Shown here: positions 1-64,000 of the stretch, one piece after another
Numbering within the stretch: the stretch's first letter is position 1
How the letters are laid out: every line of letters begins with the position of its first letter
Source: Asaia siamensis
Lineage (GTDB): Bacteria > Pseudomonadota > Alphaproteobacteria > Acetobacterales > Acetobacteraceae
Direction: 5' to 3'
Assembly (NCBI RefSeq): GCF_014635085.1
Contig: NZ_BMCH01000007.1
Coordinates: 1 to 64,000, forward strand
DNA: 64,000 bases
Position numbers and translations under genes: made by a program
The notes under the pieces: model-generated
What the model was told of the DNA's origin: nothing
The model's input: the letters and a program-made list of their open reading frames with translations, nothing else
Databases searched by the model: none

Positions 1-2
1 GC

Positions 3-107
3 TGGCGCCGACTGGTGAGGGATTACGAACAGCGTATCGACGTGGCAGAGGCCATGATCCACATCGCCATGGGAAGCCTAATGCTACGCCGAAACGCTCA
101 TCCGTGA
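3..107 (+). CDS. IS5-family transposase, C-terminal end (cut by window edge)
   Basis: Reading from base 3 gives 34 residues ending in a TGA at 105-107: WRRLVRDYEQRIDVAEAMIH followed by IAMGSLMLRRNAHP. This Arg-rich tail with the 'W.RL.RDYE.R.DV.EAMI.IAM' pattern is typical of the C-terminus of IS5-family (IS427/IS1031-like) DDE transposases, which are very common in acetic acid bacteria. The rest of the gene lies outside the window, so intactness cannot be judged. The element sits directly beside low-GC glycosyltransferase genes, consistent with a mobile, accessory stretch. Confidence 0.8.
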   Translation, partial: WRRLVRDYEQRIDVAEAMIHIAMGSLMLRRNAHP

Positions 108-128
108 ATTTCCAAAAGGGCTCTTAGG
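108..128. repeat. Probable right end of the IS5-family element
   Basis: Immediately after the transposase stop is TTCCAAAAGGGCTCTTAG. A short terminal inverted repeat of this kind (reading inward GAGCCCTTTTGGAA) directly after the transposase gene fits an IS end. The left end is not in the window, so neither the inverted repeat match nor a target duplication can be confirmed. The following ~115 bp up to base 243 is very AT-rich and non-coding. Confidence 0.45.
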
Positions 129-243
129 AAAGATCAAATCAAGAAATAACGCAAGCTCATTATTTTTAATAATTTTCGTGATTTTATTTTATATATAAAA
201 TTACAACACAAACCTCAAAATAAAAAATAAGATTCCATGTTTT

Positions 244-1224
244 TTATCTACTCATTTCGGATATACCCACTACAAACTCATGCTTTCGTTCCGTATTTTG
301 GAGAAAACCATCCCATACAGCGGTAAGCACCAACCTTCGTACATTGCGTATATTTCTGTTTTTCAGGTACAACCTAAAAATACCGAAAATAAGAAGCACC
401 GAGAATGGAAAAAAAAGAATCCCGCACATTTTTCTATAAAAAATTATTCTGTTTCTAATAATATAGTACATCTTCCAATGACTATGCGAGAAATCTACCG
501 TAGTGCTGCAGTCATGGTAAAATCGAATTCCTGGAACAAACTTTATTTTCCATCCGAGCGATCTTAATTTCCAAGTATACAGCGTATCATCGGCGTAAAC
601 GAACAGGTCTCTCTGCGGCAATCCCAAGCTGCCACGTACCAGTTCAGCGCGAACAAAAAAACCAACAAAGGATGCATAATCGACAGACAGCAGTTCATCT
701 CTCTCATAGGCTGCTGAGTCTATTGCGAATGTTCTTTTCCTTTCTCTGATGAGGCGGATGATACTTCCTATTTTCTTGAACGGACTTAATCCAGGGCGGT
801 TCATATCGCACACCGTATCGTCCGGAAAATAAACCGCTGCAGCAACACCCCCGGTCTCCGATGAAAGGACGAGAGACTGAAATTGACCGAGCGCTCCAGG
901 CTGAGGCCAAGCGTCGTCATCGAAACAGACGATCCATTCACAATCTGTCTGACGGGCGGCATAATCCATGCCACGTGCGAACCCACCCGCGCCACCGAGA
1001 TTGATAGTCTCATTCAGAATGTGGAGGCGTGGGTCTGTCTGGCTCGCCAACCAGCCTCTGGTACCATCGGGACTGGCATTATTGACGACAACCACAGAAG
1101 AAAAATTCTGTGCAAGTGTATGCTTTATAACCGTTTTGAGCATCGATAGCCGGTTATAGGTGACAATAACGGCCGTTACCTTGCAAGGGCCCTGTCCGGT
1201 TGAGGAGGCAGAATTGAGGGACAT
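244..1224 (-). CDS. Glycosyltransferase family 2, GlfT-like
   Basis: A 326-residue protein with a GT-A fold start (VTAVIVTYNR at 16-25), the NLGGAGGFARGM element (75-86) seen in rhamnosyl/galactofuranosyl-type GT2 enzymes, and the metal-binding FDDD at 101-104. A later YADDT and a short hydrophobic segment near residues 280-300 follow. It probably adds a sugar to a cell-surface polysaccharide; donor and acceptor cannot be told. The frame stays open to 1305, but I use the ATG at 1224, which lies 8 bases after the upstream stop and has GTGAGG before it. It follows the DUF4422-GT8 gene as the second gene of an operon. Its 3' end becomes AT-rich towards the IS element. Confidence 0.8.
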   Translation of the reverse strand: MSLNSASSTGQGPCKVTAVIVTYNRLSMLKTVIKHTLAQNFSSVVVVNNASPDGTRGWLASQTDPRLHILNETINLGGAGGFARGMDYAARQTDCEWIVCFDDDAWPQPGALGQFQSLVLSSETGGVAAAVYFPDDTVCDMNRPGLSPFKKIGSIIRLIRERKRTFAIDSAAYERDELLSVDYASFVGFFVRAELVRGSLGLPQRDLFVYADDTLYTWKLRSLGWKIKFVPGIRFYHDCSTTVDFSHSHWKMYYIIRNRIIFYRKMCGILFFPFSVLLIFGIFRLYLKNRNIRNVRRLVLTAVWDGFLQNTERKHEFVVGISEMSR

Positions 1225-1232
1225 GTCGTGCC

Positions 1233-3143
1233 TCACAGAGCCCGCTTGACGCGCGAGGCGACACCAGACAACGGTCGGCGCAGCAGAGGGGGAAGGCAAT
1301 GCCATCCGCGCGTCAATACACGACGAACCAGACTGTACTGAATAGGGCGCGGCTCATCCCCTGGGCCGAGGCTGCCATGGAAGATGGTTTCATACCAGAA
1401 TGTCTTACGCAGGAAGAACCAGTAATAGAAACCTAACGCTGCGTTCTTGTTGTTCCAAGGCTTGGCCTCATATCCGGCATAATGCACGATTTTCGGATTT
1501 TGAAGGTCCTCAAGCACCTTGGCCCGCCAATCGGCACTCAAATGAGGGAAGATCTCGCCAATACTATTGACGCAGTTCCACGATGTATCCAGCATCTTGA
1601 CCTTTCCAATCAGATATTTATTTAAAATATCCTGGTCCAGGAACCAATAGCATCGGCTACTCAGATCTTTAATAGCGACATCGGCAATGTCAGCATTTCT
1701 GAAGGCGTTCAAATCGAAGAGAATAATGCCCGCCTGAAAATAGGCGTCTCCTCCGGTTTGCAATCCCAGATAGTCACTAAGATAACGGCCCGCAGGAAGA
1801 GCGCCGGTTTCAGCGAGCGAACGAACACCTGCCTTTACGAAGTTCTTCATGATCAGATCAGGCGTGGCAGCGATCACAGCACCATTGAGCGGTGTGTCCC
1901 ACAACTGGCACAGATCGGCCAGAACAATGGTATCGCAGTCAACATAAAGAGCCCGCGGATGATTGAGCAGTAGCTCTCCAAGCGAGAGTCGATAGAACGT
2001 CGCAGGGGAAAAATGCATATGCGTACTGACGTCGCGATACATATGCCGGCAATCCAGAAAGGTGAGACTGCCTTTCTCTTCGGGCAGCCCACTATGAAAC
2101 TGCTGCCTGAGGAGATTACGCTTGAATGCCGGAATTCCCCCATCCAGCACGATCAACTCGAGAAAACGGTCGGGGCTGAAAGACGACTTTATAGACTCCA
2201 ATAATGCGCCCAGATGCGGAACAAAATTTTCGTCCGCAGCCGTCACAATTGTCACGGCGGTGTCTGGCGGAGCAGGAAGGCTTCTAGGTAGCACGCTCTT
2301 CTGCCCTGTTCCCGTGTTCTCGAAAAAGCAACGCGCACGCTCAATCAAACCTGTGTGTGGACCGTGTGAGGAGGCGATGAAAATGTTGAATAGCCGCTCT
2401 CCCAGATAACCATAAATTCTGCGTGCCTGTGCTGAATAGTTGGTTAGATCGGCTCGCCGCTCGACCTCTGAGAGAATAGCGAAAAGCCATGTACAATAGC
2501 TGTCAAACAATTCACGACGGAATACGAAGACATTAGTGAAATATCCTTCATCTGACGCCATGACTGTATCGAATGCGGCCAGATCACCGGGATACAAATC
2601 GGCTATAACGGAACGTGTCAGATCAAGGTCATGGGCGAAATGATAGTCAGAATCGACGTAATGCTGGTGGAATGACGTGTATCCAACATTTCTTACCGAC
2701 CATTTTTCCGGAAGGATAGCGCAGGCATCCGGATTGTTTTCTATCGTTTTACGAACTGTCTCTGCATTCAGCCCCATCGCCTGCAAAGACCCGGTCGTCA
2801 TCTCAGGCAAAGCGATGCAACCGTAGCGGTCAGTTTTCAGACCCGTGCACGCAAAGTCCAGAAAACGCCGATAGTGCATGAAGCCGACCCAGGAGGCGTT
2901 GCGGTCATTTTTCCACGCCCAATACAGGGTTGTCAGCTCACAATACTCGCCGTTTTTCCGGGAGATATTGTCACCCGTATCGTCACCTGGCATGGGCAAT
3001 GCCGTGTCAGCCAGAGCCCTACCCGCCTGAATTGGGCGAAAGACATCATCCTCAAACGTGAAGCCTGCGCTATGATGGCAGACATAAATGTGAACAGGAC
3101 CAGAGCTGGCCTGACGTGTTGTCATTGGATGTTCTCTATGCAA
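1233..3143 (-). CDS. Two-domain glycosyltransferase: DUF4422 fused to GT8
   Basis: A 636-residue protein. Residues ~15-270 match the DUF4422 exopolysaccharide-synthesis domain (HIYVCHH near 18, GDNISRKNGEYCELTTLYW near 57-75, GFMHYRRFLD near 87). Residues ~296-590 match GT8 glycosyltransferases: VTIVTAADENFVPHL at 297-311 and the DxD motif in YVDCDT at 400-405. Both are nucleotide-sugar-dependent glycosyltransferase modules, so this is probably a bifunctional enzyme for an outer polysaccharide. Start uncertain: ATG at 3143 or at 3125 (MTTRQ). It precedes the GT2 gene by 8 bases. Base composition is less GC-rich than the housekeeping genes, suggesting acquisition. Confidence 0.8.
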   Translation of the reverse strand: MHREHPMTTRQASSGPVHIYVCHHSAGFTFEDDVFRPIQAGRALADTALPMPGDDTGDNISRKNGEYCELTTLYWAWKNDRNASWVGFMHYRRFLDFACTGLKTDRYGCIALPEMTTGSLQAMGLNAETVRKTIENNPDACAILPEKWSVRNVGYTSFHQHYVDSDYHFAHDLDLTRSVIADLYPGDLAAFDTVMASDEGYFTNVFVFRRELFDSYCTWLFAILSEVERRADLTNYSAQARRIYGYLGERLFNIFIASSHGPHTGLIERARCFFENTGTGQKSVLPRSLPAPPDTAVTIVTAADENFVPHLGALLESIKSSFSPDRFLELIVLDGGIPAFKRNLLRQQFHSGLPEEKGSLTFLDCRHMYRDVSTHMHFSPATFYRLSLGELLLNHPRALYVDCDTIVLADLCQLWDTPLNGAVIAATPDLIMKNFVKAGVRSLAETGALPAGRYLSDYLGLQTGGDAYFQAGIILFDLNAFRNADIADVAIKDLSSRCYWFLDQDILNKYLIGKVKMLDTSWNCVNSIGEIFPHLSADWRAKVLEDLQNPKIVHYAGYEAKPWNNKNAALGFYYWFFLRKTFWYETIFHGSLGPGDEPRPIQYSLVRRVLTRGWHCLPPLLRRPLSGVASRVKRAL

Positions 3144-3158
3144 CTCACAGGTTGGGAT

Positions 3159-3335
3159 TCACTCAAAGTTGAAGTACCCGGGGCTGCCGGAGAGTGATTT
3201 GTTCATCAATCGGGCTGCGATATCAAGTTTATCCTGATCTGTATAGAAGGTAGATGGAAGGATCGCGGAAGGTTTTTGAGCCTTTTTTCTGTCTTCCCGT
3301 GGAGACGGAGGCCTGTTGTGAGCTCTAAGCATCAT
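3159..3335 (-). CDS. Small ORF upstream of the glycosyltransferase pair
   Basis: An open frame of 58 codons begins at tandem ATGs (3335/3332), is preceded in frame by TAA, and stops at 3159-3161, 15 bases before the glycosyltransferase start. The N-terminal half is basic and Pro-rich (HNRPPSPREDRKK); the C-terminal half reads like a folded segment (TDQDKLDIAARLMNKSLSG, ending PGYFNFE). I do not recognise it and see no good ribosome binding site. It may be a real small protein, a leader ORF, or the tail of a decayed gene. The rest of the gap to the tRNA (3336-3592) shows nothing I can name. Confidence 0.3.
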   Translation of the reverse strand: MMLRAHNRPPSPREDRKKAQKPSAILPSTFYTDQDKLDIAARLMNKSLSGSPGYFNFE

Positions 3336-3592
3336 AGATAATTAATCTCAGGCTGTGTCGCTTTTGTGACGAGACTATCAGGCAGTTAATGCGATACTAG
3401 GGCCTTGCCCCGGCCTGCCCAGCGAAGAAACGTCGCGCTATCTGATACCGCGCTGAACATTTGATGTATGCCGCTTGAGAAAACATCATTCAGCCGAGAC
3501 GAACAGGCACTCATCCCCATTCACGTCACCAGCCGGGAAACAATATCCCAGCATCAGACAAAGATTTTTCAGCTGATTCAGTTGCCTGAAAA

Positions 3593-3667
3593 TGGTGCCG
3601 GGTGAGGGATTTGAACCCCCGACCTTCGGTTTACAAAACCGCTGCACTACCACTGTGCTAACCCGGC
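3593..3667 (-). tRNA. tRNA-Thr (anticodon UGU)
   Basis: Read on the minus strand, acceptor GCCGGGT pairs with ACCCGGC, followed by discriminator A and an encoded CCA (3593-3595). The D arm (AGCACAGTGGTAGTGC) and T loop (GGTTCGAATCC) are standard. The anticodon loop TTTGTAA carries TGT at positions 34-36, which reads ACA threonine codons. The outermost anticodon-stem pair is a G-A mismatch; all other stems pair well. Confidence 0.95.
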
Positions 3668-3792
3668 GAAAGGCGTGAATGCACCGCTTTTCGCCGGTTA
3701 TCGCGGATTCGTCAAGGTGTTTCCCAGGTGAAGCGCCCAGGCGCCGTCAATCCTGCCTCTATCCGCAAACCGGCGTAGTGGCAGGGATATGA

Positions 3793-4317
3793 TCACCCAT
3801 GCTGTCTCCAGGATCTTGCTGCTGCCACAAGGCCATCAAGCCAGTCCTGATGGCCATTGAGCATTGGGTTGGGATGGGTCGTGGCGAGTTGCCTTGCAGG
3901 GGCACCATTCTGGGTTTCCTGCGTCAGGATGCGCAGGCGATTCTGCGGCATGGCTTCAACAAGCCAGGCATGATGCACATCAAGCCGCGTGGGAGTCCCT
4001 CTTTCACCAGCCCAACCATGCCATGCCAGACGTCCAGCAAGACCCGGCACAGGCGGAACATACTCTGTGATCTGTGCCTCAACGGGAAACCCAAACGTCG
4101 TAAACCGGAACCTGTCACCCAATGAAAACCCTGGCCCAGCCCCCTTATCAAACGACGGATCAGCCGCATTACCGTAGTAACCCGGCCATTCGGCCGGGTG
4201 GCAAAGCAGGTGCCACACTGCGGCGATTGGTAGATCGTGAATGATGACTTCGTTCGAGACAAAATTATCGGACAGTCCGGGCAGATAGCCCGCTGGCCAG
4301 ATGATGGCATTCATCAT
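3793..4317 (-). CDS. SRPBCC-family (START-like) protein
   Basis: A 174-residue soluble protein with the opening pattern of the polyketide cyclase/SRPBCC fold: EVIIHDLPIAAVWHLLCHPA near residues 23-42 ('interaction of ligand with binding pocket'), then W..YYG and a GDRFRFTTFG strand near 67-76. These proteins bind hydrophobic ligands in a deep cavity; the ligand here is unknown. The start has GGAG nine bases upstream of ATGATG. It is divergent from a LysR regulator across about 130 bp with several palindromes, so it is the likely regulatory target. Confidence 0.7.
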   Translation of the reverse strand: MMNAIIWPAGYLPGLSDNFVSNEVIIHDLPIAAVWHLLCHPAEWPGYYGNAADPSFDKGAGPGFSLGDRFRFTTFGFPVEAQITEYVPPVPGLAGRLAWHGWAGERGTPTRLDVHHAWLVEAMPQNRLRILTQETQNGAPARQLATTHPNPMLNGHQDWLDGLVAAARSWRQHG

Positions 4318-4359
4318 GATGGATCGCTCCGGCTGGAAAAGGACTTTCCTGCCTCTAAA

Positions 4360-4400
4360 ATGATATCATGAAAAATCATGTTTTCTGATTTTTGCTATCA
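4360..4400. promoter_or_regulatory. Palindromic operator sites between SRPBCC gene and lysR
   Basis: The divergent region holds three nested symmetric sites: ATGATATCAT (4360-4369), CATGA-AAAA-TCATG (4367-4380) and TGATTTTTGCTATCA (4386-4400). The last fits the LysR-type T-N11-A box with TGAT/ATCA arms. Position between a LysR gene and its divergent neighbour is classical for autoregulation plus target control. Binding is an inference. Confidence 0.5.
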
Positions 4401-4446
4401 TTATTCATGATGGATCACTCTCCTATCTTCCGTCGAAAGCATAGTC

Positions 4447-5352
4447 ATGACCCGCCTCGACAAGCTCGATCTCACCCAGCTCCGCGCTCTCGACAGCCTC
4501 ATTGCCACAGGAAGCGTCACTCGAACGGCCGAGGCTCTGGGGGTAACGCAGCCTGCTGTCAGCAATATGCTCGCCCGCCTGCGTGACGCCTTCGATGACC
4601 CTCTTTTCATTCGCCAGTCACGAGGCCTGGTCTGCACCCCACGCGCTCGCGCACTCCAAAAGCCGCTGCGGTCTGTTCTGGATGGGCTCGGCGCGCTCTA
4701 TGCACCACCGGATTTCGATCCGGCCAAGGCGACCCTTACCCTCTCACTGGCAGCCACGGATTATGCTGCAGCGACCATGGTCACACCATTCATGAAGCGC
4801 CTGCAGGACACAGCCCCCGGCATTCGTCTGGCCCTGCACGGCCTCGATACGGCCTCGCTTCGCAACAGGCTGGAAGATGGGTCGCTCGATATGGCCCTCG
4901 TGACGCCCGAAGAAAGCCCTGCCTCGCTGCACAGCCAATGGCTTTTCCGGGAAACCTGGCTATGCGTCACACGACCCGGCCATCCCGTTCTGACAGAAAC
5001 GGACAGTCTCGATGCTTTCTGCGCGGCGTCCCATGTCGTGGTATCGCCAGATGGCGGAGGCTTCGAGGCGCAGACCGATCGTCAGCTCCATCTTCTGGGA
5101 AGGAAACGTCACGTGGCCGTCTCTGTGCCGGGGTTTCTGATGGTTCCCGAGCTTCTGAAGACAACCGACCTGCTTGCCGTATTGCCCGCCCGGCTAGTAG
5201 CGGATCGGTCCGATCTGGCCGTCTTTGCGCCCCCGCTCGATCTGCCCGGTTTTGACAAATACCTCGTCTGGGCCGATCGCGCCGATCTCGACCCGACACA
5301 GACTGCCCTGAGGGCCATGCTGATCGATACCGTCTCTGGCGCGCAGGCATAA
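4447..5352 (+). CDS. LysR-family transcriptional regulator
   Basis: 301 residues, normal family length. The N-terminal winged helix-turn-helix is clear: LTQLRALDSLIATGSVTRTA near 9-28, then TQPAVSNMLARLRD and DDPLFIR. The C-terminal part (from ~90) is the two-lobed periplasmic-binding-like effector domain. The resemblance is to the NodD/LinR-type branch. It is divergent from the SRPBCC gene and probably controls it through the palindromes in between; the effector is unknown. A hairpin and the convergent glnA terminator follow directly. Confidence 0.9.
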   Translation: MTRLDKLDLTQLRALDSLIATGSVTRTAEALGVTQPAVSNMLARLRDAFDDPLFIRQSRGLVCTPRARALQKPLRSVLDGLGALYAPPDFDPAKATLTLSLAATDYAAATMVTPFMKRLQDTAPGIRLALHGLDTASLRNRLEDGSLDMALVTPEESPASLHSQWLFRETWLCVTRPGHPVLTETDSLDAFCAASHVVVSPDGGGFEAQTDRQLHLLGRKRHVAVSVPGFLMVPELLKTTDLLAVLPARLVADRSDLAVFAPPLDLPGFDKYLVWADRADLDPTQTALRAMLIDTVSGAQA

Positions 5353-5379
5353 AAAAAGCCCGGCTCGAAAGCCGGGCTT
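5351..5379 (-). terminator. Rho-independent terminator of glnA
   Basis: A perfect 10-bp stem AAGCCCGGCT / AGCCGGGCTT (5356-5379) with a CGAA loop lies just past the glnA stop. The run of A at 5351-5357 becomes a U tract on the minus-strand transcript. It also lies directly after the lysR stop, so it may work in both directions. Confidence 0.9.
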
Positions 5380-5388
5380 CGTCTCGGA

Positions 5389-6879
5389 TCAGACCGAGTA
5401 GTACATTTCGAACTCAGCCGGGTGCGGCGTGTGTTCGAACTTGTAAACTTCTTTCCACTTCAGCTCGATGTAGCTCTCGATCTGGTCCTTGGTGAAGACA
5501 TCGCCTTCGAGCAGGAACGAGAAATCGGCTTCGAGGGCTTGAAGGGCTTCACGGAGCGAACCGCAGACCGTCGGGATCTGGGCCAGCTCATCCTTCGGCA
5601 GTTCGTACAGATCCTTGTCCATGGCTTCGCCCGGGTGGATCTTGTTGCGGATGCCGTCGAGACCAGCCATCAGCATGGCGGCGAAAGCAAGGTAGGGGTT
5701 GGCGGTCGGATCCGGGAAACGGACTTCGATACGCTTTGCCTTCGGGCCGACCGAATACGGGATACGACACGAAGCCGAACGGTTGGCTGCCGAGTAAGCG
5801 AGCAGAACGGGGGCTTCAAAGCCCGGGATCAGACGCTTGTAGGAGTTGGTCGACGGGTTGGTGAAGGCGTTCAGCGCCTTGGCATGCTTGATGATGCCGC
5901 CGATGTAGAACAGCGCATCTTCAGACAGGCCAGCATACTGGTCACCGGCGAAAAGCGGCTTGCCATCACGCCAGATCGACTGATGCACATGCATGCCCGA
6001 GCCGTTATCGCCAGCGATGGGCTTCGGCATGAAGGTAGCCGTCTTGCCATAGGAGTGAGCGACATTGTGCACGCAGTACTTGTAGATCTGCATGAAGTCG
6101 GCCGACTGGACCAGCGTGGCAAACTTGGTGCCCAGCTCGTGCTGCGACTGCGCCACTTCGTGGTGATGCTTTTCGATCGGCAGGCCCATTTCGCCCATCG
6201 TCGAAAGCATTTCAGCGCGCAGGTCGCCTTCACTGTCGACCGGAGCAACCGGGAAGTAGCCGCCCTTGACCACCGGACGATGGCCCATATTGCCTTCCGG
6301 ATAGTCCTTCATCGAGGCGTCAGGGCCTTCGATGCTGTCGAGCTGGTACGTGCCGTAATTCGGGCCCGTGCCGAACTTCACGTTGTCGAAAATGAAGAAC
6401 TCGGCTTCCGGACCGAAGAAGGCGGTGTCGCCCAGGCCCGTGGTCTTCAGATAGGCTTCGGCAGCCTTGGCGGTCGCGCGCGGGTCACGGGCATAATAGT
6501 TGCCGGTGCGGGGCTCGACGATATCGCAGATCAGGATCAGCTGCGGCTTGGCCGAGAACGGGTCCATGACGGCCGTAGTCGGGTCGGGCAGGAGCACCAT
6601 GTCGGATTCGTTGATGGCCTTCCAGCCGGCAATCGACGAACCATCGAACATGAAGCCTTCAACGAAGGTGTCTTCTTCGATCGTGGTGTGCCACTGCGTC
6701 GTATGGTGCCACTTGCCCTTCGGGTCGGTGAAGCGCAGGTCGACCAGTTCGACCGAGTGTTCCTGCATCAGCTCGAAGACGCGCTTTACAGCGGCGCTAT
6801 CTGGCTTGCCGGGCTTGGCATTCGCTGCATTCGTGGAAGACGCAGCCTTGGAAGCCGCGGCTGGAGCTTTTTTCGCCAT
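5389..6879 (-). CDS. glnA: Glutamine synthetase type I
   Basis: ATP-dependent synthesis of glutamine from glutamate and ammonium; a cytosolic dodecamer in this family. The 496 residues contain [33 protein letters not shown] and, near the C-terminus, KDLYELP, whose Tyr425 matches the adenylylation site of GlnE-regulated GSI enzymes. Compared with the usual ~470 residues there is an N-terminal extension of about 27 residues rich in Ala, Lys and Ser before VKRVFELM. In many alphaproteobacteria glnB precedes glnA; here upstream is a divergent aminotransferase and no PII gene is in the window. I saw no convincing sigma-54 site upstream. Confidence 0.97.
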
Positions 6880-7340
6880 TTGTCAAATACCTGTATCTGC
6901 CTCAAGGGGCCGCACTGATCGGCTGCAAAACGATTAGGACAGGATTCGCGAACTGTCGAGTATTCCAAAGGCTTTTTGCGACGCACCACGCATGAAAAAC
7001 AGCAATCTTCTCCCCCCGGTAAGGCCCTCAAACACCTTTCGGAATCAAAACGACGCATGACAGACCAACAGAAAAAGCATATCGGATCGCGTCACTCCCT
7101 CATTTCCGATTTTTCCGATCACCCACGCGACTGTGATGCGCATGGACGGCCCGTAACGCCATCGCGACCGGAATCCGTCCCTCCAATCCAAGGGCGCCGC
7201 CGGCAATACACGCTCACGACCTCCGGATTCAGAACCCCTGCCTTCAGCACCTACATGTCAGGGCGTTTTACAGGCGGGATTATGCCGGTATCATGCCCTA
7301 TTCCTTTGCAGCCCCAGCCCCTTTGCAGTGCAGGATCGCC
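6880..7340. other. Divergent intergenic region glnA / aminotransferase
   Basis: About 460 bp without a convincing gene. It must carry the glnA promoter (minus) and the aminotransferase promoter (plus). A frame open from 6976 to 7344 has no recognisable protein features and runs into the real aminotransferase start, so I do not call it. No riboswitch-like fold is evident by eye. Confidence 0.5.
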
Positions 7341-8516
7341 ATGAAAACTCCCAACGCGTTTCTCGGCTCCTTGCCGACCACCATTTTCACGACGATGTCC
7401 CAGCTTGCCATGGCTCATGGTGCCATCAATCTGGGGCAGGGCTTTCCCGATACCGAAGGCCCGGCAGAGCTGATCGATGCTGCGGCAGAGGCGCTGAAGG
7501 ACGGGCGCAACCAGTATGCGCCCCTTACCGGCCTGCCCGAGCTGCGCGAGGCAGTCGCCCGCGCCAACGGGCGCGATTACGGCCTCGATATCGACCCAGC
7601 GACAGAGGTGATCGTTACCTCAGGCGCGACGGAAGCTCTGGCGGTCAGTCTGATGGCGCTCATAGAGCCGGGCGATGAGGTGGTGCTCATCGAGCCGCTT
7701 TATGACACCTATCTTCCCGTACTACGCCTGCTCGGTGCCGTACCGCGCTGCGTACGGGTGGAAGCCCCGGACTGGCACCTGCCGGAAGACGCCCTGCGCG
7801 CCGCTTTTTCAGCCAAGACCAAGCTGATCCTGCTGAATTCGCCCATGAACCCGAGCGGCAAGGTGTTCAGCCCGCAGGAGCTCGATCTGATCGCCTCGCT
7901 CGTGCTGGAGCATGATTGCTATGCGCTCTGCGACGAGGTTTACGAACACCTTACTTTCGGCGTGAAGCACATCCCCCTCATGACGCGGCCGGGTATGAGA
8001 GAGCGGGCGATACGCATTGGCAGCGCAGGGAAGAGCTTTTCGGTCACCGGCTGGAAGATCGGCTACATCACCGCCTGCCCGACTCTGACCGCCGTCATCG
8101 CCAAGGCGCATCAGATTATTGCCTTCTCGAGCGCACCCAATCTGCAGCGCGCTGTGGCAAAGGGGCTGGATCTCGGAGAGTCGTTCTTCACCACGCTTTC
8201 AGACAGCCTGCGCGCACGGCGCGATCTGTTTGCCGAGGGTCTGCACGCGCTCGGCTTTCCGACCCTGCCCGCCGATGGCAGCTATTTTGTGGTCGCCGAT
8301 ATCAGCGCCCATGCCAATGGCCGAGATGATGTCGCTTTCTGCCGCGATCTGGTCGTCGAGTCCGGTGTTGCCGCCATCCCGGTCTCGGCATTCTACGACC
8401 CGCAGGGCGCCGAACCCCCGCGCCATCTCATTCGCTTTGCGTTCTGCAAGACCGAAGCCGTTCTGACCGAAGCGCTCGACCGTCTCGGTCGCCATTTCAG
8501 CCCTCAGGAGGGCTGA
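7341..8516 (+). CDS. PLP-dependent aminotransferase class I/II (methionine/kynurenine type)
   Basis: 391 residues from the ATG at 7341, which has AGGA six bases upstream; the frame is open to 7293 but the extra residues are not family-like. The N-terminus LPTTIFTTMSQLAMAHGAIN with LGQGFPD is characteristic of the YbdL/kynurenine aminotransferase subgroup. PLP contacts: DEVYEH near 198-203 and GSAGKSFSVTGWK with Lys231 as the Schiff-base lysine. The likely role is transamination of methionine or an aromatic amino acid with a 2-oxo acid. The last 13 bases overlap the end of the convergent trehalase gene. Confidence 0.88.
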   Translation: MKTPNAFLGSLPTTIFTTMSQLAMAHGAINLGQGFPDTEGPAELIDAAAEALKDGRNQYAPLTGLPELREAVARANGRDYGLDIDPATEVIVTSGATEALAVSLMALIEPGDEVVLIEPLYDTYLPVLRLLGAVPRCVRVEAPDWHLPEDALRAAFSAKTKLILLNSPMNPSGKVFSPQELDLIASLVLEHDCYALCDEVYEHLTFGVKHIPLMTRPGMRERAIRIGSAGKSFSVTGWKIGYITACPTLTAVIAKAHQIIAFSSAPNLQRAVAKGLDLGESFFTTLSDSLRARRDLFAEGLHALGFPTLPADGSYFVVADISAHANGRDDVAFCRDLVVESGVAAIPVSAFYDPQGAEPPRHLIRFAFCKTEAVLTEALDRLGRHFSPQEG

Positions 8517-10618
8517 AACGCCGTCATCTTCTCGGTCGACACGCGCTGATCAAGGGGGGCCGCCTGTGGTGACTGCAGCCCCCCTGATGCCGTCTTTTCA
8601 GCTGCCTGCTTTGCTGACCCGTTCCCGTCGGTCGGCGTCCTGTCGGATGCGCCATCGGCAGAGGCAGACTTGCCCGGTTCGCCCCCTGTTTCAACATCAC
8701 CGGCTGGTTTGGCTGGTGCATCGGGAGATATCTGCGGCCCGACGGCGCTGTATGGGTCGCTCGGGGGAAGAACATCGATAGGCGTCTGATTGGCCAGCGG
8801 ATTGTGCCTGAGGATCTGGGCTGTATCGGCAGGATAACGCCGCATCAGCCCCAGCAGCGTACCATTGGTCCAGCCGAAGCCAATCTGCATGGGGTATTCG
8901 CCACCGCCCTTGCCACCCGTGGCGCTGACGCCCGGTGATTCGACATCATATTTTTCCAGCAACACGCCCGATTTCTCGTAGGTGCCAATCACGCGAGCCA
9001 TCCAGCGTCTGGCAATCGTCTCGCCCAGATCGCTTGCCCCGTAATTGTTGAGGCCCTTGATGGCCATCCACTGCTCCGGCGCCCAGCCATTGGGGGCATC
9101 CCATTGCTGGCCGCTTTCATGGTCGGTTGCCATGATGCCACCGGGCTTGAGCAGCTTCGCCTGAATGGTATCAGCCACCGCCATCGCCTGTGCCTGGGTC
9201 GCCAGCCGCAGGAACAGAGGCATGGCCGTTGCAGCAGAGAGCACGTCGGTGGTTTGCCCCTTGCGCCAGTCATAATCGTAGAACGCGTTTTTCTCGTCAT
9301 TCCAGAAAATGCGTCTCACGACCGCGGTGCGCTCGTCTGCACGCTGCCCGTAGAGTCTTGCCAGCTTGCGCTGTCCTGTCAGGGCATAGCCATGTTCGAG
9401 TGTCTGCTCGAGATGGGCTATCAGGCAATTCACCTCGATCGGCGCCAGATCCGTAGTGTGAATGGTTGCCAGTGTGTGCCCGTCTGCCAGCCAGCGCGAT
9501 GAGAAATCCCACCCGGTTTCAGACCCCGCACGCAGATCGCGATAGACATCCGAAGGGGCACGCGTTCCCGCGCGCGCGGCGGTCGCGACATCCTCGGGAT
9601 AGCTCTCATCCCTCGGGGTATCGAGATCATCCCAGTGTCGCAGAAGCAGCGTGCCGTCAGATAGACGCACCAGATGACGATAGGCCTGCCCCGGCTTGAG
9701 CGCGTCGGCACCATCCATCCAGTAATCATATTCCTTCTGCAGTTCGGGCAGGAGGGTTCGATAGGCACCCTGACCGTCATGCTGGGCAAGAAGATCGACC
9801 ATGAGCGAGAAGAAGGGCGGTTCGGACCGGCTGAGATAATAGGTGCGCGTCCCGTTAGGGATATGGCCATAGCGGTCGATCAGCGACGCCATATCCTTCA
9901 CCATGCCACGCAGCAGATCCCATTGCCCGGTCTCGTAAAGACCGATCATGGTGAAATAGGTGTCCCAGTAATAGAGCTCCGAGAAGCGCCCTCCCGGCAC
10001 GACATAGGCATAGGGCAGAGGCAGCAGAGACGAATACGACATCGGCTTGTCAGGCTGACGGGTCAGGACGCCCCACATCCCCTGGATATAGTCATAGATA
10101 TTTTCGTCTGCCTTGCGCCGATAGGACACATCGCGACGCAGAGGCGGGGAGAAATGCTGGGCGTAGAAAGCCTTGATGCTGAACCCCGGATGCTGTCGCT
10201 GGGCCTCCCAGTCCTGAAGCAGCTTCGACGGTGCCTCATCGGGGCGTGAATCAGCAATCGTCTTGAAATCGGGCGCCAGATGCGCCCCGCCAATGGCCGC
10301 AAAGAGACCGCCCATCGCGATGGATGGCGAGCGCAAATCCTGCGGCACCGAAGGAACATGAAGAGACTGCGCTGCCTCGCTCGCCACGGTCTCCCGCGAC
10401 GCCGAGGGTGCGCCGGTCGATCCTGTCGGGGATGGCGCGGCTGCAGGAGAAGTTTCGGGCGGAGTGGAAGCCGCCGGAGGGGCTGCGGGCGTACTCTGCC
10501 CGGATTCCGCCCCCTGTTCGGATGCCAGCGCCATGCCATGCCCGGCTGCAGCGCCGGTTATCACCAGCGAAACGCCCAGAAGCAGGACATGAGAGAAAGA
10601 AAGACGGTGTCTCGTCAT
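8504..10618 (-). CDS. treA: Periplasmic trehalase, GH37
   Basis: Hydrolyses trehalose to two glucose. I use the ATG at 10618 (GGAGA nearby; the frame is open to 10687), giving 704 residues with a signal peptide (hydrophobic stretch 9-31). GH37 signatures are intact: PGGRFSELYYWDTY at 208-221 and QWDAPNGWAP at 505-514. Asp371 in WDFSSRW and Glu574 in GGGEYP match the catalytic pair. Two extras flank the enzyme: a Pro/Ala/Ser-rich linker after the signal peptide (~35-85) and a low-complexity C-terminal tail of ~90 residues. Glucose released in the periplasm would suit PQQ-dependent oxidation in an acetic acid bacterium. The 3' end overlaps the convergent aminotransferase by 13 bases. Confidence 0.93.
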   Translation of the reverse strand: MTRHRLSFSHVLLLGVSLVITGAAAGHGMALASEQGAESGQSTPAAPPAASTPPETSPAAAPSPTGSTGAPSASRETVASEAAQSLHVPSVPQDLRSPSIAMGGLFAAIGGAHLAPDFKTIADSRPDEAPSKLLQDWEAQRQHPGFSIKAFYAQHFSPPLRRDVSYRRKADENIYDYIQGMWGVLTRQPDKPMSYSSLLPLPYAYVVPGGRFSELYYWDTYFTMIGLYETGQWDLLRGMVKDMASLIDRYGHIPNGTRTYYLSRSEPPFFSLMVDLLAQHDGQGAYRTLLPELQKEYDYWMDGADALKPGQAYRHLVRLSDGTLLLRHWDDLDTPRDESYPEDVATAARAGTRAPSDVYRDLRAGSETGWDFSSRWLADGHTLATIHTTDLAPIEVNCLIAHLEQTLEHGYALTGQRKLARLYGQRADERTAVVRRIFWNDEKNAFYDYDWRKGQTTDVLSAATAMPLFLRLATQAQAMAVADTIQAKLLKPGGIMATDHESGQQWDAPNGWAPEQWMAIKGLNNYGASDLGETIARRWMARVIGTYEKSGVLLEKYDVESPGVSATGGKGGGEYPMQIGFGWTNGTLLGLMRRYPADTAQILRHNPLANQTPIDVLPPSDPYSAVGPQISPDAPAKPAGDVETGGEPGKSASADGASDRTPTDGNGSAKQAAEKTASGGLQSPQAAPLDQRVSTEKMTAFQPS

Positions 10619-10776
10619 GCGGTCTCCTTGAAATCCGGCCCGATACGCGCGGGCTTTCTTTCTCTGAGCACGGGTTTGAGGCAGCATCCTGTCATAGATG
10701 TGACTCGAGCCCCGTGAGGTTTTGTGGCGCTCTCCTCCCCCTCGACGCCAGAAACGCCAGAAAAAGGGACTCCCGG

Positions 10777-11904
10777 ATGAACAGGACAGCTGTGCAGAGG
10801 TTGCAAAACAGTACTCGCGCCGTCTTTTTTCTGGTCGGAGTCGTGTCGGCGCTCTGGTCCTGCCTCGTGCCTGTCGTAAAGCGGCATGCCGCCCTGAATG
10901 ATGGTGCGCTCGGCCTGCTGCTGCTCTGCCTTGGTATCGGGTCGATCATCGGCATGCCTCTGGCAGGGCAATGGGTCGGCCGCTGGGGCTGTCGTATTGT
11001 CGCGACAGGCGGACTGGCCCTCGCCGGTACGCTGCTCATGCCTCTCGCCCTGCTGCATGACGTGCCGCTTCTGGCTGCGTCCGTCTTTGGCCTTGGCATG
11101 GGGCTGGGGGCTGTCGAGACCGCCATGAACATTCAGGCCATCGATGTTGAAAAACTGAGCGGCAGGCCGATGCTCTCGGGATTTCACGCCTTTTTCAGCA
11201 TTGGCGGTGCAATTGGTGCGGCGGGGCCACAGATTCTGACTCTGGTGCAGGCGCAGCCCTGGGTGAGCGTGCTGATTGGCGAGCTGGGAATAATCGGTCT
11301 GTTCGGTGCCGCCTGGCGCGGCTTGCTGAACCATGCGGAACCCGGCGGCGGGGCGGGTTTCGGCCTGCCTCGGGGCATCGTCTGGCTGCTAGGCCTGCTG
11401 ACATGCATCGCCTTTCTGGCTGAAGGCGCCGTGCTCGATTGGGGCGGGGTCTATCTCTCGGGTGAACGCGTCGGCTTTGGTATCGCCCCGGGATGGGGAT
11501 ACGCCGTTTTTGCTACGGCCATGACCTTCGGGCGCCTGACAGGCGACCATGTGGTGGCGAAAGCCGGGCCAGCCCTTATCATGGCAGGGGGCAGCCTCTG
11601 TGCCGCTCTTGGCTTCGCCCTGGTGGTGTATGGCCCCAATGCGCCCCTTCTGCTTGGCGGGTTTGTTCTGATCGGGCTGGGCTGTGCCAATATCGTCCCT
11701 GTTCTTTATGCCGCCACTGGCAGACAGTCGGTCATGAAGGTCAATGCTGCCGTCGCTGCCATCACCACAATGGGCTATGCGGGCATTCTGGCCGGGCCTG
11801 CCCTCGTGGGCGCCGTGGCTCATGTCAGCAGCCTCTCTGTCGCCTTCCTGCTGCTTGCCGCTCTGCTGGTCTTTATCGCGCTGAATGCGCGTCTTGCCCG
11901 CTGA
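10777..11904 (+). CDS. MFS permease, YbjJ/fucose-permease-like
   Basis: 375 residues with about 12 membrane helices. The start at 10777 gives a short cytosolic N-terminus (MNRTAVQRLQNS) before the first helix; the frame is open further upstream to 10324 but that part is antisense to the trehalase gene. The helix 2-3 loop has GQWVGRWGCR, the MFS motif A area, and helix 4-5 has the GMGLGAVETAMN pattern seen in YbjJ-type transporters. Substrate unknown. It is divergent from the trehalase gene; co-regulation is possible but not shown. Confidence 0.85.
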   Translation: MNRTAVQRLQNSTRAVFFLVGVVSALWSCLVPVVKRHAALNDGALGLLLLCLGIGSIIGMPLAGQWVGRWGCRIVATGGLALAGTLLMPLALLHDVPLLAASVFGLGMGLGAVETAMNIQAIDVEKLSGRPMLSGFHAFFSIGGAIGAAGPQILTLVQAQPWVSVLIGELGIIGLFGAAWRGLLNHAEPGGGAGFGLPRGIVWLLGLLTCIAFLAEGAVLDWGGVYLSGERVGFGIAPGWGYAVFATAMTFGRLTGDHVVAKAGPALIMAGGSLCAALGFALVVYGPNAPLLLGGFVLIGLGCANIVPVLYAATGRQSVMKVNAAVAAITTMGYAGILAGPALVGAVAHVSSLSVAFLLLAALLVFIALNARLAR

Positions 11905-11998
11905 ATCCCGTATTTTTCCGTCTCCGTGCGGCTTTCCCCTCGCATTCATCGGCAGGACGCGCCATGTGTCTGGGTTCAAGAAGGAGCTTTTCGTACCC

Positions 11999-13462
11999 AT
12001 GCCGATATACGCCGAAGATGCGCCCCTCTCCGCCCTCGCCGTCACGGATCGCCTGTTTTTCGAGCGTGCCGACAGCACGCTGACGCGCGACGAGGCGGAA
12101 AAGATCGTCACGAAATCACTCGACGGCATCGAGGATGGCGAGCTTTTTCTCGAATATCGGGAGAGCGAATCCATCGTGCTGGATGATGGCGTCATCCGGT
12201 CGGCAAGCTTCGATACGTCCTCCGGTTTTGGCCTGCGTTCTGTCATCGGCCCCGAGACCGGCTTTGCCCATTCCGACGAGATCAGCAAAAGCGCCCTCGA
12301 GCGTGCAGCCGGTGCCGTCTCCGTTGTGCGACAGGGGCGCAGTGGCACGCTGTCGGCGCCTCCGCACGCGACCAATCGCCGCCTTTACGCACCGGAAAGC
12401 CCGCTGAGCGATACCGACTTTGCTGCACGCGCCGCCGTTCTGGGCGAGATCGATGCCTATGCCCGCGGGATCGGCCCTGAAGTGGTTCAGGTCTCGGCCA
12501 GTATCGCCACTGAGTGGCAGGCCGTACAGATCATGCGCGATTCAGGTTTCCGCACCGCCGATCTGCGCCCGCTTGTGCGTCTGAACGTCTCGGTCGTGCT
12601 CGAGCGTGACGGGCGTCGCGAGAGCGGCAGCCGGGGCATGGGCGGGCGCTATATGCTGTCGCGTCTTCTGGGCCGTGAAACCTGGCAGGAAGCCGTCGAT
12701 GAGGCGGTGCGCCGCGCCAGGGTCAGTCTGGAAGCCAGCCCGGCGCCGGCTGGAGAAATGGATGTGGTGCTGGGCCCGGGCTGGCCGGGCATCCTGCTGC
12801 ATGAGGCCGTCGGTCACGGGCTTGAGGGCGATTTCAACCGCAAGGGGACGTCCAGTTTCAGCGACATGGTCGGCAAGCGTGTCGCCGCCCCCGGTGTCAC
12901 CGTAGTCGATGACGGAACACTGGCAGAGGGGCGCGGCTCACTGACCATCGATGATGAGGGCACGCCCTCAGGCCGAACCGTCATGATCGAGGATGGTATC
13001 CTTCGCGGCTTCATCCAGGACCGGCTCAATGCCCGCCTTATGGGCGTGGCACCCACCGGCAATGGTCGCCGCCAGTCCTACGCGCATGTTCCCCTGCCGC
13101 GCATGACCAACACGCTGATGCTCGGCGGAGAGGCCACGACAGAGGAAATGATCCGCTCGACGAAGCGCGGCCTTTATGCAGTCGATTTCGGTGGCGGGCA
13201 GGTCGACATCACCTCCGGCAAATTCGTTTTTGCCATGTCGGAAGCCTATCTGATCGAAGACGGGAAGGTGACGCGCCCGGTCAAGGGGGCCACGCTCATC
13301 GGCAATGGCTTCGATGCCATGAACAAGATCTCGATGATCGGTCAGGACGTGGCGCTCGACCCTGGTATCGGCACCTGCGGCAAGGCCGGTCAGGGCGTGC
13401 CTGTCGGTGTGGGCCAGCCGACTCTGAAGCTGGCGGGCCTCACGATCGGCGGCACAGCCTGA
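11999..13462 (+). CDS. tldD: TldD-family metalloprotease
   Basis: 487 residues from the ATG at 11999 (AAGGAG twelve bases upstream; the frame is open to 11885 inside the MFS gene). The zinc-binding HEAVGH motif at 268-273, followed by GLEGDFNRKG, identifies the TldD branch. TldD works with TldE/PmbA as a heterodimeric protease on unfolded short peptides, for example microcin B17 and CcdA processing in E. coli. No tldE/pmbA lies in this window, so the partner must be elsewhere. It follows the MFS gene on the same strand. Confidence 0.93.
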   Translation: MPIYAEDAPLSALAVTDRLFFERADSTLTRDEAEKIVTKSLDGIEDGELFLEYRESESIVLDDGVIRSASFDTSSGFGLRSVIGPETGFAHSDEISKSALERAAGAVSVVRQGRSGTLSAPPHATNRRLYAPESPLSDTDFAARAAVLGEIDAYARGIGPEVVQVSASIATEWQAVQIMRDSGFRTADLRPLVRLNVSVVLERDGRRESGSRGMGGRYMLSRLLGRETWQEAVDEAVRRARVSLEASPAPAGEMDVVLGPGWPGILLHEAVGHGLEGDFNRKGTSSFSDMVGKRVAAPGVTVVDDGTLAEGRGSLTIDDEGTPSGRTVMIEDGILRGFIQDRLNARLMGVAPTGNGRRQSYAHVPLPRMTNTLMLGGEATTEEMIRSTKRGLYAVDFGGGQVDITSGKFVFAMSEAYLIEDGKVTRPVKGATLIGNGFDAMNKISMIGQDVALDPGIGTCGKAGQGVPVGVGQPTLKLAGLTIGGTA

Positions 13463-13484
13463 TCCTTCATCAGGCACCTTTCCC

Positions 13485-13508
13485 CCCCGGTCAGCGTGCT
13501 GACCGGGG
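13485..13508 (+). terminator. Hairpin after tldD
   Basis: A perfect 10-bp stem CCCCGGTCAG / CTGACCGGGG with a CGTG loop, 22 bases after the tldD stop. No U tract follows, so it may stabilise the 3' end or act with Rho. Confidence 0.55.
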
Positions 13509-13522
13509 CACTACAGGATAGG

Positions 13523-13552
13523 AAAAAACCTGTCTCCCCATGCCGAGACAGG
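13523..13552 (-). terminator. Rho-independent terminator of the 13554-13988 gene
   Basis: On the minus strand the sequence reads CCTGTCTC-loop-GAGACAGG followed by TTTTTT (13523-13528). It starts directly after the stop of the upstream minus-strand gene. Stem and U tract are textbook. Confidence 0.85.
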
Positions 13553-13553
13553 C

Positions 13554-13988
13554 TTAGCGGGCGCGTCTGGCCCCAAGCGCCATACCTGCCACCATAGCGG
13601 CATAGACCAGCCCCATTTCCTTTTTTGAAAATACCAGCTCCCAGCCAGGGGTGAACCGCTTGGGCGTTGCCTTGTAATCGGCAAGAGCCGCCACTGGCCC
13701 CAGGGCAAGGGTCACAAGCACCGCCCTGATACGACCGGGCTTTCTGCCCAGTGCCAGATCGTAGAACACGGACCAGAACAGCAGGGCAGCGATATTCGTC
13801 GCGATGCCGGTCCCGCTATGTTTCAGATCAAAATCCCGGATATCAGCGGCCTCAGGCCCGACAAGCCAATGGGCTGTGCAATTGACCCCCTGAGCCGCAC
13901 TGAACCCGCGTTTGCGCGCGAGTGCCAGGAGGGCTGCATTGCAGGTGAGAGAGCCGATCAGGGTCGAAGCAAAAAGGCGCGTGCGCAT
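13554..13988 (-). CDS. Small membrane protein of unknown function
   Basis: 144 residues with three or four hydrophobic segments (about 5-25, 60-80, 88-105 and 122-140) separated by short basic loops. AAGGA lies before the ATG. I do not recognise a named family. It is followed by its own terminator and preceded by a minus-strand gene 53 bases upstream, so the two may be cotranscribed. Confidence 0.6.
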   Translation of the reverse strand: MRTRLFASTLIGSLTCNAALLALARKRGFSAAQGVNCTAHWLVGPEAADIRDFDLKHSGTGIATNIAALLFWSVFYDLALGRKPGRIRAVLVTLALGPVAALADYKATPKRFTPGWELVFSKKEMGLVYAAMVAGMALGARRAR

Positions 13989-14041
13989 TAGGAAAATCCT
14001 TGAAGTGTCAGATGGGGTGTCAGCAGGCCCTATGAGCTGTT

Positions 14042-14461
14042 TCAGTAGAGAATGAGGCAGATTGCGCCACCGATGATGCCCATCGTCCAGAAGATGGAGA
14101 TGACGATGCGATGGCGTATGGCGCGCAGCGCCAGGAGGCGCATCAACGGGTCGAGCGCCGCCTCCTCGCTGCTGGTGTTGTCACGCCTCTGCGTGTCGGA
14201 TCGCACCGCAAGACGGTCTTCCGCACGGACCTGAACCGCAGCGCACCAGTCCTGTCGCAATGTATCGAGTTCAGCACGGCGATAGAAAATCTTGCCACGC
14301 AGTTTCAGCTTTGACGGGCCACAGCGGAAAAAATCCAGTGCGCGGAAAAGCCCTGGCGCCAGCCCGAGATGGGCGGCTGCCTGTGCCGGGTCGAGCAGGG
14401 CCTGCACCGGAAGCAGGGTGACCGTACTGCTGCCGCTCTGCCCTTCACCTGATTGACCCAT
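14042..14461 (-). CDS. Predicted membrane-anchored excisionase/MerR-like DNA-binding protein
   Basis: 139 residues. Residues ~25-70 have the layout of a small winged helix of the excisionase/MerR type: PAQAAAHLGLAPGLFRAL, then LKLRGKIFYRRAELDTLRQD, the usual wing plus helix. A charged linker follows, and the extreme C-terminus is a single membrane helix (ISIFWTMGIIGGAICLILY). That arrangement would place the DNA-binding domain in the cytosol tethered by a C-terminal tail anchor. This is pattern recognition only; the gene could equally be an uncharacterised membrane protein without DNA binding. It is divergent from the zinc-finger gene at 14659. Confidence 0.55.
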   Translation of the reverse strand: MGQSGEGQSGSSTVTLLPVQALLDPAQAAAHLGLAPGLFRALDFFRCGPSKLKLRGKIFYRRAELDTLRQDWCAAVQVRAEDRLAVRSDTQRRDNTSSEEAALDPLMRLLALRAIRHRIVISIFWTMGIIGGAICLILY

Positions 14462-14658
14462 CTGCCCCGCCTCGTTTCGTCCGGCCTCGCTTTCCCGTGA
14501 ACGACGCCACGGCTCAAGGGTTCAGTGCATGACTCGATGACACGTGAAAACCCTGCCTCCATATGGGGAGACGGAAGATGCCAGCCCTTCCTCCCCCTTT
14601 TATCACGGCCCCGCCATCGCCATATTCAAAGGCTGTCACGATAAGGGAGGATATGCTC

Positions 14659-14922
14659 ATGGCGACCGGCTGGGCTCCCGATGGAGCCGTTCAGGACCAG
14701 ATCGACGATACGATTGCCGATGCCGTCAATCGCGCGCGCCACGCCATGCCAAAAGGCGAGAGCGCCGAGGAATGCATCGAATGTGACGAGCCCATCCCCC
14801 TGGCGCGACGACAGGCTGTGCCAGGCGTGAAACTATGCGTTGCCTGCCAGGGCGCGCGTGACAGCCGCCCCGTCTTTACCGGTATCAATCGTCGAGGCAG
14901 CAAGGACAGCCAGCTTCGATGA
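14659..14922 (+). CDS. DksA/TraR C4-type zinc finger protein, YbiI-like
   Basis: 87 residues from the ATG at 14659, which has AAGGGAGG eight bases upstream; an earlier frame opening at 14563 is not family-like. The N-terminal MATGWAPDGAVQDQIDDTI and the zinc finger CIECDEPIPLARR...CVACQ fit the short YbiI/TraR group, which lacks the long DksA coiled coil. The C-terminus NRRGSKDSQLR is strongly conserved in this group. Binding of RNA polymerase in the secondary channel is known for DksA/TraR but only inferred here. The stop overlaps the next start (ATGA). Confidence 0.88.
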   Translation: MATGWAPDGAVQDQIDDTIADAVNRARHAMPKGESAEECIECDEPIPLARRQAVPGVKLCVACQGARDSRPVFTGINRRGSKDSQLR

Positions 14923-15902
14923 AAGCCGCATGCCGGGTCGGCGCTCTTGTCGCGACCCTGAGCGCATTCTGGATGCACGACGCTCTGGCGCAGTCGACCC
15001 CCGATTGTATCGATGGCGCGGTTTCCATACCGCTTCTGGGCGGGAAGGGAGACTCACCCATCCTGCCCGCTACGCTGGGCGGGAAGGAAATCGCCCTCTA
15101 TTTCTCGAGCGGTTTCGATGTTCTCTATGTGGGAGATATGGAAGGGTTCGACATCGACGATACCCGTCGGACACATATCATCCTGACCAACCGGGAACAT
15201 AGCGAGAGCCGCCCTGTCATCAAGGCCGGAACGCTCACGCTTGGCGGGCTCGATCTGCAAACCCCGGACATGATCCAGCTCATTGACTACCCGATGCAGC
15301 ATATCGGCACGCGCCCTCTGATCGGTACGATCGGCAGCACTTTCTTCAACCGTCTCGCCTTGCTGCTCGACATGCCTCACGGCGTTTTCGGCCTCATCCG
15401 CTTCCGTCAGGATGCTGCCTGCAGCAATGCACAGGCAGGTTTTATCGGTACTGGCGCGCAGGCCCTGCCTCTTACGGGCAATGACACCATAATGGGTCTG
15501 ATCGAGGGCAAGGAACGTGAGCTGTCACTCGATTCAGATGTTCCAGTCACCACCCTGCCAGAACGCTGGCTGAACAGACCTGCCCCCGGGGATTCTGCCG
15601 ATGACGCGCAGCACCCGACCGTTGCGCTCTTTGGCGATCTCCACTCCAGACTTCGTGGAACAAAGCTCGGGACATTCCGTATTGGTCAGGAATCCCTCGA
15701 TAATATGCCTGTCTTTACCCAGCGCGATCTGGGCGTTGGGCTGCTGGGGGTTGATTTCTTCCAGTCGCACATCGTGTTGTTCGATTATCCGAACCACCGC
15801 GTCTTTCTGCTGCCTGCCCGTTCGCAGGTGACCCGTCCTGGACTGAACCTGCATTTCGATCGCTTCCGCGAAGGGCAGACCAGCGTGAAGGAAAAGCGCT
15901 GA
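14919..15902 (+). CDS. Exported protein, possibly retropepsin-like (degenerate)
   Basis: 327 residues with a signal peptide (hydrophobic 5-22, cleavage probably after ALA near 24). Two similar halves, each starting with a strand-rich segment around 'G-hydrophobic-DSG'-like sites, suggest a pepsin/retropepsin fold: ALYFSSGFDVLY near residue 60 and LSLDSDVPVTTLP near 205. The first site lacks the catalytic Asp of the usual D-T/S-G, so activity is doubtful. It is coupled to the zinc-finger gene by a 4-base overlap. Function unknown. Confidence 0.55.
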   Translation: MKAACRVGALVATLSAFWMHDALAQSTPDCIDGAVSIPLLGGKGDSPILPATLGGKEIALYFSSGFDVLYVGDMEGFDIDDTRRTHIILTNREHSESRPVIKAGTLTLGGLDLQTPDMIQLIDYPMQHIGTRPLIGTIGSTFFNRLALLLDMPHGVFGLIRFRQDAACSNAQAGFIGTGAQALPLTGNDTIMGLIEGKERELSLDSDVPVTTLPERWLNRPAPGDSADDAQHPTVALFGDLHSRLRGTKLGTFRIGQESLDNMPVFTQRDLGVGLLGVDFFQSHIVLFDYPNHRVFLLPARSQVTRPGLNLHFDRFREGQTSVKEKR

Positions 15903-15927
15903 GATCGCGCTGTCTGGCAGCGCGATC
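15903..15927 (+). terminator. Hairpin after the exported protein gene
   Basis: A perfect 10-bp stem GATCGCGCTG / CAGCGCGATC with a 5-base loop, abutting the stop codon. There is no U tract. It lies between convergent genes and may stop or protect the plus-strand message. Confidence 0.55.
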
Positions 15928-15944
15928 CCATCGAAAACCCCCAG

Positions 15945-16880
15945 TCAGAGCACGGGGGTCAACAGGGGCTTGCCCTGGAAGAAGGCCGCGAGATTATCGA
16001 AAACGAGCCGCCCCATGGCCTGACGGGTCTCGACAGTCGAGGTCGCGCGATGAGACTGCAGAACCACGTTGTCGAGACCATAGAATGCCTCGGGCACGTG
16101 AGGCTCATTGGCAAACACATCGAGCCCGGCGCCTCGTATCGTGTTGTCGCGCAAGGCCTCGATCAGCGCCTCTTCGTCAACGACCGAGCCACGCGCCACA
16201 TTGATCAGAAAGCCCTTCGGGCCCAACGCCTCAAGAATGCTGCGATCGACCATATGAAAGGACCGTGCGCCCCCTGACACGCAGAGCACCAGCACATCGG
16301 CCCAATCGGCCAGCACACGTAATTCCGGATAGAACGGATATTGAGGCGTATCGGTCTGCTGACGTGAGCTGAAATAGGCAATCGCCATATCGAAAGACGC
16401 CGCACGTTTGGCCACAGCTTTGCCGATATGGCCAAACCCCGCAATGCCGAGCTTCTTACCCTTGATCGTCCATGAGTTGACGACGGGTTCATGCCCCCAT
16501 TTCCCGGCACGCACAAAACGGTCATTGCAGGAAATGCCGCGCACCACATCGAGCATCAGCCCGATGGCCATGTCGGCCACGTCATCGCTCAGCACGCCCT
16601 GAGCTGTCGCAAGACGAATACCCCGGCGCCCGCACTCATCGAGATCGATCTTGTCGATACCGACCCCATTGACGGAGATGACCTTGAGATTGGGCAGGCG
16701 GTCCATGATGGCCCGAGGCAGACCGCTGCCACCGCCTGTCGTTACCCCCTCAATCCGCTCTGCCAGAGGCCCCAGCGCCTCGATCGAGATAAACTGATGC
16801 AGGCGAAAAGGCGTGCCGAGCTGCTCGTTGAAGCTCTCAGGCATGGGGTCGATCATGAGGATATCGGTCTTGCTGGCCAT
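15945..16880 (-). CDS. D-isomer-specific 2-hydroxyacid dehydrogenase (glyoxylate/hydroxypyruvate reductase-like)
   Basis: 311 residues, normal for the family. The Rossmann motif GIAGFGHIGKAVAKR lies near residues 145-160. Catalytic features are present: Arg in NVARGSVVDEEAL, Glu in ANEP and His in QSHRAT. It probably reduces glyoxylate, hydroxypyruvate or another 2-oxo acid with NAD(P)H. The fumarylacetoacetase-family hydratase gene lies ~120 bases upstream on the same strand, so the two may act in one catabolic pathway. Exact substrate cannot be read from the sequence. Confidence 0.85.
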   Translation of the reverse strand: MASKTDILMIDPMPESFNEQLGTPFRLHQFISIEALGPLAERIEGVTTGGGSGLPRAIMDRLPNLKVISVNGVGIDKIDLDECGRRGIRLATAQGVLSDDVADMAIGLMLDVVRGISCNDRFVRAGKWGHEPVVNSWTIKGKKLGIAGFGHIGKAVAKRAASFDMAIAYFSSRQQTDTPQYPFYPELRVLADWADVLVLCVSGGARSFHMVDRSILEALGPKGFLINVARGSVVDEEALIEALRDNTIRGAGLDVFANEPHVPEAFYGLDNVVLQSHRATSTVETRQAMGRLVFDNLAAFFQGKPLLTPVL

Positions 16881-17002
16881 GACTCGTCCATCTTGCGGAT
16901 TACAGAGCTTTCGACCCTAGGAAGAACGCCGCCGGGACGCTCATCACCTTGCCGTTATACCCTTGTGACGAAGCGCCCCGTATCCTTCAGATCGTACCAG
17001 GT

Positions 17003-17842
17003 TCAGAGCCGAAACGGCGCCCCCAGCCGTGCCTCGACAGGAAACAGCCCCTCGAAAGAAACGCAGATTTCGGCCGGGTCATCGAGGAACAGCGTGCCCA
17101 TGGTCGAGCCTGTGGTCACGACATCGCCTGCACGCAGCGGGCGACCGCGCTCAATGGCATGATTGGCCAGCCAGGTAAGCAGACGCAATGGATCGCCAGC
17201 CTTGTTGCCCCCCTGCTGGTCGTATCGCTTTTCGCCATTGACCAGCATGGTCATGGGCAGGGTGGTCGGGGAGAAATCACGCCATGAAGTCACGCCACGC
17301 CCGACAACCAGCACGCCATGGCTGCCCTGATCGGCCAGATGCGACAGGTTATGCTGCGAATTCGGGGTTACGAAGCGCGTATCGAGCAACTCGATCGCGC
17401 CATGGATGGCCCCGATCGCGTCGGCCACCTCTTCCTTCGTCCAGGGCTCTGCCCGCGCTGACAGATCGCTCCTGAACGAATAGGCGATCTCGGCCTCGAC
17501 ACCGTGGAAGCGACAGAAGGATGGCGAAAGATCCTGCCCGCTTTCGAAGACCGTGGCCCGATGCAGCGGCGCGCAGGAAGGCAGGGCGGTGGGCGTAGCC
17601 GCACCCACTTTCCACCCGACGATCTCACCCTTGCCGGATTCACTCAGCGCGAGAGCCACGACATCCTGCACGGCATAGGCGGCTTTTGGATTGATGGGCA
17701 CAATGGTCTCGGGAACAGTCTGCAGCGGCTTGTTGGTACGTCGGGCTTCAAGCAACATTGAGGCCAGAAGGGCATCGGGGGCTGTCTCGGTTGCCGTCTG
17801 GAGGGAGGTCTGGGAGAGAGAAGCGTTCATGGTGTCGGTCAT
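17003..17842 (-). CDS. Fumarylacetoacetase-family hydratase (2-keto-4-pentenoate hydratase-like)
   Basis: 279 residues from the ATG at 17842 (GGA just upstream; the frame extends to a TTG at 17866, and another ATG is at 17830). Family features: PETIVPINPKAAYAVQDVVA near 45-65, GEIVGWKVGAATP near 73-86, metal-binding VEAEIAYSF near 112-120, and GDVVTTGSTMGT near the C-terminus, which matches the GxxxxTGS active-site strand of 2-oxopent-4-enoate hydratases. It would add water to a 2-oxo-4-enoic acid or act as a decarboxylase. The dehydrogenase gene follows on the same strand. Confidence 0.8.
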   Translation of the reverse strand: MTDTMNASLSQTSLQTATETAPDALLASMLLEARRTNKPLQTVPETIVPINPKAAYAVQDVVALALSESGKGEIVGWKVGAATPTALPSCAPLHRATVFESGQDLSPSFCRFHGVEAEIAYSFRSDLSARAEPWTKEEVADAIGAIHGAIELLDTRFVTPNSQHNLSHLADQGSHGVLVVGRGVTSWRDFSPTTLPMTMLVNGEKRYDQQGGNKAGDPLRLLTWLANHAIERGRPLRAGDVVTTGSTMGTLFLDDPAEICVSFEGLFPVEARLGAPFRL

Positions 17843-17984
17843 TTCCGGATGAATGAGCGTCAGCAAAAAAATCTCGATCGAGGCGCATCGCGCTCAGTAC
17901 CAGCAGGCAAGAGCAGAATCGCTTCGATCAGTCGCAGGAAACATGACACGCTGGTAAGAATTTGGCCATCTTTCCTTTTGCCTG

Positions 17985-18797
17985 TCAGTACGACCCGAAA
18001 AGATTGCCTGTCTCTGATTTTACGGGCTGGTCGAGTTGCAATGCCTGGAAAAATCGCAGATCGAAACTGCGAAACACAACGTGGTTTGCAGCCGCAATCA
18101 GGTTCGCCACCAAAAGGCTTCCCCACATCAGATATGAGCCGGGCGCAGTAAAGGTGGCCGTCTTCTGCAGGAGAACTATTACCAGAGCGAAGGGAATCGC
18201 CAGGACACCGCCCCAGAAGATGTAGCTCCAGACATGCCCTTTCATCGCCTCGTAACTTCGACGGATTTGAAAACCCGCATTTCCGCTTTCCCAGGCGAGG
18301 TAGCTCATGGCGAAACACCGTACGGCCAGCCATATCCAGAACAGGCACAGCGCACATAGGAGGCTTATTCCTGCTGCTTTCGTCGTGAAGGCCGCGCTTC
18401 CACTCAGATAATCGTTGGCCCCAGACGCTGCCAGAAGGGTCAACCCGGCAGGGAACGCCTGAATAACCGCATTGACACCCAGGGACTGCAACCCGCCCCT
18501 ATCCAGCCGCCACAAGGCAATACCTCGCCATGGCGTGAGCCATGCACGGGTAACGGTCAGCGTCAGAAACCACATCGCAATCATGTCGAGACTGCTCAGG
18601 ACGTGCAGGGTTGGATGACGCAGGGCACCATCAATCAGCCCCCCGGCGGATGACCCTGTCTGCCTGACTGCCTCAATCAGACAGTCTCCTGCCATCAGAA
18701 CACCGATGAGGATCATGACGTCTGCGCGCTTCAGAAACCGTAACTCGAAGCTCTGCTGCATCAACTGACCAGCTTGCCAGAACGACAGTTTCCTCAT
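17985..18797 (-). CDS. Multi-pass membrane protein of unknown function
   Basis: 270 residues with about five or six membrane segments (near 28-45, 68-85, 105-122, 138-162, 194-212 and 223-240) and a terminal soluble tail. GGAG lies about nine bases before the ATG. The arrangement resembles small integral membrane proteins of the DUF4013/YciC sort, but I cannot assign it. Flanking genes are unrelated, so context does not suggest a role. Confidence 0.6.
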   Translation of the reverse strand: MRKLSFWQAGQLMQQSFELRFLKRADVMILIGVLMAGDCLIEAVRQTGSSAGGLIDGALRHPTLHVLSSLDMIAMWFLTLTVTRAWLTPWRGIALWRLDRGGLQSLGVNAVIQAFPAGLTLLAASGANDYLSGSAAFTTKAAGISLLCALCLFWIWLAVRCFAMSYLAWESGNAGFQIRRSYEAMKGHVWSYIFWGGVLAIPFALVIVLLQKTATFTAPGSYLMWGSLLVANLIAAANHVVFRSFDLRFFQALQLDQPVKSETGNLFGSY

Positions 18798-18922
18798 TCC
18801 TCACTCTCCTGCTGCCCCGCCATCCGTGAGCGCGTGTCACGCGCGCACGATATCTAATGGGAAAGCCGGGAAGGAAATCACTCTGTGTAGAGCCCCTGAG
18901 ACATTCTTCGCCTGCGCGATGC

Positions 18923-19402
18923 CTATGCGGGTGGCAGGATCATAGGGCGCAGACGGGGTTTACGGGCCTTGTTCACCAGCGTGTCGAGCGCAGAGAGAAA
19001 GCGGGAGCGGTCGGCTTTGCCGAATGAGGCGCCACCCGGCGTCATCATGCCTGCCGAGCGCAGATCGGTCATGAGATTGCGCATGGCAAGCGCCATACCG
19101 ATGGCATCGCCATCAAGCACACGGCCTTTGGGCTCGAGCACATGCACACCCTTCTCGACACAGCGGGCTGCCAGCGGAATATCGGCTGTGATCACGATAT
19201 CGTTTTCGACCGAATGTTCGGCAATCCAGTCATCGGCCAAATCCGGGCCCGCATCGACCACAACACGTTCGATCAAAGGCGAGTCCGGCAGGGCGATCAT
19301 GCGATTGGCCACAACGAACACATGCAGCCCATAGCGCCCGGCTACGCGATAGATTTCATCTTTGACCGGGCAGGCATCGGAATCAATGAAGATACGGGTC
19401 AT
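18923..19402 (-). CDS. UPF0178 (DUF188, YaiI/YqxD) family protein
   Basis: 159 residues from the ATG at 19402; the longer frame to 19471 lacks family similarity. The N-terminus MTRIFIDSDACPVKDEIYRV is diagnostic, followed by VVDAGPDLADDWI, DIVITADIPLA and the C-terminal block GGASFGKADRSRFLSALD. This is a PIN-like fold of unknown biochemical function that is widespread in bacteria. Confidence 0.9.
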   Translation of the reverse strand: MTRIFIDSDACPVKDEIYRVAGRYGLHVFVVANRMIALPDSPLIERVVVDAGPDLADDWIAEHSVENDIVITADIPLAARCVEKGVHVLEPKGRVLDGDAIGMALAMRNLMTDLRSAGMMTPGGASFGKADRSRFLSALDTLVNKARKPRLRPMILPPA

Positions 19403-19469
19403 GGCGCCACTGTGCCGCAGCGCGGCGGACGCCGCAAACCTTGCCCGGCAGGTTGGGGTCTCTTCACGC

Positions 19470-19504
19470 AAAAAAGGGGCAGGGTCCGTGAACCCTGCCC
19501 CTTT
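19470..19504 (-). terminator. Rho-independent terminator of the Do-type protease gene
   Basis: Stem AAAGGGGCAGGGT / ACCCTGCCCCTTT (19473-19504) with a 6-base loop. A19470-19475 gives a U tract on the minus-strand transcript. It lies 40 bases after the protease stop. Confidence 0.9.
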
Positions 19505-19544
19505 CTGCTATCATTCTCCCGGCAAAGCGGAAGATCGGTCGAAA

Positions 19545-21095
19545 TCAGTTGGCGTCGTCGCTGCCATCATCATCTGTATCGCTGCCAGCAGGCGCGATGG
19601 CCACGAAAATCAGCTGGCCGTCACGCAGGACACGCAGCAGGATCGGCTGCTTGTTCTTCATGACGCCGCGCACGGCGGTCAGCACAGCGCGGGGGTTATC
19701 AACCGCCGTATTGCCCACTGCCTGAATGATGTCACCGGGGCGCACACCGGCCTGTTCTGCGGGCGAACCCGGCGCGATCTGGCTGATCACTGCGCCCTTG
19801 ACGGTATCGTCGACACCAAGCTGCTGACGCATGTCACGGGAAAGCGGCGCGAGCGAAATGCCGATCTTGCCGCTGCCCGACTGGCTGCTGTCATCACCGG
19901 AAGACGCATCCTGACCTTCACCGTCTTTCGGCATATTGCCGATCTTGGCCGTGATGGTCTGTGGCTTGCCATCGCGCAGAATGTTCAGCGTGGCATCGGT
20001 GCCGGGCTTCATCGAGACGGTATGGACAACCAGATCATGCACGCTCTTGATCTTGGCGCCGTTGAGCGCGGTGACCACATCGCCGCTCTTCAGCCCGGCC
20101 TTGTCGGCGGGACCGCCCGGCGTCACCTGCGCTACCAGCGCGCCTTCTGGCGGTGCCCCCGGCTCGCTGGGCTTGAGATTGAGCGCCTGGGCGAGGGTCG
20201 GCGAGATGCGCTGCATCAGCACACCCAGATAGCCGCGTGTCACATGACCCGACGTGCGAAGCTGATCCACCACGCTCTTGACCGTGTTCGACGGAATGGC
20301 GAAGCCGATACCGATCGAACCGCCCGAAGGCGAGATGATGGCGGCATTCATGCCGATCACCTTGCCGTTCTGGCTGAAGAGCGGACCACCGGAATTGCCG
20401 TGATTGATCGGCGCATCGATCTGGATGAAATCATCATAGGGACCGGCATTGAGATCACGCCCGCGTGCCGAGACGATACCGGCCGTTACCGTGCCACCAA
20501 GCCCGAACGGATTGCCGACGGCCACAACCCATTCGCCGGGCTGAACATTGTCAGAATCGCCAAGCTCGATGAACGGCAGCTTGCCATTCGGCTTGATCTT
20601 GAGCAGGGCAACATCGGTCTTGGGGTCACGACCGACAATCTTGGCGGGCAGGGTCGTGCCATCGTCAAGCGTCACCGACACCTTGGTTGCGCCATTCACC
20701 ACGTGGTTGTTGGTGACGATGTAACCGTCGTTGGAAATGATAAAGCCCGAACCGCGCGCCTCGACCGTGCGATGCGTCGGCTGCTGCTGCGGGGCCATCT
20801 GGAACGGGAAGGGGAAGGGGAAAGGCATCTGCTGGCCCCCGCCCCCGCCACCTTCTTCCTGCTCGGCCACATCGGCACGGATATGGGAAGTGATGGAGAC
20901 AACGGCAGGCTTCACCTGCTTCACCAGATTGACGAAATTTGGCAGCGTCTGGAGCTGGGTCTGCGGCGTGATCGGCCCCTCAGCCCAGGCGGGTGACGTG
21001 ATGCCAACCCCGAGGGAGAGTGCGGTAGCTGCAACCAGAGCCAGCGGGCGGAGCTTTCGTGAAGGCGTCAAACGAACAGGCATGGCGTCAGTCAT
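19545..21095 (-). CDS. degP: Do-type periplasmic serine protease (DegP/MucD/DegQ)
   Basis: 516 residues from the ATG at 21095, which has GGAAAG upstream (the frame opens at 21119). The signal peptide ends near AWA-EG (38-39). The trypsin-like domain has the catalytic triad His131 (TNNHVV), Asp161 (KTDVAL) and Ser235 (GNSGGP). Two PDZ domains follow, at about 305-395 and 415-500. The LA-loop position carries an unusual low-complexity insert of Gly and alternating Pro-Phe (about 80-98). It degrades or chaperones misfolded envelope proteins. Single gene with its own terminator. Confidence 0.95.
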   Translation of the reverse strand: MTDAMPVRLTPSRKLRPLALVAATALSLGVGITSPAWAEGPITPQTQLQTLPNFVNLVKQVKPAVVSITSHIRADVAEQEEGGGGGGQQMPFPFPFPFQMAPQQQPTHRTVEARGSGFIISNDGYIVTNNHVVNGATKVSVTLDDGTTLPAKIVGRDPKTDVALLKIKPNGKLPFIELGDSDNVQPGEWVVAVGNPFGLGGTVTAGIVSARGRDLNAGPYDDFIQIDAPINHGNSGGPLFSQNGKVIGMNAAIISPSGGSIGIGFAIPSNTVKSVVDQLRTSGHVTRGYLGVLMQRISPTLAQALNLKPSEPGAPPEGALVAQVTPGGPADKAGLKSGDVVTALNGAKIKSVHDLVVHTVSMKPGTDATLNILRDGKPQTITAKIGNMPKDGEGQDASSGDDSSQSGSGKIGISLAPLSRDMRQQLGVDDTVKGAVISQIAPGSPAEQAGVRPGDIIQAVGNTAVDNPRAVLTAVRGVMKNKQPILLRVLRDGQLIFVAIAPAGSDTDDDGSDDAN

Positions 21096-21202
21096 GATCT
21101 TTCCAGCTTTGGCACCCATCAGGTGCGGGGTGGTAAGAGAAACTTATGAAGTCGCTTCCGGTTCGTCCAGAATAGGCGCGCGTAAAAACGTGGTAATCCG
21201 TT

Positions 21203-21649
21203 TCAGGAATCGCGTGTTTCCCGCAATGTTATGAAAAAATCCCTCAGTATTCGGGCATTTTCCTGCTCGCAGACCCCCCCTATCACTTCAGGCCGGTGCA
21301 GACAGGCGGGCTGCTCAAAAATACGTGGCCCGTGATCGACCCCTCCGCCCTTGGGGTCGTAAGCGCCAAAGATCACCTTCCCGAGCCGGAAATGCACCAT
21401 GGCCGACGCACACATGGGGCAGGGTTCAAGCGTGACCACCAGCGTGCATCCGGCCAGAGAGCGTGTGCCAAGTGCAGCAGTCGCCGCCCGCATGGCCAGA
21501 ATTTCCGCATGGGCACTAGGGTCCTGACGCGCTTCGACCTCATTGGATGCCCGGGCAATCTCGCGACCATCCGGCGCCAGCACGACGGCACCCACCGGCA
21601 CCTCGCCACGGGATGCGGCTTCATGCGCGGCCGCGAGGGCCAGTTCCAT
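21203..21649 (-). CDS. tadA: tRNA-specific adenosine deaminase
   Basis: Deaminates A34 to inosine in tRNA-Arg(ACG). Numbering from the ATG at 21649 gives 148 residues, with HAE at 47-49 and PCPMC at 76-80 as the zinc/catalytic motif; GEVPVGAVV and ARASNEVEARQDPSAHAE are typical. The frame also opens at a GTG at 21745, which would add 32 residues not seen in the family; neither start has a clear ribosome binding site. It lies near rluB and rsmD, a grouping of RNA-modification genes common in this class. Confidence 0.92.
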   Translation of the reverse strand: MELALAAAHEAASRGEVPVGAVVLAPDGREIARASNEVEARQDPSAHAEILAMRAATAALGTRSLAGCTLVVTLEPCPMCASAMVHFRLGKVIFGAYDPKGGGVDHGPRIFEQPACLHRPEVIGGVCEQENARILRDFFITLRETRDS

Positions 21650-21829
21650 GCCGATCTGGCCAGACCTGTCTCTGTCAGCCTGTTCGTTTCCTGCCTGAAA
21701 ATCAGGCTCGTTTTGCGGGAATTCTTCGGGCACGGCTTCTCCCACTCAGAGACGTATGAGCGACAGATGCCAGGGTGATCGACACACAGGCGCTTTCTGT
21801 TTGCTCAAAACCCTGTTTACATCGTTGCC

Positions 21830-22561
21830 ATGACACGCGCACCTCTCATCGGTCTCACGCTCGATATCGAACCGGGCGGCCCCCAGGAATTTTCGCGCTG
21901 GCCCTACCACGCGCTGCGCCAGAATTATTTCAGCGCAATCGCGACCGCCGGGGGGCTGCCCGTCGGATTGCCCCATGACCCCGCACTTGCCGCAGCACTG
22001 ATGGCCCGTCTCGACGGTCTGGTCGTGACAGGAGGGGCTTTCGACCCCAATCCGGCACTTTACGACGAGGCACCACATCCCCGCACCACGCTCAAACCCG
22101 GTCGCACCGATGCCGAGCTTGCCTATCTGACCGCCGCTCGCAGCAGGGATCTGCCCGTGCTTGGAATCTGTGGCGGCATGCAGCTCATGGCCATTGCCTG
22201 GGGGGGCTCGCTGTTTCAGCACCTGCCCGAACAGGCCCCCGGCCCGATTGCCCACGAACAGCCCAACCCGCGCGACGAGGCCGGGCATGAGGTGACCATT
22301 CTACCCGGCACGCTGCTCTCGCGCTGCACGGGGGCAACAGGGATGCGCGTCAATTCATCGCATCACCAGGGTGTACGCGATGCAGGAAGTCTTGTGACAA
22401 GCGCTTACGCGCCCGATGGTCTGATCGAGGCAATCGAGACGGATGACGGAATTTTTCGTCTGGGGGTGCAGTGGCACCCGGAATTCGCTATCGATCCGGG
22501 AGACGCGCGTCTATTGGCTGAATTCATCAACGCCGCCCGACACGCGACACCACAGGACTGA
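21830..22561 (+). CDS. Class I glutamine amidotransferase-like gamma-glutamyl hydrolase (peptidase C26, PuuD-like)
   Basis: 243 residues. The nucleophile is Cys114 in LGICGGMQLMA, with His216 and Glu218 in QWHPE completing the triad. MTRAPLIGLTLDIEP and the HHQGV segment place it with PuuD-type enzymes that split gamma-glutamyl-GABA or related compounds; no other putrescine pathway genes are nearby. It stops just before rluB (5 bases), so it may share its message. Confidence 0.85.
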   Translation: MTRAPLIGLTLDIEPGGPQEFSRWPYHALRQNYFSAIATAGGLPVGLPHDPALAAALMARLDGLVVTGGAFDPNPALYDEAPHPRTTLKPGRTDAELAYLTAARSRDLPVLGICGGMQLMAIAWGGSLFQHLPEQAPGPIAHEQPNPRDEAGHEVTILPGTLLSRCTGATGMRVNSSHHQGVRDAGSLVTSAYAPDGLIEAIETDDGIFRLGVQWHPEFAIDPGDARLLAEFINAARHATPQD

Positions 22562-22566
22562 CGAGC

Positions 22567-23373
22567 ATGACCGAAGAACAAAAGGGCGAGCGCATCGCCA
22601 AATGGATGGCCCGCGCTGGCGTAGGCAGCCGACGCGACATTGAGCGCATGATCGAAGCCGGGCGCATTCGCATGAACGGCTCTTCGGTCGAGCATCCCGC
22701 CACCTTCGTGCAGGATGGCGATATCATCCAGCTCGACGGCAAGGTGATCGGCAACAAGGAACACACACGCGTCTGGCGTTATCACAAGCCCGACGGGCTG
22801 ATGACCACCCATCGCGACCCCCAGGGCCGTCCCACCGTGTTCGACTCCCTGCCCGAGGGCATGCCCCGTGTGGTGAGCGTCGGGCGTCTCGATATCAATT
22901 CCGAAGGGCTGCTCCTGCTCACCAATGACGGTGAACTGGCCCGGCGCCTCGAGCTGCCCTCGAATTCCTGGATCCGCCGCTATCGCGTGCGCGTGTTCGG
23001 CGTGGTGGACGAGCGCAAGCTGGCCGCTCTGGCCAACGGCTCGGAATTCGAAGGCGTGCGCTACGGCCCCATCGAAGCCGGTCTGGACTCGCAGAAAGGC
23101 GATAATGCCTGGCTGACTGTCAGCCTTCAGGAAGGCAAGAACCGCGAAATCCGCCGCGTCATGATGGGGCTCAATCTGCATGTCAGCCGTCTGATCCGCG
23201 TTTCCTACGGCCCATTCCAGCTCGGCACGCTGCAGAAGCGCGAGATTGAAGAGGTTCAGGGCAAGATCCTGCGCGAACAGGTTCCCGGACTCGCCGCTGC
23301 CCCGCGTCGTGTTCGCCGTGTCGTGAAAGACAAGACCCCCGACATCGCCAGCCCTGAAGCCGAAGAAGAATAA
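22567..23373 (+). CDS. rluB: 23S rRNA/RNA pseudouridine synthase, RluB/RsuA family
   Basis: 268 residues. An N-terminal S4 RNA-binding domain (RIAKWMARAGVGSRRDIERM near 9-28) is followed by the catalytic domain with VGRLDINSEGLLLLTND, where Asp109 is the nucleophile. RluB makes pseudouridine 2605 of 23S rRNA in E. coli. The C-terminal ~30 residues are basic then acidic. The stop overlaps the rsmD start (TAATG). Confidence 0.92.
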   Translation: MTEEQKGERIAKWMARAGVGSRRDIERMIEAGRIRMNGSSVEHPATFVQDGDIIQLDGKVIGNKEHTRVWRYHKPDGLMTTHRDPQGRPTVFDSLPEGMPRVVSVGRLDINSEGLLLLTNDGELARRLELPSNSWIRRYRVRVFGVVDERKLAALANGSEFEGVRYGPIEAGLDSQKGDNAWLTVSLQEGKNREIRRVMMGLNLHVSRLIRVSYGPFQLGTLQKREIEEVQGKILREQVPGLAAAPRRVRRVVKDKTPDIASPEAEEE

Positions 23374-23927
23374 TGCGTATCGTCGGCGGTGAGCGCAAAG
23401 GCGTCGCCCTTCAATCCCCTCGGGGCGAAACCACCCGCCCCACCTCCGACCGCGCCCGTCAGGCCGTTTTCGACATGCTGGCCCACGCCCCCTGGGCGGG
23501 AGCGGATTTTCTGCATGAAGCCCACGTGCTTGATGCTTTCGCTGGCACAGGTGCTCTTGGTCTTGAGGCTCTCTCCCGCGGCGCAGCTTCGGCCATTTTC
23601 ATGGAGCAGGACCGTAGCGCCCGCGCCGTGATCTCGGCCAATATCCGCGCCTGCCGCTTTGATGATCGTGACCTCTCGGTGCTGACATGCGATGTGACCC
23701 GCGCACCGCGCGCCTCTCGCCCCTGCACGCTCGTCTTCCTTGACCCGCCTTATGGCAAAGACCTGGTGCCCGCTGCCCTCAAGGCCCTGACCCGCTCGGG
23801 CTGGATCGCGCCCGGTGCCGTTATCGTGGCCGAAACTGCCGTCAAAGACGAACTCGCTGTCGATCTCCCCCTTCTGACCGAGCGTCGCTTCGGTGTCGCT
23901 CAGGTCAGGATCTGGCGGGCTTCGTGA
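23373..23927 (+). CDS. rsmD: 16S rRNA (guanine966-N2)-methyltransferase
   Basis: 184 residues. N-terminal MRIVGGERKG and the RPTSDRARQAVFDML block are diagnostic for RsmD. The SAM site is VLDAFAGTGALGLEALSRGA near 52-71 and the catalytic motif is DPPY at 124-127. It is translationally coupled to rluB and followed by a dispersed intergenic repeat copy. Confidence 0.95.
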   Translation: MRIVGGERKGVALQSPRGETTRPTSDRARQAVFDMLAHAPWAGADFLHEAHVLDAFAGTGALGLEALSRGAASAIFMEQDRSARAVISANIRACRFDDRDLSVLTCDVTRAPRASRPCTLVFLDPPYGKDLVPAALKALTRSGWIAPGAVIVAETAVKDELAVDLPLLTERRFGVAQVRIWRAS

Positions 23928-23950
23928 TCCCGGAGCTCCGCCCTTGACCT

Positions 23951-24046
23951 GCGGAGGGACAAGCCCCCCCCCTCGATCCCCAGTTTAATCAATCAGGTTT
24001 GCCAAAGGACGACCGTCTTTTAGCGAGGAGCGGGGCCGAGCCCCGC
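23951..24046 (+). repeat. Dispersed intergenic repeat, copy C
   Basis: Same orientation as the copy at 33994. Shared blocks are TCGATCCCCA/G, AATCAATCAGGTTT/C, CAAAGGACGACCGTC and a terminal GC-rich hairpin (CGGGGCCGAGCCCCG). This is the most diverged of the three copies and the left hairpin is eroded to a run of C. It lies 3' of rsmD. Confidence 0.75.
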
Positions 24047-24156
24047 ATGACACGAGATTGGCGGAAATCTGTCCTTTTTTGCTCTCGTCTCGCCGCGTTG
24101 TTCCGCTATAGTTCTGCCATACGACAGGTATAGTTTCAGACGATGCTCGACGCCCC

Positions 24157-26898
24157 ATGTGCGGGGTGCAACGAATTGCGCAAGCACAGGAAGATGTGAA
24201 TTTGGCTTTGTTCAGCCGCTGGCTCTCACCCGCCAACGCCTCGCCCAGACTACGCAGCCAGTTGCATGACCGGTTGACGGAGCTTGGCGGGTTTGTCCTG
24301 CTTGCTCTTGCGCTTGCGCTCGGTGTCGCCCTGTGGAGCTATAATCCGCAGGACCCGTCTTTTGATACCGCGACCACGGCTGTACCCACCAACCTTCTGG
24401 GGCAACCCGGAGCAACCCTTGCCGATGGGCTGGTGCAATGGCTTGGCCTGGCCAGCGCGCTGCCGATTATCGTCATGCTGTGCTGGGCGTGGCAGATCGT
24501 GCGCCATCATGCGCTCAGCGTGCCCATCCTGCGCTTTATAGCCTTTCTGTGCCTGCTGCCGGTTGCGGCGGCGCTTATCGCCACCCTGCAGGTTCTGATG
24601 CCGGTTCTGACCACAAGCTGGCCTTCGCGGGCTGGGCTTGGCGGACAGCTGGGGCTCGTTCTGGCCGATCATCTGGTCGCAACCGGGCGGGCGACGCTCG
24701 GCCGGGCGGGCGGCGTAATTTTTTCCCTGCTCGGCCTGCTTCTGACAGTCCTTCTTATTCCGCTTGCGGTTGGTCTGCGCCGTAGTGAGTGGCGCGCCCT
24801 GTTCAGGGGCGCCCGCTCCGTGGGCAAGGGATCGGAACATCTGGCGCGCCGCATGGGCAATCGCGCCCGTCAGACAACACCCCCTGACTGGAGCAGCTAC
24901 GAGCCGATCGAGGCGAATGCCTATCGCCATGAGCATCCCTACCCCTCGCCCAGACAGGCCAGCGAAACGGCGCGCCAGCCCTTCATCCCGGCCAACACAG
25001 GATGGCTCCAGCCTCCGGAGAAGATCGACGAAGCGCTGCCGGCCCTTGCGAACACCCAGACGCAGAATACCCAAACGCAGAGCTCACAGGCGCGCACCCA
25101 GACGTCCCCCGTGGCCGAGCCCTCTGCACCTGCCAATCCCTATGCCATGCAGCTGGCACAGATCGCCCGCGATCAGGAAAGCGGCCCCCGCCCGGCGGCC
25201 GTGACGCGTTATGCCGAGATCGAAGACGCCACGCCTTATGCGGAGGAACCGGCCCCAAGACCTCAGCCGCAAGAGGAGCCCAAGCGCGGATTTTTCGGGT
25301 TCGGACGTGCCCGCACAGAGCGCCCCAGCCATGAACAACCCGCTGCTGCCGCACGTCAGGGCTGGGAAAGCGCGGGCTGGCAGCCGCCCTCGCTCGGCCT
25401 GCTCCGCAAGGCGCCGGCCCATGGTGGCAGCGGCCCCTCCAATGAGGTGCTGCAGGCCAATGCGCGCCTGCTGGAACAGGTTCTGTCTGATTACGGCGTA
25501 CAGGGGCAGATCGGCGACATCCATGCCGGGCCCGTGGTCACGCTTTATGAGCTGGAACCGGCGCCGGGCATCCGTTCGGCCCGTGTGATCGGTCTGGCCG
25601 ATGACATTGCACGATCGCTTTCGGTGCTGAGCGTGCGTATCGCAACCGTGCCGGGGCGTAATGTCATCGGCATCGAGGTGCCGAACGCCTCACGCGAGAC
25701 CGTCTATTTCTCCGAACTGCTCGACACGCCCGAGTTCCTCGAACCCGGTGCGCAGCTTCGTCTGGCACTCGGCAAGGATATTGCAGGCAACCCGGTCTAT
25801 GCCGATCTCGCCAAGATGCCGCATCTGCTGATCGCCGGCACCACGGGTTCGGGCAAATCGGTTGGCGTGAATGCCATGATCCTGTCGCTGCTCTACCGGC
25901 TGACGCCGGAAGAATGCCGCCTGATCATGATTGACCCGAAAATTCTCGAACTTTCGATCTATGACGGTATCCCGCATCTGCTGACGCCGGTCGTAACCGA
26001 ACCGAACAAGGCCGTTGCCGCGCTCAAATGGACCGTGCGCGAGATGGACAAACGCTATCGCTCCATGGCCCATCTGCAGGTGCGCAATATCACGGGTTAT
26101 AACCAGCGCGTGCGTCAGGTGCGCTCGACGGGTGAGCTGGTGACGCGTCGTGTGCAGACGGGGTTTGACCCCGAAACGGGCCAGCCTGTTTTCGATGAGC
26201 AACAGCTCGCGCTCGAAACCATGCCGCATATCGTGGTGGTGATCGACGAAATGGCCGATCTGATGATGGTCGCAGGCAAGGAAATCGAAGCCGCCGTACA
26301 GCGTCTGGCGCAGAAGGCGCGAGCCGCAGGCATTCACGTCATCATGGCGACCCAGCGTCCTTCAGTCGATGTGATCACCGGCACCATCAAGGCCAATTTC
26401 CCGACACGTATCTCCTTCCAGGTCATCAGCAAGTTCGACAGCCGCACCATTCTGGGCGAGCAGGGCGCCGAGCAGCTGCTTGGCCAGGGCGACATGCTTT
26501 ACATGCAGGGTGCTGCGCGCATTACCCGCGTGCATGGCCCCTTCGTGACAGACAGCGAAGTCGAGGATGTCGTGGCAGACCTGCGCAGCAAGGGCGAGCC
26601 GATCTATAATGATGAGGTGATCTCCAGCCTCGAGGACGAGGGCGGGAGCGCTTCTTCGAGCGGCAATGGCATGAATGGCGGCGGATATGATGCTGAAGCC
26701 AGCCTTTTCGATCAGGCGGTCGATCTGGTGACGCGCGAAGGTAAGGCCTCGACCTCCTTCATCCAGCGCCATCTGTCGATCGGCTATAATCGTGCCGCCA
26801 AGATCATCGAGCAGATGGAAAAGGAAGGCATCGTGAGTTCGGCCAATCATGTCGGCAAGCGCGAGGTTCTGGCCCGCCGTCAGCGCGACGAAGACTGA
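24157..26898 (+). CDS. ftsK: DNA translocase FtsK
   Basis: 913 residues. The N-terminal ~180 residues hold four membrane helices that anchor it at the septum. Then comes a Pro/Gln-rich linker (~230-420), with a local TQTQNTQTQSSQARTQT stretch, and the RecA-like motor: Walker A GTTGSGKS near 561 and Walker B-like VVVIDEMADLMM. The C-terminal gamma winged helix (QAVDLVTREGKASTSFIQR, ending HVGKREVL) recognises KOPS sites. FtsK pumps DNA for XerCD resolution at dif during division. The start is either ATG 24157 or GTG 24196; the latter has AGGAAG close by. Confidence 0.95.
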   Translation: MCGVQRIAQAQEDVNLALFSRWLSPANASPRLRSQLHDRLTELGGFVLLALALALGVALWSYNPQDPSFDTATTAVPTNLLGQPGATLADGLVQWLGLASALPIIVMLCWAWQIVRHHALSVPILRFIAFLCLLPVAAALIATLQVLMPVLTTSWPSRAGLGGQLGLVLADHLVATGRATLGRAGGVIFSLLGLLLTVLLIPLAVGLRRSEWRALFRGARSVGKGSEHLARRMGNRARQTTPPDWSSYEPIEANAYRHEHPYPSPRQASETARQPFIPANTGWLQPPEKIDEALPALANTQTQNTQTQSSQARTQTSPVAEPSAPANPYAMQLAQIARDQESGPRPAAVTRYAEIEDATPYAEEPAPRPQPQEEPKRGFFGFGRARTERPSHEQPAAAARQGWESAGWQPPSLGLLRKAPAHGGSGPSNEVLQANARLLEQVLSDYGVQGQIGDIHAGPVVTLYELEPAPGIRSARVIGLADDIARSLSVLSVRIATVPGRNVIGIEVPNASRETVYFSELLDTPEFLEPGAQLRLALGKDIAGNPVYADLAKMPHLLIAGTTGSGKSVGVNAMILSLLYRLTPEECRLIMIDPKILELSIYDGIPHLLTPVVTEPNKAVAALKWTVREMDKRYRSMAHLQVRNITGYNQRVRQVRSTGELVTRRVQTGFDPETGQPVFDEQQLALETMPHIVVVIDEMADLMMVAGKEIEAAVQRLAQKARAAGIHVIMATQRPSVDVITGTIKANFPTRISFQVISKFDSRTILGEQGAEQLLGQGDMLYMQGAARITRVHGPFVTDSEVEDVVADLRSKGEPIYNDEVISSLEDEGGSASSSGNGMNGGGYDAEASLFDQAVDLVTREGKASTSFIQRHLSIGYNRAAKIIEQMEKEGIVSSANHVGKREVLARRQRDED

Positions 26899-26913
26899 TC
26901 CTCCCCTCCCCCA

Positions 26914-27570
26914 ATGTCGGATTTCCCCTATCCCATCCTGTATCAGAGCCCGCGTCTCATCGTGATCGACAAGCCCGCTGGGCTCCCCGTTCATCCGGGC
27001 CCGAAAACGACGCATTCGGTCGAGGCGCTGTTTCCGCTTCTGTCACGACGCAAGGATGGTCCGTGGCTGGTCCATCGCCTTGATGCCGATACCTCGGGCT
27101 GTCTCATGATTGCATTGCGCAAGCAGGCTCTCGTAGAGGCGCAGGCGCTTTTCGCCTCCGGGCAGGTCCGCAAGACCTACTGGGCCGTCGTTGGAAAAGC
27201 CCCGGTGGAAAACGAAGGCGTCATCGACACCCCGCTGCGCAAGGTCGCGACGAAAGAGGGCTGGCACATGGCGCGCCACGCCAATGGGCAGAAAGCCGTG
27301 ACCGCCTGGCGTGTGCTTTCACGCAGCCAAGGCAGGGCTCTGATGGAATTGACGTTGCTCACGGGGCGTACCCACCAGGCACGCGTGCATTGTGCAGTTC
27401 TTGGCTGTCCTATTATCGGCGATGGCCGTTATGGGGGCGGCACCGGTGCCTTGCATCTGATGAGCCGTTCGCTGCACGCGACACTTACGACAGAGCAGGT
27501 TTCTGCGCGCGCCGAGCCGTCAGATACGTTCCGCCGCACCTGTCATGATTTCAGCCTGACGCTGCCGTAA
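26914..27570 (+). CDS. RluA-family RNA pseudouridine synthase
   Basis: 218 residues, lacking an S4 domain, like the short RluA/TruC-type enzymes. The catalytic HRLDADTSGCLM places Asp57 as nucleophile; PAGLPVHPG and LLTGRTHQARVH are also conserved. Target uridine unknown. It begins 15 bases after ftsK and its last 28 bases overlap the 3' end of the convergent glycosyltransferase gene. Confidence 0.9.
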   Translation: MSDFPYPILYQSPRLIVIDKPAGLPVHPGPKTTHSVEALFPLLSRRKDGPWLVHRLDADTSGCLMIALRKQALVEAQALFASGQVRKTYWAVVGKAPVENEGVIDTPLRKVATKEGWHMARHANGQKAVTAWRVLSRSQGRALMELTLLTGRTHQARVHCAVLGCPIIGDGRYGGGTGALHLMSRSLHATLTTEQVSARAEPSDTFRRTCHDFSLTLP

Positions 27571-28559
27571 AACAGAAACCAGAACCGGAACAGCCAGGTC
27601 TCGGCCGGGCGCTGACGGATGAAGCTGCGCTCTGTCAGCAGAAAACGCAGGCGTGTTCCAAATCCGCCGCCAAGCACAGTCTGGAGGCGCGACAGAAATA
27701 CACCAGCCTCCGGCTTGAGGGCTTCGGCGCAATCAGGGTCCTGCAAACGGACAACCAGTGCCACGAGCAAGGCCATGAAGGCCTTGGGGCCACGACGCAA
27801 GGCCCGCATTCCTCTGGCGAACAGTGACCGCTCGACACCCACAGCATTACGCCGATGCTGCCGGTAAAAACTCACACATCGGTCATCGAAAACAATCTGC
27901 CCCCCGGCTCCCAGCACCAGCACATAGCTCCACCAGTCATGGAGCACGCCTTTCGGCGCGTGAACCGACCGGATGAGTGCCGCTGCCTCGGCGTTGAGCA
28001 TCACCGTATGACCGGTCGCGATATTCTGGATCAGGGCCGAATAGAAATCGGGAATACGCCTGAGAGGCAGTGATGGCCCGAATACCTGCAGCTTTTCATC
28101 GGTAAGGAACTGACGCGCGCAATACAGGGCAGGTCCTGTCAAACCTGCGAGTTTCTCACGTGCCCAGACAAGTTTTTGCGGCACCCAGACATCGTCCTGA
28201 TCAGCGAAGGCAATGAGGGCATCCTGGGGGGCTGCGGCGAGCAGCAGGGCATAGGAACAGGCTACCCCGAGATTACCCGGTTCAGCCTCGATCTCGACGC
28301 ATCGTCCCAGGCCACGATGCTCCTGAAAAGACAGCATGATGGCGCGCGACGCATCCTGAGACCCGTCATCGCGCCAGTAAAGACACCAATTGGCATCAGT
28401 CTGCGCTAGAAAGCTGTCAAGCTGCTGGTTGAGAAAGGCCTCGCCGTTATAGACGGAAAGCAGGATCGCTACGGGCGGCGGTGCCGCCCTTTGGGCGTCC
28501 CTTCCTCCCACCGCGTATAAACGCGGTGCTTCAAAAATCGTCCTGCCCTCTACAGACAC
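27543..28559 (-). CDS. Glycosyltransferase family 2 (probable rhamnosyltransferase)
   Basis: 338 residues from a GTG start at 28559, two bases after the rfbD stop; no ATG is available near the N-terminus. GT2 features: VAILLSVYNGEAFLNQQLDS near 31-50, WRDDGSQD with the nucleotide-binding Asp pair, and ADQDDVW, the usual QDD metal site. Placement as last gene of the rfbBACD operon suggests that it transfers rhamnose onto a surface glycan. The 3' end overlaps the convergent pseudouridine synthase gene by 28 bases. Confidence 0.85.
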   Translation of the reverse strand: MSVEGRTIFEAPRLYAVGGRDAQRAAPPPVAILLSVYNGEAFLNQQLDSFLAQTDANWCLYWRDDGSQDASRAIMLSFQEHRGLGRCVEIEAEPGNLGVACSYALLLAAAPQDALIAFADQDDVWVPQKLVWAREKLAGLTGPALYCARQFLTDEKLQVFGPSLPLRRIPDFYSALIQNIATGHTVMLNAEAAALIRSVHAPKGVLHDWWSYVLVLGAGGQIVFDDRCVSFYRQHRRNAVGVERSLFARGMRALRRGPKAFMALLVALVVRLQDPDCAEALKPEAGVFLSRLQTVLGGGFGTRLRFLLTERSFIRQRPAETWLFRFWFLFYGSVRLKS

Positions 28560-28561
28560 GT

Positions 28562-29464
28562 TCAGATTGGCTTGGTCGCAAAATGCTCATCGACCGCACG
28601 GGTGACGCCATCGCGCCATTCCGGCAGGCTGATGCCGAAAACCTGCTTGAGCCTGCTGCAATCGAGGCGGGAATCCTGAGGACGCTTTGCCGGGGTCGGC
28701 CAATCCTCCGTGCGGATGGCAGCAACCTCGACAGGCATGGCCTGCCCATGTCGGACGGCTTCCTCAAGAGCAGCTACTGCAAGACCGTGCCAACTGGTCT
28801 CACCCGTGCCGCTGGCATGGTAGAGACCAGCAAATTTGTCCTGCCATCCGGCTTCGACCTGATCTGAAATGGACAGAATCGCCGTTGCCAGATCATCTGA
28901 ACTGGTCGGATTACCGTATTGATCGCCCACCACCTTGAGATGGGTATTCTTCGCACCTGCATTGACCATGGTGCGAACAAAGTTCTTGCAGTGACCCGAA
29001 TAGACCCAGGAAGTGCGCAAGACGATGCTGTGCGGCTGGGCTTTCAGGACAGCCTGTTCGCCCGCAGCCTTGGTGCGGCCATAGACTGTCTGTGGGGTGA
29101 CCGGATCGGTCTCGACATAGGGCGTGCCCTTGTCACCCGCATAGACATAATCCGTGGACACATGGATCAGTGGAATATTGCGCTCGGCACAAAGCCGCGC
29201 CAGTTCTGCCGGTCCGGTCTCATTGGCGATGGTCGCCCCTTCGATCTCGCTCTCGGCCAGATCGACCGCAGTCCAGGCTGCGGCATTAACGACCACAGAC
29301 GGTTTGACCCGATCGAGCGTGGTCGCCATCGTCTCGGATGAGGCAAGATCGAAAGCGGGGCGGCCCACCACCACGACCCGATCACCGCCAAGCATTTTCA
29401 GCGAGGTCGCAAGCTGACCCTGACCACCCGTGACGAGTATGTGCTTTTCCGTTGCCGTGCTCAT
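28562..29464 (-). CDS. rfbD: dTDP-4-dehydrorhamnose reductase
   Basis: Last step of dTDP-L-rhamnose synthesis (NAD(P)H reduction). 300 residues from the ATG at 29464, which overlaps the rfbC stop (TGATG). ILVTGGQGQLATSL is the Rossmann motif; VSTDYVYAGDKGTPYVE with the downstream YGRTKAAGE gives the SDR Tyr-Lys pair; RTSWVYS is also typical. It acts after rfbC in the same operon. Confidence 0.94.
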   Translation of the reverse strand: MSTATEKHILVTGGQGQLATSLKMLGGDRVVVVGRPAFDLASSETMATTLDRVKPSVVVNAAAWTAVDLAESEIEGATIANETGPAELARLCAERNIPLIHVSTDYVYAGDKGTPYVETDPVTPQTVYGRTKAAGEQAVLKAQPHSIVLRTSWVYSGHCKNFVRTMVNAGAKNTHLKVVGDQYGNPTSSDDLATAILSISDQVEAGWQDKFAGLYHASGTGETSWHGLAVAALEEAVRHGQAMPVEVAAIRTEDWPTPAKRPQDSRLDCSRLKQVFGISLPEWRDGVTRAVDEHFATKPI

Positions 29465-30021
29465 CAGTACTGGAACCATCCCTTGGCTTCGGTAAAATGC
29501 GGTGCAATCTTGTCCTTGTCAGACAGCACCACTTCGCTCTCGGTGATCGGCCAGTCGATCGCCAGATGCGGACAATTCCAGATGACGGCTCGCTCGGACG
29601 CCTTGTCATAAAGGGAGGTGCATTTGTACTGCACTTCGGTGTTTTCCTGCAAGGTGACAAAGCCATGCAGAAAGCCGGGGGGAACCCAGAGCTGCGACCA
29701 GTTCTCTTCGGAAAGCTCAGCAGCAACCCACTTCCCATAGGTCGGCGAACCGGTGCGTGCGTCAACGGCCACATCCCAGATCGCGCCCTTGGTGCAACGT
29801 ACGAGCTTGCCCTGAACGAACGGCGCTACCTGCGAATGCAGGCCGCGCAGAACACCTTTCTGAACCGACAGGCTCTGATTGTCCTGCACGAAGGTCAGAT
29901 CGATTCCTGCCTCGACCATCTTCTGATGATTATAGGTTTCGGAAAAGAACCCGCGGGTATCGCTGAAACGCTGCGGGGTGACCAGAATGACGTCAGGAAT
30001 GGCGAGACGTTCGACTTTCAT
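29464..30021 (-). CDS. rfbC: dTDP-4-dehydrorhamnose 3,5-epimerase
   Basis: 185 residues, the usual cupin-fold length. RGFFSETYN, NQSLSVQKGVLRGLHSQ with the catalytic His, KLVRCTKGAIWDVAVDAR with the catalytic Asp region, and WVPPGFLHGF are all intact. AGGAG lies nine bases before the ATG. It epimerises C3 and C5 of dTDP-4-keto-6-deoxyglucose. Confidence 0.95.
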   Translation of the reverse strand: MKVERLAIPDVILVTPQRFSDTRGFFSETYNHQKMVEAGIDLTFVQDNQSLSVQKGVLRGLHSQVAPFVQGKLVRCTKGAIWDVAVDARTGSPTYGKWVAAELSEENWSQLWVPPGFLHGFVTLQENTEVQYKCTSLYDKASERAVIWNCPHLAIDWPITESEVVLSDKDKIAPHFTEAKGWFQY

Positions 30022-30032
30022 GGGACCGGCTC

Positions 30033-30941
30033 CTAGTTTCTGCCTGACTGGGTCTGCTGCGCAAGTTCCAGCAGCATACGACCCAGTTCGGTCTTCTTTT
30101 TGGCGTTACCCTGAACAATGAGCTGCTCACGATCAATGAAGCCCATGCGATAGGCGACTTCGGTCGGTGAGCCTACCAGCATGCCCTGACGGGACTGAAT
30201 GGTCTGAACGAAAAGCCCTGCCTGCATGAGACTGTCCGGCATACCGGCATCGAGCCAGGCGCAGCCACGGCCCAGACGATCAACCTGAAGCGACCCTTCT
30301 GCCAGATACATCTGGTTGAGATCGGTAATCTCGAGTTCGCCACGCGGGCTCGGCTGCACCTTCTTCGCAAATTCGACGACACGGCTGTCGTAGAAATAGA
30401 GGCCTGTCACAGCCCAGCTCGATTCCGGTTCACTGGGCTTTTCGATGATACGCTGCGCACGACCGCTCTCGTCGAAACTGACCACGCCATAACGCTCGGG
30501 GTCACGCACCTGATAGGCAAAGACCGTCGCGCCCTTGGGACGTGCCGCAGCAGCACGCAGCAATACGCTCAGATGATCGGCAAATATCAGGTTATCGCCG
30601 AGGGCAAGCGCGCAAGGCGACCCGTCAATCCAGTCTTCCGCAATCAGGAAAGCCTGCGCCAGACCATCGGGCGAAGGCTGCTCACGATACTCGAAATGTA
30701 CGCCAAACTGCGAACCGTCTCCAAGCAGACGCTTGAACTGCGGCAGATCATGCGGCGTGCTGATGATCATGATATCCTTGATCCCCGCCAGCATGAGCGT
30801 GGTCAGAGGATAATAGATCATCGGCTTGTCATAGACCGGAAGCAACTGCTTCGAGGTTGCCAGCGTCATGGGATGCAGGCGCGTACCCGAGCCCCCGGCC
30901 AGAAGAATGCCCTTCATTGGCTTGGCGTTTTCGGTGCTCAT
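30033..30941 (-). CDS. rfbA: Glucose-1-phosphate thymidylyltransferase
   Basis: 302 residues from the ATG at 30941, which overlaps the rfbB stop in ATGA (the longer frame to 31019 lies inside rfbB). The nucleotidyltransferase signature [16 protein letters not shown] near 11-26 and [13 protein letters not shown] follow. [14 protein letters not shown] carries the metal-binding Asp. It makes dTDP-glucose from glucose-1-phosphate and dTTP, the entry step to dTDP-rhamnose. Confidence 0.95.
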
Positions 30942-31993
30942 GCTTTTGTTCCCAGTCTCTGTCCGGTGTAGCGGCGGGCGCGTATGCCTTCCCACCAGTG
31001 ACGGTTGTCGAGATACCATTGAACGGTGCGACGAATGCCCGTTTCGAAATCGTGCTTCGCCTTCCAGTCGAGCGCCTTTACAGCGTGGCTGGGGTCAATC
31101 TCATAACGGAAATCGTGACCGGGACGATCGGTGACAAACCGGATCAGACGCTCGCGCGGCCCGGCCGGATCAGGCGACAATTCGTCGAGCACTGCGCAGA
31201 TCGTCTTGACGACATCGAGATTGGTGCGCGGCTGGCGGGCGCCGATGGCATAGGTTTCGCCAGGCTGACCACGCTCGACAGCCTTCACCAGCGCCTCGGC
31301 ATGATCTTCGACAAAAAGCCAGTCGCGAATGTTCTCGCCCTTGCCGTAAACCGGCAGTTCCTTACCCTCGAGCGCATTGATCGTCACCAGCGGGATGAGC
31401 TTCTCGGGGAAGTGCCAGATACCGTAATTATTGGTCGTGTTGGTCACGAAGGTGGGCAGACCATAGGTGTGATACCAGGCGCGCACCAGATGATCCGAAG
31501 CCGCCTTGGACGCTGAATACGGGCTGCGGGGGTCGTAAGGCGTCGTCTCTGTGAATGGCGGATCGTCGAGTTCGAGATGGCCGAACACTTCGTCAGTCGA
31601 GATATGATGGAAACGGAATGCCTTCTGCGCCTCGGCACCAAGCGTCTGCCAGTAGCGGCGAGCAGCCTCGAGCAGCGCGTATGTCCCGGTCACATTCGTC
31701 TCGACGAACACACCGGGCCCATCGATCGAGCGATCGACATGGCTCTCTGCTGCAAGATGCATCACGGCATCGGGACGGTATTCGTCAAAAAGCTTCTGAA
31801 GCTCGACACCGTTGACGATATTGACGGCAGCGTGACGATAGCGCGGATCGGCAGCCACCTCGCCAACCGTCTCCTCTGAGGCTGCATAGGTCATGCAGTC
31901 CACATTGAGCACTTCATGAGACGTCTGACGTATTAGATACCTGACCACGGCAGATCCAATGAACCCGCAGCCACCTGTCAACAATATTCGCAT
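30938..31993 (-). CDS. rfbB: dTDP-glucose 4,6-dehydratase
   Basis: 351 residues. Extended-SDR Rossmann motif [14 protein letters not shown] near 7-20; [17 protein letters not shown]; and [11 protein letters not shown] with the catalytic Tyr-Lys. [17 protein letters not shown] is diagnostic. It is the first gene of the rfbBACD-GT2 operon, transcribed from the AT-rich region upstream. Confidence 0.96.
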
Positions 31994-32516
31994 CGTTACT
32001 CTCAGTCACAGCATTTTCAGGGGCGGCAAATCCGGGCATCCGCACCGCCTTGTCATTCTCCCAGTATAATCTGCAAGGGTGGATAGGAAAGATACGATGT
32101 GCGACAAAATACATAGACGTATCTTCTTGTTGCGAAGACGAAAAAAAAGATGTCTGGGTCAGATGGAGAGGCGGCTCAGATTATTTCAATAAAAATACAT
32201 ATAACCCTGAAAATTGTTGAGAGAAGAAGACTGTTCTGTGAATTTTTCCACGAGAATACGCAACTTTATCTAAAGAAAGATACTTATAGAGAATTGATTT
32301 GTATATCATTGCAAGAAATAGAATTATACTATTTTAGTGAAATTATCGTTATACATTAATATCAATGGTTTTATTCGTATTTATTTATTATTTTTCTCAA
32401 TTCTCTGTTATTTTCTATTCAATATCGCGTCCTTACACGAAGATGACACAATTTTTCAGCTCATCGGGTTCTTTGAGTCACACGTCGATAAACAGCCCGT
32501 GAGGGCTCTCGCGCAC
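31994..32516. other. AT-rich intergenic region upstream of rfbB
   Basis: About 520 bp without a convincing gene. 32090-32460 is strongly AT-rich, unlike the genes on both sides. It must contain the promoter of the rhamnose operon (minus) near 32000-32100. A 69-codon frame at 32150-32359 has no recognisable features and follows the AT bias, so I do not call it. A non-coding RNA cannot be excluded. Confidence 0.5.
32485..32507 (-). terminator. Possible terminator of the MATE gene
   Basis: On the minus strand the sequence reads AGCCC-TCAC-GGGCT-GTTTATCG just after the MATE stop. The stem is short (5 bp) and the U tract is broken, so this is tentative. Confidence 0.35.
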
Positions 32517-33914
32517 TCAGATCCGTTTGATCACCCTGAACGCCGTCAAGGCTGCCAGGCTTCCGAAAATCACAACCCCCAGAGACTGACCGACCAGAAT
32601 ACCGATTGGTCCATAAAAGGAGCCGATCCACACAAACGGGATCGTTCCCAGCGTGGCCCGCCCCCAGTTGAACCCGGTCGAATAAAGCGGATGGCCGAGA
32701 TTGTTGAAAGCCGTGTTCGAGACGAATAGCAGACCCACGAAGAAGTAGCTCGCCACCAGCCAGCAGCAGAACAGCGTGACGATACGTATCGCCACCCCTT
32801 TCGACGCGAAGAGATGCAGGATGGGGGTATGGAACGCCGCCAGAATGGCCCAGGTCAACACCACGCATAAAGCCGTGAGCTTGAGCGAGGCATAAAGCGT
32901 CTCGCGCACACGGTCTTTCTTTCCGGCACCCAGATTCTGCGACATTATCGGCCCGACAGAGCCTGTCAGGGCAAACACAAAGGCAAAGGCAACCGGCACA
33001 ATGCGATCAATCGTTGCCTGACCCGAAATCGCTTCCAGCCCAAATCGCGACATGAAATGCGTCGTGAAAAGCCCACCGATCGGCGTGGCCAGATTGGTCG
33101 CGATGGCGGGCAGGGCCACCCCCCCGATCTGGCGCGTTGCAGGCGCGATCGCCCAGAGACGCGGCCGTTCCAGCATGCGGTGGTTGCGCAGGCTGTAAAA
33201 GCCGAAAGCCACCACGGTCCCCCGCGAGATGATCGTGCTGATGGCAGCGCCTGTCAGACCCATATGGAACCCGAAGATAAGGATCGGATCGAGCAGGGCT
33301 GAGACAAAAGCGCCAACCAGCGTGACCTGCATCGAGCGACGAGCGTCACCCACGCAGCGCAGCAAGGCCGACTGCGCCATGCCGTAACAGACCAGAGGCA
33401 GGAATGGCGAGACGAGATGGAGGAACCCGACCGCCTGAATCAGCGCCTCTCCCCGCGCCCCGAGCAGCGTAAGCAGAAAAGACGCCAGAACCGCCGTCAG
33501 ACTGCCAAGCACGGCTGTGACCGCGACCATCACCACCATGAAAGCCGATGCGAAACGTCGCGCCCGTATGACACGCCGCGCTCCGATCAGCCGCCCGATA
33601 ATGGCACCGAGACCGATCGTCATGCCGATCGAGACGGCTACCTGCACATAGCCAAGCGCCGCGGCAAAGCCGATGGCTGCCGTCAGCGCCGGGTCATGCA
33701 GATGCGAAATGTACCAGAAGTTGAGCAGATCGACCGCGAAGACGGCCATCAGCCCGATTGCGCCTGTCCCTGCCATGACCACGACATGGCGCATGATACT
33801 GCCATGAACGAAGCGCGCCGGGCGGGTCGCCTTGAGATCAACCTCAGGCGGTGGCTCCTGCTGCGCCAGATCATCGGGGGAAATCTTGTCGGGGGGAGGC
33901 GAAGTCAGAGACAT
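32517..33914 (-). CDS. MATE-family multidrug/toxin exporter
   Basis: 465 residues with twelve predicted membrane helices in two similar halves. [21 protein letters not shown] near the N-terminus, and the repeated feature of early polar residues in helices 1 and 7, fit the NorM/DinF branch. An N-terminal hydrophilic leader of ~35 residues precedes helix 1. Exports organic cations or drugs in exchange for Na+ or H+; substrate unknown. Single gene, minus strand; a dispersed repeat copy lies upstream. Confidence 0.88.
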
Positions 33915-33993
33915 ATCCCCATGATCCTGCCCTGTTCGCAGGCCAGTGGGAACGACAGAAATTCGGAATGGAGCTTTTTTTACCGATATTCCA

Positions 33994-34104
33994 GCGCTCT
34001 GCCCCGGCCCCGCGAAGGGGCAAGGCCCTTCGATCCCCGCTTCGACTCAATCAGGTTCCCAAGGGACGTCCGTCCTTTGGCGGGGGGCGTGGCAGCGCCC
34101 CCCG
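33994..34104 (+). repeat. Dispersed intergenic repeat, copy B
   Basis: About 110 bp between the MATE start and the DUF885 stop. Blocks in order: CTCTGCCCCGGCCCCGCGAA, a GGGGC/GGCCC arm, TTCGATCCCCGCTT, GACTCAATCAGGTT, CAAGGGACGTCCGTCCTTTG and a terminal GC-rich hairpin (GGGGGGCG...CGCCCCCC). It matches the reverse complement of the copy at 47871 almost throughout. Confidence 0.85.
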
Positions 34105-34113
34105 CCTGCCCTC

Positions 34114-35907
34114 TTACTTCTGGGCCTTCACTTCCTTGATCCAGGCATCCACGCGATCGGCGAGCAGGTTCAGCGGCAGGGCACCACCTGAAAGCACGAC
34201 ATCGTGGAATTTGCGGATGTCGAATTTCGAGCCAAGCTCGGTTTTCGCCTTTTCGCGCAGACGCAGAATGGTCTGCTGGCCAAGCATGTAGCCCAGAGCC
34301 TGACCGGGCCAGGCAATGTAGCGATCCGTCTCGGCCTGCATGTCAGGCTCGCTGGTGGGCGGATGCGCATGGAAGAATTCCAGCATCTGGGCGCGGGTCC
34401 AGTGCAGATCATGCACACCCGTATCCAGAACCAGACGATCTGCACGCAGAAGCTCCCCGTTCAGGCGACCATAATCGCTGTAGAGATCCTTGTAGAAGCC
34501 CAACTCCTTGCCCAGGCCCTCGGCATAAAGCGCCCAGCCTTCAATATAGGCATTATAGAACCCCTGCTGACGGAAAGGCGGCAACGGCAGGGACTGCGCC
34601 GTGGAGATCTGGAAGTGATGACCAGGCACCCCCTCGTGATAGGCTGTATCCTCGATCGTATAGATATCGCGCTTGGCATAATCGCCAGTGTTGACGAACA
34701 CGATGCCAGGGCGTGAGCCATCGGGCGTGCCCTGGTGATATTCGGCGCCAGCCGCCTCGGCCTCGCGATAGCGCTCGACGGGACGCACTTCCAGTTTGGT
34801 AGTCGGGATCCTGTCGAAATCGCGTGTGAGGGCGGGCTCCATCTGCGCGATATACTTGCGGTAGAGATCGATGATCTGCTCGCGCGACGTGGCGTAGAGC
34901 TTGGGGTCCTTGTCCACGGAGGCGCGCAGGGCTGCCAGATCGGAAAAGCCGAGCTTGTGGGCAATCTCGCCCATCTCGCCCTCGATCTTTGCAACCTGAT
35001 CGAGCCCGAGCTGGTGGATTTCCTTCGGCGTCATGGTTGTGGTGGTCAGGGTGCGGATATCATAGCGATAAAGCGCATCCCCTCCCGGAAGTGCCCAGAC
35101 ACCCTCCTGAGTGCGACCATGGGCAGCGTAGCCCTGCTTCATGAAAACAGCCAGACGCTGATAGGCCGGTCGCACGTCATGATCGATGGCGGCAATAATC
35201 GCCTTGCGCAGACGTGCCTGATCCGCAGCGGAAACGCTGGCAGGGAATTTCGTAACAGGCTCGCCGAACGGACTTTTTTCCCCTTCGGGTGCTGCAATCT
35301 GCTCGACCTGCTGCTCGGCTTTTTCAAGCAGGAAACGCGGCGGCATGAGGCCGTCTTTCTCACCCAGACGAGCCAAGGCAATGACCTGATCGATCGCCTT
35401 CGGAATGCCACGCAGACGGGTGAGGTAGTCCTCGTAATGCTTCGTGGTATCGAACGGAATGCTGGAGACGAAGCCCGGATATTGCAGCTGGGCGCCGTTC
35501 ATCTGGTCGATGGGCATCTCATAGGTCTTGAGACGGATACCCTCGAGCGTATCCTGAAGCTGCTGGATGATCATGGCACGGCTGATCTGGCGCTGGTCAT
35601 CGAGCGATGAGGGCGTGATAGCCTCGAAACGCTTCAGAAACCCCGTCAGGACCGGAACCGAACCCTTGATATGGGCAAGGGAGAGATCGCTCCAGCGGTC
35701 ATTGTAACGATAGTCACCGATCGAGGTCGCGAGCTCGGGCGCGTTTTTGAGCTGATACTGCCATTCCTCGTCGAGCAGCCTGTCAAAGGCCGTCGCGGCG
35801 CTGGTGTCAGACGTGACGACCTGAGCCGGAGAAGCGAGCGCGGTTGTCGCACCGAGAAGGCAACCGAACCCAAGCAGGGCAAGGCGGGAGAGACGGGGGG
35901 ACTTCAT
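34114..35907 (-). CDS. DUF885-family exported metallopeptidase-like protein
   Basis: 597 residues from the ATG at 35907 (AGGAGA ten bases upstream; the frame opens at 35937). Signal peptide with cleavage near ALAS (24-27). The long alpha-helical DUF885 domain follows, with the zinc-peptidase-like [11 protein letters not shown] near residue 420, analogous to the HExxH of gluzincins. Family members are thought to be periplasmic dipeptidase-like enzymes, but the activity is not established. It lies 47 bases downstream of the RND operon on the same strand and may be read through from it. Confidence 0.85.
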
Positions 35908-35954
35908 CAGCGATGGTTCTCCTAAGCGCGCCGGCACACGGCACGCCAGGAAGG

Positions 35955-37454
35955 TCAGAACGCCGCATGCCAGTCTGTCGAGGGAACCTTCATAGCGGTA
36001 TCGTTACGATGCCACCACCCGCCACCCAGCGCCTGAAACAGGGCAACACTATCGGTAAACCGTGTCGCCTTGGCCTGGATCAGGTTGAGGCGGGCCTCAA
36101 GCTCGATCTGCACTGCCGCCTGGAGCAGGATGGGGCTGATATCTCCATAGGACATCTGGCTCTGGGAAATGCGCAGGCTGCGCACGGCAGCGTCTTCATT
36201 CGCTGCGCTGATGGTCAGCGCATCCGAATCATCCTGCAACGCATGGAGCGTGTCGGCCACGTTCTGCATCGAGGTCAGCACGGTGTTTTTATATTGTTCG
36301 GTGGCCGCCAGCAGATTGTCCCGCGCCTGACGCTCGAGATGCATCAGCTCGAAACCCTGGAAGATGGGTTGCGCCACCATGGCGCCAATCGACCAGTTGC
36401 CATAGCCGGGTGTGAAGAACTGGCTCATCGCATTGATGGCCTGACCCGGCGTTGCGGAAAGCTGCACATTGGGCAGCCGGTTGGCAATCGCCACACCGAC
36501 CTGCGCGCTGGCGCTGTGCATCTGTGACTCAGCCGCACGTATATCGGGACGCTGCGACAGAAGCGCGCTTGGCAGGCTGACCGGCAGAGTGGCAGGCAGA
36601 CGGTAGGTCTCGAGCGGGATCTCGGGCAGCATCTCGTTCGGGGTGACGCCGACAAGGGCGGCAATCTGGTCATGCGCCTGTTCGGCCTGCAGATGCAGAG
36701 GGGGCAGCGTCGCCTGTGCCTGGGCGAGGGCGGCCTTCTGCGCCAGAACCTGTGCCTCGGCTATGTCGCCAAGGCGATACTGCTTTTCCATCACATCGAG
36801 CAGCTTCTGCTGGGTCGCAATGATGTCTTTTGTGGCCTCGATCTGGGCGTTGACGCTCGATTGGGTGATGAGCGTCACGATCAGCGTGTTCACCAGCGTG
36901 TTCGTCGTCGCAATCAGCTGGAAACGCTGCATCTCTGCCTGAGCGGCCTGGTTTTCCACCTGACGGCGCAACCCGCCCCAGAGATCGGGCTGGTACGAGA
37001 TGTTCAGCTGCAACGTGTGCAGATTATAGAGCATCTCGTTATTGCCCGGCACAGGCGACAAGGCCTTTGACGTCTTGTTGCGTGTCGGATTGAACGAGGC
37101 CGAAATGCTGGGAAGCAGAGGCGCCCCGGCTACTTTTGTCTGCTCATAAGCGGCCTTGAGCGAGGCTTGCGCCGATTTGAGCGACGGGTTGTTCTGCAGG
37201 GCACGGGCAACGAGGGCGTCAAGCTGGGGCGCCCCGAGCGCCTTCCACCATTCTCCGCTCAGATCGGCGCCTACGGTCAGGGTCTGGGCAGCACCCGCCG
37301 CACCGCTGCCGGATGTGCCATGAACAGAGCCCGGCAGAGCCGTGCTCTGATAACCGGCATTCCCTAGCACCGCAGGCCTGTGGAAATCAGGCCCTATGGC
37401 ACAACCAGACAGGGCAAGGGCGGCAGCGCAGCCCAGCAAGAGGGATTGCCTCAT
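35955..37454 (-). CDS. RND outer-membrane channel lipoprotein (NodT/CzcC-like)
   Basis: 499 residues. A lipoprotein signal peptide with lipobox LSGC (Cys18) is followed by GPDFHRP, the usual NodT-family opening. Two outer-membrane-efflux repeats follow with long helices rich in Ala, Gln and Asn (LYNLHTLQLNISYQPDLWGG is typical). It forms the TolC-like channel of the tripartite pump. Third gene of the operon; its start overlaps the end of the pump gene by 4 bases. Confidence 0.92.
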   Translation of the reverse strand: MRQSLLLGCAAALALSGCAIGPDFHRPAVLGNAGYQSTALPGSVHGTSGSGAAGAAQTLTVGADLSGEWWKALGAPQLDALVARALQNNPSLKSAQASLKAAYEQTKVAGAPLLPSISASFNPTRNKTSKALSPVPGNNEMLYNLHTLQLNISYQPDLWGGLRRQVENQAAQAEMQRFQLIATTNTLVNTLIVTLITQSSVNAQIEATKDIIATQQKLLDVMEKQYRLGDIAEAQVLAQKAALAQAQATLPPLHLQAEQAHDQIAALVGVTPNEMLPEIPLETYRLPATLPVSLPSALLSQRPDIRAAESQMHSASAQVGVAIANRLPNVQLSATPGQAINAMSQFFTPGYGNWSIGAMVAQPIFQGFELMHLERQARDNLLAATEQYKNTVLTSMQNVADTLHALQDDSDALTISAANEDAAVRSLRISQSQMSYGDISPILLQAAVQIELEARLNLIQAKATRFTDSVALFQALGGGWWHRNDTAMKVPSTDWHAAF

Positions 37455-40400
37455 GACACGCCTCCCGAACGGCGCGCCTTGCGGCGCTCTATGAAGTGCT
37501 CCATCTCGAAAAAGAAGACGGGCAGAACGAAGAGGGTCAACAGGGTTGCGATGCCCAGACCGCCCACCACCACGGTAGCCAGACCGCGCTGCACATCCGT
37601 GCCGACGCCAGTTGCGAGAGCAGCTGGCAACATACCTGCGCTGGCAACCGTCGCCGTCATCAGGACAGGGCGGAAACGCTCGGCAGCACCCGCCAGAACC
37701 GAATCATGAATGCTCAGACCGGCACGATGGTGCCGGTTGATGGCCGCAATCATGATGATGCCGTTCTGCACGGCCACACCGAAGAGGGCGATGAAGCCCA
37801 CGGCAGTTGCGATGTTGAGCGTCTCGCCACGCAGATGCAGGGCGATCAGACCGCCCAGCGTGGCAAGCGGCACTACGCTGAGCACCAGAACCGCATGGCG
37901 GAACGTGCCGAATTCCATGAACAGCAGCAGCAGCATGATCGAGAACATGACCAGAAGCGCCACGCCCAGACGGGCCTGGGCACGCTGTTCCTGCTCGAAA
38001 CTTCCTGCCCATTGCAGGCGGTATTTGCGCGGGTCGAAATGGACCTGTGCCGAGATGCGCTTTTGCGCATCCTCGAGATATTGCGACAGCGGGCGCTGAC
38101 CATTATCAACGCGAATGGTGATCTGACGCTCGCCCATCTCATGGGCAATGTTGCTCTCACCCATGTGCAGACCCACATCGGCCACTTCCGCCAGCGGGAT
38201 GGGCGCGCCTTCGGTCGAACGCAGAGGCAGGGAGCGGATCGAGGCAAGGTCGTTCAGATCCCTGCTGCCCACATGAAGTGTCGCATTATAGACGCGGTCT
38301 TCCACATAGACCTGGGTGATGGCGCCATCGCCGATGGCATTCTGAACGACCGTGCTGATATCCGATACGTTGATTCCATAGCGCGCAGCCTGATCGCGGC
38401 GTGGCGTGATCATGAGCTGCGGTATCTGCGGCTCCTGGAAGATCGAGGCATCGGCTGTGCCGGGCACGTCATGCAGAATGCCCACGATCTCACGTCCGAT
38501 ACGACGCAGTTCATGAAAGTCATTGCCATAGACGCGCAGGACGAGCGGTGAGTGGGCACCACCCACCAGATCGTTCATGCCATCCTGAATAGGCTGGCTG
38601 ATACCGAAACTGATCCCGGGAATCTGCGAAAGCCGCTCGCGCAGACGTGCGATGAACTGCGCCTTGGTCTCGCCAGATGCCCATTGATCATAGGGTTTGA
38701 GCCCGACAGGCATTTCGATATGCGAGAATGTCCACGGGTCCGTGCCGTCATCATTTCGGCCAAGCTGGGTGATCGCATAGGACGTCTCAGGGAACTCCCT
38801 GATGGCCGAACGCACTTCGCTGGCAATACGGCTGCCTTCATCAAGCGAGATACCCGTCGGGAGCTGCACCTGAAGCCAGAGCGCGCCCTCATCGAGATCG
38901 GGAAGGAATTCGCGACCGACCGTCGCCCCCAGAACCAGAACCGCCAGCAGGGCCGCACCACCACCGATATAGGTCACCAGCGGGCGGGCCAGCATATGGT
39001 TGAGGCCACGCTCATAGGCATGATGCAGCGCCTCAAGCGGACGGTTATGCCAGATGCGGCGTGGCTTGTACAAAGCCAGATAGCTGAGCGTCGGAATGAG
39101 GCAGAGCGCACAGGCCAGAGCGCCGATCAGGGCGAAGCTGACCGTATAGGCCATCGGCCGGAACAGCTTGCCCTCGCTGCCCTCGAACGCAAAGAGCGGG
39201 CTATAGGCCACGATGATGATCAGTGTGGACGAGAAGATCGAACGCCCGGCGATACGGGCGACACTCAGCACTTCGGTGCTGGTCAATGTCGCTTTCGGCG
39301 ATTCCTCTCGCAGACGCAGAATGGCCTCGGTGATGACGATGGCGCCGTCCACGATGACGCCGAAATCGATGGCGCCGAGCGAGAAGAGATTGGCTGCCAT
39401 ACCGAAGAAATGCATCAGCACAAAGACGGTAGAGAGCGCGAGCGGAATGGTGACGGCCGTCACAACGGCGCTGCGCGGGCTGCCGAGAAACAGGGTGAGA
39501 ATGACCAGAACGAGGCCGATACCCTCCACCATGGTCTCACCGACCTTGTGGGTGGTGGCCTTCACCAGATTATCGCGATCAATGTAGGGGACGAGACGCA
39601 CATCGAGCGGTTTGAGACGCTCCTGCAACTGGTCGACCACGCCATGCACGTTGTCCAGCACCAGAGACGGGTTGGCGCCAGACAGCATGGTCACGATGCC
39701 TTCGATGGTATCGGGATTATTGTCCTTGCCGAGAATACCCTCACGGATCTGATGGCCGAACTGCACCTGACCCAGATCGCTCAGCAGGACAGGCGTGCCG
39801 TTATGCTGCGCGACGACAATGCGTTTCATGTCGTCCAGCGTGTGGATCATGCCTACGCCGCGCACGATATAGGATTGCTCGCCACGCGTGACACGCCCGC
39901 CCGCGGCATTGGCATTGTTGTTCTTGATGGCGTTAACCACGTCATCGGTGCTGAGCCCGTAGCGCAGCAGCGCCTCGGGCTTGAGCACCAGCTGATATTC
40001 GCGTGTGAGACCGCCAAAGTTATTGACGTTCACAATGCCTGGCACGCGCTGCAGCGTGGGAATGACGATCCAGCGCTGCACGTCGGAAAGCTGCATCAGA
40101 TCCATCGAATCCGATTCCAGCGTGTAGCGGAAAATCTCGCCTGCCGGCCCGGTGATCGGGCCAAGCTGGGGTGTCACGCCATCGGGCATGCTGGCCGTGC
40201 CCAGCAATTCGAGCACAAGCTGGCGTGCCGTAAAGACATCGATCCCGTCATGGAAGATCAGGGTGATGAGCGACAGGCCGAACGTGCTGCTTGAGCGGCT
40301 CTCGGTCACACCCGGTACGGCAGCAAGGGCGCGTTCAAGAGGCACGGTGACCTGCTGCTCCATCTCTTCGGCAGCAAGACCCGAAACCTGGGTAGTGACC

Positions 40401-40543
40401 TGAACGTTGACAGCGCCGAGATCAGGATAGGCCTCTACCGGCAGAACACGCCAGGCATAGCCACCCGCAAGGGCCAGAAAGACAGCGCAGATAAAAACGA
40501 TATGACGGCGCGCAAAGCACCAGGAAATCAGGGTCGCGATCAC
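37451..40543 (-). CDS. RND efflux pump, heavy-metal (CzcA/CusA) type
   Basis: 1030 residues starting with GTG at 40543. Layout: membrane helix 1, large periplasmic loop, helices 2-6, second loop, helices 8-12. The helix-4 motif near residue 393 reads DFGVIVDGAIVITEAI, the signature of the HME subgroup (CzcA, CusA, NccA), with the acidic proton-relay residues. VEAYPDLGAVNVQVTTQV near the N-terminus is also CzcA-like. It exports metal ions or possibly other compounds from the periplasm using proton motive force. The metal cannot be assigned. Confidence 0.92.
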   Translation of the reverse strand: MIATLISWCFARRHIVFICAVFLALAGGYAWRVLPVEAYPDLGAVNVQVTTQVSGLAAEEMEQQVTVPLERALAAVPGVTESRSSSTFGLSLITLIFHDGIDVFTARQLVLELLGTASMPDGVTPQLGPITGPAGEIFRYTLESDSMDLMQLSDVQRWIVIPTLQRVPGIVNVNNFGGLTREYQLVLKPEALLRYGLSTDDVVNAIKNNNANAAGGRVTRGEQSYIVRGVGMIHTLDDMKRIVVAQHNGTPVLLSDLGQVQFGHQIREGILGKDNNPDTIEGIVTMLSGANPSLVLDNVHGVVDQLQERLKPLDVRLVPYIDRDNLVKATTHKVGETMVEGIGLVLVILTLFLGSPRSAVVTAVTIPLALSTVFVLMHFFGMAANLFSLGAIDFGVIVDGAIVITEAILRLREESPKATLTSTEVLSVARIAGRSIFSSTLIIIVAYSPLFAFEGSEGKLFRPMAYTVSFALIGALACALCLIPTLSYLALYKPRRIWHNRPLEALHHAYERGLNHMLARPLVTYIGGGAALLAVLVLGATVGREFLPDLDEGALWLQVQLPTGISLDEGSRIASEVRSAIREFPETSYAITQLGRNDDGTDPWTFSHIEMPVGLKPYDQWASGETKAQFIARLRERLSQIPGISFGISQPIQDGMNDLVGGAHSPLVLRVYGNDFHELRRIGREIVGILHDVPGTADASIFQEPQIPQLMITPRRDQAARYGINVSDISTVVQNAIGDGAITQVYVEDRVYNATLHVGSRDLNDLASIRSLPLRSTEGAPIPLAEVADVGLHMGESNIAHEMGERQITIRVDNGQRPLSQYLEDAQKRISAQVHFDPRKYRLQWAGSFEQEQRAQARLGVALLVMFSIMLLLLFMEFGTFRHAVLVLSVVPLATLGGLIALHLRGETLNIATAVGFIALFGVAVQNGIIMIAAINRHHRAGLSIHDSVLAGAAERFRPVLMTATVASAGMLPAALATGVGTDVQRGLATVVVGGLGIATLLTLFVLPVFFFEMEHFIERRKARRSGGVS

Positions 40544-40577
40544 GGATTATAGGGCTCTCATCTGCGGCGCTGACAAA

Positions 40578-41723
40578 TCAGTCATGATCATTGAGAAGGA
40601 TGGCACCACGGGTGACGATCGTCTCTCCCGCCTGCAACCCTGAGAGAACACGCACCGAGTCCCCCTCGTCATAGCTCACCGTCACGGCACGACGGCGGAA
40701 ATGCATCGGGGCGCCGTCCTGAACAAAAACGGTCAGACGGTCATTGTTCATCAGAAGCGCCGTCTTGGGGATGATCACCATCTCGGGCTGCTTCACCGCA
40801 ATCTCGATATCGGCAAACATGTTCGGGCGCAGCATCCCATCGGGATTGTCGCAAAGGATATGAGCGATCACGCGTCTCGTATCGCTGTGCAAGGCCGGCT
40901 CGATCGACTGGATGGGAGCCGCGCAATGCCTGCCCGGCAGGGCGCTGATCTGCGCGCTCATCTGCTGGCCCAGTGAAACGATACCAACTGAATCCTCTGG
41001 GATTTCGGCGTCGATCTGCACCTGGGAAAGGTCCAGCAGAACCGCCTGCACTGCCGTTGCATCCGTGACATTCACCCCCTGGGCGAGCGTCGTGCTGGCA
41101 ATCAGCCCGTCTACCGGAGCCACGAGGCGCACAAGCCCCTCGCCATCCTGATCCGTGCGACTGTTCAGGGTTTCAAGACGACGGGCAGCGCGCTGGCTCT
41201 CGGCCTTTGCCTGAGCCAGATCGTTGAGGGCGGAGTCCAGATCCTTGCGGGCATTGCCGCCAACGGCAAGCACATCCTGTGCACGCTTGACCACACGTTC
41301 CTCGTAGGTCTGCTGGGCTTGGGCCTTCATCAGATCGGCATAGGCCTGATCGAGATCGCCAGAGGCCAGCACGGCCAGGACATCGCCCTGATGCACCATC
41401 TGACCCGGCTGAAGATCGGTCCTGATCACATGGCCGGTCACGGGTGTCAGGATGTTGAAGCTGCGCCGGGGCTCGGCCGACACCATGCCAGGCACACGCA
41501 GCCCGTGCGCAAGCACGCTCGCTTTGACCGGCTCGACATGCAGACGTTTCATGAGGGGTGAGTCATCAGCGACGATCACCACACCGTTTTCACGGGTCAG
41601 CTGCGCCAGAGGACGACCTGGATGAGAACCACCATGCTCATGAACGATCGTGATAACGACCCCGAGAAGAACGATGGCTATGAGCGCTGCCAGACCTAGG
41701 CGGCGGATAAGAGGTGCCTGCAT
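40578..41723 (-). CDS. RND periplasmic adaptor (CzcB/CusB-like)
   Basis: 381 residues with one N-terminal membrane helix (8-26) followed by a His-containing segment (HEHGGSHPG). The membrane-fusion layout is clear: beta barrel, lipoyl half (GHVIRTDLQPGQMVHQGDVL near 93-112), coiled-coil hairpin (~120-190), second lipoyl half (VAPVDGLIAS), then C-terminal barrel. First gene of the adaptor-pump-channel operon; the pump start is 34 bases downstream. No dedicated regulator gene is adjacent. Confidence 0.9.
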   Translation of the reverse strand: MQAPLIRRLGLAALIAIVLLGVVITIVHEHGGSHPGRPLAQLTRENGVVIVADDSPLMKRLHVEPVKASVLAHGLRVPGMVSAEPRRSFNILTPVTGHVIRTDLQPGQMVHQGDVLAVLASGDLDQAYADLMKAQAQQTYEERVVKRAQDVLAVGGNARKDLDSALNDLAQAKAESQRAARRLETLNSRTDQDGEGLVRLVAPVDGLIASTTLAQGVNVTDATAVQAVLLDLSQVQIDAEIPEDSVGIVSLGQQMSAQISALPGRHCAAPIQSIEPALHSDTRRVIAHILCDNPDGMLRPNMFADIEIAVKQPEMVIIPKTALLMNNDRLTVFVQDGAPMHFRRRAVTVSYDEGDSVRVLSGLQAGETIVTRGAILLNDHD

Positions 41724-41997
41724 GGTCAGGCAAGGCCGTCAAGGGAGCGCATGGAAACCTCGGCTCAGGGGGTATTGAAACAATTTGTTGCAGTTGATAG
41801 CCGTTCAATCCTGCTTCGCCAAGCGGCGTCCGGCCTCAGACCCGTGTTCTAATAGGCTATGGTCTCGAAACGCGCATGATAATTTCATGTCATGCGCGAA
41901 ACCGAAATCATTTTACGTTGAATTCGAGCCGGGCCCCGTGGCCGGACAGACCTGCCGGGATGGCCTGCTCTGGCACCCCACGCACACAGACTCTCCG

Positions 41998-42807
41998 TTA
42001 TTGACCGTAGAAAAACCGGGCGGTTGCCCCACCATCGATCAGGAAGTCGCTGCCGGTGATGTAGCCGCCCTCAGCACCACTGATCAGCGCAGCAAGAGCC
42101 GCCACCTCGTCAGGTGTTCCGGCGCGGCCCGCAGGGGCGCTTGAGAGCATTGCGCGATAGAATGCCGCCCGCTCTCCATTCAGCTCGTCATAAGCCAGCG
42201 GCGTGATGATGATCCCCGGGCTGATTGCGTTGATCCGGGCTCCTCGTGCTCCCCAGCGCATCGCCTCGCCCCTGACGCGCAGCGAATTGCAGCGCTTTGA
42301 CATCTGATAGGCAAGCAGCGTGTCATCGATCTCATGAACGAAAGGCAGGGCCAGAAGGGTATCGGCGGGGTTCGTCGCCAGTTGCCTGTCCTGCTCTGCA
42401 GTGAGCGCAGGCATACGATGGCCGGATTGCGAGGAGATCACGATACCCGACCCGCCTCTGGCCACACGTTGCCCGAACTCTTCGAGCAACATTGCCGTCC
42501 CGTAGAGATCCACCTTGAGAATTGTCTCCACCGGAGCCTGTGACGGTGACACACCAGCTGCCTGAACGAGGGAAAGAAGCGGGCCGATCTTTTCCGCCGC
42601 CTCGATGAGAGAACGGACAGACTCTCTGTCTGAAACATCGACCGTGACAACGCTTGTCTCGAAACCTGCCAATTCGAGAATACCCGCGGCTTGCTCGGCC
42701 TTGTCGCGATGCAGATCGGCGAGCACGACATGGCGACCGCTGCTGATGCGGCGCGCAATCGCCTGACCGATCGATCCTGAACCGACAACGACGGTGACAT
42801 CTTTCAT
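41998..42807 (-). CDS. Short-chain dehydrogenase/reductase
   Basis: 269 residues. Rossmann motif VVVGSGSIGQAIAR near 6-19 with LADLHRDKA, suggesting NAD(H) preference from the Asp after strand 2. Catalytic Tyr in AYQMSKRC near 168, with Lys four residues on; ARINAISPGIIITPL is the usual substrate-loop start. The C-terminus GGYITGSDFLIDGG is standard for classical SDRs. Substrate unknown; flanking genes give no hint. The ~270 bp between this gene and the RND adaptor shows no feature I can name. Confidence 0.88.
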   Translation of the reverse strand: MKDVTVVVGSGSIGQAIARRISSGRHVVLADLHRDKAEQAAGILELAGFETSVVTVDVSDRESVRSLIEAAEKIGPLLSLVQAAGVSPSQAPVETILKVDLYGTAMLLEEFGQRVARGGSGIVISSQSGHRMPALTAEQDRQLATNPADTLLALPFVHEIDDTLLAYQMSKRCNSLRVRGEAMRWGARGARINAISPGIIITPLAYDELNGERAAFYRAMLSSAPAGRAGTPDEVAALAALISGAEGGYITGSDFLIDGGATARFFYGQ

Positions 42808-43165
42808 GTTTTTTCCAGTCCGCTGGCTTGAGTGTCCGGCCCATCACGCCTGGGACACGCGATCATCGAGACCGGAGACCTGATGCCGTCTCTTCTCGAT
42901 GGCGGAGAGCATTGCCGTTTTCGCGCGTGCCTCAGGAAGCCTTTCGCGAAGGATCATAGGCGGTCGTGACGCCCTTCATTAGGGCGCGTCTGGCACATGT
43001 CCTTATGCCCGTCATTCATGAAACCTGACATGCATAGGCGACAGCATTTCCGGCCAGGAACAGGTGTGCGCTCGCATGAGCGCCGGATATGTCGCCTCGA
43101 TCCGCCCCGGTCTGAAAGCCACCAGAAAGGATGCGACGCCCCTCCCAAAAGCGAGCGCCTGGAGG
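42808..43165. other. Intergenic region without clear features
   Basis: About 360 bp between the SDR start and the AI-2E-type permease stop, both minus strand. It should hold the SDR promoter. No tRNA, repeat copy, convincing ORF or strong terminator was seen. An arm pair AAGCCTTTCGCG / CGCGTGCC does not form a clean hairpin. Confidence 0.4.
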
Positions 43166-44467
43166 CTAGGGCGCTGCCTCAGTGCTCACCTCGGGGCCTA
43201 ATGTGCGCAATGAGCGCGGTCTGACGGGGCCACCAAGCACATGACCGATCGGGGTCAGGGCCTCGATGTGATCGCAGAAGATCTTGAACACGGCGAGCAT
43301 GGGCACCGAGAGAAAGGCCCCGCCAATACCCCACATCCAGTCCCAGAACAGCAACGAGGCCATCACCAGCACCGGGTTCAGGGTGAAGCGCTTGGCCAGC
43401 AGCATGGGGGTGATGGTCTCACCCTCGAGGATATGGATGCAGAGATAGATGGAAGGAGGCAGAAGCGACATCAGGAAAGACGGGAAGCTGATGAGCGCCA
43501 CACAGAAATAGACCACCACCCCGGTCAGCGGCCCGATGATCGGCACGTAGTTGAGCAGAAACGCCAGAACCCCCCAGAGCAGCGGGTTGGGCATGCCCGT
43601 CAGCCAGCATTGCAGGAGATTCAGCGCGCCCACGAGAATGTTCATGATGGTGATGGTCGCAAGATAGAGCGACACATTGCGCTCGATCTGCGTCGTGATC
43701 TGCACGATGCGTCGCTTGTCCGAATAGGTCGGCATGATCTCGACGATGCGGCGCAGCAGGCTGTCGCCTTCGGTCATCAGGAAGAACAGCATCAGCAGCA
43801 TGGTGAAGAACTCTCCCATGAAGGCACGTGTGCCGATCAGGAAGGAAGAGCCCCAGACACGCAGCGTCTCTGCACCATTGGAAGCTGACGAGGCGGCCGC
43901 GCTGGCGGCGCTAACATGATGATGCCCGCCACTCGACATGAGAGCCACGACACGCAGATAGCCCCGCTGCAGGGAATCGATCGGCCCCTGTAGGAAAGCC
44001 AGCTTCTGTTGAAGCGCCGGCAGGCTTTGCGGCACCTTGGTGAGCCATGCCGCCGCCGGCACCGAGATGGCCGTGCCGATACCGACCACGAGCAGGAACA
44101 TCGCAATGATCAGCATCAGGGCCGCGATGGGCTTGGGAATACGCAGCCGGCCATGCAGAAACCGCATCGGGCCGATCATGAGCAGATTGACCACGATCGC
44201 AAACACGAAAGGCAGAACGATATCAGCGGCAAAATACAGCGTGTAGAACACGGCGAGCAGCGAGAGGATGAGAATGCCGACATCGCGCAGGGTCAGGCTA
44301 TGACGCAGCATCGCCTTTCGGATCAGACCCGCCTGATAGGCTTCGTTCTCATCCGCGCCGGGCACAGCTGGCTCGGGCATGACACGGGACGCCTTTTCGC
44401 GCGTGAGTGTTTCGCTCTGCCCGGCATCAGGCATGGGCGTGTCCGAAGTCAGAGACGGGTCTGACAT
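43166..44467 (-). CDS. AI-2E family transporter (UPF0118/PerM-like)
   Basis: 433 residues from the ATG at 44467 (AGGAAAG upstream; the frame opens at 44530). A polar, acidic N-terminus (~60 residues) precedes about eight membrane helices. Conserved parts: FVFAIVVNLLMIGPMRFL near the front, LNYVPIIGPLTG and PSIYLCIHILEGETITPMLL in the C-terminal half, and NPVLVMASLLFWDWMWGIGG. Members have been linked to autoinducer-2 export or Na+/H+ antiport; substrate here unknown. It is divergent from pqqA. Confidence 0.9.
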   Translation of the reverse strand: MSDPSLTSDTPMPDAGQSETLTREKASRVMPEPAVPGADENEAYQAGLIRKAMLRHSLTLRDVGILILSLLAVFYTLYFAADIVLPFVFAIVVNLLMIGPMRFLHGRLRIPKPIAALMLIIAMFLLVVGIGTAISVPAAAWLTKVPQSLPALQQKLAFLQGPIDSLQRGYLRVVALMSSGGHHHVSAASAAASSASNGAETLRVWGSSFLIGTRAFMGEFFTMLLMLFFLMTEGDSLLRRIVEIMPTYSDKRRIVQITTQIERNVSLYLATITIMNILVGALNLLQCWLTGMPNPLLWGVLAFLLNYVPIIGPLTGVVVYFCVALISFPSFLMSLLPPSIYLCIHILEGETITPMLLAKRFTLNPVLVMASLLFWDWMWGIGGAFLSVPMLAVFKIFCDHIEALTPIGHVLGGPVRPRSLRTLGPEVSTEAAP

Positions 44468-44553
44468 GGCGGGCGGTTCTTTCCTGAGAGGCGGGTTGCA
44501 GCGCGAACTGGGCGCCGTCGTGAACGCCAATCAAACGCCCGGGATCACAAACG

Positions 44554-44581
44554 TTGCCATCAACGTGATGCACGTTACATT
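44554..44581 (+). promoter_or_regulatory. Candidate sigma-70 promoter of pqqA
   Basis: TTGCCA (44554-44559), a 16-base spacer and TACATT (44576-44581) lie about 100 bases before pqqA. The fit to TTGACA/TATAAT is moderate. Confidence 0.4.
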
Positions 44582-44586
44582 TTATT

Positions 44587-44624
44587 GGGTTGAATCACAT
44601 TGGCTTGCAACCCATTTTCGGGTT
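44587..44624 (+). promoter_or_regulatory. pqqA leader with two mutually exclusive hairpins
   Basis: GGGTTG (44587-44592) can pair with CAACCC (44608-44613), or AACCC (44609-44613) can pair with GGGTT (44620-44624) over an ATTTTC loop. The same CCC segment is used in both, so only one can form at a time. This may be a simple leader structure or a switch; nothing else identifies it. Confidence 0.35.
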
Positions 44625-44678
44625 CTATCGTAATGCTGTCTCAGCACACGACTATGATTTTCAAAAAAGGATATCGTC

Positions 44679-44759
44679 ATGGCCTGGAACACCCCGAAGG
44701 TTACCGAAATTCCGCTCGGCGCCGAAATCAACTCCTATGTCTGCGGCCAGAAGAAGTAA
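44679..44759 (+). CDS. pqqA: PQQ precursor peptide PqqA
   Basis: A 26-residue peptide with the canonical core PLGAEINSYVC. Glu16 and Tyr20, the two residues fused to make pyrroloquinoline quinone, are in place with three residues between. AAGG lies eight bases before the ATG. The ribosomal peptide is bound by PqqD, crosslinked by PqqE and later oxidised by PqqB/PqqC. It is first in the pqqABCDE operon and is separated from pqqB by a strong hairpin. Confidence 0.97.
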   Translation: MAWNTPKVTEIPLGAEINSYVCGQKK

Positions 44760-44783
44760 GTTCTTCATCTGATCGCTTACACG

Positions 44784-44812
44784 CAACAGCCGCACCCCTC
44801 GTGCGGCTGTTG
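44784..44812 (+). terminator. Hairpin/attenuator between pqqA and pqqB
   Basis: A perfect 12-bp stem CAACAGCCGCAC / GTGCGGCTGTTG with a CCCTC loop, followed by TCGTTTCT. It is likely a partial terminator that makes pqqA message more abundant than pqqBCDE, as reported for other pqq operons. Confidence 0.75.
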
Positions 44813-44849
44813 TCGTTTCTGGCCGATGACAGACTGACTGACCCCGACC

Positions 44850-45761
44850 ATGCTCGATATCATTGTTCTCGGCAGCGGCGCGGGGGGTGGCTTTCCCCAG
44901 TGGAATTCGAACGCCCCCGCCTGCCGCGCTGCTCGCGAAGGCCGAATTCCATCCCGCAGCCAGGCATCCCTTGCCGTCAGCAGCGATGGCCGGAACTGGT
45001 TTGTGCTCAACGCCTCACCCGATCTGCGCGCGCAGATTCTGGCAACCCCTGAATTACAGGCCCAGACCGGGCTGCGCTCGACCCCGATACAGGGCGTCAT
45101 TCTGACCAATGGCGAAATCGATTCCATCACCGGTCTGCTGACCCTGCGCGAGCGTGAGCCTTTCCGGCTCTATGCCACGCAGGCGACACACGCCCAGCTC
45201 GATGCCAACCCGATTTTCGAGGCGGTCAACCGCGAGATCGTCCCGCGTCTCATTCTCGATGACACCACGCCAGTTGCCCTGCCCAACAAGGATGGCACAT
45301 TGTCCGGCCTGACCGTGAGTGCCTTCGACGTTCCCGGCAAGGCGCCGCTTTATGCCGAGCATCTGCCCAGCCAGAAGGGCGAGACGATCGGGCTCGAGAT
45401 AACGGACGGCAAACACCGCCTGATCTTCCTGCCAGCCTGTGCAGATCTCACCCCGGAGATACGCGCCCGCATCCGTCAGTCCGATGCCCTGTTCATGGAA
45501 GGTACGCTCTGGCGCGATGACGAGATGATCCTCGCCGGACTCAGCCCCAAGACGGGGCTGCGCATGGGCCATATCTCCATGTCCGGCCCCGAAGGCATCA
45601 TCGCCACGCTGCATGACGCACCGGCGCATCGCGTTTTCATTCACATCAATAACTCAAACCCTGTCCTCATTCCGGATTCTCCGGAACGCCGGACGGCAGA
45701 AGAAGCAGGCTGGACCATCGGAGAAGATGGTCTGCGCTTGACATTGGGAGCATCATCATGA
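44850..45761 (+). CDS. pqqB: PQQ biosynthesis protein PqqB (metallo-beta-lactamase fold)
   Basis: 303 residues, the normal length. N-terminal IIVLGSGAGGGFPQWNSN is diagnostic, followed by QASLAVSSDGRNWFVLNASPD. It has the metallo-beta-lactamase fold and acts as an iron-dependent hydroxylase on the Glu-Tyr intermediate in the current model of the pathway. The stop overlaps the pqqC start by 4 bases. Confidence 0.97.
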   Translation: MLDIIVLGSGAGGGFPQWNSNAPACRAAREGRIPSRSQASLAVSSDGRNWFVLNASPDLRAQILATPELQAQTGLRSTPIQGVILTNGEIDSITGLLTLREREPFRLYATQATHAQLDANPIFEAVNREIVPRLILDDTTPVALPNKDGTLSGLTVSAFDVPGKAPLYAEHLPSQKGETIGLEITDGKHRLIFLPACADLTPEIRARIRQSDALFMEGTLWRDDEMILAGLSPKTGLRMGHISMSGPEGIIATLHDAPAHRVFIHINNSNPVLIPDSPERRTAEEAGWTIGEDGLRLTLGASS

Positions 45762-46504
45762 CGGTTCTTACCCCCGACGCCCTTGAAGCCCGCCTGCGTG
45801 AAATCGGCGCCGAGCGCTATCACAACCGCCACGCGTTTCATCGCGCCCTTCATGATGGCAAGCTCAGCCGCACACAGGTTCAGGCCTGGGCGCTGAACCG
45901 CTATTATTATCAGGCATCCATTCCCGTGAAGGATGCGACCCTTCTTGCCCGACTGCCCACGGCAGAGCTGCGCCGCGAATGGCGCCGTCGCCTTGAGGAT
46001 CACGATGGCAACGAGCCGGGCACGGGTGGCATTGCGCGCTGGCTGAAACTGACTGATGGTCTCGGCCTGTCGCGCAGCTATGTCGAGAGCCTGCAGGGCA
46101 TGCTGCCTGCAACGGGCTTCGCCGTTGAGGCCTATGTGCATTATGTGCGTGACCGATCCGTGCTGGCAGCCATTGCCTCGTCACTGACCGAACTCTTCTC
46201 GCCGACAATCATCAGCGAGCGCGTTTCGGGCATGCTGCGCCATTACGACTTCATCTCGGAAGAGACCTTGGCCTATTTCGCCCCGCGTCTCACACAGGCA
46301 CCGCGCGATTCCGACTTTGCTCTGGCCTATGTGAAGGAACACGCCCGCACGGCCGAGCAGCAGAAAGAGGTCATCGATGCGCTGATCTTCAAATGCAATG
46401 TGCTCTGGACGATGCTCGATGCCCTTGAGCATGTGTATATGGAAGGCCATCCCGCTCCCGGTGCCTTTGCCGGGGCTCATACCCCAGAGGCTTTCAGCGC
46501 GTGA
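45758..46504 (+). CDS. pqqC: Pyrroloquinoline-quinone synthase PqqC
   Basis: 248 residues. The all-helical TENA/heme-oxygenase-like fold is recognisable from YHNRHAFHRALHDGKL, QAWALNRYYYQASIPVKDA and EDHDGNEPGTGGIARWL. It performs the final ring closure and eight-electron oxidation to PQQ without a cofactor. Overlaps pqqB and pqqD by 4 bases each. Confidence 0.97.
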   Translation: MTVLTPDALEARLREIGAERYHNRHAFHRALHDGKLSRTQVQAWALNRYYYQASIPVKDATLLARLPTAELRREWRRRLEDHDGNEPGTGGIARWLKLTDGLGLSRSYVESLQGMLPATGFAVEAYVHYVRDRSVLAAIASSLTELFSPTIISERVSGMLRHYDFISEETLAYFAPRLTQAPRDSDFALAYVKEHARTAEQQKEVIDALIFKCNVLWTMLDALEHVYMEGHPAPGAFAGAHTPEAFSA

Positions 46505-46776
46505 GCGTCTCCGAAGACAGCATTCTGAAATTTACCCGCGGTCATCGCCTTCAGCATGACCGCGTGCGCGACGTCTGGCTTATCCAGGCGCCCGAGAAAG
46601 CCTTCATTGCCGATCCGATCGCCGCTGCCATTCTGCAGCTTGTCGATGGCGCCCGACCGCTCAGCGTCCTGATCGATACGCTGGCCGAAACCTATCAGGC
46701 GCCACGTGAAACAATCGCAGGCGATGTGCAGACCTTGCTCACTTCGCTCATCGAGCAGAAAGTGCTGAGCGCATGA
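46501..46776 (+). CDS. pqqD: PqqA-binding chaperone PqqD
   Basis: 91 residues starting with GTG at 46501, overlapping the pqqC stop. [20 protein letters not shown] and APEKAFI are typical of the peptide-binding PqqD/RRE fold. It delivers PqqA to the radical-SAM enzyme PqqE. Overlap of 4 bases with pqqE supports stoichiometric expression. Confidence 0.95.
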
Positions 46777-47855
46777 GTTTTGCGCCGCCCCCCATGAGCC
46801 TGCTGGCCGAGCTGACCCATCGCTGCCCGCTTGCCTGCCCCTATTGCTCCAACCCCCTCGCCCTCGATCGCCGGGCTGCGGAGATGGAAACGGCGGACTG
46901 GCTGCGCGTGCTCGATGAGGCGGCTTCTCTGGGTGTGCTGCAGGTTCATTTCTCCGGCGGCGAGCCCATGGCGCGCCATGATCTGCCCGAACTCGTGCGC
47001 CATGCCAGCAAGCTCAACCTCTATACCAATCTCATCACCTCGGGTGTGCTCATCAACGACGTCACGCTCGAAGCCCTTGATACGGCAGGGCTCGATCATA
47101 TCCAGCTCTCGTTTCAGGATGTCGATGAGGCAGGGGCCGAGCGCATCGGTGGGCTGCGCGGCGCTCAGGAAAAGAAACTGAATGCAGCGCGTCTGATCAA
47201 GGCACGTGGCATTCCTCTCACCCTCAATTTCGTTGTGCATCGCGAAAACGTCGCGCGTGTGCCCGAGATGCTGGATCTCGCCCATGAGCTCGGTGCGGGC
47301 CGCGTCGAGATTGCCCATACCCAGTATTATGGATGGGGCCTGAAGAACCGCGATCTGCTGATGCCCTCAGCCGCGCAGCTCGAAGCCTCGACCGAAGCCG
47401 TGGTGAAGGCACGCGCCCGCTTCGGTAACAGCCTCGCCATCGACTATGTCACTCCTGACTACCATGCCGACCAGCCCAAGCCCTGCATGGGCGGATGGGG
47501 CCAGCGTTTCGTCAACATCACCCCGTCCGGCAAGGTGCTGCCCTGTCATGCCGCCGAGACCATTCCCAATGTGGTCTTCCCCAGCGTTACCACGGAATCC
47601 CTCGGTGCGATCTGGCAGGATTCTCCGCTGTTCAACCTGTTTCGCGGCACGGACTGGATGCCCGAACCCTGCCGCAGCTGCAGCCTCAAGGAGGTGGACT
47701 GGGGCGGCTGTCGCTGTCAGGCCCTCGCCCTGACCGGTGACGCTTCAGCAACCGATCCTGTCTGCGCCCGCTCGAACCAGCATGCACTGGTCATGGAAGC
47801 CGCCACTGCCGGTCACGATGGCGAGTTTCTTTATCGACGGTTCAGAGCGATCTGA
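46773..47855 (+). CDS. pqqE: PqqA peptide cyclase PqqE (radical SAM)
   Basis: 360 residues. The radical-SAM cluster motif CPLACPYC has Cys18, Cys22 and Cys25; [11 protein letters not shown] follows. The C-terminal SPASM part has cysteines in LPCHAAE and [20 protein letters not shown] for auxiliary Fe-S clusters. It forms the C-C bond between Glu16 and Tyr20 of PqqA. Last gene of the operon; a dispersed repeat follows its stop. Confidence 0.97.
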
Positions 47856-47870
47856 AGGGCAGACGGGGCT

Positions 47871-47975
47871 CTGCCCCGTTCCCCGCCAAAGGACAGTCGT
47901 CCTTTGGAAACCGGATTTGATTCAAAGCGGGGATCGAAGGGGCTCGCCCCTTCGCGGGTCCAGGGCAGAGCCCTG
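47871..47975 (-). repeat. Dispersed intergenic repeat, copy A
   Basis: About 105 bp between the convergent stops of pqqE and hemJ, in opposite orientation to copies B and C. It contains a hairpin at each end, ACGGGGC-TCT-GCCCCGT (47873-47889) and CAGGGC-AGA-GCCCTG (47961-47975), and a central palindrome CCAAAGGAC / GTCCTTTGG (47886-47907). It may act as a bidirectional terminator here. Confidence 0.85.
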
Positions 47976-47983
47976 AAAACCGG

Positions 47984-48436
47984 TCACCCCGAAAATGGTC
48001 GTGCCACGATCATGATGACAATCACGACCATCAGAAGCGTCGGCACCTCATTGGCAATACGATAGAAGCGCTCCTGATGCAGGCGCTGATCGGCAGCGAA
48101 CTCGCGACGCCAGCGGGCGCAGAAACCGTGAAAGCCGCAAAGCAGCAACACGGTAGTAAGCTTGATCCACCACCAGGGCGCAGACCAGTCGATCAGGCCG
48201 GGAAGAGAGGCGAGGAGCCCACCCGAAAGAAGCGTGACGATCATGGCAGGCGTCATGATCGCACGCAGAAGGCGGCGTTCCATGATCTGGAAGCGGGCGC
48301 TTTCATCGGTGCCGGGGGCAACCTGCGAATGATAGACGAAAAGGCGAGGCAGATAGAAATTACCCGCCATCCAGGAGGTGAAAGCCAGGATGTGCAGCAC
48401 TTTGAGCCAGGGAAACCAGGGCATGAGGGCACTCAT
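47984..48436 (-). CDS. hemJ: Protoporphyrinogen IX oxidase HemJ
   Basis: 150 residues, four or five membrane helices. WLKVLHILAFTSWMAGNFYL near 10-29 with His15, and RLFVYHSQV with His36, are the conserved opening of HemJ (formerly UPF0093). It oxidises protoporphyrinogen IX in the heme pathway of bacteria lacking HemG/HemY. Overlaps the HAD gene by 4 bases and lies in one operon with hemE. Confidence 0.92.
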   Translation of the reverse strand: MSALMPWFPWLKVLHILAFTSWMAGNFYLPRLFVYHSQVAPGTDESARFQIMERRLLRAIMTPAMIVTLLSGGLLASLPGLIDWSAPWWWIKLTTVLLLCGFHGFCARWRREFAADQRLHQERFYRIANEVPTLLMVVIVIMIVARPFSG

Positions 48437-49128
48437 CTTGCTTGCTCCTTCAACACACCGGCAAGAACGGGCACGAGCTCGTCCAGATGGGCAATGCGCT
48501 TCAATCCGGGCCAGTCATGGGCGGGAGACGGTCCTTCGGCCCTGAGCAGGATACAGGCCATACCCGCATCATGTGCAGCCTGAACGCCGGTATCGGAATC
48601 CTCAATCACCACGCAGTATGACGGGTCGGTGTTTTCCTCTGATGCGGCATGAAGGAAGACATAAGGATCCGGTTTGGGGCGCATCATGTCGCGAGCCGAA
48701 TGGACCCGATGACGCGGAAAGAGAGAAGAGAAACCGACACGATCGAATTTCACTTCCATTTCCGGCCAGGAGGAGTTCGAGCCGACCCGGAAGGGAAGAC
48801 CAAGTGCGGCAACGCCTTCCAGCATGGCTGCAGCACCATCTATGGGCACCGCCTCGTCACGCATCAGTTCGACCAGCTTGTCCTGCATGATCGCGACATA
48901 ATCAGCACCGAGATCATGCCCTGTTTCGACTTCAAGCTCGCGTTTGACCTGAGCCAGCGCCTTGCCTGCGAAACGCTCGAGCGATTCTTCATCGCTGAGG
49001 TCAATGCCATGCTCGCGGGCCACACGCGCCACGAGGCGGCAGGACGGCCCTTCGCTGTCGATCAGCACGCCGTCGCAATCGAAGATCACAAGGCGCAATG
49101 CACCCGAGGGAGACAGGGCATGGGCCAT
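48433..49128 (-). CDS. HAD-family hydrolase (phosphoglycolate-phosphatase/beta-PGM-like)
   Basis: 231 residues. Motif I VIFDCDGVLIDSEG near 14-27 with the nucleophile Asp; motif II in RVGSNSSWPEMEVKF; motif III Lys in MRPKPDPYVFLHA; motif IV VIEDSDTGVQAA. A helical cap lies between motifs I and II (subfamily IA). Substrate is probably a small phosphorylated sugar or acid. It sits between hemE (5-base gap) and hemJ (4-base overlap), so is cotranscribed with heme genes. Confidence 0.88.
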   Translation of the reverse strand: MAHALSPSGALRLVIFDCDGVLIDSEGPSCRLVARVAREHGIDLSDEESLERFAGKALAQVKRELEVETGHDLGADYVAIMQDKLVELMRDEAVPIDGAAAMLEGVAALGLPFRVGSNSSWPEMEVKFDRVGFSSLFPRHRVHSARDMMRPKPDPYVFLHAASEENTDPSYCVVIEDSDTGVQAAHDAGMACILLRAEGPSPAHDWPGLKRIAHLDELVPVLAGVLKEQAR

Positions 49129-49133
49129 GGCTC

Positions 49134-50189
49134 TCAGCCGATATCACGCACGGCATTAACCAGGGCCCCGACATGCTCCGGCGGGGTCTCGGGCATCACG
49201 CCATGGCCGAGATTGAACACATGCGGACGGCCCTTGAGGGCGTTTCTGATCGTATGCGCCTCAACGATCAGAGCCTGCCCGCCATTCTTGAGAATGATCG
49301 GGTCGAGATTGCCTTGCAGTGCCAGTGTGTCGGGGCAGAGCGCGGCCATCTGGGCCATATCGACGGAGGTGTCGCAAGCCAGGGCATCCACGCCTGTTTC
49401 ACGGGCATATTCGATCGCCATCAGACCGGCGAGACGAGGGAAGCCGATGATCTTCACGCCGGGTCGAGCGGTGCGAATACCCTGCACGATACGCCGTGTC
49501 GGGGCGATCACATGCTGGCGGAACTGCGACGGAGGCAACAGACCGGCCCAGCTGTCGAACAGCATGACGGCTTCGGCGCCCGCATCGATCTGGCCAATCA
49601 GCATGTCGGTAGTGGCCTGTGTCAGCAGGTCGATGAGATCGCCATACAGGGCAGGGTCCTGCAGGGCCATGGCGCGTGTCACGCCGAACTCGCGTGAGCT
49701 GCCGCCATCGACCATGTAGCAGGAAACCGTGAAGGGGCTGCCAGCAAAGCCGAGAAGTGTCGTGGGCTGCGGAAGCTCACGAGCCAGAATCCGCAACGTT
49801 TCCTGGATCGGCGCAACGATTTCGGCTACGCGTGACGGAGACAGCGCCTCCAGAGCAGCGCGATTGCGGATCGGCTCCATGACCGGACCGCGGCCTTCGA
49901 TGAATTTCAGATCCTGACCCATGGCCCAGGGCAGGACCAGAATGTCGGAGAACAGAATGGCGCCATCCATGGCATAGCGGCGGATCGGCTGAAGGGTCAG
50001 CTCTGCGGCGATGTCGGGGGTGGTACAGCGCGTCAGGAAATCGGCCTTGGCCCGTTCGGCCCGAAACTCGGGCAGATAGCGACCGGCCTGACGCATCAGC
50101 CAGATCGGAGGGGGCCAGACCGCCTCTCCCTGGAGGACACGCAGGAGCGGTTTTGCAGGGCTCGGCTGAGGTGAGATTTCGCTATCCAT
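49134..50189 (-). CDS. hemE: Uroporphyrinogen decarboxylase
   Basis: 351 residues from the ATG at 50189; the frame also opens at a TTG three codons earlier. PPIWLMRQAGRYLPEFR near 27-43, FSDILVLPWAMGQ, and GFAGSPFTVSCYMVDGG are diagnostic. It removes four carboxyls from uroporphyrinogen III. It heads the hemE-HAD-hemJ operon and faces away from the gene-free region that I propose as a replication origin, as hemE does in Caulobacter. Confidence 0.96.
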   Translation of the reverse strand: MDSEISPQPSPAKPLLRVLQGEAVWPPPIWLMRQAGRYLPEFRAERAKADFLTRCTTPDIAAELTLQPIRRYAMDGAILFSDILVLPWAMGQDLKFIEGRGPVMEPIRNRAALEALSPSRVAEIVAPIQETLRILARELPQPTTLLGFAGSPFTVSCYMVDGGSSREFGVTRAMALQDPALYGDLIDLLTQATTDMLIGQIDAGAEAVMLFDSWAGLLPPSQFRQHVIAPTRRIVQGIRTARPGVKIIGFPRLAGLMAIEYARETGVDALACDTSVDMAQMAALCPDTLALQGNLDPIILKNGGQALIVEAHTIRNALKGRPHVFNLGHGVMPETPPEHVGALVNAVRDIG

Positions 50190-50507
50190 ACCGACCAATA
50201 ATCATAAAAGAAAAAAGAAAGATATCCTGTCGGATAGGTTGATCCCTGTGGATGACGGGGTACCCATCTTTCCGAAAACGTACCCCGACTTACCAACACT
50301 GTGTACAAACGATAAAGCCTTTGGTTTGAAGCATTTGCGTAAGTTATCCCGAAATACCCACAGAAGGGCTGTGTACAACCCACCGGTACCGCCAGAAAAA
50401 GTACAATCCACGGTACTCGGTACATCGGCTCTCGATGCCTCGTACAATCCCCATGTACCCCAGTACTGACGGTACTCATTCACCCCCCTCATAGAAGGAG
50501 ACGCCTT
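50190..50507. other. Candidate chromosomal replication origin (oriC)
   Basis: A 318-bp gap between divergent hemE and maf. It has an AT-rich stretch (50197-50226), a near-consensus DnaA box TGTGGATGA (50247-50255, one mismatch), and weaker boxes TTATCCCGA (50344-50352), ATACCCACA (50354-50362) and TGTGTACAA (50300-50308 and 50370-50378). In Caulobacter and related alphaproteobacteria the origin lies beside hemE. No dnaA, RP001 or parAB is in the window. The motifs are few and partly weak, so promoters of hemE and maf could be the only function. Confidence 0.5.
50260..50475. repeat. GTAC tetranucleotide array
   Basis: Twelve GTAC sites occur within 216 bp, at 50260, 50280, 50303, 50373, 50386, 50401, 50413, 50420, 50442, 50455, 50463 and 50472. 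Exact repeated subtypes: CTGTGTACAA (50299-50308, 50369-50378), GTACAATCC (50401-50409, 50442-50450), ACGGTACTC (50410-50418, 50469-50477) and GGTACC palindromes (50259-50264, 50385-50390). I cannot assign a binding protein. Confidence 0.8.
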
Positions 50508-51140
50508 ATGGAGTCGGCATATGCGAATCCGGGCACAGCCCGCCTGTTTCTCGCCAGCGGATCGACGACGCGGCTTGGTTTGCTACGGGATGCGGGTCTT
50601 GAGGTCATGTCCTGTCCCGTAGGGATTGATGAGGCTGTGATCAGAGACAGGATGAGGGCTGAAAAACGGTCTCATGGCGCTATCGCTCTGGCGCTCGCTG
50701 ATGCCAAAGCTCTAGGGTTTTTCAGGAAAACCGATTTTATGAGCGCCGATTTTGTTATCGCGGCAGACCAGATTCTGGAGTGCGATGGCGTCGGTTTCGA
50801 CAAGCCGGAATCACTCGATCAGGCGCGGGAGCAGCTACGTCATCTCAGGGGGCGTACGCATCATCTTCAGACGGCGCTGGTGCTTTACAGAAACCGCCAG
50901 AAGCTCTGGGAGCATCTGGCGAGCCCGAAACTGACCTTCCGTGACTTCAGCGAAGCGTTTCTCGACACCTATATAGCAAGCGAGGGAGATGCCCTTTTGT
51001 CCTGTGTGGGGGCCTACAGACTCGAAGGGATGGGAGTACAGCTTTTCGAGACGATCGATGGCGACCATGATGCCATATTGGGTCTGCCTCGCCTGCCCCT
51101 GCTTGCTGTACTGCGTGAATACGGGGTGGCGAAAAAATAG
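50508..51140 (+). CDS. maf: Maf-family nucleotide pyrophosphatase
   Basis: 210 residues. The Maf opening LFLASGSTTRLGLLRDAGLE near 13-32 and the catalytic ADQILECDG near 86-94 are clear. Maf proteins hydrolyse non-canonical or modified nucleoside triphosphates and are linked to septum arrest. AAGGAG lies seven bases before the ATG. Near-origin maf genes next to hemE are a conserved alphaproteobacterial arrangement; the aroE-coaE-dnaQ genes that often follow are absent here. Confidence 0.9.
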   Translation: MESAYANPGTARLFLASGSTTRLGLLRDAGLEVMSCPVGIDEAVIRDRMRAEKRSHGAIALALADAKALGFFRKTDFMSADFVIAADQILECDGVGFDKPESLDQAREQLRHLRGRTHHLQTALVLYRNRQKLWEHLASPKLTFRDFSEAFLDTYIASEGDALLSCVGAYRLEGMGVQLFETIDGDHDAILGLPRLPLLAVLREYGVAKK

Positions 51141-51146
51141 TGTATT

Positions 51147-51171
51147 AGGGGCTTGTCAGAGGATAAGCCCC
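51147..51171 (+). terminator. Hairpin after maf
   Basis: GGGGCTT (51148-51154) pairs with AAGCCCC (51165-51171) over a 10-base loop, eight bases after the maf stop. No U tract follows. Confidence 0.4.
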
Positions 51172-51222
51172 CCGCTATACCCGCGCCACTGGCCTGACCC
51201 AAGGGGCCGGTTTTGATACGGC

Positions 51223-51298
51223 GGGGCCATAGCTCAGTTGGGAGAGCGCCTGAATGGCATTCAGGAGGTCGTCGGTTCGATTCCGATTGGCTCCACCA
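51223..51298 (+). tRNA. tRNA-Ala (anticodon GGC)
   Basis: Acceptor GGGGCCA pairs with TGGCTCC (one G-T), followed by A and an encoded CCA. The D arm (TAGCTCAGTTGGGAGAGC), the anticodon stem CCTGA/TCAGG around ATGGCAT with anticodon GGC, and the T loop GGTTCGATTCC are standard. Confidence 0.97.
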
Positions 51299-51660
51299 TC
51301 ATCCTCAGAAAATCAGATCATACTGCACTGCGACGAGCCTGAGCTCGCGGCTTCTGTGCGTCTGGCCTTTTAAAAACGCCGGTTTTCCGATCTGAGCCGA
51401 CTGATCATCCCTGTCCTTCCCTGTCATCGCGGGCCCTGATTCCGCCTTTTCAATCACAGGCGTCAGGAGATCGTGCAGCCCGGCTCACCTCCGGTTGTCG
51501 AGAAAAGACAGGCTCTTCGAAAAACGTCAGATCGCCTTGAGCCCTGGCATCGGTTTGCTCCCTTGCTCTGGCTAAGGGCTTTCACGATAAAATGGTTGAT
51601 ATGCAAACCATATTCGTGTTCTGTCCCTGCATTCAGGAAACGAAACCAGATGACAGAGCC
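51299..51660. other. Intergenic region, tRNA-Ala to ytcA
   Basis: About 360 bp without a gene I can support. It should carry the promoter of the ytcA-mdtNOP-marR operon, for which the terminal MarR protein is the likely regulator, but I could not pick a convincing operator palindrome by eye. A frame opening at 51592 leads into ytcA. Confidence 0.4.
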
Positions 51661-51954
51661 ATGACCCTTTTGCGTTCCACTTCTTTTCGGGGGCCTTTTG
51701 CGCTGTGGCGCCTTATCCCCCTGCCCGCCATCGCACTCAGTGGGTGTACACGGGCGCCGTTGCAGGATGTGCTTGGCTCTTTCTTCCCTTCCTGGATGCT
51801 CTGCGCCACGCTAGGGGCAGTCGCTGCCGCGTTTTTGCGCGCGGTTCTGGGCGTCTTCAATCTGCAGCAAGCCGTGCCTGCGCCGATGCTGACCTATCTC
51901 GCCTTCATGGTCACCATCACGTTCGTGGTGTGGCTGATCTTTTTCGGTCACTGA
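51661..51954 (+). CDS. ytcA: YtcA-family lipoprotein
   Basis: 97 residues from the ATG at 51661. The lipoprotein signal ends in LSGC, followed by the YtcA signature RAPLQDVLGSFFPSWMLC, then two membrane helices. YtcA-type proteins accompany MdtNOP/AaeAB-like efflux genes, which is exactly the context here. The frame opens at 51592, but the extra residues are not family-like. Confidence 0.8.
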   Translation: MTLLRSTSFRGPFALWRLIPLPAIALSGCTRAPLQDVLGSFFPSWMLCATLGAVAAAFLRAVLGVFNLQQAVPAPMLTYLAFMVTITFVVWLIFFGH

Positions 51955-52068
51955 GATGACGTCCGGTTTTTCAGGGTCGGACGCCCCTGTCATTCCCGCA
52001 TCACGCGAATGTCTCTTTCCGATCGGCCGGCTTGTGCCGGTCGCGGAGCGGTTTCAGGCGGTGTTTTC

Positions 52069-53091
52069 ATGAGTTCTCTCCCCTCCCGCATCGGGGGCAT
52101 CGCGCTCCTGATTCTTTCTCTCGCCGCCTGTGTCATTACCGGCTTCATGGTTCTGGGTCGGCTGCATGATCGCCCGAGAACCGAAGATGCCTATATAGCG
52201 GCCAATATCGTGCATCTGGCCCCCGAGGTCAGCGGGCGCATTGTCACCCTGGCAGTACATGACAATGAGAAGGTCCGGCGCGGGCAACTGCTCTATGTGA
52301 TCGACCCGGAGCCCTATACCTACCGTCTGCAACAGGCCCAGGCTCAGGTCGACGGGCTGCAGGCGCAGATCGATGTACAGACCAGCCAGGTCAGTTCGCA
52401 GATCTCTCATGCAGGGGCTGAAGCCAGCGCCGTGCAGAGTGCCCGTGCCCGTCTGGCTCTTGCCCAGGCCACCCAGAACCGTCTTACCCCACTGGCGGGC
52501 CAGGGCTTCGTTACGCGTGAAGCGCTCGATCAGGCCAGAACGGAGACACGCAGTGCGGAGGCTTCGCTGCAACAGGCGCTTCAGTCTGCCGTAGCCGCGC
52601 ATCAGGCCGTGCGCAGTGTCGCCCCTCTTCGTGCCGATCTGGCTGCGGCACAGGCCCAGCTGCGTGAGGCAAAGCGCGATCTGCGTCTGACGACCGTCAG
52701 AGCGCCCTGCGATGGTGTCGTGACCGATCTCAATATCAGCGCAGGTGAATACGCCACGACGGGCAAGCCTGTCTTCACGCTTGTCGATAGCGAGATCTGG
52801 TGGGCCATCGCGAATTTTCGCGAAACCCAGCTCGTCGGGCTGGTTCCGGGGCAGAAGGTCAAGGTCTATGCCATGGCTCAGCCCGGAAAGCCGATTACCG
52901 GCACACTGGAAAGCCTGAATGCCGGTGTCGTTCCTGATGAAGGCACCAGTGCGGGTGGCCTGCCCAAGGTGCCGCGCACCCTGAACTGGGTGCGCATCGC
53001 CCAGCGTTTTCCCGTCAGGATCAGGCTCGATAATCCGCCGAGCGATCTGATGCGCATCGGTGCGACGGTTGTTGTGGTTGTCATGCGATGA
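52069..53091 (+). CDS. mdtN: HlyD-family periplasmic adaptor (MdtN/EmrA-like)
   Basis: 340 residues from the ATG at 52069 (an in-frame ATG at 52009 is an alternative). One N-terminal membrane helix (about 8-30) precedes TEDAYIAANIVHLAPEVSGR, the usual start of EmrA/MdtN adaptors. A lipoyl half, a long Gln/Ala-rich coiled coil (~85-195) and the second half RAPCDGVVTDLNISAGEY follow. It links the inner-membrane FUSC protein to the outer-membrane channel. The stop overlaps mdtO by 4 bases. Confidence 0.9.
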   Translation: MSSLPSRIGGIALLILSLAACVITGFMVLGRLHDRPRTEDAYIAANIVHLAPEVSGRIVTLAVHDNEKVRRGQLLYVIDPEPYTYRLQQAQAQVDGLQAQIDVQTSQVSSQISHAGAEASAVQSARARLALAQATQNRLTPLAGQGFVTREALDQARTETRSAEASLQQALQSAVAAHQAVRSVAPLRADLAAAQAQLREAKRDLRLTTVRAPCDGVVTDLNISAGEYATTGKPVFTLVDSEIWWAIANFRETQLVGLVPGQKVKVYAMAQPGKPITGTLESLNAGVVPDEGTSAGGLPKVPRTLNWVRIAQRFPVRIRLDNPPSDLMRIGATVVVVVMR

Positions 53092-55271
53092 CTTCTGTCC
53101 GGCAGGATATGGCTGGGGCCGTGCGCCCTCACAAGGCGCATGATACGCCATCGACCTTCTCGTTTCTGAAAAAGGAGATGGCGACCACCCCCGGGCGCAC
53201 CCGTAATACGGTGCTGCTGGTGGTTCAGGTGATCGTGACGATCCTGATCGGCGAGACGTTTCGTGTGCCCGATCTGCCGGTTCTGGTCTTCATCTGCTTC
53301 TTTCTCTCGGGAAATGACGCCGCCTCGAATACGAGCACCGCGATTATGGGGGGCGCGGTCATTGTGGCGGGAACGGCACTGACCATCCTGCTGATGATGG
53401 CGAGCCTCTCCGAACCGGGGCTCAGATTGCCTCTCATGCTGCTGCTGACTCTGGCAGCGGGCTTTCTGTCAGAGGCCATGACCATGGGGTCTCTGGCCAA
53501 TATCCTGCTGTTCTGGATCGTCTATATGTCCATGAGCGCGGATATGCTCGAGACGGTCGGCTACTCACTCGACGGGTTCATTGGCAACACGACAGACAGC
53601 GCCGTGCCCGATGCGGCTTTCATGCCGCCCGAAGAGGCCATGCTGCACACGCTGCTCTGGGTCGGGGCAGTCTTCATTATCGCGCTCGCGATCATCGCCA
53701 TCGTCAATCGCCTTGCCGGGCATGACCCGCTCACCATGCTGCGTGATGGTCTTGCCAGACGTTTCGAGGCTGTGTCGCGTGCGTGCGAAACGGGTGCCAT
53801 GCCCCAGACACAGGAAATCGGGGCGATCAAGGGACTGGCGGAGCAGGGCGTGGCGCAGCTCAGGCAGTTTCATGATCTGAGCACGAAGATTCACCCCGAA
53901 ATGTCGCGCCACCATGTCGGCCTTGCGATGATCCGCAACGCGGCGCGTCTGGTCATGATCGTGCTGGCCTGGAGCCAGCTTGGCCGGGAGGAAGGCAGAC
54001 ATTTCCTGCAGCGTATCGGGCAGATCGTCGCGCAATGTGGCCATGTCTACAAACACGGGCGCGAGCGCGTGCCTGCGATCGATTTCGATCAGGCCGAACT
54101 CGAGACACTCGCAGCCGGATTTCGCGATGATCCCAGGCTCTATCCGCTCGCTATCGAGTTCATTCGCAGCCTGACGATCATCCACGGGCTTCTGATGCGT
54201 CCTGAAACGACCGCGCCGAGCTTTGCCCCTGAAATCAAGGCTGCCGCGCAGGGCTTTTTTAAGCCGGATGCTTTTAGAAACCCGGCCTATCCGCGTTCTG
54301 CCATACGGATCGCCCTTAGTGTTGTCATCTGTTACGCCATCACCCGCTTCACGTCATGGCCGGGTATCCAGACCTGCGTGGTCACCTGCTTTCTGGTCTC
54401 ACTCGGCACGGTCGGTGACAGTGTGCACAAGATGCTGCTGCGCGTGGTCGGGGCCATGATCGGGGCGGTTTGCGGTATTGGCACGATCCTTCTTTTCATG
54501 CCGTCCCTGACCGATTGCGTCGATCTCATCCTCGTTGTTCTTCCGGTGGCGGCTTTCGCGGGCTGGATCAAAAGCGGCAGCGAGCGCATCTCCTATGCCG
54601 GGGTGCAGATTGCCATGGCCTATTTCATGACGATCCTGCAGGGATACGGCCCGACGCTCGATATGGAGACAGCGCGTAATCGCGTGGTGGGCATCATTAT
54701 AGGCAATGTCGTCGTTTATCTCATGGCAGCTGCGCTCTGGCCGGTCAGTGCAACCAATGTGGCCCGCAAGCATCTTGCCGGTGCTGTCAGACAGCTTGGC
54801 GACCTGATTGTGCTGCGTCGCAAGAACCCCGATGCCGCAGTGGATATCAGCCAGGAGATCGAACGTGAGAAATTCGGTCGTGCGGTAGCGGCTACCCGCA
54901 TGGCCCTGCGCAACGCGCCTTTTGAGGAAGAACGCCTCAAGGGCGGGGGCGCCATGCCTGATATCACTCTGCCTCTGGTGACCGATATCCAGATGCTGGC
55001 GATCCCTGTTGCCGTCATTTCCGATGTGCGGCGTGAGCCGGATGAGGCGGCGCGTGATTATGTCTCGACGATGCGCGCGTGGTTCAACGAGCTGGCACAA
55101 TGGCTCCATGACGGCCGTGACGGGCTTGCGCTGCAGACCCGCTTGCCAGCCGTTCCCGTGATCGAGGATGACGCCCAGCGCATGGTCTGGTTCGGCCTGC
55201 TCGACGAACGCGCCCGCCAGATCCTGCAGACTTACGACCCCGATGCTTGCGGACAGGAAGGCGCTGCCTGA
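53088..55271 (+). CDS. mdtO: FUSC-family inner-membrane transporter (MdtO/AaeB-like)
   Basis: 727 residues. Two similar halves, each with about five or six membrane helices followed by a cytosolic helical part: first helices from ~48-180, second from ~405-550. VQVIVTILIGETFRVPDLP and GDSVHKMLLRVVGAMIGAVCG are FUSC/aromatic-acid-exporter features. It probably exports aromatic acids or related toxic compounds. The start overlaps mdtN (ATGA) and the stop overlaps mdtP (TGATG). Confidence 0.9.
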   Translation: MTSVRQDMAGAVRPHKAHDTPSTFSFLKKEMATTPGRTRNTVLLVVQVIVTILIGETFRVPDLPVLVFICFFLSGNDAASNTSTAIMGGAVIVAGTALTILLMMASLSEPGLRLPLMLLLTLAAGFLSEAMTMGSLANILLFWIVYMSMSADMLETVGYSLDGFIGNTTDSAVPDAAFMPPEEAMLHTLLWVGAVFIIALAIIAIVNRLAGHDPLTMLRDGLARRFEAVSRACETGAMPQTQEIGAIKGLAEQGVAQLRQFHDLSTKIHPEMSRHHVGLAMIRNAARLVMIVLAWSQLGREEGRHFLQRIGQIVAQCGHVYKHGRERVPAIDFDQAELETLAAGFRDDPRLYPLAIEFIRSLTIIHGLLMRPETTAPSFAPEIKAAAQGFFKPDAFRNPAYPRSAIRIALSVVICYAITRFTSWPGIQTCVVTCFLVSLGTVGDSVHKMLLRVVGAMIGAVCGIGTILLFMPSLTDCVDLILVVLPVAAFAGWIKSGSERISYAGVQIAMAYFMTILQGYGPTLDMETARNRVVGIIIGNVVVYLMAAALWPVSATNVARKHLAGAVRQLGDLIVLRRKNPDAAVDISQEIEREKFGRAVAATRMALRNAPFEEERLKGGGAMPDITLPLVTDIQMLAIPVAVISDVRREPDEAARDYVSTMRAWFNELAQWLHDGRDGLALQTRLPAVPVIEDDAQRMVWFGLLDERARQILQTYDPDACGQEGAA

Positions 55272-56833
55272 TGTCCCGCCCTGTTACCCGGATTTTCCCG
55301 ATGACCCGACCGGCCCTTTCTCTCATCGTTGCGGCAGCGCTGCTGGCAGGCTGTAACGACACACGAGACCTTGCCCCTCAGACCGCTGATCATGCCTGGC
55401 ACCCGACCACCAGCACCGGCCTCGTTCTGCCTCCCGATATACGCCATCCTGCCGTAACGGGTGAGGCAGGCGTGGGGCAGATCGTTGCGGGTCGTGCTGC
55501 CACGGCTCTGCCTGACGTATCGGACCGGGCACTCAGCCTGCCCCAGCTGATCGATCTTGCCGAGCGCAACAACCCTCGCACACGCATTGCCTGGGAGTCA
55601 GCCAGACAGGCCGCCATCGGTGTTGGCATGTCGCGTGCGGCCATGCTGCCGCAACTGACCTTTTCGGCCATGGGCGGGTTTCAGCGCATGGCTCTGCCTC
55701 TGCCCAATTACCTGTCGAGCCGCGGTTATCTGACGTCGAACGGGGCAGCGGCTTTCCCCAAGCTGGAACTCGATTATCTGCTGCTCGATTTCGGGCGCAC
55801 GCGGGCACAGATCAGAGAGGCAAAATTCCAGACCCTGGCGGCCAATTTCGGTTTTTCGGCTGTGCATCAGGAGCTGATTCTTGACGTGATCAGCGCCTAT
55901 CACCAGCAACAGGCCGCGCAGGCCATTGTCGCGGCCTCGCATCATGCGGTTGATAACATGGCGCTGCTGTTGCGGGCGGCACAGTCGCGCCACGATCATG
56001 GCGAGGCGACGATCATCGATGTTGCCACGTCCCAGCGCAATCTGGCCCAGGCACGTTTTGATCTCGACAAGGCCGTTGATGCCGAACACGGGGCGCGCCA
56101 TGCCCTGCTTGAGGTGACGGGTCTGCCCGCGACGCTTGCCCTGGCCATCGAGCCCGTGCCGGCGCGCGACTTGCCGCATAGCTCGCCAGAGCAGATCAGG
56201 CAGCTCGTCAACCAGGCCCTGGCTTCGCGTCCCGATCTTCTGGCCGATATCGCCAAACTGCGTGCGTCAGACGAGGCGGTGCTGGCGTCGAAGGCAGCGC
56301 TGCGTCCGCAGATATCGTTCGTCGGCACGATGTCAGGCTATCTGGGTGCGCTCAAGACCTATGGCACGGGGCGTTCTGCTCCGGCTTCTGCCATTGCCCA
56401 GCCTGAGGCCGGGGCATTTCTTCAGGTCAGCTGGCCGATCTATCAGGGCGGATTGCGGGCCAATGCCATTCACATGGCGGAATCCCGGCGCGAGGCAGCC
56501 GAAGCCACCCTGCTCAAGGACAGGCTGAGCGTCGAGCGTCAGGTGGCTGATAGTCAGGATGCGCTCGAAACCGCTCTGGCTCAGGTCAAATCGGCGCAGG
56601 TTCTCAATGATGCCGCGCAGACCGCCAATGAAGGGGCGAGCCAGGCCTATGCCCATGGTGTCGGCACGATGACGGACGCTTCCACGGCTGCGGCTGCCCT
56701 GTTCGAGGCGCAGGCGTCGCTCGCCGTGAGCATCGCTCAGGCTTTCACAAAGGCTGCGGCGCTGGCCCATGCCACGGGTCAGCTCGATCTGGCCAACAAC
56801 ATGCCCGATGATCTGTCGGTGGCGGCGCCATGA
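55271..56833 (+). CDS. mdtP: Outer-membrane efflux channel lipoprotein (MdtP-like)
   Basis: 520 residues from the ATG at 55271, which overlaps the mdtO stop. Lipobox LLAGC near residue 27-28, then two outer-membrane-efflux repeats; LPQLIDLAERNNPRTRIAWE is the usual first-repeat start. It gives the TolC-like exit for the MdtNO pump. The stop overlaps the marR start by 4 bases. Confidence 0.9.
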   Translation: MSRPVTRIFPMTRPALSLIVAAALLAGCNDTRDLAPQTADHAWHPTTSTGLVLPPDIRHPAVTGEAGVGQIVAGRAATALPDVSDRALSLPQLIDLAERNNPRTRIAWESARQAAIGVGMSRAAMLPQLTFSAMGGFQRMALPLPNYLSSRGYLTSNGAAAFPKLELDYLLLDFGRTRAQIREAKFQTLAANFGFSAVHQELILDVISAYHQQQAAQAIVAASHHAVDNMALLLRAAQSRHDHGEATIIDVATSQRNLAQARFDLDKAVDAEHGARHALLEVTGLPATLALAIEPVPARDLPHSSPEQIRQLVNQALASRPDLLADIAKLRASDEAVLASKAALRPQISFVGTMSGYLGALKTYGTGRSAPASAIAQPEAGAFLQVSWPIYQGGLRANAIHMAESRREAAEATLLKDRLSVERQVADSQDALETALAQVKSAQVLNDAAQTANEGASQAYAHGVGTMTDASTAAAALFEAQASLAVSIAQAFTKAAALAHATGQLDLANNMPDDLSVAAP

Positions 56834-57282
56834 GCCTGCTTGCTGACGAAACGCCTACACTTGGGCGCATGATGGCGCTGATCGCACGGCGCTGGCGACA
56901 GATTCTGGATGCAGGGCTCAGGCCCCACGATCTGACGGACGCCACCTGGCAGCCTCTGCTGGAGTTGCAACGCCATGGCAGGCCGCTGCACCCCAAGGAA
57001 ATTGCCGATGCGCTTCTGCTCGATAAATCCTCGATGGTGCGGATACTGCGCACACTCGAGGAAAAGGGCTTTGTGACACGCACGCCCGATGAAACGGATC
57101 GACGGGCTTTTTTCGTCAACCTGACCGAGGCGGGTGATGTTCGTCTTCGGGAGGTGATGCGGCTTTCACGCGCGATCGAAATGCGGGCGATTGCCGGCGT
57201 GGCAGAAGAAGATCTTGCTGCCACGCGTCGCGTATTGAGGGCGATCCACGACGAGATCCAGTCGGTCGAAACCTCCCTCTGA
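56830..57282 (+). CDS. MarR-family transcriptional regulator
   Basis: 150 residues with a winged helix: LLELQRHGRPLHPKEIADAL near 39-58, then DKSSMVRILRTLEEKGFVTR and a wing TPDETDRRAFFVNLTEAG. It is the last gene of the efflux operon, coupled to mdtP by a 4-base overlap, so it most likely represses its own operon and responds to a phenolic substrate. Convergent with the aminotransferase gene 13 bases on. Confidence 0.92.
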   Translation: MSLLADETPTLGRMMALIARRWRQILDAGLRPHDLTDATWQPLLELQRHGRPLHPKEIADALLLDKSSMVRILRTLEEKGFVTRTPDETDRRAFFVNLTEAGDVRLREVMRLSRAIEMRAIAGVAEEDLAATRRVLRAIHDEIQSVETSL

Positions 57283-57295
57283 TCTTCTGCGTGGC

Positions 57296-58468
57296 TCAGG
57301 CCTCGCTTTCGAGCACGGCCTTGAGCGCGGCCAGGGTCAGACGCACTTTGTGTAGTTCGGCGTTGTAGCCCATGGCGCCCAGACGCCAGATCTTGCCGAC
57401 AAGCGGGCCGAAAGCCGTGCCGATCTCGATCTGGTATTCGTCGCGCATACGGGCGCGCACGCGCTCGCCATTGACGCCTTCAGGAATATACACGCCGGTC
57501 ACATTGCTCATGCGATAGGCGTCCTGCCCGTAAAGCGTGAGACCGAGGCCACGCAGCCCTTCGGCCATCGCCTTGCCAGCCGCGACATGGCGGGCGAAGC
57601 GGTTCTCGAGCCCTTCTTCCAGAGCCAGACGGGCGCATTCGCGTGCTGCATAGAGCATCGACGTAGCTTCGGTGTGATGGTTCAGGCGCTTTTCTGACCA
57701 GTAATCCATCACCATCGCCAGATCGAAATAATTCGAGCGGATGAACGGGCGAGTGCCGTCACTGATATCATCCCGGCGGATGCCGCTCTCAACCTTGCGT
57801 CTTGAGAAGATGAACTCTGCGGCCCTGTCCGAAATGGTGATGGGCGCGCTACCCGGCGGGCCGCCCATGCATTTCTGAAGGCCGGCGGAAATGACATCGA
57901 TTTCCCATTCATCGGTGCGCACCGGCATACCGCCCAGCGTTGCCGTAGCATCGACATAGGACAGTGCGTCATATTTGCGGCACAGCGCCCCGACCCCTTC
58001 AAGCGGCTGGGCCGTGGTCGTCGAGGTGTCGCCATGTATGGCGGCGAAGACAGCGGGGCGATGTTCGGCGAGAGCTGCCTCGATCTGGGCCAGTGTCGCG
58101 ACCTGTCCCCATTCTAGATCGATCGTGGCGATATCGGCACCAAGACGCTCGGCGATTTCGCCGAGTAGCATACCGAAGCGGCCGGAGCGAATGAGCAGCA
58201 CTTTTGCACCCGGCTCGATGAGCGAGGTCAGGGCGGCCTCGATACCGGCACGGGCAGAGCCGTCGATCAGAAAGGTCCAGCGGTTTTGGGTCATGAAGAC
58301 CTGACGATAGAGGTCCATCGTCTGGTTCATGTATTCCGTCATCTCGGGGTCGAACTGGCCGAGCATGTCAGCACCCATCGCCCGCAACACGCGGGGGTGC
58401 ACATTGATGGGTCCCGGCCCCATCAGCAGGCGCTGGGGGGGATCGATCTCACCGTAGAAGTTGCTCAC
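57296..58468 (-). CDS. pucG: (S)-ureidoglycine-glyoxylate aminotransferase-like (class V PLP)
   Basis: 390 residues. LMGPGPINVHPRVLRAM near 15-31 is the opening of alanine-glyoxylate/ureidoglycine-glyoxylate transaminases; SAGLQKCMGGPPG near 193-205 contains the PLP lysine (about Lys198). The partner gene encodes an allantoate amidohydrolase, whose product is ureidoglycine, which favours the PucG assignment over serine- or alanine-glyoxylate transaminase. Starts overlapping the upstream stop by 4 bases. Confidence 0.82.
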   Translation of the reverse strand: MSNFYGEIDPPQRLLMGPGPINVHPRVLRAMGADMLGQFDPEMTEYMNQTMDLYRQVFMTQNRWTFLIDGSARAGIEAALTSLIEPGAKVLLIRSGRFGMLLGEIAERLGADIATIDLEWGQVATLAQIEAALAEHRPAVFAAIHGDTSTTTAQPLEGVGALCRKYDALSYVDATATLGGMPVRTDEWEIDVISAGLQKCMGGPPGSAPITISDRAAEFIFSRRKVESGIRRDDISDGTRPFIRSNYFDLAMVMDYWSEKRLNHHTEATSMLYAARECARLALEEGLENRFARHVAAGKAMAEGLRGLGLTLYGQDAYRMSNVTGVYIPEGVNGERVRARMRDEYQIEIGTAFGPLVGKIWRLGAMGYNAELHKVRLTLAALKAVLESEA

Positions 58469-59715
58469 CGTTCTTCTCCAACTCGCTTGATGAAACTGAC
58501 CAGCGTGCGATGCGCGGCCTCGACATCGTCACTTTCGACGGCTTCCGCCGGATTATGGCTGATACCGCCTTCGCAGCGGATGAACAGCATGGTCATGGGT
58601 GCCAGATGGGCCATGATCATGGCATCATGGCCTGCCTGACTCAGCAAGACCGGCGGGACATGGCCCGTTGCCTCGATGATGGCCTCGCGCAGGGTCGCGT
58701 TCAGGGTCTCATTGCACAGGGCACCCTGCAGATCCTGCACCTGTTCGCACTCGAGCGCGACACCGCGCCTGCGGCTGATCGCTTCCAGCGTTTCCAGAAC
58801 CTGCCTTGCAGCTTCCTCGCGCAGGCCCGGTGTGACCGCGCGGATATCGACAGTCATGACCACGTGACCCGGCACGACATTCGGGGCGCCGTTTTCGACG
58901 GTCAGAAAGCCCACTGTCGTGACCAGATCGTCAGGGCCAGCCGCGCCTATGGACTCGATTGCCGTTATGGCTTCGGCCGCCGCTGCGAGGGCATCGCGGC
59001 GTTCGTGCATGGCTGTGCCTGCATGGGCAGCCTGCCCTTTTATTGTAACGCGGTAGCGATACTGGGAGGCGATGCCGCGCACCAGACCGACGGGCAGACC
59101 AGCCCGTTCGAGATGCGGTGCCTGCTCAATATGCGCCTCGATATAGGCCAGCACGTTCTCTCGCTTGGCCGTCCTGAAACGTATGGACGAAAGACCCCAA
59201 TCCGCGAGGGCCTGGCGCAGGGTAATCCCCTCGCGATCAGTGACGCCCTCATCAATTGTCTGGGCAAGACCCGCAGCCGAACGCGACCCCATCATATAGG
59301 TGGAAAAGCGTGAGCCTTCCTCATCTCCAAACCCGATTACTTCGAGAGCGAAAGGGAAGCGCTGCCCGGAGCGACTGAAATGCGCGACAGCCTCGATGCC
59401 GAGCATGACACCCAGCATGCCGTCATAACGCCCGCCATCGCGTACGCTGTCGACATGCGAGCCCAGGAGCAGAACCGGCGCATCCGGTGTCGTTCCTGCA
59501 TAATGGCCGATGATATTGCCAACCGCATCGGTCTCGACACTCATGCCGGCCTCATCCATCCACTGGGCCAGACGCCCGAGCGTCGCCTTGTGAGCAGGAC
59601 CCAGATAGGGACGGAACAACCCGTCAGCCTGGTCGCTGTAGGGAACTGTTCCGAGTTCGTCGCAACGGGCCTTGGCCCGTGCGCCACCAGCTTGAATTTT
59701 TGACGTCGCGATCAT
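58465..59715 (-). CDS. allC: Allantoate amidohydrolase (M20 Zn-dependent hydantoinase/carbamoylase family)
   Basis: 416 residues. LLGSHVDSVRDGGRYDGMLG near 82-101 carries two metal ligands; GFGDEEGSRF and SQAGHDAMIMAHLAPMTMLF supply others. HAGTAMHERRDALAAA is the dimerisation lid typical of AllC/beta-ureidopropionase enzymes. Allantoate to ureidoglycine, CO2 and ammonia is the likely reaction given the adjacent pucG; N-carbamoyl-amino-acid hydrolase is the alternative. The rest of the purine pathway is not in the window. Confidence 0.85.
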   Translation of the reverse strand: MIATSKIQAGGARAKARCDELGTVPYSDQADGLFRPYLGPAHKATLGRLAQWMDEAGMSVETDAVGNIIGHYAGTTPDAPVLLLGSHVDSVRDGGRYDGMLGVMLGIEAVAHFSRSGQRFPFALEVIGFGDEEGSRFSTYMMGSRSAAGLAQTIDEGVTDREGITLRQALADWGLSSIRFRTAKRENVLAYIEAHIEQAPHLERAGLPVGLVRGIASQYRYRVTIKGQAAHAGTAMHERRDALAAAAEAITAIESIGAAGPDDLVTTVGFLTVENGAPNVVPGHVVMTVDIRAVTPGLREEAARQVLETLEAISRRRGVALECEQVQDLQGALCNETLNATLREAIIEATGHVPPVLLSQAGHDAMIMAHLAPMTMLFIRCEGGISHNPAEAVESDDVEAAHRTLVSFIKRVGEER

Positions 59716-60213
59716 GTATACAAGAATGTCTCAAGGCGAGGCGAAAGACAATCGAAAGCTGAGACCACGGAAAAAACTAGGTCCGGCATTCGATCTGTCT
59801 CAGGCGTTGCGTTGAAACGTGGCTCCACGCAGAGCGTAAGCGATGCCTTCCGACTCAGGATTGATCGGCGACTGATAGCCTATGATCTACAAGATTAATT
59901 GGTGTTTAAAAAAGGCATGCATGTGGAAATATAATATAATATTTAATTACAAAAAAACCGAGTCTATAGAGACATCCATGTCATAATCTGCGTTTTCATG
60001 ACGATGCTTTGAGATGATTGAAATAAATGTGCAAATACAACGAGTCCGGTATGACAGGCACGCTCCTAGCGCATATGCCACAGATTTGTCATAAAAAAAG
60101 CGTCTCTTAGAAAGAAAGTTGAAAATAAGGCACGGAATTGGGGTGTTATGAAAAATATATACTTACATAATATATTGTAAATTATATGTTTTAGCCATAA
60201 TTAAGGAAAAAAT
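59716..60213. other. Intergenic region, AT-rich in its right half
   Basis: About 500 bp. The left half is ordinary and should hold the allC promoter (minus). From ~59890 to 60213 it is strongly AT-rich, like the gene that follows. No terminator, tRNA or repeat copy was seen. The step in composition marks the probable edge of an acquired segment. Confidence 0.5.
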
Positions 60214-61773
60214 ATGAAATTCTCAAATCGATGCTTTTCTCTGTATAATCTATCGGGAAATCTATTGTCTTCCGTCGTTCGTCTGACTGACGATCATAAG
60301 ATAGACGGGATCGATCATAAAGCAGGAAATAAATGGCTTTTTGAGTATAATTGCCTAAAATTCTATCGTGAGGATGTATTATATATCCTTTTTAATAATA
60401 GGATAGAACACGACAATGTCTCTATTTTTATTGGAAAATCTCTTGATGGTGATAATCCCTCTTCTTATATTCTCGTAGAAAATCAGGAAAAAAAAGATTA
60501 CCTTGCAGAGGTAAGGACAAGTGTTGACTCAGTCAAAGCCCTGATGACGCAGATGAACGACACTTTGGGCGTTGGTGTCCGGTCGGGGAAGAGACACGGA
60601 TCGGTCAGAAAGATCGTATTTCTCGTACATAATATAGCAACTTGGGATAGTCTTTCAGATGTCTATCAGCATCTCATGGAGGCGCCGGATTTTGATGCCG
60701 TAGTCATTACTATTAATCGGAGATTCCCGGGCGAGGACAAATTCGGACATGAGCCGGAAACCCATCTGGCACTCTTGAATAAAGGGATTCCCCATATAAG
60801 ATTTGGTGGCCCAGATCATGACGAAAATTTGCGACTACTTAAATTTATTTCACCAGACGGAATTTTCAGACAATCACCATGGGATTATGATATTCCTCCG
60901 GAATTTCATGTTAATAAATTAGATTTTTCTAATCTATTTTATATTCCTTATTTTGGATACAATATTGTTGAGAGATTTACGCCAGACCCAAATGAGCGTG
61001 ATTTTCAGGCAGATCAAGATTTACATCGCGCCTGCCGCCTAGTTTTTTGCGAGTCGGATATCACTCGTGAAATAATGACAGAGAAAAATTGTCGTGGTGG
61101 TGATCATTTTGTTGCAACAGGTCATCCAAAACTGGAGAAACTTCTTGGATGTAAGAATAATCCAAAGTGGCCTTTTCCTAAATTAGAAGAAAAAAATAAG
61201 GCTCGCATTATATGGGCGCCACATCACAGTATTAAGAATGACTGGTTATCATTTGGAATTTTTCCATCAGTATACAATGATATGCTCGCTTGGGTTAAGA
61301 GCGACCAAGATATCGAGATCGTTCTGAAGCCGCACCCTGCATTGTTTGCGCTGCTAACGGGAACTGGCCTCATGACAGGTGAGCAACTGAAGATTTTTTT
61401 GGATGAATGGAATGGTCAGGAGAACGCTACTATTGTTGAGGATTCTGACTATGGCTCTCTAATGCTTGCTTCCGATATCATGCTTACCGATGGCATTAGC
61501 TTTCTTTCAGAGTATATGCTGTTTCCCGAAAAGCCCCTCATTTTCATGGAAAACCCTGACCACGCGCCATTCAACAAGGTTGGAAAAATCATCGAAAGCG
61601 CGTGTTATATTGTACGAAACGTCGAAGAGACCCGACATCTTCTGGGAGAAATCACGAAAGACGGGCAGGATTGCAAAAAATCTGAGCGCGAGAAGGTGAA
61701 GGATATTCTCTTGCCATTCGAAACCGGCGCTGCGGAACGTATCGTTGACCGGCTTAGAGCCTGTTTTGAGTAA
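60214..61773 (+). CDS. CDP-glycerol glycerophosphotransferase-like protein, AT-rich orphan
   Basis: 519 residues. The C-terminal ~330 residues have the TagB/TagF/SpsB-type GT-B layout: ESDITREIM, a VATGHPKLEKLL segment near 305, ARIIWAPHHSIKNDW near 329-343, EIVLKPHPALF near 369-379, and SDIMLTDGISFLSEY near 424-438. The first ~130 residues are not recognised and look strand-rich. It may add a polyol phosphate or sugar to a surface polymer. No partner genes are adjacent. AT-rich codon use and flanks point to horizontal transfer. Confidence 0.75.
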   Translation: MKFSNRCFSLYNLSGNLLSSVVRLTDDHKIDGIDHKAGNKWLFEYNCLKFYREDVLYILFNNRIEHDNVSIFIGKSLDGDNPSSYILVENQEKKDYLAEVRTSVDSVKALMTQMNDTLGVGVRSGKRHGSVRKIVFLVHNIATWDSLSDVYQHLMEAPDFDAVVITINRRFPGEDKFGHEPETHLALLNKGIPHIRFGGPDHDENLRLLKFISPDGIFRQSPWDYDIPPEFHVNKLDFSNLFYIPYFGYNIVERFTPDPNERDFQADQDLHRACRLVFCESDITREIMTEKNCRGGDHFVATGHPKLEKLLGCKNNPKWPFPKLEEKNKARIIWAPHHSIKNDWLSFGIFPSVYNDMLAWVKSDQDIEIVLKPHPALFALLTGTGLMTGEQLKIFLDEWNGQENATIVEDSDYGSLMLASDIMLTDGISFLSEYMLFPEKPLIFMENPDHAPFNKVGKIIESACYIVRNVEETRHLLGEITKDGQDCKKSEREKVKDILLPFETGAAERIVDRLRACFE

Positions 61774-62016
61774 CCTCGTTTCTTGTCAGAGGTAGGTGCT
61801 GTCTGCAGACGCAACTAAACCATGATCTGTCAGAGGAGGGCGCGCGCTTTAGAGGAGAGCCATGTGGATGGTACTAAAAGCTCCGAGCGTAAGCGTACGA
61901 AGCGTTGATGTTTGCCAATGAAGGGCTTCGTCATGATGCCGCGGCTTGCGTGCCGGACGTGACAAGGGAAAGGCGTTGTGGGTGCTTAACCCTTGGCCTT
62001 GCGTGTTATGACGGCG
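61774..62016. other. Intergenic region downstream of the orphan gene
   Basis: About 240 bp that returns to normal composition within ~30 bases of the stop. Nothing I can name; the segment GAGCGTAAGCG (61878-61888) also occurs near 59830 on the other side of the AT-rich gene, but is too short to call a repeat. Confidence 0.35.
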
Positions 62017-62057
62017 CCCTGTCTGGTCATGATCCGATGATCATTGACCAGACAGGG
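62017..62057 (-). terminator. Long hairpin after etfA
   Basis: CCCTGTCTGGTCA (62017-62029) pairs perfectly with TGACCAGACAGGG (62045-62057), and the apex adds TGATC-CGAT-GATCA with one bulged T, giving 18 bp. It begins eight bases past the etfA stop. No U tract follows on the minus strand. Confidence 0.65.
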
Positions 62058-62064
62058 GCCTGAC

Positions 62065-62982
62065 TCAGGCGCCGAGTTCGGCCTTGAGTTGAGGCAGCAC
62101 CTCGAAGAGATCGCCAACAAGACCATAATCGGCCACGCTGAAGATCGGGGCTTCGGGGTCCATGTTGACGGCTACGATCACGCGGCTGTCTTTCATGCCA
62201 GCCAGATGCTGGATGGCACCCGACAGACCGACGGCGATATAGAGTTCCGGAGCCACGATCTTGCCGGTCTGGCCGACCTGCATTTCGTTCGGAGCAAATC
62301 CGGCATCGACAGCAGCGCGCGACGCACCGATAGCGGCACCGAGCTTGTCAGCGACGGGTTCGAGCAGCTTGAAGTTGGCGGCGTCCTTCAGACCGCGCCC
62401 ACCCGAAATCACCACGCGGGCGGATTCCAGTTCGGGACGATCGGAATGGGTCAGCTCGATGCCGACATACTCGGCATCAGGCACCTCGACAGCTGCCGAG
62501 ATCGCCTCGACAGGAGCAGGCGCCGCATCGCTGAGGCTGGCAGCATCGAAATTGGCGTTACGCACCGTCAGCACCTTGATGGCGTCGCGCGAGCGCACCG
62601 TCGACAGGGCACTACCGGCATAGATCGGACGCACAAACGTATTGGCGTCGATGATCTCGACCACTTCGGTGATCGGCTGGACATCAAGCAGACCGGCCAC
62701 GCGAGGCAGTACGTTCTTGCCATAGGCGGTCGCGGCGGAAACGATATGATCGTAGTCCGAAGCGCGATCGGCGATCAGCGCTGCAATGCTCTCGGCCAGA
62801 TGCGGGGTGGAGTCAGCATGAAGAACGCGGGTGACCCCCTCGATCCTTGCCGCTTCCTGAGCCCCATGGGCGCCAATCAGCAGGACATCGACAGCGCCGA
62901 AAGCGCGGGCGGCAGCAACAGCGGAAAGGCTGGCCTTCTTGATGGCGGCGCCTTCGGCTTCGATCAGAACCAGAGTAGTCAT
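62065..62982 (-). CDS. etfA: Electron transfer flavoprotein alpha subunit
   Basis: 305 residues. The C-terminal FAD-binding domain is clear: [19 protein letters not shown] near 187-205, [33 protein letters not shown] and the terminal [16 protein letters not shown]. With EtfB it passes electrons from acyl-CoA and other dehydrogenases to ETF-quinone oxidoreductase. The start follows the etfB stop by two bases. Confidence 0.96.
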
Positions 62983-62984
62983 GC

Positions 62985-63734
62985 TCAGATCACCTTTGCT
63001 TCGTCACGCAGCTTGCCGACCAGTTCGGCAACGCTCGACACCTTGATGCCTGCCTGACGCACCGGCGGTTCGACCACACTCACGACTTCGAGGCGCGGCG
63101 CGATATCCACGCCCAGCGTATCGGCAGCAATGGTTTCGAGCGGCTTCTTCTTTGCCTTCATGATGTTCGGCATGGTGGCGTAGCGCGGCTCGTTGAGACG
63201 CAGATCGGTCGTGACAACGGCAGGCAGGGCCAGACGCACGGTCTCGAGACCGCCATCGGCCTCGCGCACCACGGTGATGCGGCCATCTTCAACAGCAACC
63301 GAGCTGGCAAAGGTGCCCTGCGGCCAGTTAAGGCGTGCTGCCAGAATCTGGCCTGTCGCATTCATGTCGTCGTCGATGGCCTGCTTGCCCATGACGACCA
63401 GACCGGGGTTTTCGCGGTCGATGATCACCTTGAGCAGCTTGGCAACAGCCAGCGGTTCGAGATCGGCATCGGTCTGCACCAGGATGCCACGATCGGCGCC
63501 CATGGCCATGGCGGTGCGCAGCACCGGCTGGGCTTCTGCCACGCCGATGGTCACAACCACGATTTCAGAGGCAGCGCCTTTTTCGCGAAGGCGGACGGCC
63601 TCCTCGACAGCAATTTCATCGAAGGGATTCATTGACATCTTCACGCCCTGCGTGTCGACGCCGCTGTTATCGGCCTTCACGCGGGGCTTGATGTTGTAAT
63701 CAACCACCCGCTTGACCGGGACCACTATCTTCAT
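62985..63734 (-). CDS. etfB: Electron transfer flavoprotein beta subunit
   Basis: 249 residues from the ATG at 63734, which has GAGGAA four bases upstream; the frame opens at 63773. [20 protein letters not shown] and [21 protein letters not shown] (start) are diagnostic, as is [16 protein letters not shown], part of the AMP/FAD loop. Sits between the ETF-QO gene and etfA in one operon. Confidence 0.95.
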
Positions 63735-63792
63735 CTGTTCCTCGCCGATCCTGGAAATCTCGACTGGGTTCATACCCTATTGCGAATCAAAA

Positions 63793-64000
63793 TCACATAC
63801 CGACCGGATAATTCGGGCCGCCTGCCCCTTCGGGCACGCACCAGTCGATATTCTGTGTCGGGTCCTTTATGTCGCAGGTCTTGCAGTGCACGCAGTTCTG
63901 CGCGTTGATCTGCAGGCGCATAGTGCTGTTCTCTTCCAGCGCCTCATAGACACCGGCAGGGCAATAGCGGCTTTCAGGCGAGCGGAAGATATTCCAGTTG
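63793..64000 (-). CDS. ETF-quinone oxidoreductase, C-terminal end (cut by window edge)
   Basis: The last ~68 codons are present. They contain the 4Fe-4S cluster region with [28 protein letters not shown] and [17 protein letters not shown], the standard C-terminus of electron-transferring-flavoprotein dehydrogenase. It would take electrons from EtfAB into the quinone pool. The gene lies ~60 bases upstream of etfB. Confidence 0.93.

Follow-up and report, generated by a model that had tools for sequence, protein, structure and literature searches.

A conserved GTAC array marks the probable chromosomal replication origin between hemE and maf in Asaia siamensis and other acetic acid bacteria

The short gap between hemE and maf in Asaia siamensis is almost certainly the chromosomal origin of replication (oriC), an assignment to which several indirect lines lead, i.e., base composition, motifs, and conservation, together with GC skew and parS-like sites in relatives. 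Its strongest signal is a cluster of 12 GTAC palindromes within 216 bp (50260 to 50475), which very probably represents a functional, clade-specific origin element maintained by selection throughout this group of bacteria. As a whole, our best explanation, an oriC with a functional GTAC array for which DNA methylation is put first as the mechanism, has a probability of roughly 0.85. Among specific mechanisms, we give methylation first place since an enzyme that can be tested is at hand for it, whereas the rival of a GTAC-binding protein names none.

The gap occupies positions 50190 to 50507 of the window, by which we mean the whole 64,000-nucleotide stretch analyzed, and measures 318 bp from the start codon of hemE (ATG at 50189) to that of maf (ATG at 50508). 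Both genes diverge from it, as the first-pass annotation had described when it proposed an origin at this site: on the left hemE, encoding uroporphyrinogen decarboxylase, on the minus strand (49134 to 50189; PF01208, E value of 2.9e-112), and on the right maf on the plus strand (50508 to 51140; PF02545, E value of 1.8e-40). The G+C content of the gap is 48% vs about 60% in the surroundings, and the A+T-rich segment already pointed out at 50197 to 50226 (no strand assigned, as for the gap itself) indeed consists of 83% A+T, is conserved in the alignment, and is probably the unwinding element. The previously noted DnaA-box-like site at 50247 to 50255 on the minus strand reads TCATCCACA (TGTGGATGA in plus-strand letters), differs from TTATCCACA at a single position, and is conserved, in the form CCTGTGGAT, in the majority of the 17 aligned sequences. 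Only three one-mismatch boxes were observed in the 64 kb vs seven expected, so that such a box alone is no evidence for an origin. If up to two mismatches are allowed, the gap is enriched in boxes: it holds six of them, one with a single mismatch and none perfect, vs a shuffle mean of 1.05, and this number was reached in 0.1% of 1,000 shuffles. Weak DnaA-like boxes are located at 50300 to 50308 (minus strand; TTGTACACA), 50344 to 50352 (plus strand; TTATCCCGA, two mismatches), and 50370 to 50378 (minus strand; again TTGTACACA), the first and the last of which enclose GTAC sites 3 and 4, respectively.

The DnaA protein of A. siamensis carries GNRDHTTVMHA, which resembles the standard box-reading motif of DnaA. 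The idea that GTAC belongs to an altered DnaA box was rejected, since the box preference of a protein with this motif is probably ordinary. The 2.0-Mb genome of one relative (G066) exhibits a quite different design, with nine perfect TTATCCACA boxes and zero GTAC in the 400 bp upstream of its hemE match (L293).

Several other features of the window were recorded in passing. A tRNA-Ala gene (GGC; 51223 to 51298) directly follows maf, and a few kilobases from the origin, at 44850 to 47855, there are open reading frames (ORFs) that we take to be similar to pqqB, pqqC, and pqqE, the third of which proved to encode a radical SAM/SPASM protein in the domain search. Between 59000 and 62000, the G+C content drops to 0.42 to 0.47 over an ORF of 519 residues (60214 to 61773) whose product presumably resembles CDP-glycerol glycerophosphotransferases, and this stretch is possibly acquired DNA.

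In Caulobacter crescentus, dnaA lies near the origin. This origin, Cori, is similar to the gap of A. siamensis in its location beside hemE, its shortness, its A+T-rich segment, and its DnaA boxes, but its other flank is COG1806, where A. siamensis has maf. In the accessible part of the respective article, Cori is stated to adjoin hemE and to have CtrA sites, and hemE-linked origins are predicted also for Rickettsia and Wolbachia (PMC1914354). Unlike Cori, the A. siamensis gap has a dense GTAC array and a distant dnaA, and it is devoid of TTAA, the CtrA half-site, so that a TTAA-N7-TTAA CtrA site is absent from these 318 bp. A loss of CtrA, as reported for Granulibacter in the available text of one study (PMC2877005), was considered as the reason for the array and rejected: a CtrA-family match with an E value of at most 1e-60 is present in 337 of 397 family genomes, including A. 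siamensis (6e-95). The latter value is weaker than those of the listed matches above the curated cutoff (1e-107 to 1e-118), which points to a divergence of CtrA and not to its loss.

As the genome of A. siamensis is available in 18 contigs, the location of the origin rests on relatives, in which the skew was mapped. In G173, which has a strong skew, 179 bp separate the cumulative GC-skew minimum (23,861) from the array (24,040). In G149, a member of the same genus, all 11 stretches sampled between 0 and 1.62 Mb had a positive skew, and 8 of the 9 sampled between 1.76 and 3.06 Mb had a negative one; the array, located at 3.19 Mb in a total of 3.20 Mb, lies 2.6 kb from the fine-mapped minimum (3,195,208), which is shallow, as the curve hardly changes there for about 45 kb. 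The sampled sign change of G169 between 2.31 and 2.57 Mb brackets the array at 2.49 Mb. Together, these three genomes support the placement of the origin between hemE and maf by the first-pass annotation. In G215 (G. diazotrophicus), where the array is at 2.14 Mb, the sampled curve reaches its lowest value near 2.64 Mb within a blurred region from 2.07 to 2.83 Mb; it neither contradicts the origin nor places it precisely. In all 20 of 20 genomes, the nearest parS-like site is 8 to 102 kb away from the array (89.9 kb in A. siamensis), and 6 of them have additional parS-like sites at distances of more than 130 kb or on a different contig.

A GC-skew minimum elsewhere, for example beside dnaA, which the first-pass annotation itself had named as contrary to its proposal, did not emerge in the two relatives that were mapped finely. 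The accessible passages of two articles place the origin beside dnaA, for Acetobacter pasteurianus 386B (PMC3751514) and for A. cerevisiae KSO5, in the latter case at the skew maximum and with dif 51 kb away (PMC13209655). In our comparison, dnaA is separated from the array by 69 to 99% of half a chromosome in 17 of 17 genomes, among them G149, G173, and G215, and thus located in the direction of the terminus, and in three more it is on another contig; in the distance measurements, the contigs of G000 (A. siamensis), G061, and G131 were treated as linear, and elsewhere the longest contig was taken as the chromosome. Moreover, the dnaA gene of G173 (0.99 Mb) falls into the interval of 0.86 to 1.04 Mb in which the skew turns from positive to negative, as it does at a terminus. 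We thus regard the probability of a dnaA-linked origin as close to negligible, and the annotated origin of KSO5, judged from the published excerpt and by comparison with G169, looks more like a terminus. Genome records that are numbered from dnaA consequently start far from the origin. The dnaA gene of A. siamensis itself was located at G000:C4:36478.

The first-pass annotation was right in its origin call but incomplete in its reading of the gap, as it overlooked the array of 12 GTAC sites. GTAC is the most enriched tetramer of the gap, where dinucleotide-preserving shuffles (n = 20,000) yielded a mean of 1.93 and a maximum of 8, and other sampled 318-bp windows of the 64 kb contain at most three copies each. 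Triplets of GTAC with gaps of 1 to 25 bases occur at 10 places in the genome, 8 of them at the origin gap. Their share at the origin varies among those relatives for which all were listed (8 of 12 in G374 and in G295, 7 of 15 in G169, and 5 of 14 in G061), so that in some genomes, such as G061, most triplets are situated elsewhere; for G389, there are 31 triplets in all among the matches listed. Of 80 sampled stretches from four relatives, two include the origin, and precisely these contain the 300-bp spots with the most GTAC (11 and 10 copies); the next one has 6.

A comparison of hemE-maf gaps across the Acetobacteraceae, which had been suggested as a check, revealed that the array recurs in register. 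The signature GTAC-N16-GTAC-N19-GTAC was detected in 106 of 397 family genomes from 24 of 102 genera, and on visual inspection of the matches listed, all 106 appeared to hold array-like sequence. Scattered matches were also obtained when the signature was searched backwards as a control, one of them in the genome of A. siamensis. Named genomes with the array upstream of hemE belong to Asaia, Swaminathania, Brytella, Gluconobacter, Neokomagataea, Acetobacter, Gluconacetobacter, and Commensalibacter, and it was not seen upstream of hemE in Acidisoma, Acidocella, Roseomonas, and three Saccharibacter genomes. Conserved blocks in an alignment of 17 gaps include CCTGTGGAT, GGGGTACCC, AAAAyGTACCCC, TGTGTACA, CTGTGTACAAC, CGGTACTCGGTAC, and TCCCCATGTACCCCAGTAC.

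The conservation of individual sites was assessed in 41 dereplicated arrays, after exclusion of 4 of 75 loci that lack the signature (L012, L014, L016, and L032). Sites 1 (50260 to 50263), 2 (50280 to 50283), and 3 (50303 to 50306) score 41 of 41 by construction, as the signature was used for selection. Six of the nine sites outside the selection are intact in 32 to 41 arrays, namely, sites 4 (50373 to 50376; 41 of 41), 7 (50413 to 50416; 35), 8 (50420 to 50423; 37), 9 (50442 to 50445; 34), 10 (50455 to 50458; 40), and 11 (50463 to 50466; 32), and three are lineage specific, namely, sites 5 (50386 to 50389; 2), 6 (50401 to 50404; 9), and 12 (50472 to 50475; 8). The mean identity within the block amounts to 82% at GTAC columns, which include the three sites selected for, vs 59% elsewhere, and the flanks of many core sites are conserved as well. 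Given that the sequences are related and that the block is partly conserved outside GTAC, the palindromes could be incidental, that is, inherited within the clade without a role of their own. This reading is highly unlikely, as lineage-specific sites turn over while the totals hold at 6 to 13 GTAC per 270 bp across the 41 arrays, as 8 of the 10 triplets of the A. siamensis genome are at this gap, and as the enrichment extends past the block: the 150 bp beyond it contain 63 GTAC vs 11.3 expected in the 41 sequences, a 5.6-fold excess that ranks first among the 16 palindromes (1.5-fold for the runner-up). There, A precedes 44 and T follows 40 of the 63 copies, a preference of one base on each side. 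The enrichment beyond the block and the constancy in number despite the turnover of sites suggest that GTAC itself has been selected.

The location of the gap between two divergent genes would also suit a shared control region of hemE and maf, in which GTAC binds a transcription factor. The gene neighborhood, which was checked in 37 fetched array loci and in hemE loci, argues otherwise: hemE and maf flank the array in 31 of the 37, but in the other six (L111 to L115 and L217, from two genus groups) neither gene is present in the fetched DNA and the array is retained all the same. The skew minimum coincides with the array and parS-like sites are near, and we give a mere control region very little credence. 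The array of L217 (L217:6205) is situated between an ORF at 5275 to 6084 and a gene at 6437 to 7984 that we take to be GMC-oxidoreductase-like; assuming that L217 stems from the same Saccharibacter genome as L016, hemE is about 20 kb away.

Some protein probably reads GTAC to control the timing of the start of replication. A candidate is a solitary methyltransferase of the PF01555 type encoded outside the window (G000:C1:620432-621289). Within the PF01555 family, to which the methyltransferase search was directed, a larger group, presumably CcrM, was found in each of the 22 genomes searched. The candidate belongs to a second group, whose members have about 280 residues and carry TSPPYN and which is present in all 16 array genomes searched. 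In the family-wide search, the second-group enzyme was found in 170 of 397 genomes, comprising all 106 with the array and 64 without it. An alignment (A1) covers 12 of 19 candidate-enzyme loci; L211, L212 (wrong-strand ORF), and five more were left out. The nearest solved structures are named DNA cytosine-N4 methyltransferases, whereas the best NCBIfam match, far below the cutoff, is an adenine-specific methyltransferase, which makes the base marked by the candidate uncertain. PADLOC assigned it mostly to generic type II methyltransferase models (best, PDLC03295). The gene overlaps the end of what we take to be an MltA-like gene, followed by presumably cytochrome-c-peroxidase-like and Smr-like genes, and no endonuclease was recognized by eye among these neighbors in the A. 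siamensis genome.

CcrM, which recognizes GANTC, is a methyltransferase linked to the replication cycle, and the candidate shares with it the solitary state and the conservation. It differs from CcrM in its score against the CcrM model (62 bits; cutoff, 830), and GANTC is missing from the 318-bp gap in the motif scan, with two sites just inside maf (starting at 50511 and 50525).

GTAC also occurs beside a DnaA box in genomes without the array. In A. siamensis, the composite element GTACCCCG-NN-ATCCACAG (50246 to 50263, minus strand) places a GTAC four bases from the DnaA box, and other Acetobacteraceae carry a single element of this kind upstream of hemE. When at most one mismatch was allowed, it was detected in 71 of 291 family genomes that lack the array, i.e., in 37 of 64 with the candidate methyltransferase vs 34 of 227 without it, counted anywhere in the genome and thus not always with GTAC intact or at hemE. 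Some of the 34 enzyme-less cases may be due to chance, as the backwards control has matches in about 26 of 397 genomes by visual count. Comparing the 300 bp upstream and downstream of hemE in array-less genomes, the density of GTAC per kb is 3.1 vs 1.2 in the presence of the enzyme (28 loci, including the GTAC-rich L269 from a genus group of array-bearing genomes) and 0.6 vs 0.7 in its absence (28 loci). These correlations concern related genomes, and the counts ignore kinship. To judge from such sequence comparisons, the array looks like an elaboration of an older module with GTAC beside a DnaA box.

These data bear on the question of how GTAC is read. It is nearly an even bet that the palindromes of the origin function as binding sites of a protein (an initiator helper, an architectural factor, or a repressor, perhaps acting together with DnaA) and that methylation is uninvolved. 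The longer conserved blocks around several GTAC sites fit a larger protein site, and so does the fixed distance between GTAC and the DnaA box in genomes without the candidate enzyme. The same applies to the scarcity of GTAC at dnaA: no cluster was found at the dnaA promoters, with 2 GTAC in 2,337 bp from the 11 of 20 dnaA loci with upstream DNA, one of them with a doubtful start. A binding site of this kind is harder to reconcile with the 150 bp beyond the block, where GTAC turns over and stays enriched with a preference of just one base on each side, and with the occurrence of the candidate enzyme in every array genome. Conversely, the 64 enzyme-bearing genomes without the array, the element in enzyme-less genomes, and the GTAC-poor dnaA promoters speak against methylation, and a Dam/SeqA-like control via GTAC methylation, which is proposed by analogy, is put forward as a tentative mechanism that we hold to be somewhat less probable than plain protein binding.

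In a working model based on these motifs, DnaA would bind the box at 50247 to 50255 and the weaker boxes in the array and would melt the A+T-rich segment beside hemE, from where forks would proceed in both directions and terminate on the opposite side of the chromosome, which carries dnaA. The 12 GTAC sites would be a working part of the origin, read by a protein that recognizes GTAC itself. In the methylation variant, the solitary methyltransferase would mark GTAC, and newly replicated, half-methylated origins would be recognized and held back from refiring. As two GTAC sites are located inside DnaA-like boxes, DnaA binding could be altered directly by a modification of GTAC or by a protein bound to it. 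In Escherichia coli, GATC, Dam, and SeqA hold half-methylated new origins from refiring. The array resembles E. coli oriC in its dense cluster of a four-base palindrome, in the overlap of some sites with DnaA-like boxes, and in the conserved solitary methyltransferase of the genome; it differs in the palindrome (GTAC instead of GATC), in the PF01555 type of the candidate enzyme, and in the missing cluster at dnaA. The GATC cluster of oriC is described together with Dam and SeqA in the available part of one article (PMC13076061), and the Dam site GATC is among the origin elements of Ori-Finder 2022, according to an excerpt of its description (PMC10225481). A treatment of an origin GTAC array of acetic acid bacteria was not found in the open-licence literature, searched by title and abstract, among the matches listed.

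Our results fix the origin of an industrially important clade that comprises vinegar, cellulose, and vitamin C bacteria as well as insect symbionts, and they argue against the assignment of Acetobacter origins to the dnaA locus in the literature, as in all genomes studied here this gene is distant from the origin. They expose a conserved origin motif and name a candidate enzyme for its reading or marking, to which long-read methylation data are pertinent. An independently evolved sequestration, in which GTAC is methylated and half-methylated origins, with two of the sites inside DnaA-like boxes, are shielded from DnaA, is rather unlikely; if true, however, it would represent a second invention of the Dam/SeqA principle, based on another palindrome and in origins without CtrA sites.
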